A stretch of DNA of 64,000 nt from Antrihabitans stalactiti. Lineage in GTDB: Bacteria; Actinomycetota; Actinomycetes; Mycobacteriales; Mycobacteriaceae. The translations under genes and the position numbers were made by a program. Position 1 is the first letter of the stretch. Each line of letters starts with the position of its first letter. The notes under the pieces were generated by a model that saw nothing but the letters and a program-made list of their open reading frames with translations, made no database searches and was not told the origin of the DNA. The stretch spans positions 310,001-374,000 of the forward strand of contig NZ_VCQU01000001.1 of NCBI RefSeq assembly GCF_012932915.1, written 5' to 3'. Positions 1-64,000 of the stretch are shown here, piece after piece.

Positions 1-1
1 G

Positions 2-481
2 GACGCAACACCGATCGGCGCCCCCGGCGCCTATCTGACCAGGTCCGGGTTCTGGCATGGCGCAATCGGCGTCGCCGCCTGCTGGTACGGCGGAGCGTGC
101 TCGGTTGCCGACGAACTGCACAGGCACGCGCGGCGCGGCGGCGGTGACGAGCACACCGCGGCGCATCTCGGCGCGGTCGCCGCGGCTCTGCATACTGCGC
201 GCGACACTCTCAAAGCAGCAGCAGCGGCTATCGACGCCGACCCGACGGACGAGTATGGATATGCACGGATTCGGGCCAGGTCGGTGCGGGCGACCGTCGA
301 ACGATCGGCGGCCGAAGTGCTCGACCGCGTGGGACGTGCGTTGGGGCCGGCGCCGTTGTGCAGCAACGCAGTTCATGCGCATCGGGTCGCGGACCTAACG
401 GTCTATCTGCGGCAAAGCCACGCCGAGCGCGACCTCGCCGCCCTCGGGCACGATCTCGCCGCGTTGGAGCAGCCGTGGTGA
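2..481 (+). CDS. Acyl-CoA dehydrogenase-like protein, C-terminal part (5' end outside window)
   Basis: The frame is open from the first bases to a TGA at 479-481, giving 159 residues. The visible part has the all-helical look of an acyl-CoA dehydrogenase C-terminal domain: a hydrophobic GFWHGAIGVAACWYGGA helix followed by long Ala/Arg/Asp-rich helices. It overlaps the next gene (GTGA), which encodes a PIG-L deacetylase, and then comes a NodS-like methyltransferase. Acyl-CoA dehydrogenase-like/PIG-L/methyltransferase neighbourhoods are common in actinobacteria, often with a glycosyltransferase, and probably modify an unknown glycoconjugate; that role is inferred. No catalytic residue can be judged from this fragment. 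Confidence 0.75.
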   Translation, partial: DATPIGAPGAYLTRSGFWHGAIGVAACWYGGACSVADELHRHARRGGGDEHTAAHLGAVAAALHTARDTLKAAAAAIDADPTDEYGYARIRARSVRATVERSAAEVLDRVGRALGPAPLCSNAVHAHRVADLTVYLRQSHAERDLAALGHDLAALEQPW

Positions 482-1224
482 ACCTACGGTTCGCGCAGAC
501 TCCGATCGGCATGCCGGGCACACCGGAAGCCGCGTGGCAGCGATGGGGACTGTCGTTTCCCACCTTTTCACTGCTCGGCTGCAACCATCTCGTGGTGGTG
601 GCACCACACCCCGATGACGAAATACTCGGCGTCGGCGGACTCATGGCGCTGGCTGCGGCCGCGCGTATTCCGGTCAGCATCATCGCGGTCACCGACGGCG
701 AGGCGGCATATCCGGACTCCGACCTGTTGCCCGCACACACGCTGGCTGCGCTACGCCCAGACGAATTACGCTGCGCGCTAGTCGAATTGGGCCTCTCGCC
801 GCCCATCGCCCGGCTGGGCATACCCGACGGCGGCGTCACCGCCAAGGAATCCGAACTCCAGACGTTGCTGACAGGCGAACTGGCCGCAAAACCAACCGGA
901 ACCTGGTGCGCCGGACCGTGGCGCGACGACGGTCACCCCGACCACGACGCGACCGGAAGAGCGTGCGAACGCGCGTGTCGACAGACCCGTACGCGTTTCA
1001 TCGAGTACCCCGTGTGGATGTGGCATTGGGCCGACCCGGGTGATGCCGCCGTGCCGTGGTCGACAGCACGGACGGTCCGGCTGCCGCCGCCGATTCGGCA
1101 CGCGAAAGCCTTGGCTGTCAGCCGCTTTCGGAGCCAGATCGATGCGCCGCCGGACGACGATACGATCCTGCCTCCGCATGTTCTCGCCCGCCTGCTCCGT
1201 TCGACGGAGACGGTTTTCGTATGA
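478..1224 (+). CDS. PIG-L family deacetylase
   Basis: A 248-residue protein of the LmbE/PIG-L zinc-dependent N-deacetylase family. The metal-binding PHPDDE motif is at about residues 43-48, after the strand NHLVVVA, and a distal DDGHPDHDATG supplies the later His/Asp ligands. The family removes acetyl groups from GlcNAc-type sugars (as MshB and Mca do); the substrate here is unknown. The GTG at 478 was chosen because it overlaps the upstream stop (GTGA) and gives a usual family length; GTG 475 is equally possible. The gene ends in an ATGA overlap with the methyltransferase, so the three genes are translationally coupled. Confidence 0.9.
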   Translation: MNLRFAQTPIGMPGTPEAAWQRWGLSFPTFSLLGCNHLVVVAPHPDDEILGVGGLMALAAAARIPVSIIAVTDGEAAYPDSDLLPAHTLAALRPDELRCALVELGLSPPIARLGIPDGGVTAKESELQTLLTGELAAKPTGTWCAGPWRDDGHPDHDATGRACERACRQTRTRFIEYPVWMWHWADPGDAAVPWSTARTVRLPPPIRHAKALAVSRFRSQIDAPPDDDTILPPHVLARLLRSTETVFV

Positions 1225-1847
1225 GTCGACGCTCGCTCCCCGCGGAATATTTCGATCGGTTGTACGCCGACCACGACGACCCATGGAGCTTTGAGACGCG
1301 CTGGTACGAGCAACGAAAGTACGCGCTGACGCTCGCCGCGTTGCCGCAACGCCGCTACCAGCGCGGACTCGAGCCGGGATGCTCGATCGGAGTTCTCACC
1401 GAACACCTAGCCCGTCGCTGCGACGAGGTCGTCGCGACCGATGTCGTCCACTCAGCTTTGAACCGAACCCGCGAGCGGATTCACGCGTCCGATGCCGACG
1501 GCGAGGTCGATGTTCGCTCGTGGGCCTTGGGCTCGAAATGGACCCTGGGACGCTTCGACCTCATCGTCCTCAGTGAGGTCTGCTATTACCTCGATGCGCA
1601 AGCTCTTTGCCGCGCAATCGAAGACGTCGTAAAGCAGCTCGAACCGGGCGGCACCCTGATCTGCGTCCATTGGCGCCACGAAGTGGCCGACTATCCACTG
1701 TCCGGTGACGCGGTCCATGCGATCGTGCGAGTTGCGTGCGGCCTGACGAAGGTGAGCGCGTACTCCGACGAGGACATGCTGATCGACGTCTTCACCGCCG
1801 GCGACAAGGCGACCTCGGTTGCGACAGCCGAAGGTCTGGTCGAGTAG
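1221..1847 (+). CDS. SAM-dependent methyltransferase, NodS-like
   Basis: A 208-residue class I methyltransferase. After PAEYFDRLYADHDDPWSFETRWYE, typical of NodS-like proteins, comes a glycine motif in a variant form (LEPGCSIGVLTEHLA, about residues 49-63), the acidic strand end VVATDVV, and the FDLIVLSEVCYYL strand. NodS methylates deacetylated chitooligosaccharides, which fits the PIG-L deacetylase just upstream; the actual acceptor is unknown. Its ATG at 1221 overlaps the PIG-L stop. It ends four bases before the convergent STAS gene. Confidence 0.88.
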   Translation: MSRRSLPAEYFDRLYADHDDPWSFETRWYEQRKYALTLAALPQRRYQRGLEPGCSIGVLTEHLARRCDEVVATDVVHSALNRTRERIHASDADGEVDVRSWALGSKWTLGRFDLIVLSEVCYYLDAQALCRAIEDVVKQLEPGGTLICVHWRHEVADYPLSGDAVHAIVRVACGLTKVSAYSDEDMLIDVFTAGDKATSVATAEGLVE

Positions 1848-1850
1848 CGG

Positions 1851-2261
1851 TCATGGGTTGGCGAGGCGGTCTTTGCAGATCCGCAGGGCGTCTTCGCGAC
1901 TGCCGCACAGTTCGAAGACGGTATCGAGCCCGGTCAGTTGGATCGGACGACTGGTCGCCCGACCGTTGGCCACAACCGCGAATGGGATGTCGGTGGCCCT
2001 CCGACTCGCGTTCACCAACACCGCCATCCCCGCGGATGCAAGAAATTCGACATCGGACATGTCGATGATCAACGCTGCCGGTCGGGTATCGAGGGCGGAA
2101 TCGACTGCATCCTGAAACGCGGCTGCAGTCAGCAAGTCGAGGATCCCGGCAACCGCCAAGATAGTGGTCTCGTCGATCACGATCGTCGACGTCGTGAGGT
2201 CGTCAGCCGGTATGCGCTGACGCGCGGCGCGATCGTTCGAGGAATTGCCTGGGGTAGACAC
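1851..2261 (-). CDS. STAS-domain anti-sigma factor antagonist (paralog 1)
   Basis: A 136-residue single STAS domain protein of the SpoIIAA/RsbV kind, which binds anti-sigma kinases when its conserved Ser is unphosphorylated. The core is LAVAGILDLLTAAAFQDAV followed by [17 protein letters not shown]; the Ser of FLASAGM aligns with the phosphorylatable Ser, but the preceding residue is Ala where many homologues have Asp. It starts at GTG 2261 with GGGAGG nine bases upstream. Two close paralogs lie at 4655 and 24812, sharing FLASAGM and IPFAVVA. It is divergent from an ANTAR protein. Probable role: general-stress (SigF-type) signalling; the partner is unknown. Confidence 0.88.
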   Translation of the reverse strand: MSTPGNSSNDRAARQRIPADDLTTSTIVIDETTILAVAGILDLLTAAAFQDAVDSALDTRPAALIIDMSDVEFLASAGMAVLVNASRRATDIPFAVVANGRATSRPIQLTGLDTVFELCGSREDALRICKDRLANP

Positions 2262-2569
2262 TACGAACCTCCCGTCGTGATCGATGTCGATCGCAGCATC
2301 GGCTCGTCGGTGTCACGCACATTTACCGGGCGCACGCTGCTGCGAGGTACGGCTGTGGGCTCAACCGGGGTATTTTCTAGCATAGCCAGTGTGGACTGTA
2401 CAGACATAAGGCGTTCCGCCGTCGCGGTATTCGCGTCGATTCGCCCGCGCTGCAGCAGTGGCGGCTGCCGTCGAACCAACGAAGGTCCGGTAGACTGAGT
2501 TCTAGCTATCCGGTCCAGCAGCGCGGCCTTCTCAAGGTAGATCGTTGCTTTCCTTCGACTGGAGCGCCT
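2262..2569. other. 308-bp divergent intergenic region
   Basis: This spacer separates the divergent STAS and ANTAR genes and must hold both promoters. The ANTAR gene has GGAG at 2561-2564, five bases before its ATG. A minus-strand open frame crosses the region and ends in a TAG overlapping the STAS start codon, but its composition is unconvincing (see rejected items). GGGGTA near 2368 resembles a SigF -10, but I see no good -35 partner. There is no clear hairpin. Confidence 0.4.
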
Positions 2570-2944
2570 ATGACGTCGCCGCATGGTTCAGAGTCCGACG
2601 ACGCGGACGTACTCTCATCTGCCAGCGCGCTGCTTGGGCGGCTGTATCGGATGCGCCCGGACCAAGCGTTCGACACACTCCTCGATGCGGCAATGCGACA
2701 CCACCTGAGCCCTGTTCAGCTCGCTCGGGGGTTGCTCGAACTGGCGGCGGACGCTCAGCGCTCCGTAGCCACGATGTGTGCGCCGGTCGCAGCGGCATAT
2801 CAGCAATGGGGCCGCGTGCTCGACGACGGATTCGAGACCGCTCGCCGAGCAACGCCACGAAGCCTCGCCACGATCATTTCGCGGCGAGGCTCCGATTCCG
2901 ATTCGACGTCGCCCGAGGAGGACACTCCCACCCTCGCGGGCTAG
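2570..2944 (+). CDS. ANTAR-domain protein
   Basis: A 124-residue protein whose first 70 residues match the ANTAR RNA-binding fold: SALLGRLYRMRPDQAFDTLLDAAMRHH, then LSPVQLARGLLELA, with the Ala/Leu spacing of the three-helix domain. ANTAR proteins bind paired hairpins in nascent RNA and prevent termination. No receiver or GAF domain precedes it, so it is a stand-alone ANTAR protein; the remaining 55 residues are Ser/Arg/Asp-rich and probably disordered. The neighbouring STAS genes suggest a stress-response role. Its target RNA is not identifiable here. Confidence 0.8.
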   Translation: MTSPHGSESDDADVLSSASALLGRLYRMRPDQAFDTLLDAAMRHHLSPVQLARGLLELAADAQRSVATMCAPVAAAYQQWGRVLDDGFETARRATPRSLATIISRRGSDSDSTSPEEDTPTLAG

Positions 2945-2974
2945 CTGCGGGCTATCCCGCAGTCGGCTGATCGA

Positions 2975-4495
2975 TCAAGCCTTCTCCTGCATGCTCGTTC
3001 GTGCGGGATTGCCCTGCTCATCGACCTTCGGATCCGGCTGATCCGCTTTCGCGCGCACTCCCTGCTCGATCTTGTCGCCGAGCGACTTGTCGACCTTGCG
3101 CCAGTAATCGAACGCGCGGAAGAGCACCGGTTCGGACACACCATTCAGCAGATGACCAACGATGTTGTCCACCAACCGTTCCCGAGCAGCGTCGTCGAGC
3201 ACGTCGCGGACCAGCGTGCCGGGCTGGCCCCAATCGTCGTCTTCGCGGTGCGAAACGTACGCGCTGCGCGCGATCTCACCTTCGGAGTACCAGCCAGGGT
3301 CGCGGAAGTTCTCGGTATCGGCACTCGGCCCACCCTTCGAATTGGGCGCGTAGACGGGGTCGGACACCTTCTCGTACCGCATCGCCCCGTCCTTGCTGTA
3401 GCTGTTCACGGGGGATTTCGACGCGTTCACGGGCAGCTGCCTGTAGTTGGCACCGATGCGATGGCGATGCGCATCGGAATACGAGAACATCCGCGCGAGC
3501 AGCATGCGATCGGGACTCGGACCGATGCCGGGAACCAGATTGTTCGGTTCGAACGCCGCCTGCTCGATCTCGGTGTGATGGTCCGTCGGATTGCGGTCCA
3601 GCGTCATGCGGCCGACCTCGTGCAGTGGATAGTCACTGTGCGGCCACACCTTGGTGAGATCGAACGGGTTGAATCGGTAGTCGGCAGCCTCGTCGAACGG
3701 CATCAGCTGGACGAACAGCGTCCAACTCGGATGATCACCACGGGCAATCGATTCGAACAGGTCGCGCGTGTGGTAATCGGTGTCCGCAGATGCCATTTGA
3801 TCGGCTTCGTCCTGCGTGAAGAATTCGACTCCCTGATCGGTCTTGAAGTGGTACTTCACCCAGAACCGTTCGCCGCTGGCATTGACCCACATGTAGGTGT
3901 GCGACGTGTAGCCGTTCATATGCCGCCACGTCCGCGGAATGCCACGATCGCCCATCAACCACGTGACCTGATGCGCGGACTCGGGAGACAACGTCCAAAA
4001 GTCCCATTGCATATCGTGGTCACGTAAGTTGTTGTCCGCGCGCCGTTTCTGCGAGCGAATGAAATGCTGGAACTTCAACGGGTCCTTGATGAAGAAGACC
4101 GGCGTGTTGTTGCCCACCATGTCGTACACGCCTTCGGTGGTATAGAACTTGATCGCGAAGCCTCGCGGATCGCGCCAGGTATCCGGGCTCCCTCGCTCCC
4201 CCGCAACCGTCGAAAATCTGACCACGAGATCAGTGGCGACACCGGGCTGAAAGAGCGCCGCGCGGGTATACGCACTGACGTCTTGGGTCACTTCGAAATG
4301 ACCGAATGCACCACTACCTTTCGCATGCGGCTGACGCTCCGGAATTCGCTCCCGATTGAATTGCGCCATCTGCTCGATCAAATAGTGGTCCTGCAGCAGG
4401 ATCGGCCCGCCAGGGCCGACAGTCAGCGAATGTTCGTCGCTGCCCACCGGGATTCCTGCGTCGGTAGTGGTCGAGTTGAAATTGCTATCTGCCAT
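2975..4495 (-). CDS. katA: Heme catalase (small-subunit, clade 3 type)
   Basis: A 506-residue monofunctional catalase (2 H2O2 to O2 and water), cytoplasmic. Visible active-site features are the distal His in [10 protein letters not shown] (about residue 57), the Asn in [10 protein letters not shown] (about 129-130), the heme-contact stretch [14 protein letters not shown], and the proximal Tyr in [14 protein letters not shown]. The ATG at 4495 was chosen from AGGAG seven to eight bases upstream and from family length; an 85-residue upstream open extension has no catalase similarity. A SigF-like promoter lies 36 bases upstream. It is divergent from STAS paralog 2, consistent with oxidative/general stress control. 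Confidence 0.96.
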
Positions 4496-4530
4496 CGGGT
4501 TTCTCCTGACGTCGTCCGATGACTTCGGAG

Positions 4531-4555
4531 TACCCACAATGCGGTGCGTGGAACC
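4531..4555 (-). promoter_or_regulatory. SigF/SigB-like promoter of the catalase gene
   Basis: Read on the minus strand the site is GGTTC, 15 bases, GGGTA. This matches the mycobacterial SigF pattern (GKTT, 15-17 bases, GGGTA). The -10 element lies 36 bases from the catalase ATG. SigF control of catalase is known in relatives. The match was found by reading and no start site is proven. Confidence 0.6.
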
Positions 4556-4654
4556 TATGACAAAAGGGGTCCAGAAGAGGTGCTGTACAGACCCGTCCGG
4601 TCGTGATAAAAACTTCTCTGGTTGAGCCGACTGACGATGACCAGGAGGTTCGTA

Positions 4655-5059
4655 ATGTGCGCAGATCCAGCGGAAATAACCACTCAGTTGCAGCCGGTCG
4701 ACGACATGTCGACCACGATCAGCAAGGTCGACGACACCACGGTGTTGCACGTCGCGGGGAACGTCGACTTGCTCACCGCTCCCACGTTGCGGGAGGCCGT
4801 TCGAGGCGTTCTCGATAGCCAGCCGGACGCGCTGGTCATCGATCTGAGCGGCGTGGAGTTCCTCGCATCAGCGGGTATGCAAGTCCTGGTCACGACCAGC
4901 CACGAGACTGGCAAGGACATACCCTTCGCCGTCGTCGCGGGGGCTCGGGCAACTGCTCGCCCGATCCGATTGACCGCACTGGACACTGTGCTGTCGGTCT
5001 ACGCCACCCGCACCGAGGCTGTCGCTGCCTGTCAATCGCGGTTGGCCGCGAGACAGTAG
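4655..5059 (+). CDS. STAS-domain anti-sigma factor antagonist (paralog 2)
   Basis: A 134-residue STAS protein: [21 protein letters not shown], then [18 protein letters not shown] with the presumed phospho-Ser. The start at ATG 4655 is set by a perfect AGGAGG at 4643-4648 with a six-base spacer; the open frame begins 11 codons earlier. It is divergent from the catalase across a 159-bp spacer and converges with the hydrolase pseudogene. Together with the proteins at 1851 and 24402 it forms a three-member paralog set. Confidence 0.9.
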
Positions 5060-5064
5060 AACGG

Positions 5065-5863
5065 TCAGCGCGCGTCGACGAGCGCGAAATGCTCTCGTAG
5101 ATGCTGTGCGACGACCTCCGGTTGCTCCGCGCTCACCGAGTGTCCGGCAGCCGCGATCGTGACGTGCCGACCGCCGGTAGCAGTGGCGATGTTCTCCGAC
5201 GAGATCGGCGGCGGGTAGGCGATCCTCGGAACCGGCGATGGCCAGCACCGGCACGGTGGTCGACGACAGCTCGTCGACGATCGAGCGCCGATGGATGACC
5301 TGATGCGCAGAATTGCCGATCGAATTCGGCAGCGACAGCATGTGCAGGCGCCACTGTTTCGCCGCAGGCGTCTCCTCCGCGATGGACGTATCGCCGAACA
5401 TGATGTACATCAGCACGTCGATCAGCTCAGCCGTTCCCTTTGCCTTGGCCGCTTCGACCAGCGGCTCGAATGCGGCCAACTGGTGCTCTTCCTCGGCCGA
5501 CGAATTGAGCGCGACCGCCGAACGCAACAGATCGGGTCTGCGCGCCGCGAGCCGCAGCGCAATGAAGCCGCCCATCGAGTTGCCGACGAAGTGACACGGT
5601 CCGAGGTCGAGCGCCTCGATCAACGCAGCGGCATCGTCGGTCAACGTATCCATATCGAGCTGTTCTAGCGGCGCCTGCGCACTCTCGCCTTGGCCTCGGT
5701 GGTCGTAGGTGATGACCCGATAGTCCGACGAGAAGTTCTCGAGGTAGTAGTCGAACATGCGCCGGTTGAAGAACAGTGAGTGGCTGAACACGATGGCGGG
5801 CGCATCCTTGGGTCCAGCCTCGTCGTAAGCCAACGTCGTCCCGTTCACCTCGATAGTCGCCAT
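5065..5863 (-). pseudogene. Alpha/beta hydrolase (3-oxoadipate enol-lactonase-like), frameshifted near the C terminus
   Basis: From ATG 5863 (AGGAG upstream) the frame encodes a clear alpha/beta hydrolase: MATIEVNGTTLAYDEAG, HSLFFNRRMFDYYL, and the nucleophile elbow FVGNSMGGFIALRLA. The frame then breaks after VPVLAIAGSEDR near 5220. A different frame continues the family sequence (AYPPPISSENIA, then the catalytic-His segment IAAAGHSVSAEQP) to a stop at 5065. Total length is 1 modulo 3, so two bases are missing (a CGCGCC reduced to CGCC would explain it) or one is extra. It is either a recent inactivation or a sequencing error. It is divergent from an AraC regulator that may control it. Confidence 0.8.
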
Positions 5864-6004
5864 GGCGGATCTCCTGTCGCAGTTGTCGTTGTGTGTGTGA
5901 CGGTAGGCGGGAGATGCCAGCGGAGACTTCCTCGAACGCGCAGACAACACACTCGCATGCGCAAGGCCGGTTCGCTTACTGTGGTCGGTGAGTGAGGCGG
6001 CACC

Positions 6005-6946
6005 ATGAACACAGATCAATACACCCACAATCGGACGACGACGCTCGATCTCGATCCACGCGAGCGCGCCGATTTCTGGGCCGACCATGTCCGCGAGAAC
6101 CAGTGCCTCTTCGACTACCGCTACCCCGGTGGCAGCGACTTCCACGGCGCGACGCAGGTACAACGCGCACGGGGTTTCCAGTTGGTCGAGTTCTGGTCCG
6201 ACGGCATCGACTACGTGCGGTCGAGCAACGAGATTCGCCGCGATCCCCTCGACGACTACAAATTGGTGATCCCCCATCGAGGCGAACTCTCGATCATCGA
6301 AGACGACCGATCCGTCACCCTGGGACCAGGAATGGGCGGGTTGATTTCCATTCGATCGCCGTTCGAGCTTCTCCACGGCGGCGGTGTGCACGCCATCGTG
6401 CTGACGATTCCCGCCGCACGGGCCCACGGATTCGATACTACCGCAACGACATTCGACCTAAGCAAAGGTCTTGGCGTCGTGCTGGACTCGATGGTTCGCA
6501 CGCTCGCAAATGAGCGCGAACATTTCACGGCGAGCGACTTCGAGACCGCCTGCGAACAGGCCGTCGAACTGACGTCCGCGCTCACCGGTCGGGATCGCAC
6601 GGCCGAGACCGGTCTCTCCGCTGTCGAAGCCTCGGTCCGGCGCTATGTGCGGCTCAACTCCGATCAGCCGAGCATCAACGGCGCCGCAATCGCGCGCGAC
6701 TTGGGTTGGTCACTGCGTCAAGTCCAGCTGGCGCTGCAGCGTGCTGGAACGACGCCACGCGAACTGATCCGCGAAACGCGCCTTCGCCAAGCTCGACGGC
6801 GACTGCTCGATTCGAGCTTGCGGCATCTCAGCATTTCCGACATTGCTTTCGCGTCGGGCTTTTCGTCCCTCAGCAACTTCGGTGCGGCGTTCCACGAGCG
6901 GTTCGGATCCAGTCCGCGCGAGCTGCGGGACCTGGAATCGCGCTGA
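6005..6946 (+). CDS. AraC family transcriptional regulator
   Basis: A 313-residue regulator. Residues about 1-190 form an AraC-binding-like sensor domain (DPRERADFWADHVRENQCLFDY, then a cupin-like middle). The C-terminal 100 residues carry two helix-turn-helix motifs: GAAIARDLGWSLRQVQLALQ and ISDIAFASGFSSLSNFGAAF, ending in the usual GSSPRELR. It is divergent from the frameshifted alpha/beta hydrolase across 141 bp, so that hydrolase is the obvious candidate target. The inducer is unknown. Confidence 0.9.
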   Translation: MNTDQYTHNRTTTLDLDPRERADFWADHVRENQCLFDYRYPGGSDFHGATQVQRARGFQLVEFWSDGIDYVRSSNEIRRDPLDDYKLVIPHRGELSIIEDDRSVTLGPGMGGLISIRSPFELLHGGGVHAIVLTIPAARAHGFDTTATTFDLSKGLGVVLDSMVRTLANEREHFTASDFETACEQAVELTSALTGRDRTAETGLSAVEASVRRYVRLNSDQPSINGAAIARDLGWSLRQVQLALQRAGTTPRELIRETRLRQARRRLLDSSLRHLSISDIAFASGFSSLSNFGAAFHERFGSSPRELRDLESR

Positions 6947-7027
6947 GCAGAATTGTTGCGGCCGCCAGGGCCGCTACATAGCGTCTGAGGCGAACTCTCA
7001 ACGCCCACAACAGATTCTGGAGTCGTC

Positions 7028-7543
7028 ATGACGACAACACTGCAGCTCAACCGTGTCGACCTCGGCGCCGTGACGGGGCTCGTCAACGCGATTTCCGCGC
7101 ATCCGGAGAAGGCTCAGACCACCTGGTCGTCCGAGGTCAGCTGGTCTGGAGCATTCCAGTCCGAGGCCAAGATTCGCGCGTTCGAACCAGTCCCCTCCGA
7201 CGAGCCACCGACGCTGGGTGGCAGCGACACCGCGCCCAACCCCGTCGAACTGCTTCTCAGTGCATTCGGCAGCTGCCTTGCCGTCGGATACGCCGCCAAC
7301 GCATCGGTGGCAGGGATCGAAATCAAGTCGCTGACAATCGGTTTGGAAGGCGACCTCGATCTGCACGTATTCCTCGGCCTCGCGGACGGCCACGCCGGCT
7401 TCTCGTCGATCCGCGCAACCGTGGATCTCGACTCCGATGCCGACGCCGACGCGATCGCCGAGCTGCACCGCAAGGTGGCAGCCACCTCGCCGGTCGGGCA
7501 CACACTCGAAACCGCTGTACCCGTGACGATCTCAGCGTCCTGA
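7028..7543 (+). CDS. OsmC family protein
   Basis: A 171-residue OsmC/Ohr-fold protein. It shows the characteristic GGSDTAPNPVELLLSAFGSCLAVGY helix with the active-site Cys in SCLAVGY, and a C-terminal LHRKVAATSPVGHTLETAVP segment. The second Cys of true OsmC/Ohr peroxidases is not visible at the usual place (NAS follows at that position), so thiol-peroxidase activity is uncertain. GGAG lies five bases before the ATG. It is followed by a strong hairpin shared with the convergent HNH gene. Confidence 0.88.
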   Translation: MTTTLQLNRVDLGAVTGLVNAISAHPEKAQTTWSSEVSWSGAFQSEAKIRAFEPVPSDEPPTLGGSDTAPNPVELLLSAFGSCLAVGYAANASVAGIEIKSLTIGLEGDLDLHVFLGLADGHAGFSSIRATVDLDSDADADAIAELHRKVAATSPVGHTLETAVPVTISAS

Positions 7544-7557
7544 CCCCAACGCACGAA

Positions 7558-7591
7558 GGCTCTGCATCGGTTGGTGGTCCGATGCAGAGCC
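7558..7591. terminator. Bidirectional hairpin between osmC-like and DUF222-HNH genes
   Basis: A perfect 13-bp inverted repeat, GGCTCTGCATCGG and its complement, around an eight-base loop, lying 14 bases after the OsmC stop and 18 bases from the stop of the convergent gene. There is no long T-run, so termination is inferred from position and stem strength. Confidence 0.65.
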
Positions 7592-7609
7592 TGTGGTTAT
7601 GTAGTTGTG

Positions 7610-8905
7610 TTACGCCGCTTGCGGATTCGCGCGGCCGTGCGCCGCGACCGGTCTTCGCAACGGATCGATCCTGGCGGGTGGGATGAACCACGGGTGCCGG
7701 TCTCGACCCATCACCACCTCCCATTCGCTGTGGTGGATCAGTCGGTGGTGGAACCGGCACAGCAGCACCAGGTTGTCCAGATCCGTTGCCCCGCCATCGA
7801 TCCAATGCTGAATATGGTGCGCGTCGCACCACGCCGCCGGGCGCCCGCAGCCCCGGAACGCACACCCACCATCGCGAGCACCGAGGGCGCGGCGGAGTTT
7901 CCGATTCGCCGTCCGCACACTCCGGCCCAGATTCAATGGCGATCCGTTCTCATCCATCACGATCGGGTGCACCACAGAATCGCAGGCAATTCGCCGCGCT
8001 CCTTCGATGCTCATCGCACCCATCCACGGCATCCGACCCACACCGGTCTTGCCGAACAGATCGAAGAAATACGCATTGTCCGGGCCGGTTGACTCCGTCT
8101 CGATTTTCTCCACCGCTGCGAGGTCATCGACCTGGATGTGCAGATGCAGGTGTGGTCGTTCGCCGCCGTCGTCGGGGCTTTCACCGGAGTCGAGGTAGCG
8201 ACGCAGGATCTCGGTGAACCCGTCCGCCCGGCGTTGCGCCGGGGTCCGGTTGTCTGGACCCGCTTCGTCGGTGGGGCGTGGTGTCGACAGTGGTGACAAC
8301 GCTGCGAGCAGCATTTCCCCGGTTTCGGCATCGAAGTCCCCTTTGACCGCCATCCGCCCGTTCAACGTGGTGGAGGCGTAGAACTCGTTGCGGTCGGTGT
8401 CCTCACTGGCCGGGGTCTCGTCGGCCTCGAACGTTTCCCGCAACCGCGAAATATGCACCCGCAACTCCCGCAGATCCCCGCCTTTGGCGGCGTCGAGCAG
8501 AAACGCCCGCACCGAGTCCACCGCTTCCACCGGCATCCCCGGTGGCGGTTTCTCCAGAAACGCCACGATCAACCGCGCCGCGTCGGCATTGATCAACTTC
8601 GCCTGATACGCCGCCGCGATATCGGGATGGCCGTCCAACGCGACCCCGAGTCTGAGGATCCGGTTCGACTCCCCGGGCGAGAGCGAGGTGCGGTTGGCCA
8701 ACCACGTCGCGGTCGAGGTGGCGCCGAGCCCACCGGGCACACCGTGCTTGTCCAGTTCGGCGACCAACGCGACCCGCAACGCCTCCAACGAATGGATCGC
8801 CCCCGACAACGTGGGCAGGACGGCCATGAGTTCGGTCGTGGAGTAGCGCCACGGCTCGACCGTGTCGAGCATGCCGATCGCTTCGAGAACCTCCCCCAAC
8901 CCCAT
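7610..8905 (-). CDS. DUF222 and HNH endonuclease domain protein (13E12 repeat family)
   Basis: A 431-residue protein with an N-terminal DUF222 region (about 1-270, including LSPGESNRILRLGVALDGHPDIAAAY) and a C-terminal HNH nuclease: CAFRGCGRPAAWCDAHHI, then HWIDGGATDLDNLVLLC, then FHHRLIH. These HNH proteins relate to the REP13E12 family of mycobacteria, which is repeated within genomes and in some copies SOS-controlled. A LexA-like box lies just upstream. The ATG at 8905 has only a very close GGGAG, so leaderless translation is possible. The in vivo role is unknown. Confidence 0.92.
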   Translation of the reverse strand: MGLGEVLEAIGMLDTVEPWRYSTTELMAVLPTLSGAIHSLEALRVALVAELDKHGVPGGLGATSTATWLANRTSLSPGESNRILRLGVALDGHPDIAAAYQAKLINADAARLIVAFLEKPPPGMPVEAVDSVRAFLLDAAKGGDLRELRVHISRLRETFEADETPASEDTDRNEFYASTTLNGRMAVKGDFDAETGEMLLAALSPLSTPRPTDEAGPDNRTPAQRRADGFTEILRRYLDSGESPDDGGERPHLHLHIQVDDLAAVEKIETESTGPDNAYFFDLFGKTGVGRMPWMGAMSIEGARRIACDSVVHPIVMDENGSPLNLGRSVRTANRKLRRALGARDGGCAFRGCGRPAAWCDAHHIQHWIDGGATDLDNLVLLCRFHHRLIHHSEWEVVMGRDRHPWFIPPARIDPLRRPVAAHGRANPQAA

Positions 8906-8919
8906 GCTCCCATTTTACG

Positions 8920-8935
8920 TAGAACATACGTACGA
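8920..8935 (-). promoter_or_regulatory. Putative LexA (SOS) box upstream of the HNH gene
   Basis: On the minus strand it reads TCGTAC, GTAT, GTTCTA, matching the actinobacterial LexA consensus TCGAAC-N4-GTTCGA at 10 of 12 fixed positions. It ends 15 bases from the ATG, where a repressor would block transcription. Damage control of 13E12-type genes is known from mycobacteria; binding here is inferred. Confidence 0.55.
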
Positions 8936-9036
8936 GTCAAGACCCAGGCGGCGCCACCTCAGCGTTCGGTAAGCGTGCGTAAAGGGCACACGCGCACAGT
9001 TATCTCACACCGCCCAACGAGAGAAAGCCGGATGCC

Positions 9037-9129
9037 ATGAGCCGCTCGAATACCGCGAATAGCGAAGTCAAGTTCTTCGCCATCAGCACGTTGCTGGATA
9101 TCCTGCTCAGCCTGTTCGGCCCCCGATAA
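9037..9129 (+). CDS. Small hydrophobic peptide ORF (30 residues), uncharacterised
   Basis: ATG 9037 to TAA 9127-9129 encodes a 30-residue peptide with a charged N terminus (MSRSNTANSEVKFF) and a hydrophobic C-terminal helix (AISTLLDILLSLFG). A purine-rich GAGAGAAAG lies about ten bases upstream. It overlaps the 3' end of the opposite thioesterase gene by 23 bases. It could be a membrane microprotein or chance; no family is recognised. Confidence 0.3.
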   Translation: MSRSNTANSEVKFFAISTLLDILLSLFGPR

Positions 9130-9502
9130 CCGATCGGTTCATGAACTTCTCGCGGTCGACGATCACCCGCCGGACCGTACCGTCTGCAATGAGCGCGTCG
9201 CCTTCGTAAGCCGCGACGTCGAACCGGAGTCTCTTGTCAGCGACCTCCCCAAGACGCGCGACGACACGAATGCGCGCGCCCAGCAGACTCGGCCGTCTGT
9301 GCCGCACAACGACTTCGACGCCGACTGTGGTCTGTCCAGCCGGAAGGTCCCCCGCGACTGCACGGACCGTCGCCTGCTCCATCAGCGCGACGACACGTGG
9401 GGTACCGAGAACCTCGAGATTGCCGCTACCCAATGCGAGTGCTGTGTCGGCGTCGCCGACTTCCACGTCGAACTCGGCCGACAAATCTGGGCGCAAGGTC
9501 AT
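9107..9502 (-). CDS. Hotdog-fold thioesterase (fluoroacetyl-CoA thioesterase-like)
   Basis: A 131-residue single hotdog domain. The segment ALGSGNLEVLGTPRVVALMEQATVRAV contains the long hotdog helix with its Glu, followed by GQTTVGVEVVVRHRRPSLLG, as in FlK-like thioesterases. It probably hydrolyses an acyl-CoA; the substrate is unknown. The start overlaps the stop of the upstream FUSC gene, so the two are co-translated. The 3' end overlaps a micro-ORF on the other strand. Confidence 0.8.
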   Translation of the reverse strand: MTLRPDLSAEFDVEVGDADTALALGSGNLEVLGTPRVVALMEQATVRAVAGDLPAGQTTVGVEVVVRHRRPSLLGARIRVVARLGEVADKRLRFDVAAYEGDALIADGTVRRVIVDREKFMNRSVIGGRTG

Positions 9503-10473
9503 CGCGCATACACTCCTCGAGGCTGATGGGTGAGGACTGCGACAATAATCCCCGCAGCGACCCCGACGAGAGTGCCGATTACTCGGTCGGTGAGGAGCGT
9601 GAACGGCTCGGTCGGGTCAGCGAGTTCGGTCATCAGCATGATCAGCGGCGTGAAGAAGCCGATCGCCAATCCGTAGTTGCGCGTCATGAACAACTCGGTC
9701 GGGAACAGCAGGGCAATCGCAAAGACAGCCAGCACGTTCGGCGGGAGATCGGGCAGGAGCAGCGCCGCGGTGACGCCGAGCCCCGCTACCGTGCCGAGCA
9801 CGCGGTGGATGCCGCGATACACCCGGCTACGCGAGTCGGTGGCGGCCAACGGCACCGCCGCGCCGGCCAAGGCCCAGTTGATGTGACCGATGCCGAGCAC
9901 CAATCCCGCCGAGCCGGCGATGGACAACGCGAGCCCGTAGCGCGTTGCCTGATACACCGCATCCGACAACCGCAGTTCGTCCCGCGTCGTGCCGGATTCA
10001 CCACTTCGAGAACCGAATTGACCGACCACGATGCTGAGCACTGCTGTTGCAGCACAGATCGAGAATGCGACCCAGGACGCGACGTGACCAGCGGGAACGA
10101 TCGCGATCGCGCCGAGGGCGAAGATGCCGAAGAACGGGCCCTCGGGCCTGAGACCGAACTTGTCCGTCACCAATGACCCGACCGCGGCGAAACCGACCTC
10201 GACCAGCACGAGAACCCACGGACGGGCGTCGCGATCGGACAGCAACAGTCCGATCGCGACGCCGGTCAGCAGCACTCCGGTCGCCTGCACCTGATGCCTC
10301 AGACGTTGCCGGTGGCATTCGGCCCGCCCGTACATGCCCGTGAACGATCCGAATACGGCGTACATGAGCAGGTCCGGCCGACCGGCGATGAGCAGCGCGA
10401 CCCCGGGCAGAACCAGTCCGACGGCAACTCGTCCCGCGTGCAGGTGATCGTTCGCCGGGTGGACCGCGCGCAA
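9499..10473 (-). CDS. FUSC family inner-membrane protein (aromatic acid exporter-like)
   Basis: A 324-residue membrane protein with roughly ten hydrophobic segments in two blocks of five to six, separated by a hydrophilic stretch (SRSGESGTTRDELRLSDAVYQATRYGLALSIAG). The second block carries the FUSC signature of Arg-rich turns such as ATDSRSRVYRGIHRVLGTVAGLGV. FUSC proteins relate to YccS/AaeB efflux pumps. It is co-translated with a thioesterase, which suggests export of an acid released from CoA; this is inference. Palindromic repeat copy A lies upstream. Confidence 0.82.
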   Translation of the reverse strand: MRAVHPANDHLHAGRVAVGLVLPGVALLIAGRPDLLMYAVFGSFTGMYGRAECHRQRLRHQVQATGVLLTGVAIGLLLSDRDARPWVLVLVEVGFAAVGSLVTDKFGLRPEGPFFGIFALGAIAIVPAGHVASWVAFSICAATAVLSIVVGQFGSRSGESGTTRDELRLSDAVYQATRYGLALSIAGSAGLVLGIGHINWALAGAAVPLAATDSRSRVYRGIHRVLGTVAGLGVTAALLLPDLPPNVLAVFAIALLFPTELFMTRNYGLAIGFFTPLIMLMTELADPTEPFTLLTDRVIGTLVGVAAGIIVAVLTHQPRGVYAR

Positions 10474-10500
10474 TGTGCTTCTCCGATCTACACGAGGGGT

Positions 10501-10542
10501 CGTGAGTCTTTTAGGAGTCCAGGGACTCCTAAAAGACTCACG
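10501..10542. repeat. 42-bp palindromic repeat, copy A
   Basis: Two perfect 20-base arms (left arm CGTGAGTCTTTTAGGAGTCC) around a central AG. It lies 18 bases after the formate dehydrogenase stop and upstream of the FUSC gene. The nonamer ACGAGGGGT occurs directly at 10492-10500 and again at 10540-10548 overlapping the right end, as if part of the element had been duplicated. Related copies are at 16349, 21836, 46316 and 55503. Confidence 0.9.
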
Positions 10543-10559
10543 AGGGGTGGGGGGTCGGA

Positions 10560-11741
10560 CTACGCGCTGCCGGGACTGGCGGCACCGCCAGCGGTGTAGG
10601 ACTTCGCACCGGTGCCTGCCAACTCACCGCCCCGGACGATCAGGTACTCGTCGCGAATGTCGTTGCCCGCGAAGAAGTCCTCGAGAATTTCGCGCGTTCC
10701 GGCAGCGTAGCGCGCCTGTGCGGAGAGCGTCGTGCCAGACACGTGCGGGGTCATGGCCTCGTGCGGCATGGTCCGCCACGGGTGGTCGACGGCCGGCGGC
10801 TGCGGGTACCACACGTCGCCTGCATATCCCGCCAGCTGACCTGACTGCAGCGCCTTTACGATCTCATCGCGCACGACGATTTCGGCGCGCGCCGTGTTCA
10901 CGATGTAGGAGCCCCGGCGCATCGAGTTGATCAGGTCCGCGTCGAACATGTGGTAGGTCTGCGGATGCAGCGGAGCGTGGATATCGACGATGTCGACCGA
11001 CCTGACGAGCGATTCGACATCGGGATGGAAGGTCAACCCCAGCTCGTTCTCGATGTCGATCGGCAGGCGGCGCGTGTCGAAGTAATGCAGCCGAACGCCG
11101 AACGGCGCCAGTCGCCGCAGTACCGCTTGACCGATGCGGCCGGCGGCGATCACGCCGACGTCCATTCCCTCCAGGTCGTAGGCGCGCTCCACGGAATCGG
11201 CGATGTTCCAGCCACCGCTGGCAACCCACTCGTGGGAGGGAAGGAAGTTGCGCACGAGCGCCAGAATCTGCATGACCGCATGCTCGGCAACGCTGATGCT
11301 GTTGCAATAGGTGACCTCGGCGACGGTGATTCCAGCATTGATCGCGGCATCGAGATCGGTGTGATCGGAGCCGATACCGGCAGTCAGCGCCAGTTTCAGC
11401 TTGGGCGCCTTGGCAATTCGCTCAGCCGTCAGATACGCGGGCCAGAACGGCTGGGAAATGACTACATCGGCGTCCGGCAGTTCGCGCTCGAACACCGAAT
11501 CCGGACCGTCCTTGTCGGAGGTGACGATCAGCTCGTGCCCCTCGGCTTCGAGGAACGTGCGCAGGCCCAGCTCACCCGAGACGCAGCCCAGCAGGTGGCC
11601 AGGCGTGAAGTCGATCGCCGACGGCGTCGGAAGCGTCTGTCCATCCGGATAGTTGCCCAGCGAAGGGATCGAATCGCGGGCGTACACGGGCGGGTACCCC
11701 GTGACTGGATCCGGGTACAGGACACACAAGATTTTGGCCAT
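10560..11741 (-). CDS. fdh: NAD-dependent formate dehydrogenase
   Basis: A 393-residue D-2-hydroxyacid dehydrogenase superfamily enzyme that closely resembles Pseudomonas sp. 101/Moraxella NAD-formate dehydrogenases: it starts MAKILCVLYPDPVTGYP and has SDKDGPDSVFERELPDADV. It oxidises formate to CO2 with NAD. Visible are formate-site Asn147 (CNSIS), the Rossmann motif GVIAAGRIG (about 196-204), Asp222 at the cofactor-selecting position, Arg285 (NTAR), Gln314 and His333 (PHVSGTT). ATG 11741 has AGGAG seven bases upstream. It sits downstream of a LysR regulator and a small hypothetical gene and may protect against or gain energy from C1 compounds. Confidence 0.96.
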   Translation of the reverse strand: MAKILCVLYPDPVTGYPPVYARDSIPSLGNYPDGQTLPTPSAIDFTPGHLLGCVSGELGLRTFLEAEGHELIVTSDKDGPDSVFERELPDADVVISQPFWPAYLTAERIAKAPKLKLALTAGIGSDHTDLDAAINAGITVAEVTYCNSISVAEHAVMQILALVRNFLPSHEWVASGGWNIADSVERAYDLEGMDVGVIAAGRIGQAVLRRLAPFGVRLHYFDTRRLPIDIENELGLTFHPDVESLVRSVDIVDIHAPLHPQTYHMFDADLINSMRRGSYIVNTARAEIVVRDEIVKALQSGQLAGYAGDVWYPQPPAVDHPWRTMPHEAMTPHVSGTTLSAQARYAAGTREILEDFFAGNDIRDEYLIVRGGELAGTGAKSYTAGGAASPGSA

Positions 11742-11865
11742 GGTCACTCCTGACGTGAGCGCGGCCGTCCGGCCGCTGAATTCGTTGTTCCCTGAAGCAA
11801 TTTCAGTCTCGCGGGATACGACGAAGACGTCCAAGACGTGGTTTCGACCAGTTGATAGGCGCCGC

Positions 11866-12366
11866 CTATGAGGGGTGCGCGGCGTGGCCCTCTTCGGAGA
11901 GATCCAGGCACAGCACCTGATGCTCGTCGAGCAACCGGCGCAGTGGTGCGTCGAGCGGCCAAGGGAAGGTGAGTTCGTGACCGAAGCGGTCGTCGACCGC
12001 CACCGCCGCGGACCCTTGCGGCAGAAGGGTCGCATCGGTCAGCTCGACGATCGACTCGAAAAGCTCGGGCGGCGCCGCGAGATAGAACAAGGTCTGCCGA
12101 GCGCTCGACCCGCTCAACCCGGCGGCATACAACAGTCCGTACGGCGTGATCATCAGCCGATCCGACGTGATTGCGGCGTTGCCGCTGATCTTTTCGGTGT
12201 TGGCCCATTCCAGTGCCGCGGTCCGGGCTTCCGCGACGCGTCTTCGAGTGTCGTCGGAAAGCAACTTCTCGACATCGGCTCGCCGCGCCCGTGGATACGA
12301 CTCGGACCCGAGGCCAAAGTGGCGTTGCATGACCTCGTCGAAGAAGTTGAACAGTCGTTCGCTCAT
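11866..12366 (-). CDS. Hypothetical protein in the formate dehydrogenase gene cluster
   Basis: A 166-residue soluble protein with no family I recognise. It starts MSERLFNFFDEVMQRHFGLG, has an alpha-helical N-terminal half (ADVEKLLSDDTRRRVAEA) and a beta-rich C-terminal half ending in RLLDEHQVLCLDLSEEGHAAH. ATG 12366 follows GGGGGAGG. It lies between the LysR gene (22 bp upstream) and formate dehydrogenase (124 bp downstream) on the same strand, so a formate-linked role is a guess from position. Confidence 0.75.
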   Translation of the reverse strand: MSERLFNFFDEVMQRHFGLGSESYPRARRADVEKLLSDDTRRRVAEARTAALEWANTEKISGNAAITSDRLMITPYGLLYAAGLSGSSARQTLFYLAAPPELFESIVELTDATLLPQGSAAVAVDDRFGHELTFPWPLDAPLRRLLDEHQVLCLDLSEEGHAAHPS

Positions 12367-12388
12367 CGCTGCGCCTCCCCCTGGTAAC

Positions 12389-13315
12389 TTACGCGCCCGA
12401 CGCCGCTGGGTCACCGTCCAAAGCAATGCCGATTCCTGCGCTCCGCGCGGTGTGGACCAAGGCACGGGTCAGGACCGAGCCGGGCTCGGAGGAGCTGGTG
12501 ACAAGAGCGATCCGAGCCGTGACTGTGGGGTCGGCCAGCCGGAGCACGCGCGCACCCGTAGGCGCAGGCAAGGTCGCGATCCAGGTCTGCGGGACGATGC
12601 TCGCCCACCTGCCGGTCCCTACGTGAGCGAGGAGCGCGACGATCGAGTCCGTTTCGATCTGCGGTGACGCCGCGAGGCCGTGCACGGCCAACGCGTCGTC
12701 GATGAGCTGCCGTCCGCGCATTCCGTTGTTCAGCAAGCACATCGGCAGCTCGAGAGCATCGGACCAGCTGATGGAGTCGGTATAGCCGGTCAGCAAATCG
12801 TTGCTCGCGATGACCACGTGCCGCTCGTCGTACAGCGGTGTGACCTGGAGGTCCGAGGTGTCCTGACCGTCCAGGTAGATCACACCAGCATCCAATTCGA
12901 ACCTGCGGATCCGATCGATGATGGTCGACGACCGCAGACTCGTCTCGAGCTGCACCCGGACCAGTGGATGTTCGGCGCAAAACGGATCGGTGAGCAGGGC
13001 AATCGTCGTGGACGCAGCGGGAACAACGCCGAGCCTGAGGTCACCGGTGAGACCGGTCTGCAGCGCGGCGACCTCTTGTTCGAGAGCGTCGCGGTCGGCG
13101 AGAATGCGACGCGCCCACAGCACCAGGCGCTCGCCTTCGGGTGTGAGGCCTTCGAAGGTGCGCCCACGCCGGACCAACGGGACCTTCAGCTCGTGTTCCA
13201 GCTTCCGGATGGCCTCCGACAATGCCGGTTGCGACACGTAGCAGGCGTTCGCAGCGCGCGCGAAATGGCGCTCACGGGCGAGCGCAACGAAGTATTCGAG
13301 CTGGCGAAACAGCAC
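12389..13315 (-). CDS. LysR family transcriptional regulator
   Basis: A 308-residue LysR regulator. The N-terminal winged HTH is MLFRQLEYFVALARERHFARAANACYVSQPALSEAIRKLE, and the effector domain (about 90-300) starts GDLRLGVVPAAS. LysR genes usually control an adjacent target; here the same-strand hypothetical protein and formate dehydrogenase follow, so formate or C1 control is likely. Its start lies 42 bases from the divergent antiporter gene, so it may also affect that gene. Confidence 0.92.
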   Translation of the reverse strand: MLFRQLEYFVALARERHFARAANACYVSQPALSEAIRKLEHELKVPLVRRGRTFEGLTPEGERLVLWARRILADRDALEQEVAALQTGLTGDLRLGVVPAASTTIALLTDPFCAEHPLVRVQLETSLRSSTIIDRIRRFELDAGVIYLDGQDTSDLQVTPLYDERHVVIASNDLLTGYTDSISWSDALELPMCLLNNGMRGRQLIDDALAVHGLAASPQIETDSIVALLAHVGTGRWASIVPQTWIATLPAPTGARVLRLADPTVTARIALVTSSSEPGSVLTRALVHTARSAGIGIALDGDPAASGA

Positions 13316-13357
13316 GCCCTATTCGACCATGCCTCCGATCGTGGACACTGACTCTCC

Positions 13358-14962
13358 GTGATCACGCAACTATGGTTCGTGCTCGTGATGCTGGGGGTTG
13401 TCGCCGCAGCGCGCGGAGTCGGCGACCGGACCGGTGTGCCGTTCTCGATCCTGCTGACGCTGGCGGGTCTCGTGATCGGCTTTCTTCCAGGTCCGACGAT
13501 GCAGCTCGACCCGGAGATCGTGCTGGTCCTGGTATTGCCCCCGCTGTTGTACAGCACGGCGCGCAGTTCGAGCCTGCTGGCGATCCGGGCCAATATGCGC
13601 CCGATCGTGAGTCTGTCGGTTGTGCTCGTGTTGCTGACGTCCTTCGCGGTCGGCGCCTTGGTGTCTCTCGTCGTGCCGGGAATGCCGTTGGCGGTGGGGA
13701 TGGTGTTGGGCGCCGCGGTCGCGCCACCGGACCCGGTCGCCGCGTTGTCGGTCGGGCGCCGCGCGGGGATGCCCCCGCGTTTGAGCACACTCATTGCCGG
13801 CGAGGGACTGCTCAACGATGCCTCGGCGCTGACGACCTACCAGGTCGCCGTTGCTGCCGCGGTGGGTGGCACGTTCTCGTGGGCAGACGCGTCCGGACGA
13901 TTCGCGCTCGCCGTGGTCGGCGGCGTCGCAGTTGGCACCGTGGTGGCGTTGACGATCCGTACCGCGCGTCCAGTGCTCACCGACCCGCTGATCGGTAACG
14001 CGGTGTCCCTGGCGGCTCCGTTCGTCGCGTATCTGCTTGCGGAGGAGATTCATTCTTCCGGGGTGCTGGCGGTGGTGATCGCTGGACTGCTCGTCGGCCA
14101 CGACGCCGGGCGAGGCGAGACGGGTGCGTCGCGACTGCAAACCGGCGCAGTGTGGCAGCTCGTTGCATTTCTGCTCGAAGGGTTCGTCTTCTTGCTGATC
14201 GGTCAGCAGCTGCCGGACGTGCTACGCGGTCTGCAGGATCACGACACCGCCAGCGTCGCCGCGGCAGCTGCGGTGACGGTCGGGGCGGTGTTGGTGATCC
14301 GCCCGCTGTGGTTGTTGTTCACGCAGTGGGTGCCGTCGTGGCTGCACGCGCGGTTGGGATCCGGACCGAGCGAGCGTCTCGGCGGACGCGAGCTGATTGC
14401 GCTGAGCTGGGCCGGAACTCGTGGGGTCATCTCGCTTGCGGCGGTGTCTGCGGTTCCGCTCACCGTCGACAGCGGCGAGCCGTTCCCGCACCGCGACCTG
14501 CTGGTGTTCTGCACCTACATGGTGGTGCTCGTAACGCTCGTCGGCCAAGGGCTGACGTTCGCTCCCCTGCTGCGCAAGCTCGGGCTGCGCGCGAATGCCG
14601 CGGAGGCAGAACAACTTCGTGACGAGGCGCGGCTGGCGACCGTCAAAGCCGGACTGGCGACCGTGGACGACCTACTTGCTCAGAAGGAGATCGGTCCGCC
14701 GTTGGCCGACGCGTTGCGGGCAAGCCTGCATGCACGCGCCAAGCGGTATCGCGCACGTATCGAGACGCTGGCGGTGTCCGACGATGGCGAGATCAAGCGA
14801 TCGCCTGGCTACGAAACCTCACTCGCCGCACGCCGAGCGATCATCGACGCCCAGCAGCGCGAGCTGTTGCGTTGGCGCGATGCGGGGCGGCTTCCAGACT
14901 CCAGCCTGCGGATCCTGCGTCGCGAACTCGACCATGAGGAACGCACACTGCCGGACCGCTAG
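13358..14962 (+). CDS. Na+/H+ antiporter, CPA1 (NhaP/NHE) family
   Basis: A 534-residue membrane protein with about twelve hydrophobic segments. Family motifs are VLPPLLYSTARSS, the ion-binding GAAVAPPDPVAALSV, and AGEGLLNDASALTTY (Asn-Asp of the transport site), plus SWAGTRGVISLAA late in the membrane domain. The last 120 residues are a charged helical cytoplasmic tail (QLRDEARLATVKAGLATVDDLLAQ). The start is GTG 13358, the only plausible start before the first TM segment. It expels Na+ in exchange for H+. The 3' end overlaps the convergent FAD oxidoreductase by four bases. Confidence 0.94.
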   Translation: MITQLWFVLVMLGVVAAARGVGDRTGVPFSILLTLAGLVIGFLPGPTMQLDPEIVLVLVLPPLLYSTARSSSLLAIRANMRPIVSLSVVLVLLTSFAVGALVSLVVPGMPLAVGMVLGAAVAPPDPVAALSVGRRAGMPPRLSTLIAGEGLLNDASALTTYQVAVAAAVGGTFSWADASGRFALAVVGGVAVGTVVALTIRTARPVLTDPLIGNAVSLAAPFVAYLLAEEIHSSGVLAVVIAGLLVGHDAGRGETGASRLQTGAVWQLVAFLLEGFVFLLIGQQLPDVLRGLQDHDTASVAAAAAVTVGAVLVIRPLWLLFTQWVPSWLHARLGSGPSERLGGRELIALSWAGTRGVISLAAVSAVPLTVDSGEPFPHRDLLVFCTYMVVLVTLVGQGLTFAPLLRKLGLRANAAEAEQLRDEARLATVKAGLATVDDLLAQKEIGPPLADALRASLHARAKRYRARIETLAVSDDGEIKRSPGYETSLAARRAIIDAQQRELLRWRDAGRLPDSSLRILRRELDHEERTLPDR

Positions 14963-16332
14963 GTCAGTCCGGCAAGCTCCGCCAGCCTTGCCATGCCAGG
15001 TACTACCTGTGCGCGGTAGCGATCGAGGGCAGCGGTCAGGTCCGGCGTGGCGGGTGTATTCGGTGGCATGCGAGACGGGTTGAGCGCGACCCCGTCGGCC
15101 CACGCCTTGATGTCAGGCGCTGCGCTGAACGACGTCGCCGCGCGGTATCCCAGCACCTGCATCAGCGCCCAGTCGGTCGGCGTGTTCGAGAACGGCGACG
15201 GCGGGCAGAGTCGGTTCTTCTCAGCGTCGTCTTCGCGCGTCGCCTCGACGTAGCCTGCCAATGCCGCGCCGAAACAGGGAAAGCCAGTCCTGATGGGCTG
15301 CAACGTAATTGCGTCGTCTTGCCAGATGGGGACGAGCGGTCGTTGCTGTAGCCCGGATGCGGCGCAGTGGACGATGACGGCGTCGCGCACGATCGTGGCT
15401 TCGCCCTTGTCGAGCGTCAGCTTTCCTGGCTCGGCGTGGCGGATATGACCGAGTCGGACGACATTCTCGATGCTGCGCAGGTGGTCGAGTTCCCATTGAG
15501 CGAGGGTCGGGGTCTTCGCCATCGTTGGCGTCACCGACCGATCGACGCGGAGCATCACGCCCGCTTCCTCCAAACGCAGGAACAAGTCGTCCGCGGATGA
15601 CGCTGCGCTGGCGGCCTCGACGGTGTCTGCAGCCATTCCGAAGATGACGGCAGGGTCGGGCTGCACTGTGGCGCGGTTGAGCATCCAGGGGTCGCGCGGG
15701 CGGACCCAGCAGATCGCGTCGGGATCGACTCCGTTGCCCAGCAACCAGATACACGCGTCGGTGGATGTCTTGCCCGCGCCGACGATGACGTACTGCGAGG
15801 GCGCTCCGCCGATCTTCACCAGGTCGTTGACGGTGACGAGCGAGGTTCCTTCGGCTACGTCGAACGGCGCGCGAGTGTTCGCCGGTATCTGCGGCGAGAG
15901 GTAGTGCGCGTTGACGATGCGACAGGTGGCGGGAACTGTGTGCCGCTTGCCCGACAGGCGTGAGACGAATTGTCGGTCGCCGAGGTAGTCGCAGTTCGGG
16001 TAGAAGGTGACCCTTCCTGTCGCGTGCAGCCGATCGCGGACATCCGCGTAATAGGCACAGATCTCGGGGGCGGTCGCCCTTTTGTGTAGACCGACTTCGG
16101 GTCCGCGAGTTTGGATTTCACCGGCACCCATCGGCGTCGATGCCACCCCGTAGAACACCGAGGCTTGGTGAAGACGGACGAAGGAATACGCGTCCAGCCA
16201 ATGCCCGCCCACGTCGTGGCGACGATCGACGACCGCGACTGTGACATCCGCGTTGGCTGTCAACGCATCCGTGAACGCCATCCCGGCGGCGCCCGCCCCA
16301 ACGACCAAGTAGTCGGCCTCCACGCTGCTCAC
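14959..16332 (-). CDS. FAD/NAD(P)-dependent oxidoreductase (flavin monooxygenase-like)
   Basis: A 457-residue flavoprotein: an N-terminal FAD motif YLVVGAGAAGMAFTDAL (about residues 8-24), VVDRRHDVGGHWLDAYSFVRLHQ, and a second Rossmann motif YVIVGAGKTSTDACIWLLG for NAD(P). The GTG at 16332 was chosen (GAGG about nine bases upstream); the reading frame stays open 19 codons further, but that part lies in palindromic repeat copy B. No typical BVMO fingerprint is seen, so the substrate is unknown. It is divergent from the lipase operon. Confidence 0.86.
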   Translation of the reverse strand: MSSVEADYLVVGAGAAGMAFTDALTANADVTVAVVDRRHDVGGHWLDAYSFVRLHQASVFYGVASTPMGAGEIQTRGPEVGLHKRATAPEICAYYADVRDRLHATGRVTFYPNCDYLGDRQFVSRLSGKRHTVPATCRIVNAHYLSPQIPANTRAPFDVAEGTSLVTVNDLVKIGGAPSQYVIVGAGKTSTDACIWLLGNGVDPDAICWVRPRDPWMLNRATVQPDPAVIFGMAADTVEAASAASSADDLFLRLEEAGVMLRVDRSVTPTMAKTPTLAQWELDHLRSIENVVRLGHIRHAEPGKLTLDKGEATIVRDAVIVHCAASGLQQRPLVPIWQDDAITLQPIRTGFPCFGAALAGYVEATREDDAEKNRLCPPSPFSNTPTDWALMQVLGYRAATSFSAAPDIKAWADGVALNPSRMPPNTPATPDLTAALDRYRAQVVPGMARLAELAGLT

Positions 16333-16348
16333 GCTAATACACCTCGGT

Positions 16349-16390
16349 CGTGAGTCTTTTTGGAGTCCAGGGACTCCAAAAAGACTCACG
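16349..16390. repeat. 42-bp palindromic repeat, copy B
   Basis: Same element as copy A, but the arms read CGTGAGTCTTTTTGGAGTCC and the complement: the A-to-T change in the left arm is matched by T-to-A in the right arm, so pairing is kept. It sits between two divergent genes, upstream of both, which does not fit a simple terminator. It creates false start codons (peptide MSLFGV) for both flanking frames. Confidence 0.9.
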
Positions 16391-16481
16391 AGGGCGGGTG
16401 GTCACGCCACCGACACTCGACGGCCGTGCTGCCCTCGTGTACATTCTGAACCATGTTCATATTGCACACCGTGGTGCAGGG

Positions 16482-17576
16482 ATGACCGCCGAGTCGTATG
16501 CACCGACGTCGGGCGCCCATCGACCCGGCCACCTGATCACGGCCGAACGGATGAAGGCATACCTGGTCCCCCGGGTCCGAATGCCCGCCCGCGCGTGGAA
16601 GATTCGCTACTCGTCCACGACGGCGACTGGGCGACCGACGACAGTCACCGGCATGGTTCTCGTGCCACCGACCCCATATGCGGGCCCCCGCCCCCTGATC
16701 GGATACGGCATCGGCACTCAGGGACTGTCGAAATACAGCGCGCCCTCCCGGCAAATCGCGCTGGGGATCGAATACGAGGCCAGCGTCATCGCGAGTGCGC
16801 TGCGACGAGGCTGGGCCATCGCGCTGACCGACTATCCCGGCCTCGGCACACCAGGTGACCATCCATACGTCATCGGCCGGGCACTGGGCCCGGCGGTGCT
16901 GGACTGCATGCGCGCAGCCAGGCAACTCACCGAAGCCCAACTCGACCCCGACGGACCGCTGGCGATCTTCGGCTACTCGGAAGGCGGCAACGCTGCAGGC
17001 TGGGCCCTGCAACTGCAGCCGACCTATGCGCCGGACCTTCCGATCGTGGCCGGCGCCGTCGGCGCGGCGCCCGCGGACCTCGAAGCCATGATTTCGGCAC
17101 TCGACGGTTCGCTGTTCGCGTTCCTACTCATCTACGGCATCTTCGGACTCAACGCCGCCTACCCCGAGATCGACGTCTATCAATACCTCAACCGCCGCGG
17201 GCATCGAGCCGTCGCACGATTCGGCAGAACTCACATTTCTCGGGCAGTCCCACTCGGCGCAGCCATGTCCTCGAAACGGCTCTTGGACCACGTCACGCAG
17301 TCGCCCTACGAAATCCCGGAGGTACTCGCACGCCTGCAGGACAACCGGCTCGGATCGATCGCGCCGAAGGCGCCGGTGCTGATCGGGGCCGGGACTCACG
17401 ACCAGGTCATCCCCTACTCGCAGGCCCGAAACCTGTTCCGCGAGTGGCGGGATGGCGGCGCTGATGTGCACCTGCGAACAATGCCGATCCGTGAACACAT
17501 CACGGGCGGAATCTCGTTTGCTCCCGCTGCGTTCGCCTTCCTGGCACGCCATCTCGTACAGGCCGGGCGGCGATGA
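16482..17576 (+). CDS. Secretory-lipase (LIP) family alpha/beta hydrolase
   Basis: A 364-residue lipase-like protein of the fungal/actinobacterial LIP family. It has ITAERMKAYLVPRVRMPARAWKIRYSST (split across the N-terminal strand region), the nucleophile motif FGYSEGGNAAGWAL, the acid region VLIGAGTHDQVIPYSQA, and a His in REHITGG. ATG 16482 was chosen because the upstream frame runs into repeat copy B; its ribosome site is weak. No signal peptide follows this start, unusual for the family, so it may be intracellular. It is followed by an ATGA overlap with a TetR gene in a four-gene operon. Confidence 0.85.
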   Translation: MTAESYAPTSGAHRPGHLITAERMKAYLVPRVRMPARAWKIRYSSTTATGRPTTVTGMVLVPPTPYAGPRPLIGYGIGTQGLSKYSAPSRQIALGIEYEASVIASALRRGWAIALTDYPGLGTPGDHPYVIGRALGPAVLDCMRAARQLTEAQLDPDGPLAIFGYSEGGNAAGWALQLQPTYAPDLPIVAGAVGAAPADLEAMISALDGSLFAFLLIYGIFGLNAAYPEIDVYQYLNRRGHRAVARFGRTHISRAVPLGAAMSSKRLLDHVTQSPYEIPEVLARLQDNRLGSIAPKAPVLIGAGTHDQVIPYSQARNLFREWRDGGADVHLRTMPIREHITGGISFAPAAFAFLARHLVQAGRR

Positions 17577-18181
17577 CGACGACGCGAACCCGTTGGGGCG
17601 ACCGCGAAACCCGCCGACACGATATCCTGCGCGCCGGACGGACCCTGTTGCTCTCCAAAGGCCTTGCGGCGCTTCAGATGCGAGAAGTCGCCCGCGGCGC
17701 CGGCATCGCGCTCGGCACCGTCTACACGTACTTTCCGAACAAGGAGGCTTTGTTCGCTGCGATGTACGCCGACCGGCTCGACGCCATGCTGAGCGAACTC
17801 GCCCCGGCACTGGACACCACAACGAACGCCGAAGACCTCTTCGTCCACGTGGCCTCGGCGTACCGCGAGGTCTACACCGAGTTCGGCAAAGACGTCGACC
17901 TCGTCGCGATGCTAGGGAACAACGAGCTCGACACCTCGGTTCGTGACCGTCTCGTGCAGTCCGCAGGCAGGCTGCTCGCCGCGTTCCGCGTGATCGTCGA
18001 ACGAACCGGCGTTGCGGAGGCCGACCTCGCATTGACCGTCATGTGGTCGTCCATCGTCGGACTCTGCGACCACTTCACCGGCGTCCGGCACCAACTGCAC
18101 CAACATACCTGGGACGAAGCCGTCCGATTCACCGCACGGACTTTCGCGCGGGGTCTCGCACCCGAAGGGAAATCAGAATGA
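17573..18181 (+). CDS. TetR family transcriptional regulator
   Basis: A 202-residue regulator with HTH LQMREVARGAGIALGTVYTYFPNKEALFAAM (split by helix turns at about residues 34-64) and a helical ligand domain. The ATGA overlap with the lipase and the near-overlap with the SDR make it an internal operon gene, so it probably autoregulates the lipase/SDR/acyl-CoA synthetase unit in response to a lipid or acyl-CoA. Confidence 0.92.
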   Translation: MTTTRTRWGDRETRRHDILRAGRTLLLSKGLAALQMREVARGAGIALGTVYTYFPNKEALFAAMYADRLDAMLSELAPALDTTTNAEDLFVHVASAYREVYTEFGKDVDLVAMLGNNELDTSVRDRLVQSAGRLLAAFRVIVERTGVAEADLALTVMWSSIVGLCDHFTGVRHQLHQHTWDEAVRFTARTFARGLAPEGKSE

Positions 18182-19056
18182 ATCTCGCCAACCGACTACT
18201 CGATCGCGTCGTCAACCCACCACGATTGTCGGACCCCGACGCGCTACGCCGCGCCGTCAGCGGCAAAACCGTGCTCGTGACCGGCGCATCGTTCGGCCTC
18301 GGCGAATCGACCGCACGTAAGCTCGGCGCGGCAGGCGCAACCGTCCTCCTGGTTGCGCGGACCGCATCGAAACTCGACGACGTTGCCGCGTCGATCAACG
18401 CTGCAGGCGGACACGCCATGACCTACGCGGCGGACCTGACGGACGAGGTCGCCGTCGCCGAGTTGGCGAAGCTGATCACGGAGGAACACGGTGCGCTCGA
18501 CATCATCGTGAACAACGCGGGCAAGTCGATTCGCCGCTCGCTCGAGCTGCAGTACGACCGCCCACAGGATTTCCAGCGGACGATCGATATCAACTACCTC
18601 GGACCGATTCGGTTGCTGCTAGCCCTGATTCCGCCGATGCGTGACAACGGCGGCGGCCACATCATCAATGTATCGACTGTCGGCGTGCGAATTGCCCCAG
18701 GTCCGCGTTGGGGTGCCTACCAGGCGTCGAAGGGTGCATTCGACACGTGGTTGCGCAGCGTGAGTCCGGAATTGCGCACAGACGGCATCGCTGTCAGCTC
18801 GTTGTATATGGCACTGATCTACACACGGATGAGCGCGCCGACTCCCATCATGCGCAAGCTGCCCGGCCTGCATCCGGACGACGCGGCCGACATCGTGGTC
18901 AAAGCAATCGTCGAACGCCCGCGCGACGTCGAACCGTGGTGGGTGTGGCCGGCCGAGGTCGGTTCCGCTGTCGCCCGCGGACCGCTCGAAGTTGCGATGC
19001 GCCTGATGTACCAGTTCTCGACGGACACCGCCAGCGCGACAGGAGCCGGCCGATGA
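18178..19056 (+). CDS. Short-chain dehydrogenase/reductase
   Basis: A 292-residue SDR. The cofactor motif VLVTGASFGLGESTARKLG starts at about residue 32, then AADLTD, NNAGKS, and the catalytic set Ser (INVSTVGV) and YQASK. The N-terminal LANRLLDRVVNPP extension resembles fatty-acyl/lipid-active SDRs. ATG 18178 overlaps the TetR stop; the stop overlaps the acyl-CoA synthetase start. Likely an oxidoreductase for a fatty or terpenoid alcohol/aldehyde; substrate unknown. Confidence 0.92.
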   Translation: MNLANRLLDRVVNPPRLSDPDALRRAVSGKTVLVTGASFGLGESTARKLGAAGATVLLVARTASKLDDVAASINAAGGHAMTYAADLTDEVAVAELAKLITEEHGALDIIVNNAGKSIRRSLELQYDRPQDFQRTIDINYLGPIRLLLALIPPMRDNGGGHIINVSTVGVRIAPGPRWGAYQASKGAFDTWLRSVSPELRTDGIAVSSLYMALIYTRMSAPTPIMRKLPGLHPDDAADIVVKAIVERPRDVEPWWVWPAEVGSAVARGPLEVAMRLMYQFSTDTASATGAGR

Positions 19057-20597
19057 TCGCCCTCGATGTCGCCGCGACCACGGTGCCTGCACTCGCCCGG
19101 ACCGGGCTGCTGAAGCCGGTTGCCCCACGTGCGATGTACCGCGTCGCGAAAACACTGCGGCGCCACGGTTCCAACCCCGCGACCGTTCTCGGCATCGCCG
19201 CGGCACGGTGGCCGAACCGCACGGCAGTGATCGACGACGAGGGAGCCGCCACCTACGGCGAGCTTTACACGAGCACCGAATCCCTCGCTGCCACCTTGTC
19301 CGTCGACTACGGCCTCGGACCGGGCGACGCCGTCGGTGTGCTGTGCCGCAACGGACGACGCTTCCTGCACGGTGTATTCGCGGCCAGCGCGATAGGCGCG
19401 GACGTCGTGCTCCTGAACACCGATTTCAGCGCCGACGTGCTGGCGAAAACTATTGCCGCACATCGGATCAGGATCATCGTCTGCGACGACGAGTACGACG
19501 AGACCCTGCGCGCCGCCGGTGCGACGCCGGTCGGCGATCAGCGAGTCACCCGACGCCGGCCCCGCAACCACCCGTCCCACGCCGGCCGAATCATCGTGCT
19601 GACGTCGGGAACGACCGGCACACCGAAAGGCGTGCCCAGGTCGCCAAAAGTGAGCCCGATCTTGGGTATCGCCGGGTCGATCCTCGAACGGACCCGGCTG
19701 CGAGCAGGCGGGCGCATCGTGATCGCGGTTCCGCTGTTTCATGCCTTCGGCTTCGCGATCGTCATGCTCGGAGCGACCCTGGGCGCCACGCTGATACTTC
19801 GCCGACGGTTCGATGCCGAGGCAGCGCTCGCCCAGGCGTCGATCCAGCGGGCCGACGCGGTCGCGGTCGTTCCGATCATGCTGCGCCGCATCCTCGACCT
19901 GCCCGAGGACGTCCGTGCCCGCAACCCGGTGCGGTCACTGCGTGTGGTGATCTCCGGCGCCGCGCCGCTCGACCCCACTCTGGCGCGCGACTTCATGGAC
20001 GCGTTCGGCGACATTCTCTACAACGGCTACGGGTCGTCGGAAGTCGGAATCGGCACCTTCGCGGTCCCTGCCGATCTGCGTGCCGCACCGGGTACTGTCG
20101 GCAAACCTGTTGCGGGAGCGCCGGTTCGGATTCTCGATACTGCGGGCCGTCCGGTTGCCGCAAACGTCGTGGGGCGCATCTTCGTCGGCGGTGGCATGAC
20201 CTTCGACGGCTACACCACCGGTGGCGCGAAGGCGATCGTCGCGAACCTGATGAGCACCGGCGACATGGGCTATCTGGACCATGCGGGGCGGCTCTTCATC
20301 GTCGGCCGCGAGGACGACATGATCATTTCCGGCGGCGAGAACGTCTACCCCCAAGCCGTGGAGAACGCGCTGGCTCGCCATCCTGATGTTGCCGACAACG
20401 CGGTGGTCGGCGTACCCGATGAGCAGTACGGGCAGCGACTCGCAGCGTTCGTCGTACTCCGCGGCGGCAACGTCGACACTCTCCGAACCTACTTGAAGGC
20501 GAACGTCTCTCGTTTCGAACAGCCTCGAGACATCCACGTGGTGTCGGAGATCCCCCGCAACCCGTCAGGGAAGATTCTCAGGCGCGAGCTGATCTGA
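19053..20597 (+). CDS. Long-chain fatty acid-CoA ligase-like protein (AMP-binding, FadD family)
   Basis: A 514-residue acyl-CoA synthetase. The ATP-binding P-loop IVLTSGTTGTPKGVPRS is at about residues 187-203, the adenine motif NGYGSSEVGIGTFAV near 325, STGDMGYLDHAGRLFIVGR near 410, and the catalytic Lys in NPSGKILRREL ends the protein. It activates a carboxylate as adenylate, then CoA thioester. AGGAG lies upstream and it overlaps the SDR (ATGA). With the lipase and SDR it makes an ester-hydrolysis, oxidation and activation route. Confidence 0.93.
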   Translation: MIALDVAATTVPALARTGLLKPVAPRAMYRVAKTLRRHGSNPATVLGIAAARWPNRTAVIDDEGAATYGELYTSTESLAATLSVDYGLGPGDAVGVLCRNGRRFLHGVFAASAIGADVVLLNTDFSADVLAKTIAAHRIRIIVCDDEYDETLRAAGATPVGDQRVTRRRPRNHPSHAGRIIVLTSGTTGTPKGVPRSPKVSPILGIAGSILERTRLRAGGRIVIAVPLFHAFGFAIVMLGATLGATLILRRRFDAEAALAQASIQRADAVAVVPIMLRRILDLPEDVRARNPVRSLRVVISGAAPLDPTLARDFMDAFGDILYNGYGSSEVGIGTFAVPADLRAAPGTVGKPVAGAPVRILDTAGRPVAANVVGRIFVGGGMTFDGYTTGGAKAIVANLMSTGDMGYLDHAGRLFIVGREDDMIISGGENVYPQAVENALARHPDVADNAVVGVPDEQYGQRLAAFVVLRGGNVDTLRTYLKANVSRFEQPRDIHVVSEIPRNPSGKILRRELI

Positions 20598-21143
20598 TCA
20601 CTGCTTCTCGGCGAACTCCTCGACGATCTTCTTGCAGAACGCGGGGAGGTCGCGGGGGTTGCGGCTCGACACGAGACCGTTGTCCGTCACCACCTCTTCG
20701 TCGACGACCGTTCCGCCGGCATTGCGGATGTCGGTTCGCACGCTCGGGTACGACGTCAAGGTGCGCCCGCGGACGACGTCGGCCTCGACGAGGGTCCATG
20801 GGCCATGGCAGATGACGCCGACCGGCTTCCCAGCGTTCACGAAGTCCTTGACGAACTGGACCGCCGCGCTGTCTTGCCGCAGCTTGTCAGGGTTGGTTGT
20901 TCCGCCGGGGAGAATGAGCGCGTCGAAATCGGCGACCGATACGTCACTGACAACTCGATCGACTGTGAACTTGTCTGCGATCTCGACATCATGGTTCATC
21001 GCCTGAATCTCGCCGGCTTCGAGAGAGACGAGTTGCGTTGTGGCCCCGGCGTCCTCGACAGCGGAGCGAGGGTCGGTGAGCTCCACTTGCTCGACGCCGT
21101 CGGTCGCGAGAATCGCAACACGACGTCCCTTCAACGTATCCAT
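20598..21143 (-). CDS. DJ-1/PfpI family protein (protease I / deglycase-like)
   Basis: A 181-residue class I glutamine amidotransferase-like protein. The Cys nucleophile is in GVICHGPWTL, preceded by LILPGGTTNPDKLR, and the N terminus GRRVAILATDGVEQVEL has the conserved Glu. Homologues (PfpI, YhbO) are annotated as proteases or glyoxal-damage deglycases. GGAGAGG precedes ATG 21143. It converges with the acyl-CoA synthetase with no intervening base. Confidence 0.92.
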   Translation of the reverse strand: MDTLKGRRVAILATDGVEQVELTDPRSAVEDAGATTQLVSLEAGEIQAMNHDVEIADKFTVDRVVSDVSVADFDALILPGGTTNPDKLRQDSAAVQFVKDFVNAGKPVGVICHGPWTLVEADVVRGRTLTSYPSVRTDIRNAGGTVVDEEVVTDNGLVSSRNPRDLPAFCKKIVEEFAEKQ

Positions 21144-21159
21144 TCGAAAACCTCTCCAG

Positions 21160-21777
21160 TCATCCTGCTCGTGCCACAACATCGGCCAGCTGTGCGGGGT
21201 CGCGACTTTCTGCCGCGAACACTGCGCCGTTCAGCCACGCGCGATCGATCATTTCCGCCACGTCGATTCGCCGAACTGCGTGCATCGCCGGGCTCTCGAA
21301 CAGATCGTTCAAGTAGGCGACGACGCGATCTTCCACGACGGACCCGACATTGCCGAGCCAACCGAGCAATCGCGACGAGACCCCGCGTGGATCGATGTTC
21401 ACGGTGACGTCCGATGACTCGACGCCATCGACGTCGACGAGGACTGTGCACGGCGCTTCGAGCACCAGCCGGATGCGCGCATGCACGACGATGTCTATGG
21501 CGTATGCCAACTCTCTGCCCGCGATTCGAACCGAGACCTCCATTGCGACGGGCGCCGCGACGAGGTAATCCCAGCCTGCGTCGTTGAACGGCGCGACGAC
21601 CACCTTCGACGGGGTGCCGACCGCAGACGCAGTGCAGACGCCACCTGGACCGATAGCAATCGGCCCTATCTCGATGGGTTCGTCCACGAACCGTGTAATC
21701 ACCTGCGCCACACGGTCTGCCGACGCTGCGGCGGCAAGCAGGTTCGCCGCGAAGTCCGCATGAGATAAAGCCGTCAT
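21160..21777 (-). CDS. Hypothetical protein
   Basis: A 205-residue protein without a recognised family. It begins MTALSHADFAANLLAAAASADRV and contains beta-strand-rich VAMEVSVRIAGRELAYAID and VDVDGVESSDVTVNIDPRGVSS, then a C-terminal helix (VEDRVVAYLNDLFESPAMHAV). This suggests a lipid-binding or START/BPI-like fold, but that is speculative. The frame extends upstream into repeat copy C; ATG 21777 is preferred although its ribosome site is weak. It follows the DUF445-like gene on the same strand. Confidence 0.7.
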   Translation of the reverse strand: MTALSHADFAANLLAAAASADRVAQVITRFVDEPIEIGPIAIGPGGVCTASAVGTPSKVVVAPFNDAGWDYLVAAPVAMEVSVRIAGRELAYAIDIVVHARIRLVLEAPCTVLVDVDGVESSDVTVNIDPRGVSSRLLGWLGNVGSVVEDRVVAYLNDLFESPAMHAVRRIDVAEMIDRAWLNGAVFAAESRDPAQLADVVARAG

Positions 21778-21835
21778 CACCGGTAAATACCCGAACTGGA
21801 CAAGGTCGAAACCTTGCACCACCACCACCGACCCT

Positions 21836-21877
21836 CGTGAGTCTTTTAGGAGTCCAGGGACTCCTAAAAGACTCACG
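21836..21877. repeat. 42-bp palindromic repeat, copy C
   Basis: Identical to copy A in the 42-bp core. The palindrome extends five more bases on each side (ACCCT and AGGGT), giving 25-base perfect arms from 21831 to 21882. It lies nine bases after the stop of the minus-strand DUF445-like gene, so it could end that transcript, although no T-run follows. Confidence 0.9.
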
Positions 21878-21886
21878 AGGGTTGGT

Positions 21887-23311
21887 TCACGCTCCGAAGA
21901 TCAAGATGTGCACTGCGCCAACGAGGATTCCGAGTAAGCCACCGTGGGCATAGAGCAGCCAGGCGTCCTGTTCGATCGCCGAGAAGAGCATTTCACCGAA
22001 GTCGTCGGGCGGCAGTTCACGGAATTTCGCGGTGGCGAAGGTATCGATGGCTTTCGCCTTGTCCGCATTCAACTCTGGGCTGTACAGCACCGCTGGAGCG
22101 AAATCGACGACTGCCAACCCGGCACCCCGCTCCAGGCCCTCGACATCGACGAAACCGAAGGAATTGCGTGCCATCACCATGAACGGCCCGAGTATCCGCT
22201 CAGCCTCCTCGGCGACCGCTTCCTCGACGTAGGCCCGCGTCTTGTCCGCGCCCGCGCCGTTCAGCAGTTCGTCGGTGAAATTCGTGACCGTCAACACCTC
22301 GACGGACAGCATCTGCGCAAGTTCTGCGGACGCCTCGTGCTGCCGTTGCGCGAACAACCCTTGCTTCCACAAATACTTGTAGCGCGGCTGTGGTTCGCCA
22401 GGTTCGAACACCACCTTGATCGCGATGATGTTGACGATGATGCCGATGATCGCGGCGCCGACAAGCACCCATAACCAGCTGGGTAGGAAGTGGAGAATCG
22501 AATTCAGGATGCCGGGCAATTCGATGTACGCCGCGCTCGGATCGAGTTCGTGAGCGTGCTTGACGTGGTCGCTGCTGTAGTGCAGCAACGACAGCCACAG
22601 CGCGAGGATGACGCCGAGCGGCGCGCCGAGCAACCCGATGCGGACCATGAACCGAAGCTCGGGAACGGCCATGCCCTTGATGATCGAGACGAGGACGTCG
22701 GGCCGCTTGCGTAGGTAGTTGACGGTCATCAACTTCACATCCAGGAGCTGATCGATGTTCTCGCCGATCTTCTTGAATGCGCGTTTCGACAGCGCTGGCA
22801 GATCGTCGTCGACCGTCCGCATCACCTGTTCCTTGACCGGATACGGCAGCGTGCTCCACAACTGCGGGTGCTGCTTTTCGATGACCTCGGTGGTCAACCG
22901 ACGGATATCGGGACGGGCGGCGTTGGCGATGGTTTCGGCGAGACTGTCCGGGTCGAGCTCGTTGTAGAAATCTCCGATCCCGCCGATGCGATAGATCGAT
23001 TTGTCGACGATCAGACTCGACATCTTCTCGGCACGACAGGGAATGAATCCCTGGAATCCGAGAATTCCATTCGGTGCGAACGTCGGAAGGATCTGCAATT
23101 TCCTTGGCAGGAAAGGAAATATCCTTTTCAGACCGGGGACGTAGAACCCGGTGAAATGAACGGGAGCGAACAACATGATCACGCCGGTCCAGTTGGTGAT
23201 GAGACCCGCGAAAGCACTGAAAATCGGGATGCTGACGAGGTCGACGACGAATTTCGACTGCCCCGTCAATTCTTCCCAATTGAGGAACAGCCCGGCAGCA
23301 ATAGTGGCCAT
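21887..23311 (-). CDS. DUF445-like membrane protein (cassette 1)
   Basis: A 474-residue membrane protein. Hydrophobic segments are near residues 20-50, 225-250, 275-305 and at the extreme C terminus (AHGGLLGILVGAVHILIFGA). An N-terminal conserved block has LITNWTGVIMLFAPVHFTGF and GILGFQGFIPCRAEKMSSL, the latter matching the DUF445 theme where the protein turns back after the first helix. It is nearly colinear with the 474-residue paralog at 41355 and, as there, follows an Abi-alpha-like gene by 43 bp. Function unknown; the family is linked only loosely to membrane stress. Confidence 0.75.
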   Translation of the reverse strand: MATIAAGLFLNWEELTGQSKFVVDLVSIPIFSAFAGLITNWTGVIMLFAPVHFTGFYVPGLKRIFPFLPRKLQILPTFAPNGILGFQGFIPCRAEKMSSLIVDKSIYRIGGIGDFYNELDPDSLAETIANAARPDIRRLTTEVIEKQHPQLWSTLPYPVKEQVMRTVDDDLPALSKRAFKKIGENIDQLLDVKLMTVNYLRKRPDVLVSIIKGMAVPELRFMVRIGLLGAPLGVILALWLSLLHYSSDHVKHAHELDPSAAYIELPGILNSILHFLPSWLWVLVGAAIIGIIVNIIAIKVVFEPGEPQPRYKYLWKQGLFAQRQHEASAELAQMLSVEVLTVTNFTDELLNGAGADKTRAYVEEAVAEEAERILGPFMVMARNSFGFVDVEGLERGAGLAVVDFAPAVLYSPELNADKAKAIDTFATAKFRELPPDDFGEMLFSAIEQDAWLLYAHGGLLGILVGAVHILIFGA

Positions 23312-23354
23312 GTCAATTCTCGATATCTCTCATCGGTGGATGCTCGGACAGAGA

Positions 23355-24077
23355 TCAGTGCTTGTGCAACTTCGGCTTCGGAGGTCCGGACCCGATCGTC
23401 CTGTCGCCGCGTTCGTGTTTGTCCCACCCGCCCGCCGTGTATCCGGTCATGTCGAAACACGCGTCGCAGAACTGCCTGCCGAACTCCGACAATTCGATGC
23501 TGCGATAGATGCTGATGGCGGACTTCACGCTCTCGATCGCCGCCATCGCGCGCGGCTGTACCTCGAGTAGCGAGTACCTTCGGAAATCCTCGACCGGCTC
23601 GGTCGAGAACCTGACGATTCCGAGCCGTTCGAGATTGACGAGGTAGTGCTGATCGCGGTCCGGCCAGCGGCAACTGGACATCTCCGCGATCAGGTTGATG
23701 CCTGCGGCAAGGCGCTCGGAGCCGATCTGGAACAGCGTCTTGGTCCGAATATCGATGGCCGGTTGCACGCCGGCCTTGCCAAGGAAGCGCACGATTCGAG
23801 CCTCGTCCGGATGCAACTGGTCGAGGATATGTGTGAACGCGGGATGCCGTCCGCCCGCTTCGTAATCCGGCTTTTGTGACATTGCGATAAGCCTGGCGCC
23901 GTAAGCGCGAAGGTCTGCGTCGTGTTTGTCTTCGACCGGGGTCGATTCCCCTTTCGACTCGGCCGACTTTTCGGTCGACGGTCGGTCGCCGAGCAGGTCG
24001 ATCGCCTTCCAGACACCTGCACGAGCCACGTTGCCCAGCGATCCCCGAACCGACTTGGATTCACCGTCACGCGTCAT
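23355..24077 (-). CDS. DUF4393/Abi-alpha-like protein (cassette 1)
   Basis: A 240-residue soluble protein. The central part matches the Abi-alpha (DUF4393) pattern: RHPAFTHILDQLHPDEARIVRFL at about residues 77-99 followed by QPAIDIRTKTLFQIGSERL and a winged-helix-like LVNLERLGIVRFS. Abi-alpha proteins were first linked to phage abortive infection. The first 55 residues are charged and likely flexible; the tail is GSGPPKPKLHKH, also present in the paralog at 42822. It is co-transcribed with the DUF445-like gene. Defence function is not shown. Confidence 0.7.
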   Translation of the reverse strand: MTRDGESKSVRGSLGNVARAGVWKAIDLLGDRPSTEKSAESKGESTPVEDKHDADLRAYGARLIAMSQKPDYEAGGRHPAFTHILDQLHPDEARIVRFLGKAGVQPAIDIRTKTLFQIGSERLAAGINLIAEMSSCRWPDRDQHYLVNLERLGIVRFSTEPVEDFRRYSLLEVQPRAMAAIESVKSAISIYRSIELSEFGRQFCDACFDMTGYTAGGWDKHERGDRTIGSGPPKPKLHKH

Positions 24078-24239
24078 TGCGGAGGCCTTTCTTTGCCGCT
24101 CTTTCTAGCCCTCCTGAGCGTAGCTTGAAGCGCGGCTCGACCCCGGTGAATCAAACTGCAGATGAATACGATTCGATTACTGCGCCTGGGATCGACGCCT
24201 CGGCTGAGATCGTTCAACCGGTACTCGACAAGAGGCGAG

Positions 24240-24362
24240 CTAGCGGCTCGGCTGCCGCTCCGCGTCGTCTGCGGTCTCGACGTCGTTGCCGTCGAACATA
24301 ATTCGCGCCCACCAGTCGTGCAACGAGCTGGGCTCGGGCCAAATTATCGGGTCGTCAGGCAT
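24240..24362 (-). CDS. Small hypothetical ORF (40 residues) downstream of STAS gene 3
   Basis: The ATG at 24362 opens a 40-codon frame: MPDDPIIWPEPSSLHDWW, then ARIMFDGNDVETADDAERQ. The Trp-rich, acidic composition looks like a protein rather than random high-GC reading. A GTG at 24392, ten codons earlier, is an alternative start ten bases after the STAS stop. No good ribosome site is visible. The rest of the 24078-24401 spacer shows nothing I can name. Confidence 0.35.
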   Translation of the reverse strand: MPDDPIIWPEPSSLHDWWARIMFDGNDVETADDAERQPSR

Positions 24363-24401
24363 GTGCAACAGGTACCCGCCGGCGGTTGCCACCAAACGTG
24401 G

Positions 24402-24812
24402 TCACTGATGGACCTGGGCTGGATCGACGGCCGCGATGTCGCTCGGGCGGGGCGTGCAGTTGCGCACTGCCTCCTCGCGCGTGGCGGTCAGCGAGAAGAC
24501 GGTGTCGAGTGCCGTCAACCGAATCGGGCGGCTGGTCGCCGGACCGTCCGCGACAACGGCGAATGGGATGTGGGCTGCCCCGCGACTAGCGGAGATCAAT
24601 ACGGACATCCCTGCCGACGCCAGGAACTCCACCTCGGTCAGGTCGATGATCAGCGCTACGGGTTCGGTGTCGAGTGCCGAATCGACCGCGTCTTGAAACT
24701 CTGCCATGGTGAGTAGATCCAGCGAGCCGGCAACCGCGAGTACGGTCACCCCGTCGACCATCATCAAAGAGGTCTCGACGGTGTTGTCGGGCTGGCGGAA
24801 ATCTGAGGACAC
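24402..24812 (-). CDS. STAS-domain anti-sigma factor antagonist (paralog 3)
   Basis: A 136-residue STAS protein: VTVLAVAGSLDLLTMAEF and [19 protein letters not shown], with the phospho-Ser candidate in FLASAGM. The start is GTG 24812 with GGAGG seven bases before it; the open frame extends 60 codons further upstream but overlaps the promoter of the divergent TetR gene. Like paralogs 1 and 2 it has IPFAVVA and LTALDTV. Probably part of the same anti-sigma network. Confidence 0.9.
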   Translation of the reverse strand: MSSDFRQPDNTVETSLMMVDGVTVLAVAGSLDLLTMAEFQDAVDSALDTEPVALIIDLTEVEFLASAGMSVLISASRGAAHIPFAVVADGPATSRPIRLTALDTVFSLTATREEAVRNCTPRPSDIAAVDPAQVHQ

Positions 24813-24924
24813 AGTGAACCTCCGGGCGCGAGTGATTACTCCATAACGGCGATCACTCAATAAATCACCGGGCTCACGCCACACTGCGAAAGCAGTAGGC
24901 CTGCGGCTCCGCGTCAAGGATATC

Positions 24925-24946
24925 CTAGCCAGACCGGTCTGTCTAG
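24925..24946. promoter_or_regulatory. TetR-type operator (22-bp palindrome)
   Basis: CTAGCCAGACCGG and TCTGTCTAG together form a palindrome with 20 of 22 symmetric positions, centred on a perfect AGACCGGTCT (24931-24940). It lies 15 bases before the TetR start at 24962 and overlaps a TAGTAT -10-like element, so the TetR protein most likely represses itself and perhaps the divergent STAS gene. Confidence 0.7.
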
Positions 24947-24961
24947 TATACGATCTTGCAC

Positions 24962-25549
24962 ATGGAGGCAGCTGTGGTGCAAGCGCCTGCACAACCGACG
25001 GCTCGCGAGCGGATCCTCTCCTGTGCCTACGATTTGTTCTCCCGGCGCGGAATCCGCGACGTCGGGACGGACGAGATCATCGCTGTCGCCGGCGTCGCCA
25101 AGGCCACGCTGTATCGCCACTTCCGCAGCAAAGACGATCTTGTCGTTGCGTTTCTCGAGCGCCGCGAACAGCTGTGGACCTACGGACTGATCAATGCCCG
25201 GTCCCAGGAACTGGCAGACGAGCCCGAGGCGCAACTGCTGGCCATCTTCGACGTCTTCGACGAGTGGTTTCGCTACTCCGACAATTTCGAAGGCTGCTCC
25301 TTCATCAACGTTCTGTTGGAGATGGGCGCAGACCACCCGGCAGGCCGGGCAAGCATCGCTCACTTGGAAAACATTCGAAACATGGTGCGCGAGCTAGCTG
25401 TTCAGGCAGGCCTACGCCACACCGAAGAGTTCGCGCAGTCGTGGCACATCCTGATGAAGGGGTCGATCATTTCGGCGACCGCGGGCGATCTCGATGCCGC
25501 CAAGCGCGCCCAAGCAATGGGCCGAACGCTCATCGAACAGCACCGGTAA
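24962..25549 (+). CDS. TetR/AcrR family transcriptional regulator
   Basis: A 195-residue regulator. The HTH region is RERILSCAYDLFSRRG through TDEIIAVAGVAKATLYRHF and SKDDLVVAFLERR; the C-terminal ligand domain has the CSFINVLLEMG segment seen in a TetR subgroup. Start choice between ATG 24962 and GTG 24977 is uncertain. A strong palindromic operator lies immediately upstream. No adjacent same-strand target is visible; it may act on the divergent STAS gene or only on itself. Confidence 0.9.
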   Translation: MEAAVVQAPAQPTARERILSCAYDLFSRRGIRDVGTDEIIAVAGVAKATLYRHFRSKDDLVVAFLERREQLWTYGLINARSQELADEPEAQLLAIFDVFDEWFRYSDNFEGCSFINVLLEMGADHPAGRASIAHLENIRNMVRELAVQAGLRHTEEFAQSWHILMKGSIISATAGDLDAAKRAQAMGRTLIEQHR

Positions 25550-25562
25550 CCGGCTCCCGGTC

Positions 25563-26198
25563 TCAACCGGTCACGATGCCGACGACCAGGTTGAGCGTGG
25601 TGGCAAGGATGACGGTGCCGAAGGCGTAGGACAGTAGGCAATGCCGTAACGCGACCGAGCGGATCATCGTGTTCGAGACGGACGTATCCGACACCTGATA
25701 GGTCATGCCGAGGTTGTAGCTGAAGTAGAAGAAGTCACGGTAGGCCGGTGGATCGCTGGAGTTGAAGTCGATTCCGCCAGGAGTGTCCGAGTAGTAGAGA
25801 TAGGCGTATCGCGCGGCGTACATCAGATGCACGCCGGCCCACGACAACGCCACTGCGGCGACCGCAATACCGGCCGCGGCGCGACTGTCTCCGTTTTTGC
25901 CCGACAGCAGCAACAGGACGACACCGATGAGTCCGCCCAAAGCCGCGACGACAACCACCAATTCGTCGACACGAGGCTTGAAATCCTCTCGCCCGGCGTT
26001 GCGGCGAGTGCTCTCGGCATCCATCGGCCACAACACAAGCCATCCGGCGACGACGAAAATCCCTCCGGCCGTGGCGATGCCGGCGAGGGCTCCCACGATG
26101 GCATTCGTCCACGAGCCGACTCCTACGCCGGTCGCTGCTCCCCCGATCACCGCACCGGCGAGGCGTGCGATCGCCGATCTCGGCAGCATGGTCGTCAT
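25563..26198 (-). CDS. DUF1345 family membrane protein
   Basis: A 211-residue membrane protein with about five hydrophobic segments. The DUF1345 signature is present: [20 protein letters not shown], then [20 protein letters not shown], then [20 protein letters not shown]. The family is widespread but functionally uncharacterised. ATG 26198 was chosen ahead of the first hydrophobic segment; no strong ribosome site is visible. It is divergent from a CDF transporter. Confidence 0.9.
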
Positions 26199-26239
26199 CG
26201 TTACGACTGTAATGTGTGCAGGCAGACTAGCTTTCTCAC

Positions 26240-27226
26240 ATGAGCACGTCTCCGGAAAATACATCGTCCTCGAATGACGAGAGCCGCCTGACCGTCATCC
26301 TCGCGTTCAGCGCGAACCTTCTGATCGCCGTCGCGAAGACCGTCGCGGCTGTCGTCACCGGGTCCGCGTCGATGACTGCCGAGTCCGCGCACTCCTGGGC
26401 GGACACGGGCAACGAGGTGTTCCTGCTCATCGGCACCAGGAAGGCCGCGCAGCCTGCCGACACCGAACACCGACTCGGCTACGGACGCGTGGGCTACATC
26501 TGGTCGATGTTCGCTGCCTTCGGGCTGTTCACGGTCGGCGCGGCGGTCTCGATCTGGCATGGAATCCAGTCGCTGGCCGACGGTAGCGAAGAAGGGTCGT
26601 CGTACGGGTGGGCGTACGCCGTGCTCGCGGTTTCCTTTGTGCTGGAGGGCACTTCGTTCCTGCAAGCTTTGCGGGAGGCACGGTCCGGCGCGGTGAAGCG
26701 GCGAATCCACCCACTGCGCTACGTCCGGGTGACCTCGAATCCGATGTTGCGCGCGGTCTTCGCGGAGGACCTGTCCGCGCTCATCGGCATCGGCGTCGCG
26801 GCGTCCTGCATCCTGGCGCACCAACTCACGGGAAATGCTGCGTGGGACGCGGTCGGTTCGATCGTTGTCGGTCTGCTGCTCGGCTGTGTCGCGGTGTTCC
26901 TCATCAGACGCAACATGGACTTCCTCACCGGCGAGGCGGTCACTCCGCTCGCGCGCAACGTCGTCCTTGCCGCACTCCTCGACCACCATGAGATCGAACG
27001 GGTCAGCTTTCTGCACATGGAGTGGGTCGGCGCCGACAGGATCTTCCTGGTCGCTGCGGTCGACCTGGTCGGGGATGCGCCGGAGTCCGACGTGGCCGCG
27101 CGCCTCGCCGCCATCGCCAATGCCGTCCACGAGCGGCCGGAAATCGAGCGAGCGGTCCTCACTCTCACCCGACCGGGCGATCCAACCGACCTGCGTCCCA
27201 CTCCCCTGCCTGCCTGGTATCGGTGA
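26240..27226 (+). CDS. Cation diffusion facilitator family transporter
   Basis: A 328-residue CDF protein with six predicted TM segments. The metal-site pattern in TM2 is [13 protein letters not shown] (His and Asp) and in TM5 [12 protein letters not shown] (Glu-Asp). A C-terminal cytoplasmic domain follows (about 240-328). The family exports Zn2+, Fe2+ or Mn2+ in exchange for protons; the metal cannot be told from the sequence. It converges with the SDR gene across four bases. Confidence 0.92.
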
Positions 27227-27230
27227 GCCG

Positions 27231-28058
27231 CTACGCCGACTCCGCCACTTCCACCGCCGCGCGCACACGACGGTCCGCGGCCAAGATTCTGTCCAGCCCA
27301 CCGAGCGGCCCGCGCAGTACGAGTGCGAGCCTGACCCAGCCCGGTGTGATGATCCGCGGCGAGCGATGTTCTATTCCGCGCAGGAGCGCCGCCGTCGCTG
27401 TGCCGAGCGGGGCCGGTCGGGTGAGAAAGGCGGGAAATGCCTTGCGCAACAATGCAGCACTCGGCCTGGCAAATGCGGTCTCGACCATGTCGGTGCCGAT
27501 GAAGCCGAAATACGCAACTCCGACGGTGACCCCGTGCTGTGCCAATTCGACTCGCATTGCGCGCCCGAGCTGCTCTACGCCTGCCTTGCTCACCGCGTAA
27601 GACGCGTTGAGCGCACCGTTGAAGAAGCTGTAGATCGAGGACACCAGCACGATGTGTCCCCGAGACTCGATGACGTGGGGCAGCGCGAATTTCACTGTGC
27701 GCCAGACGCCGTAGAGATTGACGTCGACGGTCCGCTCGAAGTCGGCGACGGCGATGGTCGATACAGACGTGGTCGGTGGCGCGATTCCTGCGTTCGCGAT
27801 CACGATGTCGATGCCCCCGAACTCCTCGACCGTGTCGCGAACGGCAGCTTCGAGCGCCGCTGCGTCGGTGACGTCTGCTGTCGAGAATCGTGCCCGCTCG
27901 CCGAGTTCGTCGGCCAAGGCCGCCAGGAGTTCCGGCTCTAGCCCGACGAGACTCACTCTGGCGCCCTCAGAATGAAGCCGGCGCGCGATTTCTGCACCTA
28001 TTCCGCGTGCTGCGCCGGTGACAAGAACGGATTTTCCGGCGACGGGAAACGACTGCAT
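27231..28058 (-). CDS. Short-chain dehydrogenase/reductase (BVMO operon)
   Basis: A 275-residue SDR with SVLVTGAARGIGAEIARRL, ADVTD, NAGIAPP, and the catalytic LVSSIYSFFNGALNASYAVSK. It is clearly paralogous to the SDR at 35301, sharing the GAARGIGAEIAR, NAGIAPP and YSFFNGALN-type motifs. ATG 28058 or GTG 28061 may start it. It follows the BVMO by 30 bp on the same strand, as SadH accompanies MymA in the M. tuberculosis mymA operon; a joint role in oxidising a hydrophobic ketone or alcohol is inferred. Confidence 0.92.
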   Translation of the reverse strand: MQSFPVAGKSVLVTGAARGIGAEIARRLHSEGARVSLVGLEPELLAALADELGERARFSTADVTDAAALEAAVRDTVEEFGGIDIVIANAGIAPPTTSVSTIAVADFERTVDVNLYGVWRTVKFALPHVIESRGHIVLVSSIYSFFNGALNASYAVSKAGVEQLGRAMRVELAQHGVTVGVAYFGFIGTDMVETAFARPSAALLRKAFPAFLTRPAPLGTATAALLRGIEHRSPRIITPGWVRLALVLRGPLGGLDRILAADRRVRAAVEVAESA

Positions 28059-28088
28059 CACGACTCGCTTTCGGTGATTTTCGAATGT

Positions 28089-29570
28089 TCAGACGACTGT
28101 GACAGGCACGCGCGCGGGTGCGAGGTGGTAGTCGGACTCGTCGAGCTTCCGTGTCCGCTGGCGGTACTCGAACGTGAAGCCGGGCCAGCTGATCGGGTTC
28201 GTGCCGGACGCGGTCTTGTACCAGCTGCTGCAGCCCTGACTCCATACCGATGCTCGGATGCGTTCCTGCAGCTTGGTATTGAATGCGTCCTGGACACCCT
28301 CACGGACGTCGATCCAGGACACGTCACCCTTCGCAAGGCGCCGCACGGCCTGGATGACGTAGCCAATCTGCGACTCGAGCATGAACACGATCGAGCTGTG
28401 GCTGAGGTTGGTGTTCGGACCGTAGAGCACGAACAGATTCGGGAACTTCGCAACACTCATGCCCAGGTACGCTTGCGCGCCCTCGCGCCACTCGTCGCGC
28501 AAGACGACACCGTCGCGACCGGTGATGTGCATCGGAGCCAGCAACTCGGTGGCCTGGAAGCCTGTGCCGAGAATGATCGCGTCGACCTCGTGGAACGCGC
28601 CATCGGCGGTGACGATGCCGTTAGCTCGAACCTCCGTGATGCCTGACGTGACCACATCGACATTGTCGCGGACCATGGCACGGTAGTAGTCGTTCGAGAT
28701 CAGAATTCGCTTGCAGCCCATCGGATCCTTCGGCGTGAGCTTCTCGCGCAGGGTGACGTCGGTGACTTCGTCGCGCAGGTAACGCCGGAATCGTGCCGCG
28801 TACGGTGCCATCAGCTGCGGGAACGTGGTGAACCCCGCCGCGCGCGGTTCCAGCTGGCAGTAGGTCGCCCAGCGTGAAAGGCGTTGCAGCCCGGGCACAG
28901 CGGCAAACGCTTTGCGTGCGATCGGGTGATAGGCGTAGTCCGGCTTCGGGATCACATGGGCCGCGTCGCGCTGGAACAGCTCGAGACTTGCCACGTTCTT
29001 GGCGATCTGCGGTACGAACTGGATCGCGGACGCACCAGTGCCGATGACCGCGACGCGCTTGCCGCGAAGGTCGTAGTCGTGGTTCCAGCGGGCCGAGTGG
29101 AACAATTCGCCTGCAAAGGTGTCCATTCCCGGAATGCGTGGGTAGGCAGGACGATTCAGCTGTCCAGTCGCTGCGACGAGCACATCGGCGTCGTGCGTGC
29201 TGCCGTCCGCCAGCGTGATGTGCCAGCTGCCTGCACCCTCGTCGAATGCTGCCTCCACCACCTCGGTGTTGAACCGAATGTGGCGGCGGACGTCGTATTT
29301 GGTTGCCGTGTCGCGCAAGTACTGCAGGATCTCCGGCTGCGGCGCGAACCGCCGTGACCAGTCGGTCTTCTCCTCGAACGAGAACGAATACACGTGCGAG
29401 GGCACGTCACACGCCGCGCCGGGGTAGGTGTTGTCCCGCCAGCAGCCACCGACATCGCCGGCCTTCTCGAAGATCGTGATGTCGGTGTAGCCGGCCTTCT
29501 TCAGGTGGATCGCCATGCCGAGGCCACCGAAGCCCGTTCCGATGATTGCAACCGATGGGGTGTGTGCCAT
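28089..29570 (-). CDS. Flavin-binding Baeyer-Villiger-type monooxygenase
   Basis: A 493-residue class B flavoprotein monooxygenase: FAD motif VAIIGTGFGGLGMAIHL (about residues 7-23), NTYPGAACDVPSHVYSFSF, the BVMO fingerprint FAGELFHSARWNHD, and an NADPH motif VAVIGTGASAIQFVPQI. It inserts oxygen next to a ketone or oxygenates a heteroatom; the substrate is unknown. It is divergent from a VirS-like AraC regulator across 127 bp with a conserved motif in between, the same architecture as virS-mymA. Confidence 0.94.
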   Translation of the reverse strand: MAHTPSVAIIGTGFGGLGMAIHLKKAGYTDITIFEKAGDVGGCWRDNTYPGAACDVPSHVYSFSFEEKTDWSRRFAPQPEILQYLRDTATKYDVRRHIRFNTEVVEAAFDEGAGSWHITLADGSTHDADVLVAATGQLNRPAYPRIPGMDTFAGELFHSARWNHDYDLRGKRVAVIGTGASAIQFVPQIAKNVASLELFQRDAAHVIPKPDYAYHPIARKAFAAVPGLQRLSRWATYCQLEPRAAGFTTFPQLMAPYAARFRRYLRDEVTDVTLREKLTPKDPMGCKRILISNDYYRAMVRDNVDVVTSGITEVRANGIVTADGAFHEVDAIILGTGFQATELLAPMHITGRDGVVLRDEWREGAQAYLGMSVAKFPNLFVLYGPNTNLSHSSIVFMLESQIGYVIQAVRRLAKGDVSWIDVREGVQDAFNTKLQERIRASVWSQGCSSWYKTASGTNPISWPGFTFEYRQRTRKLDESDYHLAPARVPVTVV

Positions 29571-29652
29571 GTTCTCGCCCTTTCCGTGTTTGTGGTGTGG
29601 ACTTAATGATCCGCGCGGCGACCGGCCGACCAGCCATGGTTCGCGGCCGAAG

Positions 29653-29671
29653 AGTTACTAGATTCGGCAAC
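29653..29671. promoter_or_regulatory. Shared 19-bp motif, copy 1 (probable AraC binding site)
   Basis: AGTTACTAGATTCGGCAAC lies between the divergent BVMO and AraC genes, 27 bases before the AraC ATG. The same 19 bases with one change occur at 40511-40529, upstream of the esterase-led catabolic operon. The CGGCAAC half is followed by ACATTGG. Binding by the adjacent AraC protein is inferred from the arrangement. Confidence 0.55.
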
Positions 29672-29697
29672 GACATTGGTCGCTCGCTTCTAGGCTG

Positions 29698-30726
29698 ATG
29701 ACCGTGGACTGGGACCTTCCGCGAACGCCGACGAGCATTTTGGTGCTTCTCCGCCTCGCCGCCGATCACGACGTGCCCGCCCAGGTGTGCCTGCGCGGGA
29801 CCGGGATTCGCGCGGACCGACTCCAGCAACCCAACGCGGAGGTCACTGGACGCGACGAACAACTGGTCATTGCGAACCTGCTCGATGCCCTCGGGAACCG
29901 AGCCGGGCTCGGCGTCGAAGCAGGCAACCGGTATCACCTCACGACGTACGGAATCTGGGGATTCGCACTGATCAGCTCCCCCACGTTGCGCAGCGCGATC
30001 GACGTCGGGCTTCGCTACCTCGACCTCACCTTTGCATTCACGCACATCCACACCCGTGAACAGAACGGCGAGTTTCAGTTCGTCCTCGATACGCCGGGCA
30101 TTCCCGTCCCGCTGCAGCGGTTCGCCGTCGAACGCGATGCGTCCGCGATTCGGTTACTCGAGCGGGAACTGTTCGCCGCACCGACCCCCGTCGAGCGGGC
30201 CAGCTTCATCTATCCAGCGCCCGACGACGTCGGTCCGTATATCGAAACATTCGGTGTCACACCGGAATTCGGCGCACAGGAGAACATCCTCGCGTTGCCG
30301 CCAGCCCTGTTGGATCTGCCGCTACCGCAAGCAAACGAGCACACAGCGGCATTGGCACAAGCGCAATGCCGCGACATGCTGCAGCAGCGAAACGAACGTG
30401 CGGGCCTGGCCGGGCGGGTCCGCGACCTCCTACTCGCGAACCCTGCCGCGCCGCCGAGCGCCGAGCAAGTCGCCCACGAGTTGAACATGAGCTCCCGGAC
30501 GTTGCGGCACCGGCTCGGGGCCGAAGGGACCTCGTTTCGCGACCTTCTCGACGAGGTTCGGCAGCGGCTGGCCGAAGAGATGCTCGTCTCCGGCAGGCTG
30601 ACCGTCGCCGAAACCGCCCAGCGGCTCGGCTACGTCGAACTGTCCAGCTTCTCCCAGGCGTTTCGCCGCTGGAACGGCATGGGACCCCGTGCCTACCGAA
30701 ACGCCCGATTACCCGCGCGCCGCTGA
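29698..30726 (+). CDS. AraC family regulator, VirS/OruR-like
   Basis: A 342-residue AraC regulator. The N-terminal 200 residues are the arabinose-binding-arm domain found in VirS-like proteins (DHDVPAQVCLRGTGI, then YGIWGFALISSPTLRSAIDVG). The HTH tandem is SAEQVAHELNMSSRTLRHRL and VAETAQRLGYVELSSFSQAF, ending MGPRAYR. It is divergent from the BVMO and convergent with the last gene of the catabolic operon. A shared motif suggests it controls both units. Confidence 0.93.
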   Translation: MTVDWDLPRTPTSILVLLRLAADHDVPAQVCLRGTGIRADRLQQPNAEVTGRDEQLVIANLLDALGNRAGLGVEAGNRYHLTTYGIWGFALISSPTLRSAIDVGLRYLDLTFAFTHIHTREQNGEFQFVLDTPGIPVPLQRFAVERDASAIRLLERELFAAPTPVERASFIYPAPDDVGPYIETFGVTPEFGAQENILALPPALLDLPLPQANEHTAALAQAQCRDMLQQRNERAGLAGRVRDLLLANPAAPPSAEQVAHELNMSSRTLRHRLGAEGTSFRDLLDEVRQRLAEEMLVSGRLTVAETAQRLGYVELSSFSQAFRRWNGMGPRAYRNARLPARR

Positions 30727-30729
30727 CCG

Positions 30730-31548
30730 TTACGCCGACGCAGCGCGGAACGGAACGCCTGCGTTCAACCGGGACTGGAACTGATTCGTCGACGCGACGG
30801 CAACCGGCCGCGCACCGTCCAGCCCGAGGTCACGCAGGTTGTTCGCCATACGATGGCGAGACTCACCGACCCGCAGCGTCAGCCCACCCGGCAGGTGGGC
30901 TGACATGCCGTTTCGAAGGTCGACATTGGTCCTGAGCACATTCCCGTGGTGCTGTGAATACAGCACCAGCGGCATGGGCGGAGTCGGGAAGACCGGTCGC
31001 GCTCGCCCCGAAAGCTCCATGATCGTCGAGCCGTCGCTCGGATCCTCGGTGATGCTCGAGAACCGTCCACCGCCGAGATCGAAACTGATCGGCGCAACAA
31101 ACTTCGGATATCCCCAGATCTCGGATCCGGCGGCGAACGCCGCCTCGGTGGTAACCGGCAGATCGAGAATGTACGCCCCTTGTTCACGCCGATCTGGGCT
31201 TCGCAGCAGTTGCGTCCAACCGAGGAGCGGTGGCCGCTTCTTCGTCCCCTCCGGGTAGACGAGTATCCCGACGCCGACTTCGTTGTACGGACCGATCGAC
31301 GTTTCCCGGTACTCGTAGAGCGCGACAGCGACGACGGGCTTCTTGCCGACATGAAGTGCAGGCCGCATGCCGGTCCCGGCGAGCTTGTCCGCCACGGCGC
31401 TTGGGTCAGCGGCGAAGAGCGCGAAGACGTTCGAGTTGTCGTAGTACAGAATCGGCAGGTCGACATCGCCTGCCGATGTCTGCACTGTCTTGGTCGGTAC
31501 CGCGAAAAACGGTTCGGTCGCATAGCGAGCGGGGACTATGGTCGACAT
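30730..31548 (-). CDS. Acetoacetate decarboxylase family protein
   Basis: A 272-residue ADC-fold protein. The conserved GSEIWGYPKFVAPI segment carries the Schiff-base Lys position (Lys149), preceded by GPYNEVGVGILVYPEG. True acetoacetate decarboxylases and distant aldolase-dehydratases share this fold, so decarboxylation of a beta-keto acid is one option. ATG 31548 has GAGG upstream and overlaps the acyl-CoA dehydrogenase stop by 13 bases. It is the last gene of the catabolic operon. Confidence 0.88.
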   Translation of the reverse strand: MSTIVPARYATEPFFAVPTKTVQTSAGDVDLPILYYDNSNVFALFAADPSAVADKLAGTGMRPALHVGKKPVVAVALYEYRETSIGPYNEVGVGILVYPEGTKKRPPLLGWTQLLRSPDRREQGAYILDLPVTTEAAFAAGSEIWGYPKFVAPISFDLGGGRFSSITEDPSDGSTIMELSGRARPVFPTPPMPLVLYSQHHGNVLRTNVDLRNGMSAHLPGGLTLRVGESRHRMANNLRDLGLDGARPVAVASTNQFQSRLNAGVPFRAASA

Positions 31549-32897
31549 TTCGCCAATACCTCTTCCTGAATATCCTCGATCACCGCGAGGCGGTTGATCT
31601 GGTTCGTTCCTTCGAAAATTATGGGTAGCCGTGCGTCGCGGAATGCTTTCTCGGCACGATTCGCGTGCAGCAGGCTGTGATTGCCGATCAGATCCATTGC
31701 TGTGTTGCACACATTCAGCGCACGGTCGGTGCAGTACAGCTTCGTCATCGAAGCGGCCGCCTGCGTGGGTATGAAGGTCCGCGCCTGGTCCCACACCATG
31801 CCGCGAATCGCGGCCGTCTCAGCGACCATGTCGGCGAGTTGCAACTGAACTTCTTGGTAGTTCACCAAAGGCTTACCTGCCAGAGTGGTGCTGCAGGCGA
31901 ACTCGAGCGCGGCCTCCATCGCCGCTCGCGCAAAGCCGACGCCCATGGCGGCAACTGGAATGCGCGATACGTTCAAGGTGGCCCGGTTGAGTGCCCAACC
32001 CTGACGGAGTCCGCCGACAACGTTGGCTTCGGGAACGAACACATTATCGAGCTCGAATTCGGCAGTGCCCGAGGCGCGCATGCCCATCTTGTGCTCTTTT
32101 CGCAGGGGCGTGAACCCCGGCGTGGGCGGTTGGACGACAAAGCAGGTCCACGACGCCATTCCCTCGCCCTCCAATGCGGCGAACACACAAATCGTCTTCG
32201 ACAGATCGCCGCCGCCGATGAACCGCTTGCGACCGTTGAGCCGCCAGCCGCCGGGGACGCGCGACGCGACCATTCCCGGCTCGTACTGTTCGGCGCCATG
32301 ACCCTCTTCGACGTCCGACCCGGCGGTCGGTTCGGTGATCGCAAACGAGAATGGATGCGGCTCACCGGATTTGATCTCACGGAACGCAGGAAGAATGAAC
32401 CGCCGGATTGCCATGGGATCACCGGAGAACAGCAAGGGACACTGCCCGAGCGCGGGCACCATCAGGCTCAACATGAGCCCGCCGCACCCGCGGGCGAACT
32501 CCTCGACTTTCACCGCAAGCGCCCAGACGGGATGATGCCCGGCCGACACAATGGCGGTGCCGAACGGTCGCGGCAAGACCATGTCGGTCATGAACCCCTC
32601 TCGCCCGGCCGCGACGATGGCCTGGCGCAAGAGCGGATTCCATTGCGTGAGCGGCGGTTGCGGAGTGACGTCCAACTCGAGGGACACCGGCACCAGTACG
32701 AGATCGGCGAACTCACGCGCACGCTCTCGCAACGACGCGAGCGACCGCGGCAACCTGGCGGTGTCGCGCTCCCACAGCGTCTTCGGGTCATAGCCGACGA
32801 TCCGTCGTGACACTGGGTTCAGCCCGGCGAACGCTGTCCGCGGCGACAACGGGTCCGAGGGCGCAACGAAACCGTCCAATGCAATTCCGGCACTCAT
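31536..32897 (-). CDS. Acyl-CoA dehydrogenase family protein (subunit 1 of a pair)
   Basis: A 453-residue acyl-CoA dehydrogenase. Flavin and substrate motifs are FAITEPTAGSDVEEG, RKRFIGGGDLSKTICVFA and KMGMRASGTAEFELDNVFV; the C terminus has IIFEGTNQINRLAVIEDIQ. It couples (TGATG) to a second, shorter acyl-CoA dehydrogenase. Adjacent fadE pairs in mycobacterial steroid catabolism form heterotetramers, so the two are likely one enzyme; this is inference. Confidence 0.92.
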   Translation of the reverse strand: MSAGIALDGFVAPSDPLSPRTAFAGLNPVSRRIVGYDPKTLWERDTARLPRSLASLRERAREFADLVLVPVSLELDVTPQPPLTQWNPLLRQAIVAAGREGFMTDMVLPRPFGTAIVSAGHHPVWALAVKVEEFARGCGGLMLSLMVPALGQCPLLFSGDPMAIRRFILPAFREIKSGEPHPFSFAITEPTAGSDVEEGHGAEQYEPGMVASRVPGGWRLNGRKRFIGGGDLSKTICVFAALEGEGMASWTCFVVQPPTPGFTPLRKEHKMGMRASGTAEFELDNVFVPEANVVGGLRQGWALNRATLNVSRIPVAAMGVGFARAAMEAALEFACSTTLAGKPLVNYQEVQLQLADMVAETAAIRGMVWDQARTFIPTQAAASMTKLYCTDRALNVCNTAMDLIGNHSLLHANRAEKAFRDARLPIIFEGTNQINRLAVIEDIQEEVLAKCRP

Positions 32898-33943
32898 CAC
32901 GCACGCTCCCATTCCGCAACGAACATCGACAACTCCACCGGCGTACCCCCGAGCAGCCGCAGCGCATTGGCGTCTCGCACCAATTTCTCCAGTCCTTCGT
33001 CCTGCATATAACCGCGACCACCCAGCACTTGCATGCCGTTGTTCGTCGCTACGCAGCAGGCAAGGTGAAACGTCGAACGCACGCCGCACAACTCTGCGAA
33101 CGGCTCTGCCCCTGGCCTTTTCGCTGCGAAGCCGGCGAGATAGTGACGGGCCGACCGCGCCGTGGACGAGATGTTCCCCAACATCTGCGCGACGGCGGGA
33201 AACTCCTCGATCGTCTTTCCGCCTTGGCGGCGAACACGCGCATACGCGCGCGCAAGCGAGAGGCTGTGATCGACCAGTCCCGCTGCGATCGCAGTCATTC
33301 CGAGATGATCGAGGTAGAGAGCCTCGACATACGCCGCCGTGTCGGTCGCTGCAACCGCCGCGCCCGCGCAACTCACCGTCGCGGTCTCCAACTCGTCGAA
33401 ACCATGGCTGTGTCGGCGTGTCTCGACAGTGCAATCATGGCGATCGACGACGTGCCACACGATGTTCTCGCCGTCGAATCCCGCCGCCAACAACGACTTC
33501 CAGACGCTGCCCACCACAACGCGTGAATGCGCAGCGAGATCGAAGTAATCGGTCAACAATGCCGAATCGGTGTCGTCCAACTCGCGACCGCCGAGCAGTC
33601 TGGGTAGCGCATGTCTGCCCATCCCGTAGTGGCCGAGCAGCGATACCGCGGTCGCCACGTTCGTATCCGCCAGCCCGAGCCGCGCCCGCAACCAGGTCCC
33701 GAGCGCCTGCCGATGAAGCCCGAACGCCACTCCCCCGTTGACAGCGGCCACCGATCGGAGCGTGTCTACCGTGGATTCGAACGAGCCGGACGACCCCCAC
33801 AACCCGTCGCCCGTGTCGCTCGCCAGCAATCCGATGTGACCGGCTTCATCCATCACACGCGTCAAATCGTCTGCGGTGAGCGTCTTTTCGTGACGCTCGA
33901 CGAGCGGTGCCACCACGTCGACACTGAACCGCGTAGAACTCAT
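32897..33943 (-). CDS. Acyl-CoA dehydrogenase-like protein (subunit 2 of a pair)
   Basis: A 348-residue acyl-CoA dehydrogenase-like protein, shorter than usual (about 380). Recognisable parts are AAVNGGVAFGLHRQALGTW and the C-terminal GGRGYMQDEGLEKLVRDANAL helix. The flavin-site TEPxxGSD motif is not visible, which agrees with a non-canonical partner subunit. Stop-start overlaps on both sides couple it to WS/DGAT and to the larger acyl-CoA dehydrogenase. Confidence 0.88.
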   Translation of the reverse strand: MSSTRFSVDVVAPLVERHEKTLTADDLTRVMDEAGHIGLLASDTGDGLWGSSGSFESTVDTLRSVAAVNGGVAFGLHRQALGTWLRARLGLADTNVATAVSLLGHYGMGRHALPRLLGGRELDDTDSALLTDYFDLAAHSRVVVGSVWKSLLAAGFDGENIVWHVVDRHDCTVETRRHSHGFDELETATVSCAGAAVAATDTAAYVEALYLDHLGMTAIAAGLVDHSLSLARAYARVRRQGGKTIEEFPAVAQMLGNISSTARSARHYLAGFAAKRPGAEPFAELCGVRSTFHLACCVATNNGMQVLGGRGYMQDEGLEKLVRDANALRLLGGTPVELSMFVAEWERA

Positions 33944-35304
33944 GTCAGGGCTCCTTCACCGATCGCTTCGGCCAGTTCGTCGAGCGCTTCGACGGTGTAG
34001 ACGGCGACATCCTGGACGTGCGGGAGTACGTCGCGGCAGGCGGTGAAGCCGAAGTTCAATTTCCCGTCGTAGGACAGAATGGTGATATTCAGTGCCTCGT
34101 TCTTGGACAGCAACGACATCGGGTAGAACTCCTCCATCCGAGCGTCGCCCGCATACAGCGCGGTCCGTGGACCTGGGACGTTCGAGATCACCAGGTTGAA
34201 CATCGGGCGGACCGCCGAGGCCCCCGGCACGATCTGCTTCGCCAGCCAAGGTGCGCCGGCCAGGATCGCGTAGTCGCTCAGCACGCCTGCGTCCAACGAC
34301 TGCAGGTGATTCTTGCCGGCCGTCGTCGAGGCACTGATTGCGGCGAGCCGCTCGAGCGGATCCTGCTCGTTCGTCGCGAGATCGGCGAGGATGAGACTGA
34401 CCGCGTTGCCGTCGTCGTCGCCCGCCGCGCGGACCGACACCGGGCACATCGCAGTCAACGGCACATCGGGCAGTTCTCCGAGGTCAGCCAGATATCGGCG
34501 TAACGCGGTCGAGCACAAGGCGAGCACGATGTCGTTGACAGTAGTGGCGCTGCTCCTGGCCAATGCGCGGATTTCCCCGAGGTCCAGCACCGCGGTCGAG
34601 ATGCGGCGTTGGGGTCCGATTGCAGCGTTCAACGCCGACGGCGGCGCCTGGAAGGGTCCGACCAGCGGATCGTTGCGTCGAACTGCGCCGAGTGCGAACG
34701 TGCTCAACGCTCGTGGCACTTTGACCGCGTCGATCACCCGTTGGCCGAGGCTTCGACCGACAGTTCGCCGCGGCGACCGCTTCGGTAGCTCGCGCGCCCA
34801 TGGCGGCGGCGGAAACTCTGCGGTCGGTGCGGTGGTAAAGGTTTCGGCCAGCAGCCGAATGCCTGCGACGCCATCGAACAAGGAATGGTGTGCCTTCAGG
34901 TACACCGCGATTCGATTGTCTTCCAGCCCTTCGATGACATGCATCTCCCACAGCGGCCGACGTGGGTCCAGCGGCGCCGAGTGCAAGCGCGAGACGAGGA
35001 CGCCGAGTTCGCGTTGACCGCCCGGACTGTGCAGCGCGGAGTGGCGAAGGTGATAGTCGATGTCGACATCAGTGATGACCTCGCGTGTCCCCGGCAGCGG
35101 CACCGGCCGCGGATGGGTCAGGTAGTTGAACGGCCGACTGGTCGCAGGATAGGCACTCCATGCCGCGACGAGCCTGCGGGCGAACTCGACTGCGGGTTCC
35201 GCCGGGCGAAAAATCATCAGCGAAGCGACCTGCATCGGAGTGTCGGGAGAGTCGACCCAGGTCCAGAACGCGTCAGCGATCGACATCGACTTCTTTCCGG
35301 TCAT
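33940..35304 (-). CDS. Wax ester synthase/diacylglycerol acyltransferase (WS/DGAT family)
   Basis: A 454-residue WS/DGAT. The catalytic HHxxxDG motif is KAHHSLFDGVAG at about residues 138-148; PLWEMHVIEGL precedes it and the C-terminal NLVISNVPGPRTALY is a second family signature. It esterifies acyl-CoA to a fatty alcohol, diacylglycerol or another hydroxyl. ATG 35304 overlaps the SDR stop; a 41-codon upstream extension is rejected. Its presence in a catabolic operon suggests storage or detoxification of an alcohol intermediate. Confidence 0.94.
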   Translation of the reverse strand: MTGKKSMSIADAFWTWVDSPDTPMQVASLMIFRPAEPAVEFARRLVAAWSAYPATSRPFNYLTHPRPVPLPGTREVITDVDIDYHLRHSALHSPGGQRELGVLVSRLHSAPLDPRRPLWEMHVIEGLEDNRIAVYLKAHHSLFDGVAGIRLLAETFTTAPTAEFPPPPWARELPKRSPRRTVGRSLGQRVIDAVKVPRALSTFALGAVRRNDPLVGPFQAPPSALNAAIGPQRRISTAVLDLGEIRALARSSATTVNDIVLALCSTALRRYLADLGELPDVPLTAMCPVSVRAAGDDDGNAVSLILADLATNEQDPLERLAAISASTTAGKNHLQSLDAGVLSDYAILAGAPWLAKQIVPGASAVRPMFNLVISNVPGPRTALYAGDARMEEFYPMSLLSKNEALNITILSYDGKLNFGFTACRDVLPHVQDVAVYTVEALDELAEAIGEGALT

Positions 35305-36233
35305 GACGGGTCCCGATGTGTGGCTTCGGCACGCAGAATCGCTTTGGACAAACCTGCGTTGTGGATCATGAACTCGTCCATGACCGTGGTGACGACCCCG
35401 CGCGCTTGCAGCATCGGGAGAACCCACCAGGGTGAGGCAACCTTGGCCGATCGGCGTTCGATGCCACCGATGATTGCGGAGCCGATCTGCTCGACCGGGA
35501 TGGGATCGGTGACGAAGCCTGGCAACGCCTTTCGTGCCTCGTCGACGTGATCGATCGCAAACGTCGAATCAGCCATGTCGGTTTTGACGAATCCGGGATA
35601 GGCGACGCCCGCGGTCGCGCCGTGCGGGGCAAGTTCGACCCGCAATGCTCTCGTGAGTTGTTCGATTGCGGCTTTGCTTGCGGCATAAGGCGAATTGAGG
35701 GCGCCGTTGAAGAAGGCGTAGATCGACGAGACAACGACGACGTGGCCGTGGTTCTCGACTACTGCGGGCAATGTCGCGCGAATGGTGCGCCATTGGCCCA
35801 TCAGGTCGATGTCGATGCCACGTTCGAACTCTTTCGGATCGATCGTGAGCAACGTGTCGGGAGGGGGCGCAATCCCGGCATTCGCTACCACCACGTCGAT
35901 TCCGCCGAACTGCGCAATTGTCGCCGCGGCTGCTTTCTCCAACGCTTCGAAATCCGACACGTCGGCATTGAATGCCGCTGCGCGGCTGCCCAATTGCGCT
36001 GCCAATTCTTCCAGCGGTGCCATCGTCCGTCCGACGAGGCTGACGTAGGCACCCTTTGCATATGCCTGTCGCGCGATTTCGGCACCGATGCCACGGGCGG
36101 CGCCGGTGATGAAGACGACCTTGCCATCCAGGTCGATGCGATCACGCTGTGCCGCGGCACCCACCACGGGAATCTGCTGCGCGAGTCCGCCGAGCACACC
36201 GCGCGCGGACCGAACAACTTCGATGATATTCAT
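35301..36233 (-). CDS. Short-chain dehydrogenase/reductase (catabolic operon)
   Basis: A 310-residue SDR with VVFITGAARGIGAEIARQA (about residues 39-57), NADVSD, NAGIAPPPD and VVSSIYAFFNGALNSPYAASK. A 35-residue N-terminal extension (MNIIEVVRSARGVLGGL) may be membrane-associated. It is paralogous to the SDR of the BVMO operon at 27231. It sits two bases after the GMC oxidoreductase stop and overlaps WS/DGAT (ATGA). Confidence 0.92.
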   Translation of the reverse strand: MNIIEVVRSARGVLGGLAQQIPVVGAAAQRDRIDLDGKVVFITGAARGIGAEIARQAYAKGAYVSLVGRTMAPLEELAAQLGSRAAAFNADVSDFEALEKAAAATIAQFGGIDVVVANAGIAPPPDTLLTIDPKEFERGIDIDLMGQWRTIRATLPAVVENHGHVVVVSSIYAFFNGALNSPYAASKAAIEQLTRALRVELAPHGATAGVAYPGFVKTDMADSTFAIDHVDEARKALPGFVTDPIPVEQIGSAIIGGIERRSAKVASPWWVLPMLQARGVVTTVMDEFMIHNAGLSKAILRAEATHRDPS

Positions 36234-36235
36234 TA

Positions 36236-37963
36236 CTAGACAAGTTCTTTCGCTGATTCATGCAAGACAAACAAGGGCAACCGCAACGCTGCGGAGGCGT
36301 GGACGGGCACCGCCGGCCGCGTCGGCGAAACCGCCTTCACGGGTCGGTACTTCGACCCGAGCGCCGGGCGTTCATCGTCGGATCCCTTGTTCGGCCAGAA
36401 CGACATCGCTCGCTCCGCTTGGGCGGTGATCGTCAGCGACGGGTTCACGCCGAGGTTGGCCGAGATGGTCGAGCCGTCGGCGATATGGAGGCCCTCGTGG
36501 CCGAAGACGCGCTGCCATGGATCGATGACACCCGTTTCGGGGCTGTCGCCGATCGCGCAGCCGCCGATGAAATGAGCTGTCATCGGAATGTTGGCGATCT
36601 CGCCGACTGTCCCGCCTGCTCGGCCGTCGATGCGCTTCGCGATCCGCCGCGCGGCGTCGTTGCCCGAGGGTATCCAGGTCGGGTTCGGCGCGCCGTGCCC
36701 TTGCTTGGACTCGAGCTTGTATCGACCGAACCGGGTCTTTCTGCCGGACACGGTGATCGAGTTGTCGAGCGTCTGCATGACCAGCAAAATGACCGTCTTC
36801 TCCGACCAGCGTCGAACCGACAGCCAGGTGAGGTTGCGCGGATCCCTGAGTAGTTCGAGCACCCAGCCGACCCAGCGCGGATACTTCTTGTCACCGTCGG
36901 TGAGCCAGGTCTGCAGCAGTCCCATCGCGTTGCTGCCTTTGCCGTAACGGACAGGCTCGATGTGCGTGTGCTCGTCTGGATGGAACGACGACGTGATCGC
37001 CACACCTTTGGTGTAGTCCGACTTGCGGTTTCGCGATTTCGCACCGAGGATCGACTCGGAGTTGGTGCGCGTCAGCAGCCCGAGCCGCTCGGACACGTTC
37101 GGCAGGTCGCCGCTGTCGCGCATGCGGTGCAACAACTTCTGGGTTTGGTACGTGCCTGCAGAGAAGACCACCTGCTGCGCGGTGAACATCCGTCGATTCT
37201 TCTTGCGCTGCGCCGACTTTCCGGTGCGGACGGTATCGATCGCGTAGCCGCCGTCTGGCAGGGGCCGGACGGCGGTGACGGTCGTCAGCGGATGCACCTC
37301 GGCCCCAGCCTGTTCGGCGAGGTAGAGGTAGTTCTTGTCCAGGGTGTTCTTCGCGTTGAAGCGGCAGCCGGTCATGCACGATCCACAGTTGGTGCAGGCG
37401 TTGCGATCTGGTCCTACACCACCGAAGAAGGGGTCCGCGACCTTCGCACCGGGCGCTACGTCCGGACCGCCGAAGAACACGCCGACCGGTGTCGGATGGT
37501 AGGTGTCGCCGACGCCCATTTCCTCGGCGACTTCCATGATCACTTCGTCCGACGGTGTCACGACGGGGTTTTCGGTGACACCGAGCATCCGTTTAGCTTG
37601 GTCGTAGTAGGGGGCGAGTTCGGCGCGCCAGTCCGCAATGTGCGACCACTGGGGGTCGTCGTAGAACGGTGCGAGCGGCTCGTACAAGGTGTTGGCGTAC
37701 ACCAGCGACCCGCCACCGACACCCGCCGCGGACAGGATGACCGCGTCGTCGAGCAGGTTGATCCGCTGAATGCCGTAGCAGCCGAGTGCCGGCGCCCACA
37801 GGAAGCGACGTATGTTCCACGACGTCTTGGGATAGCTGTCCGGTTCGAAACGGCGCCCGGCTTCGAGCACACCGACCTTGTAGCCTTTCTCGGTCAGCCG
37901 CAGGGCCGAGACCGAGCCTCCGAATCCGGACCCGATGACCAACACGTCATAGTCGTAACTCAT
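36236..37963 (-). CDS. GMC-family oxidoreductase, ChoD-like (cholesterol oxidase family)
   Basis: A 575-residue FAD enzyme closely resembling M. tuberculosis ChoD: YDVLVIGSGFGGSVSALRLT at the N terminus, KTSWNIRRFLWAPALGCYGI, GVGGGSLVYANTLY, the Cys-rich ACTNCGSCMTGC, and the C-terminal GVNPSLTITAQAERA. It probably oxidises a secondary alcohol of a sterol or other polycyclic lipid; ChoD itself has disputed cholesterol oxidase activity. AAAGGAG precedes ATG 37963, which overlaps the aldehyde dehydrogenase stop. Confidence 0.92.
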   Translation of the reverse strand: MSYDYDVLVIGSGFGGSVSALRLTEKGYKVGVLEAGRRFEPDSYPKTSWNIRRFLWAPALGCYGIQRINLLDDAVILSAAGVGGGSLVYANTLYEPLAPFYDDPQWSHIADWRAELAPYYDQAKRMLGVTENPVVTPSDEVIMEVAEEMGVGDTYHPTPVGVFFGGPDVAPGAKVADPFFGGVGPDRNACTNCGSCMTGCRFNAKNTLDKNYLYLAEQAGAEVHPLTTVTAVRPLPDGGYAIDTVRTGKSAQRKKNRRMFTAQQVVFSAGTYQTQKLLHRMRDSGDLPNVSERLGLLTRTNSESILGAKSRNRKSDYTKGVAITSSFHPDEHTHIEPVRYGKGSNAMGLLQTWLTDGDKKYPRWVGWVLELLRDPRNLTWLSVRRWSEKTVILLVMQTLDNSITVSGRKTRFGRYKLESKQGHGAPNPTWIPSGNDAARRIAKRIDGRAGGTVGEIANIPMTAHFIGGCAIGDSPETGVIDPWQRVFGHEGLHIADGSTISANLGVNPSLTITAQAERAMSFWPNKGSDDERPALGSKYRPVKAVSPTRPAVPVHASAALRLPLFVLHESAKELV

Positions 37964-39543
37964 TTGTGCCCAACTCCTTTCAGTACCTTGAGCGCCACGG
38001 TCAATCCTTTGGCCCAGACCGGGTAAGCGATTGCGCGAGGCGGGGTGAAGCCGAGCACACGTTGCCGCGCGACGGTCTGCGCTTCGGTGTATTTGAGGAG
38101 GCCGTCGGCACCGTGGCGGCGGCCGAGGCCGGAGTCGCCCATTCCGCCCATAGGCGAGTCGAGACTCCCCCAGGCCGCGGCGAATGCTTCGTTGATGTTG
38201 ACGGTGCCCGCGTGCAATCGCTTGGCGACGGCGTCGCCCCGCCGGCTGCGACTCCACACACTGGCGTTCAGTCCGTACACGGTGTCGTTTGCGATCGCGA
38301 CGGCTTCGTCGTCCGAGCCGACGGTGTAGACCGAGACGACGGGACCGAACGTTTCCGTTCGATACACGGTCATATCCGGCGTGACGTCGGTGAGAACGGT
38401 CGGCTCGTAGAAGAACGGACCGAGGTCGGGACGGGCACGCCCGCCGGCAAGCACGGTCGCGCCACGCTCGACGGCGTCCTGCACATGTGTTGCAACAGTG
38501 GATAGTTGGGCCTCGTTGGTCAATGAACCGACGTCGTAGCCGTAGTCGTAGCCCGCACCGAGCTTCAGGTTCTCGACCCGGGAAATGAACTTCGCGACGA
38601 ACTCGTCGCGCACGGACTTGTCCACGTAGATGCGCTCCATCGAGACGCACAATTGGCCGGTGGATGGGAAGCAGGCATCGATTGCCCCGGCTGCTGCGCG
38701 GTCGAGGTCGGCGTCTGCCAGCACCAGCATCGCGTTCTTGCCACCGAGTTCCAGCGAAGCGCCGATGAGTCGCTCGCCTGCAGCACTGGCGATTCGTCGT
38801 CCGCTGCTGGTCGAACCGGTGAACATCACAAAGTTTGCGTTGTCCATCAGGGGCTTTCCGATGCTGCCGCCCGATCCGATGACGATCTGCCAGACGTCGT
38901 CAGGCAATCCCGCCTCGCGCAGCAGCGAGTGCGCCCACAGCGCGGTGAGCGCAGTCTGGGTGTCGGGTTTCTGCACGACTGCGTTGCCGGCCAGCAGAGC
39001 TGGAATGGTATCCCCCGCAGCCATACTGAGCGGGTAGTTCCATGGCGAGATCACCGCCACGACGCCCTTCGGATGCCGGAGTTCCCTGGTGCGGGTCAGT
39101 ATCGGAACCGCTCCCGCACGCCGCTTCGCTCCGAGCAGCTTCCGCGCGGTTCGTGCGTAGTAGCGAGCGGTCATCGCAATGTCGACAACTTCGAGGAACG
39201 CGTCGCGACGTGTCTTGCCGTTCTCCAGCTGAATGAGGTCTAGTGCTTCATTTTGGCGCGCCAGTACCAGATCGTGGAAGCGCAGCATGATCCGTGCGCG
39301 CTCGCGGACCGGCGTTGCAGCCCAGTGCTTTTGCGCCCGACGGGCAGCGACGAACGCAGCCGAGACGTCTCCGGGCGACGACACGGGGAGGTCTGCCATG
39401 GGGTCGCCTGTGTACGGGGCACGACCAGTGACCGTGGTTTCACGATCAGCAGCGACGACACCAGCGGTGAGCCGACGCACATGGGCGGCGGTGAGCGAGG
39501 TAGGCAGACTTGGCCGACTTATCCCAATTACGTTGCTAGACAT
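37960..39543 (-). CDS. Succinate-semialdehyde dehydrogenase-type aldehyde dehydrogenase
   Basis: A 527-residue aldehyde dehydrogenase. Family motifs: VVAVISPWNYPLSM (about residues 161-174), FTGSTSSGRRIA, catalytic Glu265 in LELGGKN and Cys299 in STGQLCVSM. The arrangement matches mycobacterial GabD2-like succinic-semialdehyde dehydrogenases, though in this operon the aldehyde may derive from an alcohol oxidised by the GMC enzyme. GGAGAAAATCT precedes ATG 39543, which overlaps the esterase stop by eight bases. Confidence 0.93.
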   Translation of the reverse strand: MSSNVIGISRPSLPTSLTAAHVRRLTAGVVAADRETTVTGRAPYTGDPMADLPVSSPGDVSAAFVAARRAQKHWAATPVRERARIMLRFHDLVLARQNEALDLIQLENGKTRRDAFLEVVDIAMTARYYARTARKLLGAKRRAGAVPILTRTRELRHPKGVVAVISPWNYPLSMAAGDTIPALLAGNAVVQKPDTQTALTALWAHSLLREAGLPDDVWQIVIGSGGSIGKPLMDNANFVMFTGSTSSGRRIASAAGERLIGASLELGGKNAMLVLADADLDRAAAGAIDACFPSTGQLCVSMERIYVDKSVRDEFVAKFISRVENLKLGAGYDYGYDVGSLTNEAQLSTVATHVQDAVERGATVLAGGRARPDLGPFFYEPTVLTDVTPDMTVYRTETFGPVVSVYTVGSDDEAVAIANDTVYGLNASVWSRSRRGDAVAKRLHAGTVNINEAFAAAWGSLDSPMGGMGDSGLGRRHGADGLLKYTEAQTVARQRVLGFTPPRAIAYPVWAKGLTVALKVLKGVGHK

Positions 39544-40432
39544 AGATTTTCTCCATAGTTTCTCGAAGGAAGGCACCGAGTTCAGTGACCGCGGACGTTG
39601 CTGCTGTCGTCAATCCCGCCTGCAGGTGCGCGACATGCCACATGCGCTCCAATCGGCGATACCGGACGTCGACCCCAGCGGCCCTCGCTCGTACGACGAA
39701 TCGTTCGATATCGGGAAGGAGGATTTCGTCGGCGCTACCGTGCACGATCAGCGGAGGCAGTCCGCTCAGGTCCGCGTTCAATGGGGAAACCTCCGCGGCA
39801 GCGAGGTCGGCGCCGGCGTACCGAATCGCACAGGCCCGGAGCCAGCCGACCGTCAGCATCGGATCGCGGCGATCGTCTACGACGTTGGCAAGCGTCAGGT
39901 CCGTCCACGGCGAGACCAAGGCGATTGCGGCAGGCAATGTGCGGCGCGTGTCACGAATGCGCACGGCCAACGCGACGGCGAGCCCACCACCGGCCGAGTC
40001 ACCAGCAATCGAAAGTCGCTGCGGCGGTACGCCGCTGGCCACGAGGGCGTCGTACGCATCGACGGCATCGTCCAAGGCTGCTGGAAACGGGTCTTCAGGC
40101 GCGAGTCGGTAGTCGAGTATGTACACCGGCGCACCGGCCGCGGCGGCCAAATGCGCGGCAAGGGCGCGGTGCGTGGCCGCCGATCCGACTGTGTAACCGC
40201 CACCGTGCAGGAACAGCACTGCGCGCGCCGAATCCGAACCCGGTACATCGATCCGCTCGGCGCTCCGGCCGCCCAACCTGACTTCGCTGCTGCGCACCCC
40301 GCGCGGGAGCACGGCGATTCGCGCGAGCACGTCGAGGATCCGGCGCTGCTTTCGGACTGGCACGGTCGGGCCGAGTGTCGGGCGGACCGCAGCACGGATG
40401 AGGCCACGCGTGATGCGAAGTGGAATCACCAT
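39536..40432 (-). CDS. Alpha/beta hydrolase, hormone-sensitive-lipase family esterase
   Basis: A 298-residue HSL-family esterase, like LipR of the mymA operon: oxyanion motif LFLHGGGYTVGS (HGGG about residues 76-79), YRLAPEDPFPAALDD, nucleophile GDSAGGGLAV (Ser146), and the acid/His region VHGSADEILLPD with MWHVAHL. It is first in the catabolic operon. AAGGAG lies upstream of ATG 40432. A motif shared with the BVMO promoter lies 79-97 bases upstream. Confidence 0.92.
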   Translation of the reverse strand: MVIPLRITRGLIRAAVRPTLGPTVPVRKQRRILDVLARIAVLPRGVRSSEVRLGGRSAERIDVPGSDSARAVLFLHGGGYTVGSAATHRALAAHLAAAAGAPVYILDYRLAPEDPFPAALDDAVDAYDALVASGVPPQRLSIAGDSAGGGLAVALAVRIRDTRRTLPAAIALVSPWTDLTLANVVDDRRDPMLTVGWLRACAIRYAGADLAAAEVSPLNADLSGLPPLIVHGSADEILLPDIERFVVRARAAGVDVRYRRLERMWHVAHLQAGLTTAATSAVTELGAFLRETMEKIYV

Positions 40433-40508
40433 CTGCCAGCTCCTTCGTTGTCGTGTGCAATCCATGCTCGACGCAATCGACTGTCACGAGAAGTTGCCAA
40501 TCGGCGGA

Positions 40509-41324
40509 TTAGTTACTCGATTCGGCAACCGGTGGTGTGCGAGTCGTGTTGACCAGCAGCAGGTTCGAGGACGCTTTGTGGGTGACCGTGTTTGCGGTCG
40601 AGCCGAGGACGCGCGCGAACCCACTCATCCCCCGGTTACCGATCACGAGCACGTCATATCGACCTGCGTCGCTCGCGAGAACATCCGCCACGTCGCCGGT
40701 CGTGGGTCGTCGTTCGACGACCGCGTCGGGATACTCGGTAACAAGTTGCTGCTCAACGTTTTCGAGTATCTGCTCACCTGCGCTGAGCGAGTCCGCGACG
40801 GTGATCAACGAGACTCGCGCTCCCAGCGCGGACGCGAATTCGAACCCTCGGCGTACGGCGAGTAGCGCCGTCTCGGATCCGTCGGTCGCCAGTGCCACCG
40901 ATTCGACCTTGGGCACCCGATTGCGAACGAACAGCACATCGACCGGACTGGAGTGCGACAACTGATTCGACGCGCTGCCCGTCATACGACTCGTCGCGCT
41001 ACCGAGCCCATGCGCCCCGACGACGATGAGGGTGTCGGGGACCTGCGAGGCGATCTCGATCAGCGCGTCACTCGGGTCCCCCTCGACCGCGATCCGGACG
41101 ACGTCGCGCACGCCCTGGGCGTAGAGGTCGACGTCGGCTCCGGTGGTCGTGCGCTGTGCCCACGTCTCGTCGCGCGCGCCGGGCACTTCGATGCTCTGCT
41201 TCCACACTGTGGCGGCCGTGACCGGGACCGCCAGGCGGGCGGCGACAGCACCTGCGACCGCGATCGCGTCCCGTGCAGCCTCCGAACCGTCCGAGCCGAC
41301 GACGATCCTCGCGTAGCTGGTCAT
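40509..41324 (-). CDS. Universal stress protein, two Usp domains
   Basis: A 271-residue tandem Usp protein. Domain 1 (about 1-140) starts RIVVGSDGSEAARDAIAVAG and ends VGAHGLGSATSRMTGSASNQL; domain 2 (about 145-265) starts VALATDGSETALLAVRRGF and ends IGNRGMSGFARVLGSTANTV. Both keep the G-x2-G-x9-G(S/T) ATP-binding pattern. It lies 30 bp after the DUF445-like gene and before the catabolic operon, on the same strand. Confidence 0.93.
   Translation of the reverse strand: MTSYARIVVGSDGSEAARDAIAVAGAVAARLAVPVTAATVWKQSIEVPGARDETWAQRTTTGADVDLYAQGVRDVVRIAVEGDPSDALIEIASQVPDTLIVVGAHGLGSATSRMTGSASNQLSHSSPVDVLFVRNRVPKVESVALATDGSETALLAVRRGFEFASALGARVSLITVADSLSAGEQILENVEQQLVTEYPDAVVERRPTTGDVADVLASDAGRYDVLVIGNRGMSGFARVLGSTANTVTHKASSNLLLVNTTRTPPVAESSN
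40511..40529. promoter_or_regulatory. Shared 19-bp motif, copy 2
   Basis: AGTTACTCGATTCGGCAAC matches the motif at 29653 at 18 of 19 positions. A degenerate inverted half-site GTTGCCAATC lies at 40494-40503, so the site looks like two inverted halves. It overlaps the last codons of the universal stress gene and is upstream of the esterase-led operon. Confidence 0.5.
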
Positions 41325-41354
41325 TGTGGTTCCTCTCGCTCGGTATCGATCGCA

Positions 41355-42779
41355 TCAGGCTCCGAAGATCAGGATGTGTATCGCGCCCACGATGATGCCG
41401 AGGAGGCCGCCGTGTGCGTAGAGGAGCCACGCGTCCTGTTCGATTGCGGAGTACAACATTTCGCCGAAGTCGTCCGGTTTCAACGCGCGGAACTTCTCGG
41501 TGGCAAAGGTTTCGATGGCTTTCGATTTCTCTTTGTTCAGCTCGTCGCTGTACAGAACCGACGGCGCGAAATCGATGACGGCGACGCCAGCACCTCGCTC
41601 CAGTTCGTCGACATCGACGAAGCCGAATGAATTCTTTGCCATCGTCATAAAGGGTCCGAGGATCCGATTCGCTTCCTCGGCGACCGCGGCCTCGACGTAC
41701 GCCCGCGTCTTGTCCGCACCGGACCCGTTGAGCATTTCGTTCGTGAAGTTGGAAACCGTGAGGACCTCGACGGAAAGCTGCTGCGCGGTCTCGGCTGCGG
41801 CTTCGTGCTGGCGACGCGCGAAAAGGCCCTGTTTCCAAAGGTATTTGTACCGCGGCTGGGGATCACCTGGTTCGAATACCACCTTGATCGCAATGATGTT
41901 GACGATGATTCCGATCATTGCACCGCCGAGCAGCACCCACAGCCAAGCCGGGAAGAAGTGCAGAGCAGAGTCCAGGAACCCCGGCAAGGCGATGTAGGCG
42001 GCACTGGGATCGAGCTCGTGTGCGTGCTTCGCGTGCTCCCCGCTGTAATGCAGGAACGACAGCCACAGCGCGAGAATCACGCCGAACGGCGCGCCGAGCA
42101 TGCCGATCCGGACCATGAACCGCAGCTCCGGCACCGCCATGTTCTTGATGATCGACACCAGAATGTCAGGGTTGGAACGTAGGTATTGGATTGTCATCAA
42201 TTTGACGTCGAGGAGCTCATCGATATTCTCGCCGATCTTCTTGAACGCCCGGCGAGACACCGCGGGCAGCTCGGCGTCGACGACATCCATGACCTGATTC
42301 TTCACCGGACCAGGCAGCGTATTCCAGAGCGCTTTGTGTTCTTTCTCGATCACATCGGTCGCCAGCCGCCGGACATCTGGGCGTGCCTTCTCGGCGATGG
42401 AGTCAGCAAGGGCGTCAGGGTCGAGTTCTTTGTAGAAGTCGGAAATTCCGCCGATCCGATAGATCGCCTTGTCGACGATGATGCTCGCCATTTTCTCGGC
42501 GCGGCATGGGATGAAGCCCTGAAATCCGATGATGCCGTCCGGTGCCCAGCACGGAAGAATCTGGAGCTTGCGCGGCAAGAACGGGAATATCCGTTTCACC
42601 CCCGGCAGATAGAAGCCGGTGAAATGGATCGGCGCGAGCAGCATGATCACGCCGGTCCAGTTGGTGATCAGGCCGGCGAATGCGCTGAAGATAGGAATAC
42701 TGATGAGGTCGACGACAAATTTCGACTGACCGGTCAATTCTTCCCAGTCGAGGAACACCCCCGCGGCCAAAGTGGACAT
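41355..42779 (-). CDS. DUF445-like membrane protein (cassette 2)
   Basis: A 474-residue paralog, exactly as long as the protein at 21887 and colinear without gaps by eye; most residues are identical, for example WEELTGQSKFVVDL and PRYKYLWKQGLFA. TM segments are at the same four places and the C terminus ends in VGAIHILIFGA. It follows the Abi-alpha-like gene by 42 bp and precedes a universal stress protein. Function unknown. Confidence 0.75.
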   Translation of the reverse strand: MSTLAAGVFLDWEELTGQSKFVVDLISIPIFSAFAGLITNWTGVIMLLAPIHFTGFYLPGVKRIFPFLPRKLQILPCWAPDGIIGFQGFIPCRAEKMASIIVDKAIYRIGGISDFYKELDPDALADSIAEKARPDVRRLATDVIEKEHKALWNTLPGPVKNQVMDVVDAELPAVSRRAFKKIGENIDELLDVKLMTIQYLRSNPDILVSIIKNMAVPELRFMVRIGMLGAPFGVILALWLSFLHYSGEHAKHAHELDPSAAYIALPGFLDSALHFFPAWLWVLLGGAMIGIIVNIIAIKVVFEPGDPQPRYKYLWKQGLFARRQHEAAAETAQQLSVEVLTVSNFTNEMLNGSGADKTRAYVEAAVAEEANRILGPFMTMAKNSFGFVDVDELERGAGVAVIDFAPSVLYSDELNKEKSKAIETFATEKFRALKPDDFGEMLYSAIEQDAWLLYAHGGLLGIIVGAIHILIFGA

Positions 42780-42821
42780 GTCATTCTCGCATCTGTTGAT
42801 GGTGGGTACTGGAAGCCGACA

Positions 42822-43874
42822 TCAGTGCTTGTGCTTCGGCTTCGGCGGTCCAGAACCAAGGATCTTGTCGTGGCGACCGTCGGTATCCCAGCCACCGGCG
42901 TTGTAGCTGGTCATGTCGAAGCAGATCTCAGCGAATTGCCGACCGAATTGAGACAGGTAGATGCTGCGGTAAATGCAGATAGCAGATTTCACCGACTCGA
43001 TAGCGTCCATCGCCTCGTCTTGTACCTCGAGCACCGAATACCGGCGGATGTCCGCGACAGGCTCCGCCGAGAAGCGAACCAGCCCCAGCCGATTGAGATT
43101 CGCGAGGTATTCCCGACCTGCCTTCGGCCATCGACAACTCGCCTGCAGCGCAATGAGGTTCACACCACCGAGAATCCGTTCCGAGCCGATCTGAAACAGC
43201 GTCTTCGTGCGGATATCGATCGCGGGTTGCACACCGGCCTTGTAGAGAAACCGCACGATCCGGGCTTCGTCGGGGTTCATCTGCTCGAGGATGTATGAGA
43301 ACGCCGGATGCCTACCGCCGAATGTGTAGTCGGGGATTTGCGACCGCGCGATGAGTTTCTCACCGCGCGAGCGCAGTGCATCATCTGAATCTTCCTTGCC
43401 CGGAAGGAGTCCGCCCACAGAGCCGGCGACGTTCTTCACCACGCCCGGCGACTCCGACACCCAGCGACGTGGATCCAATGCGGACCGTCGTTCGCCGTCG
43501 TTACCCGCGCTCGATGGTGCGATGTCGGTCAGCGTCTTCCAAATACCGCTCGCAGCGACCTTTGCCGATGCCGCCGACGCAACGACATCGGATGCAGCGC
43601 CAGCGAGTTCGTTGGAGCCCAGCGACTTTACGGTCCGGGTGGCCGACTCTTCGTCCTCCCGCGCTCGCTCGCTGAAGTTGGTCAGCGCCGTCCATAGGCG
43701 TCTTCTGGCTGAATTTGCAGATTCGACTGCGTTGACGATTCCCTCGACTGTATCGACCCCGAGTGATGCAACCGGCCTGACTTTTTCGCCGACAGCGTCG
43801 GCTGCTGTGCCGAATTCGTGCACTGCCTGGCGGAACGACTCGCCTGCCGTTTTCGAATCCCGATCTTGTGCCAT
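42822..43874 (-). CDS. DUF4393/Abi-alpha-like protein (cassette 2), N-terminally extended
   Basis: A 350-residue protein. Its C-terminal 190 residues match the 240-residue paralog at 23355: RHPAFSYILEQMNPDEARIVRFL, then AGVQPAIDIRTKTLFQIGSER, and the GSGPPKPKHKH tail. The first 150 residues are an Ala/Ser/Glu-rich helical extension (AVHEFGTAADAVGEKVRPVASL) absent from the paralog, possibly coiled coil. ATG 43874 has AGGGAG upstream. It lies 70 bp after the Mce ATPase gene on the same strand. Confidence 0.7.
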   Translation of the reverse strand: MAQDRDSKTAGESFRQAVHEFGTAADAVGEKVRPVASLGVDTVEGIVNAVESANSARRRLWTALTNFSERAREDEESATRTVKSLGSNELAGAASDVVASAASAKVAASGIWKTLTDIAPSSAGNDGERRSALDPRRWVSESPGVVKNVAGSVGGLLPGKEDSDDALRSRGEKLIARSQIPDYTFGGRHPAFSYILEQMNPDEARIVRFLYKAGVQPAIDIRTKTLFQIGSERILGGVNLIALQASCRWPKAGREYLANLNRLGLVRFSAEPVADIRRYSVLEVQDEAMDAIESVKSAICIYRSIYLSQFGRQFAEICFDMTSYNAGGWDTDGRHDKILGSGPPKPKHKH

Positions 43875-43944
43875 TCGGGTACTCCCTAGAAGACATTCAT
43901 CCTTGGCGCGCACGGCGATCTCTCGATCACCGGCTGCTGGAATT

Positions 43945-44952
43945 TCATCGAATTGCGTGCTGAGGCAATGGATTTGTCGCTGCCATGTCCTCCTGAATCG
44001 CGACCTGAGCATTGTGCGGAAGCGTATGCAGAATTTCGCGCACGCGGGCCTGCCGCCGCCCTATCGCCATGCGCTCGGGCATGCCGGGAGTCGCGACCAT
44101 CTGCGGAACAATGCCCTCGACCTCTTCGACGCCGCCTGCATGGTGTCCCGCGTCGACCATCGCCTGCTCTTGCGCCATCTGCGCTTCGTCTTTTTCTTCC
44201 GACATACCGATCGGGCCGATCATCCGACCGTTGAGGAACTGCCGCACCACCGGCTCATCGCTGGTCAGCAGCACCTCACGCGGTCCGAACATGACCAGGT
44301 TGCGACGGAACAGCATGCCGATGTTGTCGGGCACCGTACGGGCGAGGTTGATGTTGTGCGACACGATCAGGAACGTCGCATCGATCTGCGCGTTGATGTC
44401 GAGGAACAACTGGCTGATGTAGGTCGTACGAACCGGATCCAGACCGGAGTCGGGCTCGTCGACGAGGATGATTTCCGGATCGAGCACGAGGGCGCGGGCG
44501 AGTCCGGCGCGCTTGCGCATACCACCGGAGATTTCGCCCGGCAGCTTGTTCTCGGCACCGAGAAGGCCCACCAGCTCGAGCTTCTCCATCACGATGCGCT
44601 TGATCTCGGACTCGTTGCGCTTCGTGTGCTCACGAAGCGGGAACGCGACGTTGTCGAACAAGTCCATCGAGCCGAACAGCGCGCCGTCCTGGAACAGCAC
44701 ACCGAACAGCTTGCGGATCTCGTAGAGCTCTTTGTTCGAGCACGTCGTGATATCGGTGCCATCGATGTAGATATGGCCCTCTTCCGGCTTCAACAGCCCG
44801 ATCAACGTCTTCAGAAACACCGACTTACCCGTGCCGGACGGACCGACCATGAGGCTGACCTCACCCGGCGGAAGGGTCAGCGTCACGTTCTGCCAGATGT
44901 TCTGCCTGCCGAATGATTTCGAGACGTTCTCGGTCCTGACTTCGACTCCCAT
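43945..44952 (-). CDS. mkl: Mce transporter ATP-binding protein (MceG/Mkl-like)
   Basis: A 335-residue ABC ATPase. Walker A GPSGTGKS is at about residues 37-44, signature ISGGMRKRAGLARAL, Walker B IILVDEPDSGLD, and an H-loop His in IVSHNINLA. The last 90 residues (from MSEEKDEAQMAQEQ) are the extra tail typical of Mkl/MceG proteins. It powers the YrbE/Mce lipid importer. In M. tuberculosis mceG is distant from the mce operons; here it is at the end of one. Confidence 0.93.
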   Translation of the reverse strand: MGVEVRTENVSKSFGRQNIWQNVTLTLPPGEVSLMVGPSGTGKSVFLKTLIGLLKPEEGHIYIDGTDITTCSNKELYEIRKLFGVLFQDGALFGSMDLFDNVAFPLREHTKRNESEIKRIVMEKLELVGLLGAENKLPGEISGGMRKRAGLARALVLDPEIILVDEPDSGLDPVRTTYISQLFLDINAQIDATFLIVSHNINLARTVPDNIGMLFRRNLVMFGPREVLLTSDEPVVRQFLNGRMIGPIGMSEEKDEAQMAQEQAMVDAGHHAGGVEEVEGIVPQMVATPGMPERMAIGRRQARVREILHTLPHNAQVAIQEDMAATNPLPQHAIR

Positions 44953-44960
44953 TGATTCGA

Positions 44961-45197
44961 CTACCTTCTTCGACGCGTTCGTGCTTTGACAGTGTTGGCT
45001 CGGGTGCATATCGCGCAGCGGCAACCACTTTCGTAGGCCGCGCTGCTGCCGTGTCGCCCAATCGTCCTGCCCTCCGAGCGCAGGCGAATGATGTAGTGCG
45101 CGTGCTGGATACGGTTGGCATCCCGACAACGTGGGCACCGGCAGCCGAGGTTGATATAGCCGTTGATTGTTCCGTGGCGGGGATCGTCGGTACGCAT
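44961..45197 (-). CDS. Cys-rich protein with two GCRC repeats
   Basis: A 78-residue basic protein built from two similar halves: HGTINGYINLGCRCPRCRDA and HGSSAAYESGCRCAICTRA. Each half has a CRC..C cluster with a preceding His, suggesting one small zinc site per repeat or a shared site. Similar HG...Y..GCRC..C proteins are scattered in actinobacteria and their phages; function unknown. Its ATG overlaps the stop of a 28-residue ORF (TAATG), inside the mce operon. Confidence 0.65.
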   Translation of the reverse strand: MRTDDPRHGTINGYINLGCRCPRCRDANRIQHAHYIIRLRSEGRTIGRHGSSAAYESGCRCAICTRANTVKARTRRRR

Positions 45198-45283
45198 TAC
45201 GGCGGGGGTAGTTGTCCGCGGAACAATAGGTACGCAATCGCTTTCACGATGTATTCGATCGGTCCGACGAGGTCGATGATCAT
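45197..45283 (-). CDS. Micro-ORF, 28-residue hydrophobic peptide in the mce operon
   Basis: ATG 45283 to TAA 45197-45199 encodes MIIDLVGPIEYIVKAIAYLL plus FRGQLPPP, one amphipathic or membrane helix ending in three prolines. AAGGACG lies about nine bases upstream. The stop overlaps the start of the Cys-rich gene (TAATG), so translation is probably coupled. It follows the Mce-associated gene by 13 bases. No family is known to me; such peptides often act as membrane-complex subunits. Confidence 0.45.
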   Translation of the reverse strand: MIIDLVGPIEYIVKAIAYLLFRGQLPPP

Positions 45284-45296
45284 GGCTGAGTCGTCC

Positions 45297-45857
45297 TTAC
45301 GCCGGGTCGAACTTCGAGACGAGCCAGGTATCGCCGTGGCGCTCGACTTCGATCCGAAGGGTGGTGGAGGTGACCGTCGGCTGGGCGATATCGGCGGTGG
45401 ACGTCGACTGGTTCAGGAACACGACAACCGACGCTCGGTCGGCACTGAATTCCGAAATCGACTTGCCGACAACGGTTGCCGACGTGCTGATCTTCTTCTC
45501 TTTCGCCGCCGGGGCGACGACGTCGCGGGTGAACGTCTTGTAGTAGTCACCGAACGTGCCGGTCACCCGGCTGTTCGCAGCGGCGAGGTCGGTGTCGACG
45601 GTGTCGGACTTGTAGCTCAAGATCGCGACCGCGGCGTCGGCGGCCGCGTCGACAGCGGCTTGCTGTCGGTCCGGTGCCAGTGCCTGGTCGTCGGGGCGCA
45701 CGACCAAGAACAGGTACGCCCATCCGGCGACCGACGCTGCCGCGAGCAGTAGGACGAGCAGCGACCGCACGCTCTCCCAGTTTCGACGCGGCGGCGGCTC
45801 TTCGTCGATGATCTCGTCGATAACGATCGTTTCTGGTTCCAGCTCTTGGGTTTTCAT
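45297..45857 (-). CDS. Mce-associated membrane protein 2
   Basis: A 186-residue Mas protein: an acidic N-terminal tail (EPETIVIDEIIDEEPPPRR), one TM segment at about residues 33-52, then an NTF2/SnoaL-like extracytoplasmic domain with AAADAAVAILSYKSDTVDTD and the C-terminal RIEVERHGDTWLVSKFDPA. Such proteins follow mceF in many operons and stabilise Mce complexes. It overlaps the preceding Mas gene by four bases. Confidence 0.9.
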   Translation of the reverse strand: MKTQELEPETIVIDEIIDEEPPPRRNWESVRSLLVLLLAAASVAGWAYLFLVVRPDDQALAPDRQQAAVDAAADAAVAILSYKSDTVDTDLAAANSRVTGTFGDYYKTFTRDVVAPAAKEKKISTSATVVGKSISEFSADRASVVVFLNQSTSTADIAQPTVTSTTLRIEVERHGDTWLVSKFDPA

Positions 45858-46378
45858 GCGACGAAATCCACCTTCGACATCTTGTACTGGCCGCCGTCGT
45901 CGGTCATGGTGACCCGCAATCGCCAACTTCGGCTCTCGTTGTTCGCGCCGGCCGCATTCGACACCGACGATGTTGCCGACACCAGGACCGTCGCCGAATC
46001 GCCATCGCGGCTCTCGATACCTTCAGCGACGACCTGCCCTTGCGTGACAACCTTTGCCTGTTGCACGATCCCGATGAACGATCGCGATCGAGCCTCGAAG
46101 TCCTTCTTGAACGTGCCCGTGGACAGGTCCAGCACCTTGTTGACATCGTCGGCGGCGGAACTGTCGCGAACCGAGATCATGGCGGTGACACCGGAATTGG
46201 CGGCGCTCAGTATTGCCGCGTCTTGGCCGCGTTGATCCGACGCGTCGTGGTGATCGCGCAGCAATACACCTGCGAATGCGGTGAATGTGGCCGCCACGAT
46301 GATCAAGACAACGCTCGTGAGTCTTTTAGGAGTCCAGAGACTCCGAAAAGACTCACGAGGGGTGGGTAACAGCTTCAT
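45854..46378 (-). CDS. Mce-associated membrane protein 1 (contains a palindromic repeat in frame)
   Basis: A 174-residue Mas protein: one TM segment (SVVLIIVAATFTAFAGVLL, about 22-40) and a C-terminal domain ending RVTMTDDGGQYKMSKVDFVA. ATG 46378 lies three bases after the mceF stop. Residues 8-21 (RESFRSLWTPKRLT) are encoded exactly by copy D of the 42-bp palindrome, which is 14 codons and keeps the frame. Without it the protein would read MKLLPTP joined to SVVLI, a normal N-terminal tail and TM helix, so the repeat looks inserted. Confidence 0.88.
   Translation of the reverse strand: MKLLPTPRESFRSLWTPKRLTSVVLIIVAATFTAFAGVLLRDHHDASDQRGQDAAILSAANSGVTAMISVRDSSAADDVNKVLDLSTGTFKKDFEARSRSFIGIVQQAKVVTQGQVVAEGIESRDGDSATVLVSATSSVSNAAGANNESRSWRLRVTMTDDGGQYKMSKVDFVA
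46316..46357. repeat. 42-bp palindromic repeat, copy D (inside a coding sequence)
   Basis: Matches copy A except for two changes in the right arm (G to A at 46338, T to G at 46345). It lies within the start of the Mas gene, in frame, just before the TM-segment codons. The uncompensated changes suggest that coding constraint here outweighs hairpin pairing. Confidence 0.85.
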
Positions 46379-46380
46379 GA

Positions 46381-47580
46381 TCAATTGCCTCCGATGGGTG
46401 GGTTCGTGCCGAGCGGGAAAGAACCGCCTTTGCGGCAATCGGCAACATCGGCCGCGCTGACGCCCGGGATTTCAGCGCACGGAAAGTTGCGCGCGCCGCG
46501 AACGACGAAGGGGTCGCCGTCGGCGACAGCGCAGTAGTTCGGTGTCTGGCTGTCGACGATCGTGGGATCGGCGGGCGAGCGGCGCTGGTCGGCCGGAACG
46601 AACCCGGTCAGGCACGGCGGAGGCGCATTGATGTCGAGGTTGAAGTCGAGATTGACCATGCCAGGCTTCGCACCCTTGACCACGCTTTGTGCGCCGGCGA
46701 CCAACGGCGGATAAACGACGAGGATCTGTTCGAGGCTCATGTGATAGATCCGCAGCACGTCGGCGACCGAGTTCAGATTCCCAAGGGCGGTCGGCAAAGT
46801 CGGCGCAATTCGGTTGAACAGGTCCGTACCTTCGGCGCCCGCGTCAGGACCGTTGTCCAGCAGTCCCCGCACCGCCGCGTCGTTGCTGGCCACCGAGGAG
46901 GTGACCAGGTCGAGGTAGTGGGTCCATTCGCGGATGCTGCCCGCGGACTGAATTTGGGTGTCCAGCAGCGGACCGGCGTTGTCGATCAAGTTCAGCGTGG
47001 GCGCTAAGTTCTTCTGCCCCTCGGCGAGGAACTTGTCCAGCCCGTCGAGGATTTGCTGCAAGTTGTTGCCGGAGTTGCGGAATGCGGTGCCGCTCTCGTT
47101 GATCAACAGGTGCAGATCGTCTCGCGACACGTCTTTCAACGCCAGTTCGACCGAGTCCACCATGTCGGCGGTCGAGGTCGGGACCAGTGTGCTGTCGATC
47201 CGGTCACCATCGGCCAGATACGGACCCGAATCGGTTCTCGGCAGCAACTCGATGTACTGCTCCCCGATGGCCGAGCGGCTGTGCACTTCGGCGGCCAGGT
47301 CGGTCGGGATGTGCAGGCTGTTGTCCAGATACATCGTGACGACGACCTTGTCGCCCTCGATGCGCAGATCGTGCACGGTCCCGGCGTGCACACCCCGGTA
47401 GGTGACGTTCGACTTCGGGTAGAGACCGGCACCGGAGGGCAGCACGAGTTCGACGGTGTTGCGCCCGAGTCCGAGCATCGACGGCACGCGCATGTACGAG
47501 ATCGCGATCCAGGCGATGAACACCACGGCGATGACCGCGAACGCACACAGTTGGTAGCGAACGAATTTGGTCAATAGCAT
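46381..47580 (-). CDS. mceF: MCE family protein MceF
   Basis: A 399-residue Mce protein: an N-terminal TM anchor (about 10-30), then the MCE/MlaD domain (NTVELVLPSGAGLYPKSNVTYRGVHAG) and a long helical region. The last position in the MceA-F row and the C-terminal Pro/Gly/Cys-rich tail (PCLTGFVPADQRRSPA) fit MceF. It forms part of the periplasm-spanning lipid channel. The start codon shares its first base with the mceE stop (TGATG). Confidence 0.93.
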   Translation of the reverse strand: MLLTKFVRYQLCAFAVIAVVFIAWIAISYMRVPSMLGLGRNTVELVLPSGAGLYPKSNVTYRGVHAGTVHDLRIEGDKVVVTMYLDNSLHIPTDLAAEVHSRSAIGEQYIELLPRTDSGPYLADGDRIDSTLVPTSTADMVDSVELALKDVSRDDLHLLINESGTAFRNSGNNLQQILDGLDKFLAEGQKNLAPTLNLIDNAGPLLDTQIQSAGSIREWTHYLDLVTSSVASNDAAVRGLLDNGPDAGAEGTDLFNRIAPTLPTALGNLNSVADVLRIYHMSLEQILVVYPPLVAGAQSVVKGAKPGMVNLDFNLDINAPPPCLTGFVPADQRRSPADPTIVDSQTPNYCAVADGDPFVVRGARNFPCAEIPGVSAADVADCRKGGSFPLGTNPPIGGN

Positions 47581-48695
47581 CAGTTGCCCCCTGGGCCCGG
47601 GACGTTCAGCGGAGTGATCAGCGGGTTGCCGGTGATCGGCGGGATCGGCGGCAGTTGCCCGATCAACCCCCCGAGGTTGGCCAACATGCCTGCGGCAGGC
47701 GTGCCGGTGAGCAACGCGGTGTCGACTCGCTTCGTGGTCAGGTCGAGGTTCAAGAACAGATTCGCGTAGTCGCCCTGCATCGCGTTCTTGTAGGTGTTGA
47801 GCGGGAACGGGATCGTCGCCAGGAACGACAGCGACGACGGCAACGCCGGGCCGGCATCAGCCAACCCGCGCAGAGTCGGCTCCAGCGCACGCAGATTGGT
47901 ATCCAGTTCCGTCCTACTACCCGTGATCACCCGGTCGGCCGCGCCGGCGAAATCGCCGATCGCGTTCAACGCACTGGTCAGGTCGGCCCGCTGCGCGTTG
48001 AGCGTGGTCAGCGCCGGATCCAGGGTCTTCAACCCGGCCTCCACCACGGCACGGTCGTCGGAGACGATCTTGGAAAACCGGTCCAGTCCCTCGAGAGCGC
48101 GGATGATGTCGTCGCGTTGATCGTTGAGGCGACTGGTGAAATCTTCGATGTTGCTCAACAGATTTCGGACCACATTTTCGCGTCCGGCCAAGGCCTGGTT
48201 GACTTCGCGGTTGATCTCGTCGAGTTTGCCTGCACCACCGCCGTTGAGCAAAAACGACAACGTCGACAACGTCTGCTCGGTGGTCGGGTAGGCGCCGCCA
48301 CGATCCAGCGGAATCCGGTCGCCGTTGTGCAGTTCACCCTTCGCGTCGGTGGGCCGCAACAATTCCAGGTGCGCGGAACCGAGCAGGCTGGTCGACCCCA
48401 CCTTCGCGGTCGTATTCGCAGGCAGCGTCACTTCCTTCTCCAACGTCACCGTCACCAAGGCGTGGTCGTTTTCCACTTCGATCTTGCGGACGGTCCCCAC
48501 GTTGACGTCGTCGACGCGCACGCGGGCGTTCTCGGTCAGCGTCGACACGTCGGGCATCTCGACATTCACCGTCCACGCACCTTCACCCTCGCCTGCGGCA
48601 CCCGGCAAGGCGAACTGGTTCAGGCCGGTCCAACCGCAACCGGTCAACGAACCGGCAAGTACGAAGGTGCACAAAGCAATTGCGGTTCGTCTCAT
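47580..48695 (-). CDS. mceE: MCE family lipoprotein MceE
   Basis: A 371-residue Mce protein with a lipoprotein signal: MRRTAIALCTFVLAGSLTGC, lipidated Cys20, as in Mce1E/LprK. The MlaD domain (about 43-120) has NARVRVDDVNVGTVRKIEV. ATG 48695 overlaps the mceD stop; a long upstream extension in the same frame lies in mceD and is rejected. Confidence 0.94.
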   Translation of the reverse strand: MRRTAIALCTFVLAGSLTGCGWTGLNQFALPGAAGEGEGAWTVNVEMPDVSTLTENARVRVDDVNVGTVRKIEVENDHALVTVTLEKEVTLPANTTAKVGSTSLLGSAHLELLRPTDAKGELHNGDRIPLDRGGAYPTTEQTLSTLSFLLNGGGAGKLDEINREVNQALAGRENVVRNLLSNIEDFTSRLNDQRDDIIRALEGLDRFSKIVSDDRAVVEAGLKTLDPALTTLNAQRADLTSALNAIGDFAGAADRVITGSRTELDTNLRALEPTLRGLADAGPALPSSLSFLATIPFPLNTYKNAMQGDYANLFLNLDLTTKRVDTALLTGTPAAGMLANLGGLIGQLPPIPPITGNPLITPLNVPGPGGN

Positions 48696-49978
48696 CGTGG
48701 AGCCACCCCCGGCAGCGACGGCAGATTCGGCAGTAGCAAGCCCGGCAGCCCCGACATCGCGGGCAGGGTGGGCAGCGACGGCGGAATCCGAAGCTGTGAA
48801 TCCGCGCCGCTGTTGACCGGACCCTCCAACCCCGGCTCGCTGTACTCGATTTGGTTGGGCAACGCGCCGACGGAGTTGCCGATCACTGTCCCCAGCGGAA
48901 TGTAGTTGAACGCCAACGTCTTCAGCAGCGGACCGAGGTATTGGATGCATAGGTTCGTCGCTTCCTCCGCGCCCTTCTCCCCTGCACCGGCGATCGCACC
49001 ACAGATGAACTGCACTGGATTGGCGGTGTTGGACAGCACAGGAGCGGCGGTCAAAGAGTTCTGCGCGGGCTGGTAGATGTTGCCGAGATTGACCAGCGTC
49101 GTCGGCGCAATGTGCATCACCTGCTCGAGGTCATGGCGTTTGTCCACCAGGGCCTGCGTCGCGGCGCCGAGTTTGTCGACCGCGGTCCCGATGCCGTCCT
49201 TGTTCTCCCGAACGAACGACGCGATGTCGATGACCGCTTGATCCAGATCGGCGACCGAGTCACCCAACGCGGTCTCGCTGTCGCCGAGCAATTGGGTCAC
49301 CGACGCCAGGTGCCCGTTGAACTGCACGATCTGCTCGTGACTCGCCGAGAGCGCGTCGACGAGCATCGACAGGTTGCGGACGGTCGCGAACAGGTCGTCG
49401 CGACCGTCCGACAACGCCGTCGTGGTTCGCGCCAGCTTGTCGAGGGCGTCGTGCATGGTCCCGCCGTTGCCGCGGGCATTTGCCGCCGCGTCGGTGACGA
49501 ACTCGCTCAACGTGCCGGTCTGGTCGTGGTTGGCACCTTGGGGTCCAAGGCGTTTCGTCAATCGGGTGAGCTGCTCCTTGATGACATCCCATTCGACTGG
49601 CATCGCCGTGCGATCTTCTGGGATCGTCCCGCCGTCGCCGAGCGTCGGCCCGCCGGTGTAAGCGGGAGTGAGCTGTATCGACCTGGTCGTCACGAGAGTC
49701 GGCGCGAGGATCACTGCCTGCACGTCCTCGGGCAGGTCCCACTTCTTGTCGACCCGCATCTCCACAGCGACCCGGGTGCCTTCCGGCGTGACCTTCTCCA
49801 CCGAACCCACATCCACTCCCAGAATGCGGACCACGTCACCGGGGAACAGTGCGACCGCGGCCGGGAAGTACGCGGTGACCTTGTTGCTCGTCAGCTTCGG
49901 GTAGATGACGTAGGACAACACGGCTAGGAGGGCCAGCAGCGCGACGCCGGCAGCAATCGAGATCGTCTTCTTGTTCAT
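48692..49978 (-). CDS. mceD: MCE family protein MceD
   Basis: A 428-residue Mce protein: a TM anchor (about 7-25), the MlaD domain (AYFPAAVALFPGDVVRILGV, then DVGSVEKVTPEGTRV), a long coiled-coil-like middle with ANARGNGGTMHDALDKLA, and a Pro/Leu-rich C-terminal tail (LPTLPAMSGLPGLLLPNLPS), a known feature of MceD proteins. Overlaps at both ends (ATGA). Confidence 0.94.
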   Translation of the reverse strand: MNKKTISIAAGVALLALLAVLSYVIYPKLTSNKVTAYFPAAVALFPGDVVRILGVDVGSVEKVTPEGTRVAVEMRVDKKWDLPEDVQAVILAPTLVTTRSIQLTPAYTGGPTLGDGGTIPEDRTAMPVEWDVIKEQLTRLTKRLGPQGANHDQTGTLSEFVTDAAANARGNGGTMHDALDKLARTTTALSDGRDDLFATVRNLSMLVDALSASHEQIVQFNGHLASVTQLLGDSETALGDSVADLDQAVIDIASFVRENKDGIGTAVDKLGAATQALVDKRHDLEQVMHIAPTTLVNLGNIYQPAQNSLTAAPVLSNTANPVQFICGAIAGAGEKGAEEATNLCIQYLGPLLKTLAFNYIPLGTVIGNSVGALPNQIEYSEPGLEGPVNSGADSQLRIPPSLPTLPAMSGLPGLLLPNLPSLPGVAPR

Positions 49979-51024
49979 CGTGGTCCGTCCGTGGCTATCG
50001 GGGCTGGGGCGGCGGGCGGGGAAGGCACCCTGCCGTCACCGAGCGCGGCGTCGATGAACGGCTGAATAAATTGGCCGGGAACGAGATTCGCGACGTAGGC
50101 CTGGAAGAACGGGCCACTGCCCAGTGCCTCATTGAGGGTGCGCGCGTAGTTGGCCAAACCGGGGATCGCCTCGTCGAGATTGGCCTTGTTGCGCTCCAAC
50201 AGCGCCAGTACCCGGTTCACTCGTTCCAGAGTCGGCGCAAGCTGCTGGCGGTTGTCGGCAATGAATCCACTGATCTGCTGGGCAACCAAGGCCAAATTCG
50301 TCGTCAACGATTCCAATGCCGACCGGCGGGCGTCGATCGCAGCGAACAGCGCATTACCGTCGACGAGCAGCGCGTTGATCTGGCTGCTGCGCTCGGCCAG
50401 CACGCCGCTCACACCTGCACCGTCGTGGAGCAGCTTGCGCAACGCTTCGTCGCGGGAGCCGAGCGTGTCCGACAGCCGCGCCACTCCATCGAGTGCCGTG
50501 TGCACATCCGGGGCCGTCTCCTTCAGCACGTCGGAGGTGGCATGCAAAGCGTCCGACAACTGATCGGTATTGATGTCTTCGACGTTGGCGGCGAGCTTGC
50601 CGAGTTCTTTCGGCAGGTCGTAGGCAGCCCGCGTGCGTTCGAGCGGGATGGGAACATCGGAATCGTAGGTGCCGTCGTCGTTGCTCGGGACCAGCACGAC
50701 AGCCTTCTCACCGAGCACCGCCCGGGTCTTCATCTGCGCACTCGGCGCCTCGCCCAGGTCGAGATCACCCCGAACCGACATCGTGATCTCGACATCGGTG
50801 CCACGCAATTCGATGTCGCTGACGTTGCCGACGTTCACCCCGATGAACTCGACCTTGTCGCCGGTCTTGACTCCGCTCGCGTCGGCGAAGATGGCCTTGA
50901 TCTCGTGCTTGGCATCCACGAATGGCAGAGTGTCGTAATTGAATACGGCGGCGACCGTGGCCGCGATCAATGCCATGCCGATCGCGCCGGACCGGATGGT
51001 GTTCGTCTTCTTGAAGCTGATCAT
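49975..51024 (-). CDS. mceC: MCE family protein MceC
   Basis: A 349-residue Mce protein: a TM anchor, the MlaD domain (HEIKAIFADASGVKTGDKVE, FIGVNVGNVSDIEL), and a helical region ending in a Pro-rich tail (VPSPPAAPAPIATDGPR). ATG 51024 overlaps the mceB stop. It is one of six subunits that form the Mce channel. Confidence 0.93.
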   Translation of the reverse strand: MISFKKTNTIRSGAIGMALIAATVAAVFNYDTLPFVDAKHEIKAIFADASGVKTGDKVEFIGVNVGNVSDIELRGTDVEITMSVRGDLDLGEAPSAQMKTRAVLGEKAVVLVPSNDDGTYDSDVPIPLERTRAAYDLPKELGKLAANVEDINTDQLSDALHATSDVLKETAPDVHTALDGVARLSDTLGSRDEALRKLLHDGAGVSGVLAERSSQINALLVDGNALFAAIDARRSALESLTTNLALVAQQISGFIADNRQQLAPTLERVNRVLALLERNKANLDEAIPGLANYARTLNEALGSGPFFQAYVANLVPGQFIQPFIDAALGDGRVPSPPAAPAPIATDGPR

Positions 51025-52037
51025 TGCGGCGTCACACACCTGCCCTGTTGCTGCTGCACGAGTTTGGCGATGATCGGGGCTCCACCGGGTCCGTCCACCT
51101 CGAGGGTGACCGCGCAGAGGTAGAAGTTGAAGAAGCTGCCGTAGGAGCCGAGCCGACTCAATCGTTTGTAGGCTTCGGGAAGCTCGGTCAGCACGGCTTC
51201 GATCTGCGCGCTTCCGTCATCGAGAACCGTTGCGGTTCGGTTCAATTCGGAGATATCGCGATTGACCACCGGACGGTTGTCGAGCAGCAGGTCCGACAAC
51301 GTCGCCGACCCGGTGTTGATCGACACCAACGCGTTGGTGATCGGCGTGCTTTGCTCCGACAGATGCGACACCAGCCCCTGGAGCTGGTCGATGATGTTTT
51401 TCAACGCGCCGCTCTCGTCCCCCACCGTCGTCAACACGGACCCGAGGTTGGTGATCACCGCACCGATCAACGCGTCACGATCGGCGAGGCGACTCGTGAG
51501 CGCGGCAACCTGCTGCAGGATCCCGGTCACGGTGCCGCCCTGGCCTTGCAAGACGCTCAGCAACTCACCGGAGAGACGGTCGATCTGTGCGGGGTCCAGT
51601 GACCGAGTCAACGGCGCCAAACCGCCGAGCAGCGCATCGATATCCAGCGCCGGTTTCGTTTGGGTGATCGGGATCGTGCCCCCTTTGCCCAACGGATCGG
51701 CGATGTTCGCCCCGTTGGTGACTTCCAGGTACCGGTCGCCGAGCAAGTTCTGGTACCGCACCTGGAGTGTGGCGTCCGGAGTGACGTGGACGTCATCCAT
51801 TACGTCGAACGTCACATTCGCTGTGCGACCGTCCAATTCGACCGCTTGCACACGCCCGACGTCGACGCCGGCGATACGGACCGGTTGCCCCGCGCCAAGT
51901 CCGGACGCATCGGCGAACACCGCGTTGTATTCGGTTCGGCTGTCCAGGCGCAACTGCCCGAGAACCAGAATCAGCAACACCAACACGCACAGCATCGCCA
52001 CGCCGAACACAGCGAACTTGACCGCAGACTTGCTCAT
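51021..52037 (-). CDS. mceB: MCE family protein MceB
   Basis: A 338-residue Mce protein: TM anchor at about 8-28, MlaD domain (AVFADASGLGAGQPVRIAGV, DVGRVQAVELDG) and a helical tail with paired Cys near the C terminus (FYLCAVTLEVDG and QQQGRCVTPQ). The start overlaps the mceA stop by four bases. Confidence 0.93.
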   Translation of the reverse strand: MSKSAVKFAVFGVAMLCVLVLLILVLGQLRLDSRTEYNAVFADASGLGAGQPVRIAGVDVGRVQAVELDGRTANVTFDVMDDVHVTPDATLQVRYQNLLGDRYLEVTNGANIADPLGKGGTIPITQTKPALDIDALLGGLAPLTRSLDPAQIDRLSGELLSVLQGQGGTVTGILQQVAALTSRLADRDALIGAVITNLGSVLTTVGDESGALKNIIDQLQGLVSHLSEQSTPITNALVSINTGSATLSDLLLDNRPVVNRDISELNRTATVLDDGSAQIEAVLTELPEAYKRLSRLGSYGSFFNFYLCAVTLEVDGPGGAPIIAKLVQQQQGRCVTPQ

Positions 52038-53215
52038 CGCAGGCCTCCCGGCACGCCGTACAGCATGAAATCGAGGACGTTGAGCTGCGCGGGCCGCCCG
52101 GTCGGCGCGAACGGATTGACCCCGGTATTCGTCACCAGGTACGGCGCCGGACCGTCCGCCATGTCGAGCGATGGCAACCGACCACAGCGTGGCCCACCAC
52201 TGGCAGCGACGACCGGGACGTCGCGTGGGTAGCGGTACGGCATATCGCCGGCGAGCAAAGTGCCGCTGATGTTGAAGCCGGGAACAGTGCCACCGACCGC
52301 CTTCTCCACCCCGGCGCGTGCTTCGTCCAACCCTTGGAAGAAGCAGGGAAACACCGGCGAGTATTCGTCGAGCAGCTCCGTCGTCGGCACCAAGTTGCGC
52401 ATCAGATCCGCGATCACCTTCTCGTTGTCGGTAAGGACCTGGCTGCCCGAGTTGCCGAAATCGATTGCCGCCAGCAAGAACCGGTCCAGATCGCCGGACT
52501 TCTCGACGATCGTGCTGCCCGTCGTCGTCAGCGATTGGATACTGCCCAGCAAGCTCGGCGCAGCGTCCGCGTAGATGTTGGTGACATCCGCGGTCGCACG
52601 GACGTCGCGCTGCAGATTGTCGAGGCTGGGCCGCAACGCATTCAGATACGCATCGGCATTGACCAGCGTGTTGCCGACCTGCTCACCCCGCCCGCGGAAC
52701 GCGTCGGATACCGCGGTCAAGGTGGCGTTCAAGTCTTCGGGCGAGATCGCTTTCAGCACAGTGGTCAACCGCTCGAACAACGAGTTCAACTCCGGCGTGA
52801 CGTGGCGAGCATCGATCGTGTCGCCAGCGGAGATCGACTTGTTCGAGGGGTCTTTCGGCAAGTGCAAGTTGACGTACTTGGCACCGAACACCGTCGTCGA
52901 GTCGATCGTCGCATCGACATTGGCCGGGATCGATCCGACTTGGTCGGGAAACAGGTCCAGCGCGATCTTCGCAAAGCCGTCGACCTCCTCGACCTTCGCG
53001 ATCCGGCCGACCTGCACGTCGAGCAGCTTCACCCGCGTTCCGGGTTCGAGATTGAGCCCCGACCGTTGCGCAAGCAGGTCGACGTCGACGCTCGGCGTCA
53101 ACTTGCCGCGAAACTGCAGCGCGACGAACGCCGCGACCAGCACCAACGACAAAATGAACAAGACCCCGTCGAATGTGTAGTGGGGCGCACTTCGCCCCGA
53201 CGACCGGCCGCTCAT
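52034..53215 (-). CDS. mceA: MCE family protein MceA
   Basis: A 393-residue Mce protein: a short basic N terminus, TM anchor (about 17-34), MlaD domain (VDLLAQRSGLNLEPGTRVKL, LDVQVGRIAKVEEV), and a long helical region. It is first of the six mce genes, directly after yrbEB (ATGA), which defines it as MceA. Substrate specificity (fatty acid, sterol or other) cannot be read from it. Confidence 0.94.
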   Translation of the reverse strand: MSGRSSGRSAPHYTFDGVLFILSLVLVAAFVALQFRGKLTPSVDVDLLAQRSGLNLEPGTRVKLLDVQVGRIAKVEEVDGFAKIALDLFPDQVGSIPANVDATIDSTTVFGAKYVNLHLPKDPSNKSISAGDTIDARHVTPELNSLFERLTTVLKAISPEDLNATLTAVSDAFRGRGEQVGNTLVNADAYLNALRPSLDNLQRDVRATADVTNIYADAAPSLLGSIQSLTTTGSTIVEKSGDLDRFLLAAIDFGNSGSQVLTDNEKVIADLMRNLVPTTELLDEYSPVFPCFFQGLDEARAGVEKAVGGTVPGFNISGTLLAGDMPYRYPRDVPVVAASGGPRCGRLPSLDMADGPAPYLVTNTGVNPFAPTGRPAQLNVLDFMLYGVPGGLR

Positions 53216-54084
53216 CCTGCGAAGTTGAAGTTGCCCGACACGCCGTAGACGGCCAGGGAGACGGCAAGAGTGACGAACACGACCGCGGCCAGCGACGCCC
53301 GGACCGCACGTCCGACGGCTTCACCCACACCGGCGGGTCCACCGGAGGCGTTGTACCCGAAGTAGGTGTGAATCAGCATGACGACAAGGCCCATGAGAAT
53401 CGCCTGCAGGAACGACCACAACAGGTCGGTCGGGTTGAGGAACGAGGTGAAGTAATGGTCGTAGACACCGCCCGACTGCCCCCACACCACGATCGTGATC
53501 GTGCGGCTGGCGATGAACGACGCCACGACTGCGACGCCGTAGACCGGGATGATCGCGATCATCCCCGCCACGATTCGCGTCGACGCCAAATACGGGACCG
53601 ACCGCACGCCGATGACTTCCAGCGCATCGATCTCCTCGGAAATCCGCATTGCGCCAAGTTGCGCTGTCGCACCGGCGCCGATCGTCGCTGCCAACCCGAC
53701 GCCGGCGATCACCGGCGCTGCGATGCGCACATTGACGTACGCCGCGAAGAATCCGGTCAACGCTTCGACACCGATATCGCCGAGCGTGGCGTAGCCCTGT
53801 AGCGCGACAACCGCGCCTGCCGACAGCGTCAAGAACCCGCAGATCACGACCGTGCCACCGATCAGCGCCAACGCTCCGGACCCCAGTGCGACCTCGGCAA
53901 CGCACCGCAACGTCTCGCGCGGAAAATGCTTGATGGCGATCGGGATGTCGAGCATCGCGTCGCGATAGAAGATCGCCTGACGGCCGATTTCGTCGAGCGA
54001 CTTCTTCGAACTCTTGGCCCGCGCAGCCGTTTTCAACCGGATTCGGTCCATTGCGCCTGAGCGACGACTGGCAATAGTCATCAT
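53212..54084 (-). CDS. yrbEB: YrbE-type ABC permease B
   Basis: A 290-residue MlaE/YrbE permease with five to six TM segments. The conserved EXXXXG-like loop is seen as GATAQLGAMRISEEIDALEV and IGVRSVPYLASTRIVAG. It pairs with the upstream YrbEA as the membrane domain of the Mce importer. The start at ATG 54084 overlaps the yrbEA stop; ATG 54081 is an alternative. Confidence 0.94.
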   Translation of the reverse strand: MMTIASRRSGAMDRIRLKTAARAKSSKKSLDEIGRQAIFYRDAMLDIPIAIKHFPRETLRCVAEVALGSGALALIGGTVVICGFLTLSAGAVVALQGYATLGDIGVEALTGFFAAYVNVRIAAPVIAGVGLAATIGAGATAQLGAMRISEEIDALEVIGVRSVPYLASTRIVAGMIAIIPVYGVAVVASFIASRTITIVVWGQSGGVYDHYFTSFLNPTDLLWSFLQAILMGLVVMLIHTYFGYNASGGPAGVGEAVGRAVRASLAAVVFVTLAVSLAVYGVSGNFNFAG

Positions 54085-54857
54085 TTACCTGCTGTCATTC
54101 TGATTCCGATGGCCGTCATCACGACGTTGACCACGAACAACGCCATAAAGGCGTACACAACCGTCTCGTTGACTGCTTGCCCGACACTCTTCGGCCCGCC
54201 CTTCACAGTCAGCCCGCGGTAACACGCGATCAATGCCGCGATCAGGCCGAACGCGCCCGCCTTCACCTCGGAGATCACCAACTCGGGCAACCCGGTCAAC
54301 AAGGGAATGCCGTCGACGAACGCACCGGGGGTGACGTTCTGGAAGAACACCGAGAACACGAAACTGCCGACGATGCCGATCGCGCACACCATGGCGTTGA
54401 GTAGGAACGCGACCAGCGTCGACGCCAGGATCCGCGGCGACACCAACCGCACGATCGGATCGATACCGAGGACCTCCATCGCGTCGATCTCTTCGCGAAT
54501 CGTGCGCGACCCCAGGTCCGCACAGATCGCGGTCGCCCCCGCACCGGCGACCACCAGCACCGTCACCACCGGGCCGATCTGGGTCACCGCACCCAACGTC
54601 GCGCCCGCACCCGCGATATCGGACGCGCCGAACTCTGCGGCCAAGATGTTGAAGGTGAAGCTGATCAGGGCTGTAAAGGGCAGTGCAACAAGCAAAGTGG
54701 GGACAAGAGAGACCCGGACGATGAACCAGCATTGATCGATGAACTCGCGCCACTGGAACGGCCAGACCAGCATTCCGCGAAACGCCTCCGCCGACATGGC
54801 GAAGAACTCGCCTATGGATCCCAGCGGCTTGAGAAGTGTCTTTGTCACAGCAGGCAT
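54081..54857 (-). CDS. yrbEA: YrbE-type ABC permease A
   Basis: A 258-residue MlaE/YrbE permease: GATAICADLGSRTIREEIDA and MEVLGIDPIVRLVSPRILAS form the signature loop. ATG 54857 has AAAGG upstream; the longer frame covers only Arg-rich sequence from the preceding gene. It starts the yrbE-mce block, four bases after a small membrane protein gene. Confidence 0.94.
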   Translation of the reverse strand: MPAVTKTLLKPLGSIGEFFAMSAEAFRGMLVWPFQWREFIDQCWFIVRVSLVPTLLVALPFTALISFTFNILAAEFGASDIAGAGATLGAVTQIGPVVTVLVVAGAGATAICADLGSRTIREEIDAMEVLGIDPIVRLVSPRILASTLVAFLLNAMVCAIGIVGSFVFSVFFQNVTPGAFVDGIPLLTGLPELVISEVKAGAFGLIAALIACYRGLTVKGGPKSVGQAVNETVVYAFMALFVVNVVMTAIGIRMTAGK

Positions 54858-54861
54858 TCGT

Positions 54862-55323
54862 CTACCTTTCGGCCGGCGCGGAGGAGCGCGTCGCGAGCGT
54901 CGCGCCGAGGGCCTTGCCCGCAAGCGCGGCGATGAACACGAGCAAGACGGTCCATGCCGCGCCTGACGTCAGTTCGAAGAGCAACGACTTATCCCCCAGC
55001 TCCAACCCGACCTTCCCGCTGAGCCACGCCACCAGACCGCCGGCGAACCCCGCGAGAGCGGCAGCCGCCAGCCACCGAACGGTCAGATCCTCGCCGCCGA
55101 GTTCAGGGTCGGGATGCTGTGTGCGATCACGCCTTCCGTCCACGAAACCCCATGCGGCCGCGACCGCGAGGACGACGACCAGACCGAGCATCCGCAACGC
55201 GGTGCCATGCGTCGGCCACGCCTTGGTGGTGTCGCCGACGACGGCCCGCGCGACGACGAATACGCCACCCAGAACCAGCCCGCGGATCACCCACGACCGG
55301 GCGTCGATGCGTGGTGATGACAT
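54862..55323 (-). CDS. Four-TM membrane protein at the head of the mce operon
   Basis: A 153-residue protein with four hydrophobic segments (about 12-30, 45-62, 83-103, 120-142) separated by short loops; a charged loop DGRRDRTQHPDPELGGED divides the pairs. Similar short proteins precede yrbE genes in Nocardia and Rhodococcus relatives. Function unknown, though position suggests a role with the Mce system. Ribosome site GGGAG is rather far from ATG 55323. Confidence 0.78.
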   Translation of the reverse strand: MSSPRIDARSWVIRGLVLGGVFVVARAVVGDTTKAWPTHGTALRMLGLVVVLAVAAAWGFVDGRRDRTQHPDPELGGEDLTVRWLAAAALAGFAGGLVAWLSGKVGLELGDKSLLFELTSGAAWTVLLVFIAALAGKALGATLATRSSAPAER

Positions 55324-55502
55324 CGTGGACGTAACTCCCGTTCTTGAAACTGCAAGAGCCGACACGAGATTCGTGAATCGGGGCAATCGGAGGTTGTTAC
55401 TGAGGAGTCTTCCGCCGGTTCAGGTGCGGAGCAACGGAGCCTTCCCCGAACATTTCGGACATGCATTGGAGTGCGCTCCAACGCGCATTTCCACACAAAA
55501 AA
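55324..55502 (-). promoter_or_regulatory. Probable promoter region of the mce operon with palindrome
   Basis: This spacer must drive the mce operon. At 55466-55481 TTGGAG, four bases, CTCCAA is a perfect 6+6 inverted repeat; with flanks GCATTGGAG/CTCCAACGC it forms a 22-bp site with one mismatch per arm, suitable for a TetR/GntR-type repressor. A second repeat, CACGA-GAT-TCGTG, is at 55363-55375. No regulator gene is adjacent. Confidence 0.5.
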
Positions 55503-55550
55503 GCACTGTGAGCTTTCAGGAGTCCAAAGACTCCTGAAAGCTCACAGTGC
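55503..55550 (-). terminator. Intrinsic terminator of the Rieske operon (palindrome copy E)
   Basis: Two perfect 22-base arms (left arm GCACTGTGAGCTTTCAGGAG plus TC) around a CAAA loop, 12 bases after the Rieske gene stop and, on the minus strand, followed by six T residues. This is a complete rho-independent terminator. Its stem core shares GTGAG, CTTT and AGGAGTCC with repeat copies A-D, with compensated changes. Confidence 0.85.
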
Positions 55551-55561
55551 AGCTGGAGCGA

Positions 55562-56590
55562 TTACGCCCAGGTTCGGTACCCGGATTCTTCGTCGACCAT
55601 GTCGCGCGCGATTCGACGAGCTCGCAATGCGGCGCGATCTGCCTTGACGTTGATATTGCGTCGCGGCTCGGTTTCTTCGTCGATCCGGACCTGCATCGCC
55701 TCCAACGCGGCGGCATCACGCACCGTCATCTCGGAGAACATCGCGCGCAAGTACTCGGTGATGTCGGGATTGTCGGTGGCATAGTCGCGCGCGATCCGGA
55801 CGAAAGCGTGTGTCACGCCTTCGGATTCGGGTGTGAACCCCTGTATCCGCAGCATCGATAGTGGCCGCTCGCCGTGCGGATCGATGACATATCGCTGGAC
55901 GTGGAGGCCCGGCGAGACGAACACCCCTTCTTCGAGGCGAGGCGACTCCGCGTCGGCTGCCACGCCGCTCGCGTCCTTCTCCCAGGCGGCGGGCCGCGTG
56001 GCAATCGTCAACCGGGAGTAGGAGACCGATCGCTCGGACACCTCGACCTCGTCGAGAGCAGGCAGCCTGTGCAGGTCCGGCGGGACCGCCTCCGGGTGCA
56101 TGTGGAACACATTGGTCAGGTCGAGGTAGTGCTCGTGAAGCAGCAGATAGTTGGCCTTGATCTCGGCCTTGTGTATCGAGCTCGCCCAGTCTCCCGTGCC
56201 CAGCCACGGCAGCTTCGGTGGCTGCCGCAAGTCCGCGGCTCCCGGCTCGCCCAACCAGACCCAGATGAAGGGAGCCTGCTCGCGAACGGGGTAGGTCCGC
56301 ACTCGCGCACCCGGCGGAACGTTTTCTTGCGACGGTACGACGACCAGCGTTCCGTCCGGGTCGTAGGTGAAGCCGTGGTAGCCGCATGAGACGCGGTCGC
56401 CGTCGCGCCTGCCCGTCGAGAGCGGGTGCGGCCGGTGGACACAACGGTCCTCCATGGCGACGAGCTCGCCGGACGCACGCCGGTAGAGCAGGACGTGCTT
56501 GCCCAGCAGACGTCGAGTGAAGAGACCGTCGGAGACCTCGTCACTGGTCGCCGCGACGTACCAACAATTGAATGGATAGTTGGCCCTCAT
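55562..56590 (-). CDS. Rieske [2Fe-2S] oxygenase, terminal component (VanA-like)
   Basis: A 342-residue aromatic-ring-hydroxylating/demethylating oxygenase. Rieske ligands: Cys50-x-His52 and Cys69-xx-His72 (CVHRPHP, CGYHGF). Mononuclear iron region: HEHYLDLTNVFHMHPEA at about residues 152-168. The single-subunit size and VanB-type reductase gene just upstream (ATGA overlap) fit a vanillate demethylase-like type IA system; the substrate is unknown. Confidence 0.93.
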   Translation of the reverse strand: MRANYPFNCWYVAATSDEVSDGLFTRRLLGKHVLLYRRASGELVAMEDRCVHRPHPLSTGRRDGDRVSCGYHGFTYDPDGTLVVVPSQENVPPGARVRTYPVREQAPFIWVWLGEPGAADLRQPPKLPWLGTGDWASSIHKAEIKANYLLLHEHYLDLTNVFHMHPEAVPPDLHRLPALDEVEVSERSVSYSRLTIATRPAAWEKDASGVAADAESPRLEEGVFVSPGLHVQRYVIDPHGERPLSMLRIQGFTPESEGVTHAFVRIARDYATDNPDITEYLRAMFSEMTVRDAAALEAMQVRIDEETEPRRNINVKADRAALRARRIARDMVDEESGYRTWA

Positions 56591-57561
56591 ATGTCCAGCA
56601 CCAACCTTTCTGAACGGGACCGCGAAACGCAGATCATGATCGATTGGTTCGCCGCCTTTTCGGTGTCGTTCAATACGGAGTCACGGTGGTCGCCGAGACC
56701 CGACAAAATGTCGCACTCGCAGGTGCCGCAAATGCCTTCCATGCAGGATCCGAGGACATCGATTCCCGCTTCTTCGAGCGCGTCGAAGATCGTTTTATCC
56801 GCTGGCACAGTGACATCCACGCCGGAGCTCTGGCACTCGACGACGAATTCGGTGTCGCCGTCAGGTCCGGTTTCGACTTCCTTCGCCGCGAACCGCTCGA
56901 TGTGCAGGCTCCCGTCCGGCCAGCTCTGGCACGCGTCCTCGACAGCGGTGAGCAGGCCTCCCGGACCGCAGCAGTACACGGCTGTTTCGGGGTCGGGGCC
57001 GCTGAGAATCTCGCCGAGATCGAACCTGCCGGTCACGTCGTGCGGGAAAATCGACACCCGTTCGCCGTGCTGCTCGAGTTCGTCGAGGAATGCCATCGTC
57101 GCGCGAGACCGCCCGCCGTAATACAGGTGCCAATCAGCGCCTTTGGCGACAGCAGCATCGATCATCGCTTTGATCGGGGTGATGCCGATCCCACCCGCGA
57201 TGAAGACGTAGCGTCTCGCGCCCACCAAGGGAAAGTGGTTGCGCGGCCCGCGGACTCGCACCTTGTCGCCCTCGTGGAGCTTGTCGTGGACGTACTGCGA
57301 TCCGCCGCGGCTCTCGGGATCGCGCAAGATGCCGACCTGCCACTCGGACCGATCCGCAGTCTTGCCGCACAGCGAATACTGGCGCACGAGCGACGATTCG
57401 AGCATCAGGTCGATGTGGGCTCCCGGCGCCCATTCGGGCAGGTCCGCACCACCAGGATCGGCGAGCGTCAGGGTCACTACGCCGTCGGCAACCACCTCGC
57501 GTCGCCGCACCACGAGGTCGACCTCGACCTCGCGATAGACAGCCTTGGTTGACTGGGTCAT
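56587..57561 (-). CDS. Phthalate-dioxygenase-type ferredoxin reductase (VanB-like)
   Basis: A 324-residue reductase: FMN-binding RQYSLCGK (about 75-82), NAD-binding VFIAGGIGITPIKAMI, and a C-terminal plant-type [2Fe-2S] domain with SCMEGICGTCECDILSG. It passes electrons from NAD(P)H to the Rieske oxygenase downstream. AGGAGG lies eight bases before ATG 57561. Confidence 0.94.
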   Translation of the reverse strand: MTQSTKAVYREVEVDLVVRRREVVADGVVTLTLADPGGADLPEWAPGAHIDLMLESSLVRQYSLCGKTADRSEWQVGILRDPESRGGSQYVHDKLHEGDKVRVRGPRNHFPLVGARRYVFIAGGIGITPIKAMIDAAVAKGADWHLYYGGRSRATMAFLDELEQHGERVSIFPHDVTGRFDLGEILSGPDPETAVYCCGPGGLLTAVEDACQSWPDGSLHIERFAAKEVETGPDGDTEFVVECQSSGVDVTVPADKTIFDALEEAGIDVLGSCMEGICGTCECDILSGLGDHRDSVLNDTEKAANQSIMICVSRSRSERLVLDI

Positions 57562-57632
57562 GACGAGGACCTCCTGGTTCCGCGCTGATCGGCACAATCG
57601 ACGGTGTCGAGATTCTGCAGATTCCTGCTCAT
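57558..57632 (-). CDS. Micro-ORF upstream of the reductase (24 residues), doubtful
   Basis: ATG 57632 opens a 24-codon frame (MSRNLQNLDTVDCADQRGTR, then RSSS) with AGAGAG about five bases upstream; its TGA overlaps the reductase ATG. It contains the reductase ribosome site. It could be a leader that couples translation or chance; no family is known. Confidence 0.25.
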   Translation of the reverse strand: MSRNLQNLDTVDCADQRGTRRSSS

Positions 57633-57654
57633 CGTTCTCTCTTTCGGTTGAGAT

Positions 57655-58554
57655 TCAGCGAATTTCATCGCGCTCGAGGACCGCACATCCGAACGCTTCC
57701 TCGAACTCGCGCATGACGTCGATCGCCAACGTGGCGCCGCCAGACACGCAGCGCCGCAGCGACGTTCCCGAATTGCGCGCGCTGCTGCGCAGCAGCGCAG
57801 CGAACATCGCCGGGACACCCTCGAATACGGTGACCCCGTCGCGCTCGATGATCTCGAGCGCTGTCTCCGGTGTGAACCGGGGAATCAAGGTGAGGCAACT
57901 GCCTGCAGCGACGGCGGCGTTGAGTTCCGCGGTCTGACCGATTGCGTAAAAGAGGGGCAGTGCACCCAAGATGACGTCCGACGCAGTGAGTCCCAACCTG
58001 TCGACGACCACAGCGACATTCCCGCGCAACGTCGCGTGGGTTAGTTCGGCACCTTCCGGTGCTTCGGTGCTGCCTGGCGCGTATATGATCACGGCAGTCT
58101 CAGTGTCGGCACGTGCCACAGGTTCGTCAAGAGCATCCGACTCCGCCAGCAGCTCCTCGAAGTCCCCTGGCGTGACGAGCACGAACGCCGCGCCGGCCGC
58201 ATCGGCGCCGGAACGCGCAGCCAGCGCGAACGCCGGCGAAACGAAGACGAACGAGGCGGCCGAAGCCGCGAGATGAACTGCCGTCTCGCGGCTGTCGAAC
58301 AACACGTTCAAGGGCACCGCGACACCGCCGGCTCGCAGTGCGCCGTAGTACACGATCGCAAAATACGGGACATTCGGAAGCATGATGGCGACCCTGTCGC
58401 CCGGACGGAGACCGCGCGCGACCAGCAGGCCGGCGAGGCGAGCACTCGCCGCATCCAGGTTTGCGAACGACACTTCGGCGTCTTCCAAGCGAAGTGCAAT
58501 GTCGTCCGGTTGCCTGCGGGCGGTCTCGATCAGTTCGAGCGACACGTTGCTCAC
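57655..58554 (-). CDS. Truncated AMP-binding acyl-CoA ligase, probably inactive
   Basis: A 299-residue ORF matching only the N-terminal part of acyl-CoA ligases (RPGDRVAIMLPNVPYFAIVY, GALPLFYAIGQT, GGATLAIDVMREFEEAFG). It stops before the GYGxTE motif and lacks the whole C-terminal domain. The P-loop is degenerate: IIYAPGSTEAPEGAELTH instead of a TSGTTG-PKG sequence, with the Lys replaced by Glu. It may be a decayed gene, or a partner protein without ligase activity. The start is GTG 58554 (AGGGAG upstream). It lies between a PucR regulator and the Rieske operon. Confidence 0.82.
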   Translation of the reverse strand: MSNVSLELIETARRQPDDIALRLEDAEVSFANLDAASARLAGLLVARGLRPGDRVAIMLPNVPYFAIVYYGALRAGGVAVPLNVLFDSRETAVHLAASAASFVFVSPAFALAARSGADAAGAAFVLVTPGDFEELLAESDALDEPVARADTETAVIIYAPGSTEAPEGAELTHATLRGNVAVVVDRLGLTASDVILGALPLFYAIGQTAELNAAVAAGSCLTLIPRFTPETALEIIERDGVTVFEGVPAMFAALLRSSARNSGTSLRRCVSGGATLAIDVMREFEEAFGCAVLERDEIR

Positions 58555-58591
58555 CGACTTCTCCCTACCGTCCAGGCCGATCAGCGACGAC

Positions 58592-59725
58592 TCACAAACT
58601 CATTTCCGAAAGCGCAAGTGCCCACCACACTTCGACGACCACCCGCGTCTCGCGCAAGTTGGCACCGGTCAATTCCTCGAAGCGTGCAATGCGGTATCGC
58701 ACGGTGTTCTGGTGAACGAAAAGTCGCGTCGCGGTCCGCTCCACGTGCATGTCGCACGCGAGGTATGCCCGCAGTGTGGCGATCAGCTCGCGGGCCGAGT
58801 CGCCAGACAACGGATCGAGGTAGCGCGCACGAATGATGTCGCTGACGTCGCTGTCCATCGCTACCGCCGCGCGCAGACCGAGGGATTCCAAATCGTGTGC
58901 ACCGCGCAGACCGCACGCCTGCAAGGTCATCAGGGCGCGGGTCGCCTGACGGTACGATTCCGCAACGTATTTCAACGGCCTCGGCGCGCCGACCCCGACG
59001 AGACCGTCGCCGATTTTGGCTGGTGGCTCGCTCAGGAAGCCGGCGATTGCGCCGTCGACCACTGCGCACAGTCCCCGCCTGCGTTGGGAGGAATCGTGAA
59101 ATCCCATTGCCTGCTCCAGCTTTCGCTGTTCGACGCCGTCGCCGAGCCGAGCCCGCACCGCGACGTAGTCACCGGTCGGGTCGATTCCGTGCGCCTCCGC
59201 GGTGATTCGGAGGTCGGAAGACGGCACCGTCCCGAACAGCACACCGCGCACGAATGCAGTGCGCCGTTCCTCTTCTGCGATCGCGCGAGCGATCTCGGCG
59301 CTGCGATGACCCTTGGCAGCGCTCACGACTGCGATGTCCGACCACGCCAAAGCGGACTGAACGAACTCGAGCAGGTCGGCGTCTTCGACACCACGTCGGC
59401 GTCCTACCTGCCGAACGTAGCCGACAACGATCTCGACCCCGATCTGCCAGGCACGCAGCATCTCGTCGACAGGTACGCCTTGGCGAGCCCACGCTTCACC
59501 GGCGGCCGCGAGATCGGCGACGTCGTCACCGCTCGACTCCCCACCACCCTCGCGCGATGCCGACAGGATTCGCACGACGTCGCGTGCCATCTGGCTGTGC
59601 AGCGCTTCGGACCGCAGAGCGCGGTTCGCGGAATGCTCGACTCGCAGAGCGTTGCGAACCCGCTCGACAATGGCGTCGCGCTCCTCGATCAACGAATCGA
59701 TCAGGACCGTCCAGTCAGTGATCAT
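58592..59725 (-). CDS. PucR family transcriptional regulator (1)
   Basis: A 377-residue regulator with an N-terminal sensor-like helical part, a GGDEF-like middle region, and the PucR C-terminal HTH (MHVERTATRLFVHQNTVRYR, then IARFEELTG). ATG 59725 with AGAGAGG is preferred over an upstream ATG at 59758. It is the first gene before the truncated ligase and Rieske operon, so it probably controls them. It is divergent from a second PucR regulator. Confidence 0.92.
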   Translation of the reverse strand: MITDWTVLIDSLIEERDAIVERVRNALRVEHSANRALRSEALHSQMARDVVRILSASREGGGESSGDDVADLAAAGEAWARQGVPVDEMLRAWQIGVEIVVGYVRQVGRRRGVEDADLLEFVQSALAWSDIAVVSAAKGHRSAEIARAIAEEERRTAFVRGVLFGTVPSSDLRITAEAHGIDPTGDYVAVRARLGDGVEQRKLEQAMGFHDSSQRRRGLCAVVDGAIAGFLSEPPAKIGDGLVGVGAPRPLKYVAESYRQATRALMTLQACGLRGAHDLESLGLRAAVAMDSDVSDIIRARYLDPLSGDSARELIATLRAYLACDMHVERTATRLFVHQNTVRYRIARFEELTGANLRETRVVVEVWWALALSEMSL

Positions 59726-59996
59726 CGGCCGGACCTCTCTGCTAGCGACTAGCGACATCGCGTATCGACCCTCTCGTTGGAATATCCTGCATCTGAACGC
59801 ATTTCGGTTCTGACCCGCGAATGACGCTACTGACCCAGCCCTACCAGCGGCGATGTACGCGACCTACCAAGTTTCGATGAGCTGTTGTATCCCCGCTACA
59901 AACTTCAGGCGCGTATCGAGGCATTCTGTTACGTAGAACGGCAAATCCTTGTGATTCCTGGAACCCATCGGTCGGTTTACGACTAGTCTTTCGAGG

Positions 59997-61274
59997 ATGG
60001 CGGAAAGCGATTCCGACCGCGACACTGTTGTCGCAACTACGGTCGCAGATATCATCGGTCGGCTCCAAGGCCGAATGCCCGAGTTGACGCGACACACGCA
60101 ACGGATCCTTGTCGGCGAGATCACCGAACTTCGCACGGACCCAAAGCTATTGGAGCTCCTCGGCGACACCGTAACGGCGAATGTCGAGACCGTCTTCGCC
60201 GCGATGCGCAACGATATTCCGCTGAAACAGATCGAGCCGCCCGCGATGGCGCTCGAATACGCGCGCCGCCTCGCACAACGCGACGTGACGTCGAACGTAC
60301 TGGTGCGGGCCTACCGAATCGGGCATCAAGCAATCCTCGAAACCATGCTCACCGAGCTCCGGACCTGCGAGCTGGACGCAGAAGCCGCCCTCGATGCGAC
60401 AGTCAGAATGACGTCCGGAACGTTCGAATACATCGATTGGATCTCGCAACGCGTCATCACGACCTATCAGGACGAACGAGACCGTTGGAACGAGAGCCGC
60501 AACTACGTTCGCGCATCGCATGTTCGAGACTTGTTAGCCGACGGCGATGTCGATATCGATGCGGCGACGATGGCGATCCGTTACCCGCTGCAGCGGATCC
60601 ATCTCGCGCTCGTCGCCTGGTGTCGCGAGTCATCCAGAGGCAACGAGACCGTTCTGCTCGAGCAGTTCATTCAGCGGCTGGCGAAGGCGATCGGTGCAGG
60701 CGAGGCGTGCCTCTACATTCCCGATGATCGATTGACTGCGTGGGCATGGATTCCTTTTCCACCTGACAACCCGCCGACCAGCATGGCGAGGATCCGTGAA
60801 ATCGTTGCGGGAAGCGATGATTCACCGTTCGTTGCCATCGGCCGCCCACTACCCGGTGTGGCCGGATTCCGTCGCTCACACCAGCAGGCGCTGGAGGCTC
60901 GCCGGGTTGCACTCAGCGACAATACCCGCGCCGACCGCGTCATCGAAGCGAGCGAGCCGGGCATACTGCTCGCGGGTTTGCTCGAGGAGAACATCGACTC
61001 AGCACGCCGATGGGTCGGCGAAGTGCTCGGCCCGCTCGCGAACGCGACGGAGAACGACGAACGATTGCGTGACACGCTCCGCCTGTTCTTGCGTAGCGGA
61101 TCGAGCTTCACGGCCGCGGCGACCGAGCTACATCTGCATTTCAATACTGTCCGCTATCGCGTGGGTCGGGCGGTCGAGCGACGCGGCCGCGCGATCGACG
61201 ACGACCGACTGGACGTCGAAGTAGCGCTGATGCTGTGTCAACTTCTCGGCCCCGCGGTTCTGCGCGAAAGCTGA
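59997..61274 (+). CDS. PucR family transcriptional regulator (2)
   Basis: A 425-residue regulator of the same family: a helical N-terminal domain (IGRLQGRMPELTRHTQRILV), a central region with VRDLLADGDVDIDAATMAIR, and the HTH TAAATELHLHFNTVRYRVG. It is divergent from PucR 1 across 271 bp. That spacer contains a tandem CTAGCGA repeat next to the PucR 1 start and no clear hairpin. Ribosome site GAGG is close to ATG 59997. Confidence 0.92.
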   Translation: MAESDSDRDTVVATTVADIIGRLQGRMPELTRHTQRILVGEITELRTDPKLLELLGDTVTANVETVFAAMRNDIPLKQIEPPAMALEYARRLAQRDVTSNVLVRAYRIGHQAILETMLTELRTCELDAEAALDATVRMTSGTFEYIDWISQRVITTYQDERDRWNESRNYVRASHVRDLLADGDVDIDAATMAIRYPLQRIHLALVAWCRESSRGNETVLLEQFIQRLAKAIGAGEACLYIPDDRLTAWAWIPFPPDNPPTSMARIREIVAGSDDSPFVAIGRPLPGVAGFRRSHQQALEARRVALSDNTRADRVIEASEPGILLAGLLEENIDSARRWVGEVLGPLANATENDERLRDTLRLFLRSGSSFTAAATELHLHFNTVRYRVGRAVERRGRAIDDDRLDVEVALMLCQLLGPAVLRES

Positions 61275-61413
61275 TTCTCGTAGCGCGAGCACAAAGGCCG
61301 GCGCGAACTTCATAGCGGGCGTACATGGGACCTGCGCGTCGATCTCCCTAACGTAGTCAGCAGCACAAAGACTTCGGAAATGAAGTGCCGCAACCGAATA
61401 CGATAGGAATCTC

Positions 61414-61587
61414 ATGCAACTGTACATCTACCTCACCATCTACGCATTCGTCTTCGCACCGATGCTCGTTCCACCGGTGGTTTCGGCAGTTGTAGCCGTC
61501 GCACGGTTCCTCAGCACGCAGGTCTCGCGCATTCCTGCGGCTTCCGGAGAACGCGCCCTTCCACGATTCGCCGTCGCCGAAGCCTGA
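61414..61587 (+). CDS. Small membrane protein, uncharacterised (57 residues)
   Basis: MQLYIYLTIYAFVFAPMLVP begins a 57-residue protein with one or two closely spaced hydrophobic helices followed by a Ser/Arg/Ala tail. AGGA lies six bases before ATG 61414, and a hairpin follows the stop. It is a believable gene; no family is recognised. Confidence 0.6.
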   Translation: MQLYIYLTIYAFVFAPMLVPPVVSAVVAVARFLSTQVSRIPAASGERALPRFAVAEA

Positions 61588-61609
61588 ATTCGGTCGCGAC
61601 GCGATCAAA

Positions 61610-61641
61610 TCAGCCACTACGGGTACTCGCGTAGTGGCTGA
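61610..61641. terminator. Hairpin after the 57-residue protein gene
   Basis: A perfect 12-bp stem (TCAGCCACTACG and complement) with an eight-base loop, starting 23 bases after the stop. There is no T-run. It ends only three bases before the GTG that could start the next ORF, so it may also affect initiation there. Confidence 0.55.
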
Positions 61642-61658
61642 AGGTGCACAATCACATC

Positions 61659-61931
61659 ATGGTGGGAACCGACGACCTGAAATGGATCGTAGGAGAAATC
61701 GAGCATCGACTGCAGCGGGTAATCGACGAGGTCGAGGGCTCGGTCAAGACGAGGCTGACGCGCGATCTGAATCGCGCACATCTGTACCTGAAAGCCGTCA
61801 GGTCCGGGTATGAGGACCTGATTCCGGAACGGCTGTCGGTCGACCTCTTACAGCGATACAAGCCAGGCCACTCGACCGCGCAGCCCGAGGAAATCGAAGG
61901 CGACGAATCCGACAAGCGCGAGGCTCAGTAA
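61659..61931 (+). CDS. Hypothetical protein (90 residues)
   Basis: A helical protein: LKWIVGEIEHRLQRVIDEVE and VKTRLTRDLNRAHLYLKAVR look like two long amphipathic helices, followed by an acidic tail (EEIEGDESDKREAQ). A GTG at 61644 would add five residues (MHNHI). No ribosome site stands out and no family is recognised. Confidence 0.5.
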   Translation: MVGTDDLKWIVGEIEHRLQRVIDEVEGSVKTRLTRDLNRAHLYLKAVRSGYEDLIPERLSVDLLQRYKPGHSTAQPEEIEGDESDKREAQ

Positions 61932-61949
61932 GAGGTAGCGTCCGAAGAC

Positions 61950-61974
61950 GTTTTCCGCATGGCCCGAACGGGTA
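61950..61974 (+). promoter_or_regulatory. SigF-like promoter upstream of the zinc dehydrogenase gene
   Basis: GTTTT, 15 bases, GGGTA matches the SigF consensus and lies 73 bases before the dehydrogenase ATG. It has the same spacing as the element upstream of the catalase gene. Confidence 0.5.
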
Positions 61975-62046
61975 GTTCCAATGCGAAGCAATTCAATGGT
62001 TTTCGCATTGATCGAACTGATACCAATCGAAATCGAGGGACGTGCG

Positions 62047-63234
62047 ATGAAAGCTGTTACGTGGCAGGGCCGCCGAAAAGTCTCCGTCGATACGGTCCCC
62101 GACCCCGTCATCGAGCAACCGTCCGACGCCGTCATTCGCGTGACGTCGACCGGTATATGCGGGTCCGACCTCCACCTTTACGAAGTGCTCGGTCCGTACA
62201 TGAGCACTGGCGACATTCTCGGCCACGAAACGATCGGCATCGTCGAAGAGGTCGGCAGCGAGGTGTCCAACATCCGCGCCGGCGATCGCGTCGTCATTCC
62301 GTTCCAGATCAGCTGCGGGACGTGCTTCATGTGCAAACGCGGACTGACAACCCAGTGTGAGACAACGCAAGTCCGGGACCAAGGCAGCGGCGCTGCGTTG
62401 TTCGGGTACTCCAAGATGTACGGTCAGGTCCCGGGCGGTCAGGCACAGTATTTGCGCGTCCCGTACGCGGATTTCACACATATCAAGGTGCCCGAGGGCC
62501 CAGACGACGGGCGCTTCCTCTATCTCTCCGACGTGCTCCCCACAGCGTGGCAAGCCGTCGCTTATGCAGGAGTTCCCAACGGCGGTTCGCTGACCGTCCT
62601 CGGCTTGGGTCCGATCGGCGACATGGCGTGCCGGGTGGCTGCGCACCAGGGGTACCGCGTCATCGGCGTCGACCGCGTACCGGAGCGACTTGCGCGAGCA
62701 GCCGCACGCGGGATCGAGACGATCAACATGGATCAGGTGGGCGACGGCCTTGCCGACACGATCCGCGACATGACCGACGGGCGCGGCACCGATTCGGTGA
62801 TCGACGCGGTCGGCATGGAAGCGCACGGTTCGCCGATCGGCGCGGTTGCCCAGAAGGCTGGCGGCCTTCTCCCCGATCCTGTCGCTGTGAAGGTGTTCGA
62901 CGCGGCTGCAATCGATCGAATGGGTGCGCTGCTCAGCGCCATCGACATCGTTCGTCGCGGCGGCACGATCTCGCTGATCGGGGTGTACGGCGGGATGGTC
63001 GATCCGATGCCGATGCGGATCCTGTTCGACAAGCAAATCCAGCTGCGGATGGGTCAGGCGAACGTCAAGCACTGGGTCGACGACATCTTGCCGCTGCTCA
63101 CCGATGACGATCCGCTTGGCGTCGATTCCTTTGCTACGCATCGGCTTCCGCTGGCTTCGGCACCCGAGGCGTACAAGATGTTCCAAGAGAAGACCGATGG
63201 CGCGGTCAAGATCGTGCTCGACCCGAGCGCCTAG
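62047..63234 (+). CDS. Zinc-dependent alcohol dehydrogenase (formaldehyde dehydrogenase-like)
   Basis: A 395-residue MDR enzyme. Catalytic zinc ligands: Cys in TGICGSDLHLYE and His-Glu in GHETIGIVEEVG; structural zinc Cys in SCGTCFMCKRGLTTQC; Rossmann motif LTVLGLGPIGDMACRVA. The length and the long insert after the structural zinc site resemble glutathione-independent formaldehyde dehydrogenases (FdhA-like). The formate dehydrogenase gene 50 kb away could finish formaldehyde oxidation, but this pairing is inference. ATG 62047 is preferred over an ATG 22 codons upstream. Confidence 0.9.
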   Translation: MKAVTWQGRRKVSVDTVPDPVIEQPSDAVIRVTSTGICGSDLHLYEVLGPYMSTGDILGHETIGIVEEVGSEVSNIRAGDRVVIPFQISCGTCFMCKRGLTTQCETTQVRDQGSGAALFGYSKMYGQVPGGQAQYLRVPYADFTHIKVPEGPDDGRFLYLSDVLPTAWQAVAYAGVPNGGSLTVLGLGPIGDMACRVAAHQGYRVIGVDRVPERLARAAARGIETINMDQVGDGLADTIRDMTDGRGTDSVIDAVGMEAHGSPIGAVAQKAGGLLPDPVAVKVFDAAAIDRMGALLSAIDIVRRGGTISLIGVYGGMVDPMPMRILFDKQIQLRMGQANVKHWVDDILPLLTDDDPLGVDSFATHRLPLASAPEAYKMFQEKTDGAVKIVLDPSA

Positions 63235-63365
63235 TAAAAACAGCGCGATCCCCTAGCAAAACCGCGACCAAATCCCCTAATACCGCCCGGTGGTAAACAA
63301 ACTACAAGTAGGTTTACTACGGCTTTGAGCGACCGGACATATTTGAGGGGCGGAGGTAGCGCGCG
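63235..63365 (+). promoter_or_regulatory. Intergenic region with inverted repeat before the last gene
   Basis: This 131-bp spacer has two ATCCCCTA direct repeats (near 63248 and 63272) and an imperfect inverted repeat, GTAAACAAACTAC and GTAGGTTTAC, around 63292-63317. Such a site could be an operator or a weak hairpin. GGAGG lies nine bases before the TTG start at 63366. Confidence 0.35.
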
Positions 63366-64000
63366 TTGCTCGACGATCTGGCGGTGCTGGTATTCGCCGG
63401 CTTTGCAACCGCGTCGGCCGTCTGGGCTTGGCTTCGCGACGGCAACTCTCGACGCCGCACCTGGTTGGCGTTGGCCTGCGGTCTGGGAGCCTGGACGGTC
63501 GGCACGGTCGTCTCGACCTATTACGAATCCTTGCCTCCCCACACCGCGCTTCTGCTCTTCGCTGTCGGCGCCGGTGCAGCTTTGTTGTGTTTCCCGGTCA
63601 GTCCGGACCCGACGCCGCGCGCGCAACTGCTGCTCGACGCGACGATTGTTGCCGGGTCACTGTTCGTGGTGTCGTGGGTCAGCGTGCTCGGGAGCGTCTA
63701 CCGCACAGACGCGGACACTCGCCTGGCCTACACATTGGCTGTTGCCTCCCCCGTCGCCGACGTCCTGATTGCGACAACCGCGATCATGGTCTGGGTCCGC
63801 GCCGGCAACGCGCCGCTCCGTACCCTCGGCCTACTGTCGGCCGGAATCATGTTGATGGCGTTGGCGGACAGCGCAATTGCCTTCGCCAGCGCTCGAGGCG
63901 AACAGCAGCTCGATGGCTGGATCGATCTCGGCTGCATCGTTGCTTTCGGAGTGCTGGGAATAGCTGCGCTCTCGAGCGGTGGCGAGCCCGCATCGGCATC
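63366..64000 (+). CDS. Multi-TM protein, N-terminal part (possibly a cyclic-di-GMP enzyme sensor region)
   Basis: From TTG 63366 the frame stays open to the window end (211 codons). It holds about six hydrophobic segments (for example LAVLVFAGFATASAVWAWL, ALLLFAVGAGAALLCFPV), with loops containing SRRRTW and SPDPTPRAQ. Such helical arrays precede GGDEF/EAL domains in actinobacterial cyclic-di-GMP proteins, but no such domain is visible here. It may equally be another membrane protein. Confidence 0.6.
   Translation, partial: MLDDLAVLVFAGFATASAVWAWLRDGNSRRRTWLALACGLGAWTVGTVVSTYYESLPPHTALLLFAVGAGAALLCFPVSPDPTPRAQLLLDATIVAGSLFVVSWVSVLGSVYRTDADTRLAYTLAVASPVADVLIATTAIMVWVRAGNAPLRTLGLLSAGIMLMALADSAIAFASARGEQQLDGWIDLGCIVAFGVLGIAALSSGGEPASA

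Follow-up and report, generated by a model that had tools for sequence, protein, structure and literature searches.

REP elements with RAYT are short palindromes present in hundreds of copies, mostly extragenic and placed at 3' ends, with a GTAG at the foot of the palindrome. Mycobacteria have a set of near-identical terminators; our literature search, which mostly covered what can be read outside subscription journals, did not find such a set. In pneumococcus, SPRITE is a small dispersed hairpin with an 18-bp duplex, which the accessible portion of its description (PMC3049150) proposes to have been co-opted as terminators. Rickettsia palindromic elements are about 150 bp long, and nearly half of them lie in ORFs according to the available sections of a review (PMC10969869). 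Cod-2 of Corynebacterium diphtheriae is 32 nt long and is classed as genic in the available text of its source (PMC2267715). Here we describe a 44-nt palindrome that is read in frame at the start of a membrane protein gene of Antrihabitans stalactiti. The same search turned up no publication on the repeat for either Antrihabitans or Rhodococcus, and the family of gene-end hairpins to which it belongs is apparently undescribed.

The palindrome at the start of mas

The palindrome occupies positions 46315..46358 of the window, the whole 64,000-nt stretch of DNA that was analysed. Its sequence, TCGTGAGTCTTTTAGGAGTCCAGAGACTCCGAAAAGACTCACGA, is a near-perfect 44-nt palindrome with no strand of its own, with arms of 20 + 20 nt, a 4-nt centre and two unpaired positions. 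RNA transcribed from the strand of the host gene is predicted to fold at -32.4 kcal/mol (z -7.46), with 0 of 200 shuffles equal or better. The palindrome pattern has four matches in the window as compared to none in 100 shuffles; the palindrome is not due to chance. All four copies fold as stable hairpins (-32.4 to -47.8 kcal/mol, z -6.4 to -12.4). The other three, likewise without strand, are found at 10500..10543 and 21835..21878, lying 16 and 8 nt past a stop codon, respectively, with codirectional genes on either side, and at 16348..16391, where the genes on either side are called divergent. The 46315..46358 copy is bordered by a G-rich flank on the plus strand (46359..46367, GGGGTGGGT) of a type common beside family copies, as judged from 100 copies for which orientation was picked by G content, a choice that inflates the asymmetry. 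On the opposite strand this flank reads ACCCACCCC and lies within L-P-T-P codons.

Several other features of the window were noted. A divergent relative of the palindrome, also without strand, lies at 55501..55552 between two minus-strand genes; it keeps the core GGAGTCC...GACTCC and has other outer arms (CACTGTGAGCTTTC...). Two regions, 21887-23856 and 41355-43320, are direct repeats about 19.5 kb apart, with 71-78% identity over neighbouring genes. An Rfam search over the window returned no family at gathering score, and a known Rfam family was rejected on this ground.

The host gene is mas (45854..46378, minus strand), predicted to encode a Mce-associated membrane protein of 174 aa, in which an N-terminal tail is followed by a TM helix. 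The protein matches no Pfam family, no NCBIfam family scores above cut-off, and the putative name follows its operon position and homologues. It adjoins an MCE-family gene (46381..47580, minus strand; MlaD 59.2 bits, TIGR00996 210.2 bits), which we take to occupy the mceF position. The mas ORF begins with the ATG at 46376-46378, and a GGAGG at 46388..46392 (minus strand), 9 nt upstream and inside the end of the MCE gene, is its likely ribosome-binding site. Sequence and ORF confirm the original prediction that 14 codons of the palindrome (46316..46357, minus strand) are read in frame as residues 8-21 of Mas (RESFRSLWTPKRLT), and its placement of the peptide just before the TM helix was also supported. 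The hairpin starts at nucleotide 21 of the ORF.

Copy number, pairing and placement of the family

Searching the host genome (G000) with the 40-nt core of the palindrome produced 202 matches at three mismatches or fewer, the mas copy among them, while a reversed control produced none. We fetched 151 of these 202 copies, from lists that favour the consensus, so that the uniformity given here is an upper bound. Thus, the 50 copies taken from the listing of the 202 matches are all exact, exact matches being ranked first, and the remaining lists consisted of matches without mismatch or of the best BLAST matches. Within this sample, 105 copies agree with the 44-nt consensus at every fixed position, 29 have one difference and 17 have two, and 142 fit the core pattern exactly. 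The 151 copies represent 33 variants of the 40-mer, the two commonest accounting for 37 and 35 copies (72 together). By our own arithmetic most of the 202 should be exact, because C1-C3, which make up about one quarter of the genome, already supply the 50 listed exact ones. Some copies, among them those in L122, L127, L138, L139 and L143 and the mmpA copy in L142, were reached with the Mas protein as query, an approach that favours the RESF frame.

The two unpaired changes of the mas copy correspond to pairs 12:29 and 19:22 of the core, which are also the positions that the search patterns left free. These pairs are non-Watson-Crick in 37 and 41 of the 151 copies, respectively, whereas each of the other 17 pairs is Watson-Crick in at least 149. 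The exact mas variant occurs in three of the 151 copies, and the other two, C1:631298 and C1:736594, are found where gene ends converge. The unpaired changes had been taken as a sign of selection on the peptide; because they fall on the variable pairs of the family, and because the same variant is found at gene ends, they are uninformative in this respect and the argument does not hold.

Evidence for conservation of pairing is partial. In G000, pair 12:29 covaries, with 114 of 151 copies Watson-Crick as compared to 59.9 expected if the two sides were independent, and pair 19:22 does not (110 versus 107.2 expected). Comparison with relatives included 33 hairpins from G001 and 25 from G003, drawn from among the matches listed. 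Pair 17 is T-A in 149 of the 151 G000 copies and G-C in 29 of the 33 G001 hairpins, so that pairing is kept while both sides differ, and pair 12 is G-C in 24 of the 25 G003 hairpins. Several pairs are loose in these relatives: pairs 8 and 18 are paired in 18 and 13 of the 33 G001 hairpins, and pairs 11 and 13 in 10 and 12 of the 25 G003 hairpins. The outer pairs (1-5 in G001, 1-8 in G003) were fixed by the search patterns and are hence no evidence of pairing.

Placement relative to genes was determined for 147 copies, four of the 151 having been dropped as too close to the end of a segment; gene calls for this classification came from our own codon-usage model. These copies comprise 77 between convergent genes, 56 between codirectional genes, 11 between genes called divergent and three inside a called gene. 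The convergent share greatly exceeds that among gene pairs without a copy (77/147 versus 71/560, Fisher p about 1e-22). Where a gene end faces the copy, 110 of 133 copies lie within 15 nt past the stop codon and 123 within 30 nt; 404 of 20000 random 44-mers fall within 15 nt past a stop (first 81 segments). Codirectional copies are mostly (48/56) closer to the upstream stop than to the downstream start. The copy's own TGA, part of the terminal TCGTGA, serves as the stop codon of a gene in 41 of the 147 cases, and on both sides in six. The 11 copies called divergent were counted against a gene-end reading, and placement after stop codons is equally expected of a neutral parasite. The mas copy, separated from the stop codon of the MCE gene by 22 nt, is a slightly distant yet ordinary case of this placement.

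Related genomes and copies read as protein

Palindromes of the form CTCGTGAG-N-CTCACGAG number 94 in G000 and 118 in G001; G002 and G003 have none, and the remaining 57 of the 61 genomes have 0-2 apiece. G003 has a 40-nt family of its own (GTGCGCGG...CCGCGCAC) with a similar GAGTC...GACTC centre, for which we found 43 matches as compared to two for the reversed control. The G003-type pattern was also found in another genus, with 27 matches in G023 versus none for the control. Within the G003 family (GTGCGCGGTT...GAGTC....GACTC...CCGCGCAC), two arm types seem independently assorted, which would give rise to the mismatched pairs 11 and 13. G045 and G041, from other genera of the same family, contain additional 40-nt GTGCGCGG hairpins whose cores are different, a hint of a wider class.

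We sought 14 gene-end pieces in G001 and G003 and took ten counterparts in each (49-99% identity, weaker matches excluded); several gene names, sigma factor and similar, are our own reading of the sequence. Four of the ten G001 counterparts (C21:439621, C1:858221, C3:167415 and cobQ) have an element of the G001 type at the corresponding gene end (segments L288 of G001, L270, L280 and L282). Positions may thus outlast sequence: either the position was kept with a concerted change in sequence, or insertion was repeated at the same ends. None of the ten G003 counterparts shows the element, as expected from the genome-wide lack of these palindromes in G003. At one gene end, which we read as that of a sigma factor, strong, unrelated hairpins are present in G001 and G003 (-36.1 and -28.9 kcal/mol), and among 16 element-free ends in relatives a hairpin of -28 kcal/mol or better is nearby in four and absent in 12, as counted with no shuffle control. 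Two gains look like plain insertion: the stop-to-stop gap is 51 nt here versus 11 nt in G003 at C1:827639, and 45 nt versus 4 nt at C21:439621. No target-site duplication is evident at these two clean empty sites, where the relative used for comparison is diverged. A comparison of junctions over 1.37 Mb of relatives (1.17 Mb of G003, 0.2 Mb of G001) provided three orthologous pairs.

Searches with the Mas protein gave matches in 27 of 41 genomes, its own included. Its closest relatives are a syntenic orthologue in G003 (75% identity) and two paralogues (71% and 64%), and all three are without the 14-residue peptide. The original prediction that the palindrome came from outside mas is supported by this orthologue and by the 202 genome copies, the latter ruling out a palindrome born within the gene. 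The expectation that orthologues would lack exactly these 14 residues is upheld for the sequence of the peptide and fails for its length, as far as one orthologue and two paralogues can tell. Mas has 42 residues ahead of a conserved HH as compared to 39, 40 and 43 in the three relatives, and taking away the peptide would leave 28 by subtraction; native tail is therefore missing at the site of the palindrome, contrary to the proposal of a simple 14-residue gain whose removal restores a normal short tail. The distance from the MCE stop to the mas ATG is 2 nt here versus 49 nt in G003. The palindrome thus stands where native sequence has been lost, in one step or two. Insertion followed by later deletion and one-step replacement both fit, since the sole orthologue is 75% identical.

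Four of the 147 copies run through a gene, namely the mas copy and the three identified by the gene caller, and in all four genes (mas, mmpA, the GT87 gene and cobQ) the frame stays open. The copy at G000:C20:574397 lies inside a 555-aa MmpA-family protein (NF053599, 625.9 bits; a trehalose-lipid delivery protein by NCBIfam), encoded at 1500-3167 of segment L142 (G000:C20). This copy, which turned up when the Mas protein served as query and so in a frame-favouring search, specifies 14 residues identical to those in Mas and, like the mas copy, precedes a TM helix. Orthologues of mmpA in G003, G001 and G002 do not have the palindrome, and the stretch between anchors YALA and PDL is 31 residues long here and 29, 37 and 36 residues long in the orthologues. 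The mmpA copy, too, replaces native loop, with no net gain of 14 residues. Between mas and mmpA, the codons for the peptide differ at three nucleotides, all synonymous, two of which fall at positions variable across the family. The remaining two copies are read through only at the C-terminus: a GT87 glycosyltransferase carries RESFRSPGTPKRLT in its C-terminal tail, ending in RESFRSPGTPKRLTTPGSRGQ, and CobQ carries the repeat in another frame.

Proposed role and comparison with known systems

We lean towards reading the repeat as a lineage-specific, terminator-like, dispersed family of gene-end hairpins of Antrihabitans, with the mas copy tolerated as a basic juxtamembrane peptide. The unit is a stem-loop of 40-44 nt, usually located no more than about 15 nt past the stop codon of a gene, and often where two genes converge. 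TCG-TGA at both ends lets it supply a stop codon on either strand, and it most likely acts as a bidirectional terminator-like 3'-end hairpin. This role is suggested by position, hairpin stability, partial pairing evidence and stop codons on both strands. There is no T-run after the mas hairpin, and region 45000-48000 has no terminator-like sites; the family flanks are G-rich rather than T-rich (100 copies), at odds with the U-rich tract of SPRITE-like terminator repeats. As no U-tract follows the stem, termination is an inference. In mas, a copy would have landed just beyond the stop of the preceding MCE gene, and as the mas ATG follows this stop by 2 nt, it falls within the mas N-terminus. 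Such a copy may survive since translation passes through it in an open frame and yields a basic juxtamembrane peptide. With the hairpin so close to the start of the ORF, ribosomes on mas should hold it unfolded, so that the operon need not stop there.

A neutral or selfish MITE/REP-like repeat without a role, accumulating at harmless sites after stops and between convergent genes and leaving in-frame copies as rare survivors, is possible, though to our mind rather unlikely. Placement alone would fit it, and the available text of PMC3049150 reads convergent enrichment in this way for BOX, RUP, SPRITE and IS. The G000 copies are as uniform as after a recent burst, and the lack of a T-run, like the loose pairing at several of the variable pairs of G001 and G003, is also consistent with such a repeat. 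The covariation at pair 12:29, the differences between species on both sides of pairs 12 and 17, and the G001-type copies at shared gene ends speak against it, as do the lack of a Y1 transposase match and, with a diverged relative for comparison, the absence of a visible target duplication at either clean empty site. RAYT-driven REP was ruled out, because the Y1 (RAYT) transposase profile PF01797 matches none of the four genus genomes, as compared to 5/14 in the control. A phage or plasmid origin, as far as searched, was also rejected (no stretch with the pattern in viral contigs, no match in plasmids). The gene-end hairpin that we favour can be extended to a portable cassette, an idea we regard as speculative and unlikely: a 44-nt stop plus hairpin for both strands would spread without transposase by templated copying (for example conversion or repair between palindromes), sometimes replacing local DNA, and would be homogenised per species, with persistence of some positions; where it is in frame, as in mas and mmpA, translation would gate the hairpin and the peptide would double as a juxtamembrane linker.

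Two other explanations concern the reading frame. The original prediction drew a parallel to Rickettsia palindromic elements (RPE), that is, a protein-coding palindrome spreading in frame into ORFs with its peptide under selection. Such a reading is encouraged by mas and mmpA, both membrane-protein genes, in which the same frame of the repeat gives identical residues ahead of a TM helix with only synonymous differences, and by the GT87 tail. We nevertheless consider it highly improbable: just three of the 147 copies are inside a called gene, two of these being mere C-termini, and the mmpA copy came from a search that favours its frame. In addition, most of the mas-mmpA differences are at family-variable positions, and native residues are missing in both proteins. 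Alternatively, mas might start downstream, at a TTG or GTG in the TM segment, leaving the palindrome merely intergenic between the MCE gene and mas. The codon-usage gene caller written for this analysis did choose GTG 46297, downstream of the palindrome, and the family is mostly intergenic. Such a start would, however, cut the TM helix, and no good ribosome-binding site was seen ahead of the later starts. We prefer ATG 46376 because of the GGAGG and because the N-terminal MKLLP is common to the orthologue, where it is at different codons; a downstream start is thus quite improbable.

If the gene-end hairpin reading is right, one lineage has about 200 instances of a uniform, self-contained gene-end signal that combines a stop codon and a hairpin for both strands, and related species have versions of it with sequences of their own. 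It would then become testable how actinobacteria end transcripts without U-tracts, and also how a 44-nt repeat spreads without RAYT and how a gene-end signal turns into protein sequence. This replaces the simpler story of an in-frame insertion of 14 residues in mas.

Compared with known systems, the Antrihabitans family is unlike REP/RAYT in having no conserved GTAG flank (100 copies) and no Y1 transposase in the four genus genomes. With Rickettsia elements, as the available sections of the review (PMC10969869) describe them, it has in common only the in-frame reading of a palindromic repeat in unrelated genes; it differs from them in its length of 44 nt, in the small number of copies that run through genes (4/147) and in the native residues missing in the two internal cases. 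Cod-2, from the accessible text of PMC2267715, sets a precedent among actinobacteria for a very small stem-loop repeat within coding sequences, whereas the Antrihabitans family is mostly extragenic. Paired DNA uptake sequences, in the part of their description available, are also inverted repeats thought to be terminators; in Antrihabitans the whole 44-nt palindrome is the unit. SPRITE, according to the available text of PMC3049150, is AT-rich, has a long U-rich tract and is rarer (15 upstream and 15 convergent in the table), and the Antrihabitans family, with 202 copies, differs from it in lacking a U-tract, in carrying a stop codon at each end and in having a few copies that are translated in frame. 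In behaviour, SPRITE is nevertheless the closest of these systems, being likewise enriched between convergent genes and near the 3' ends of coding sequences in that portion of the same source.
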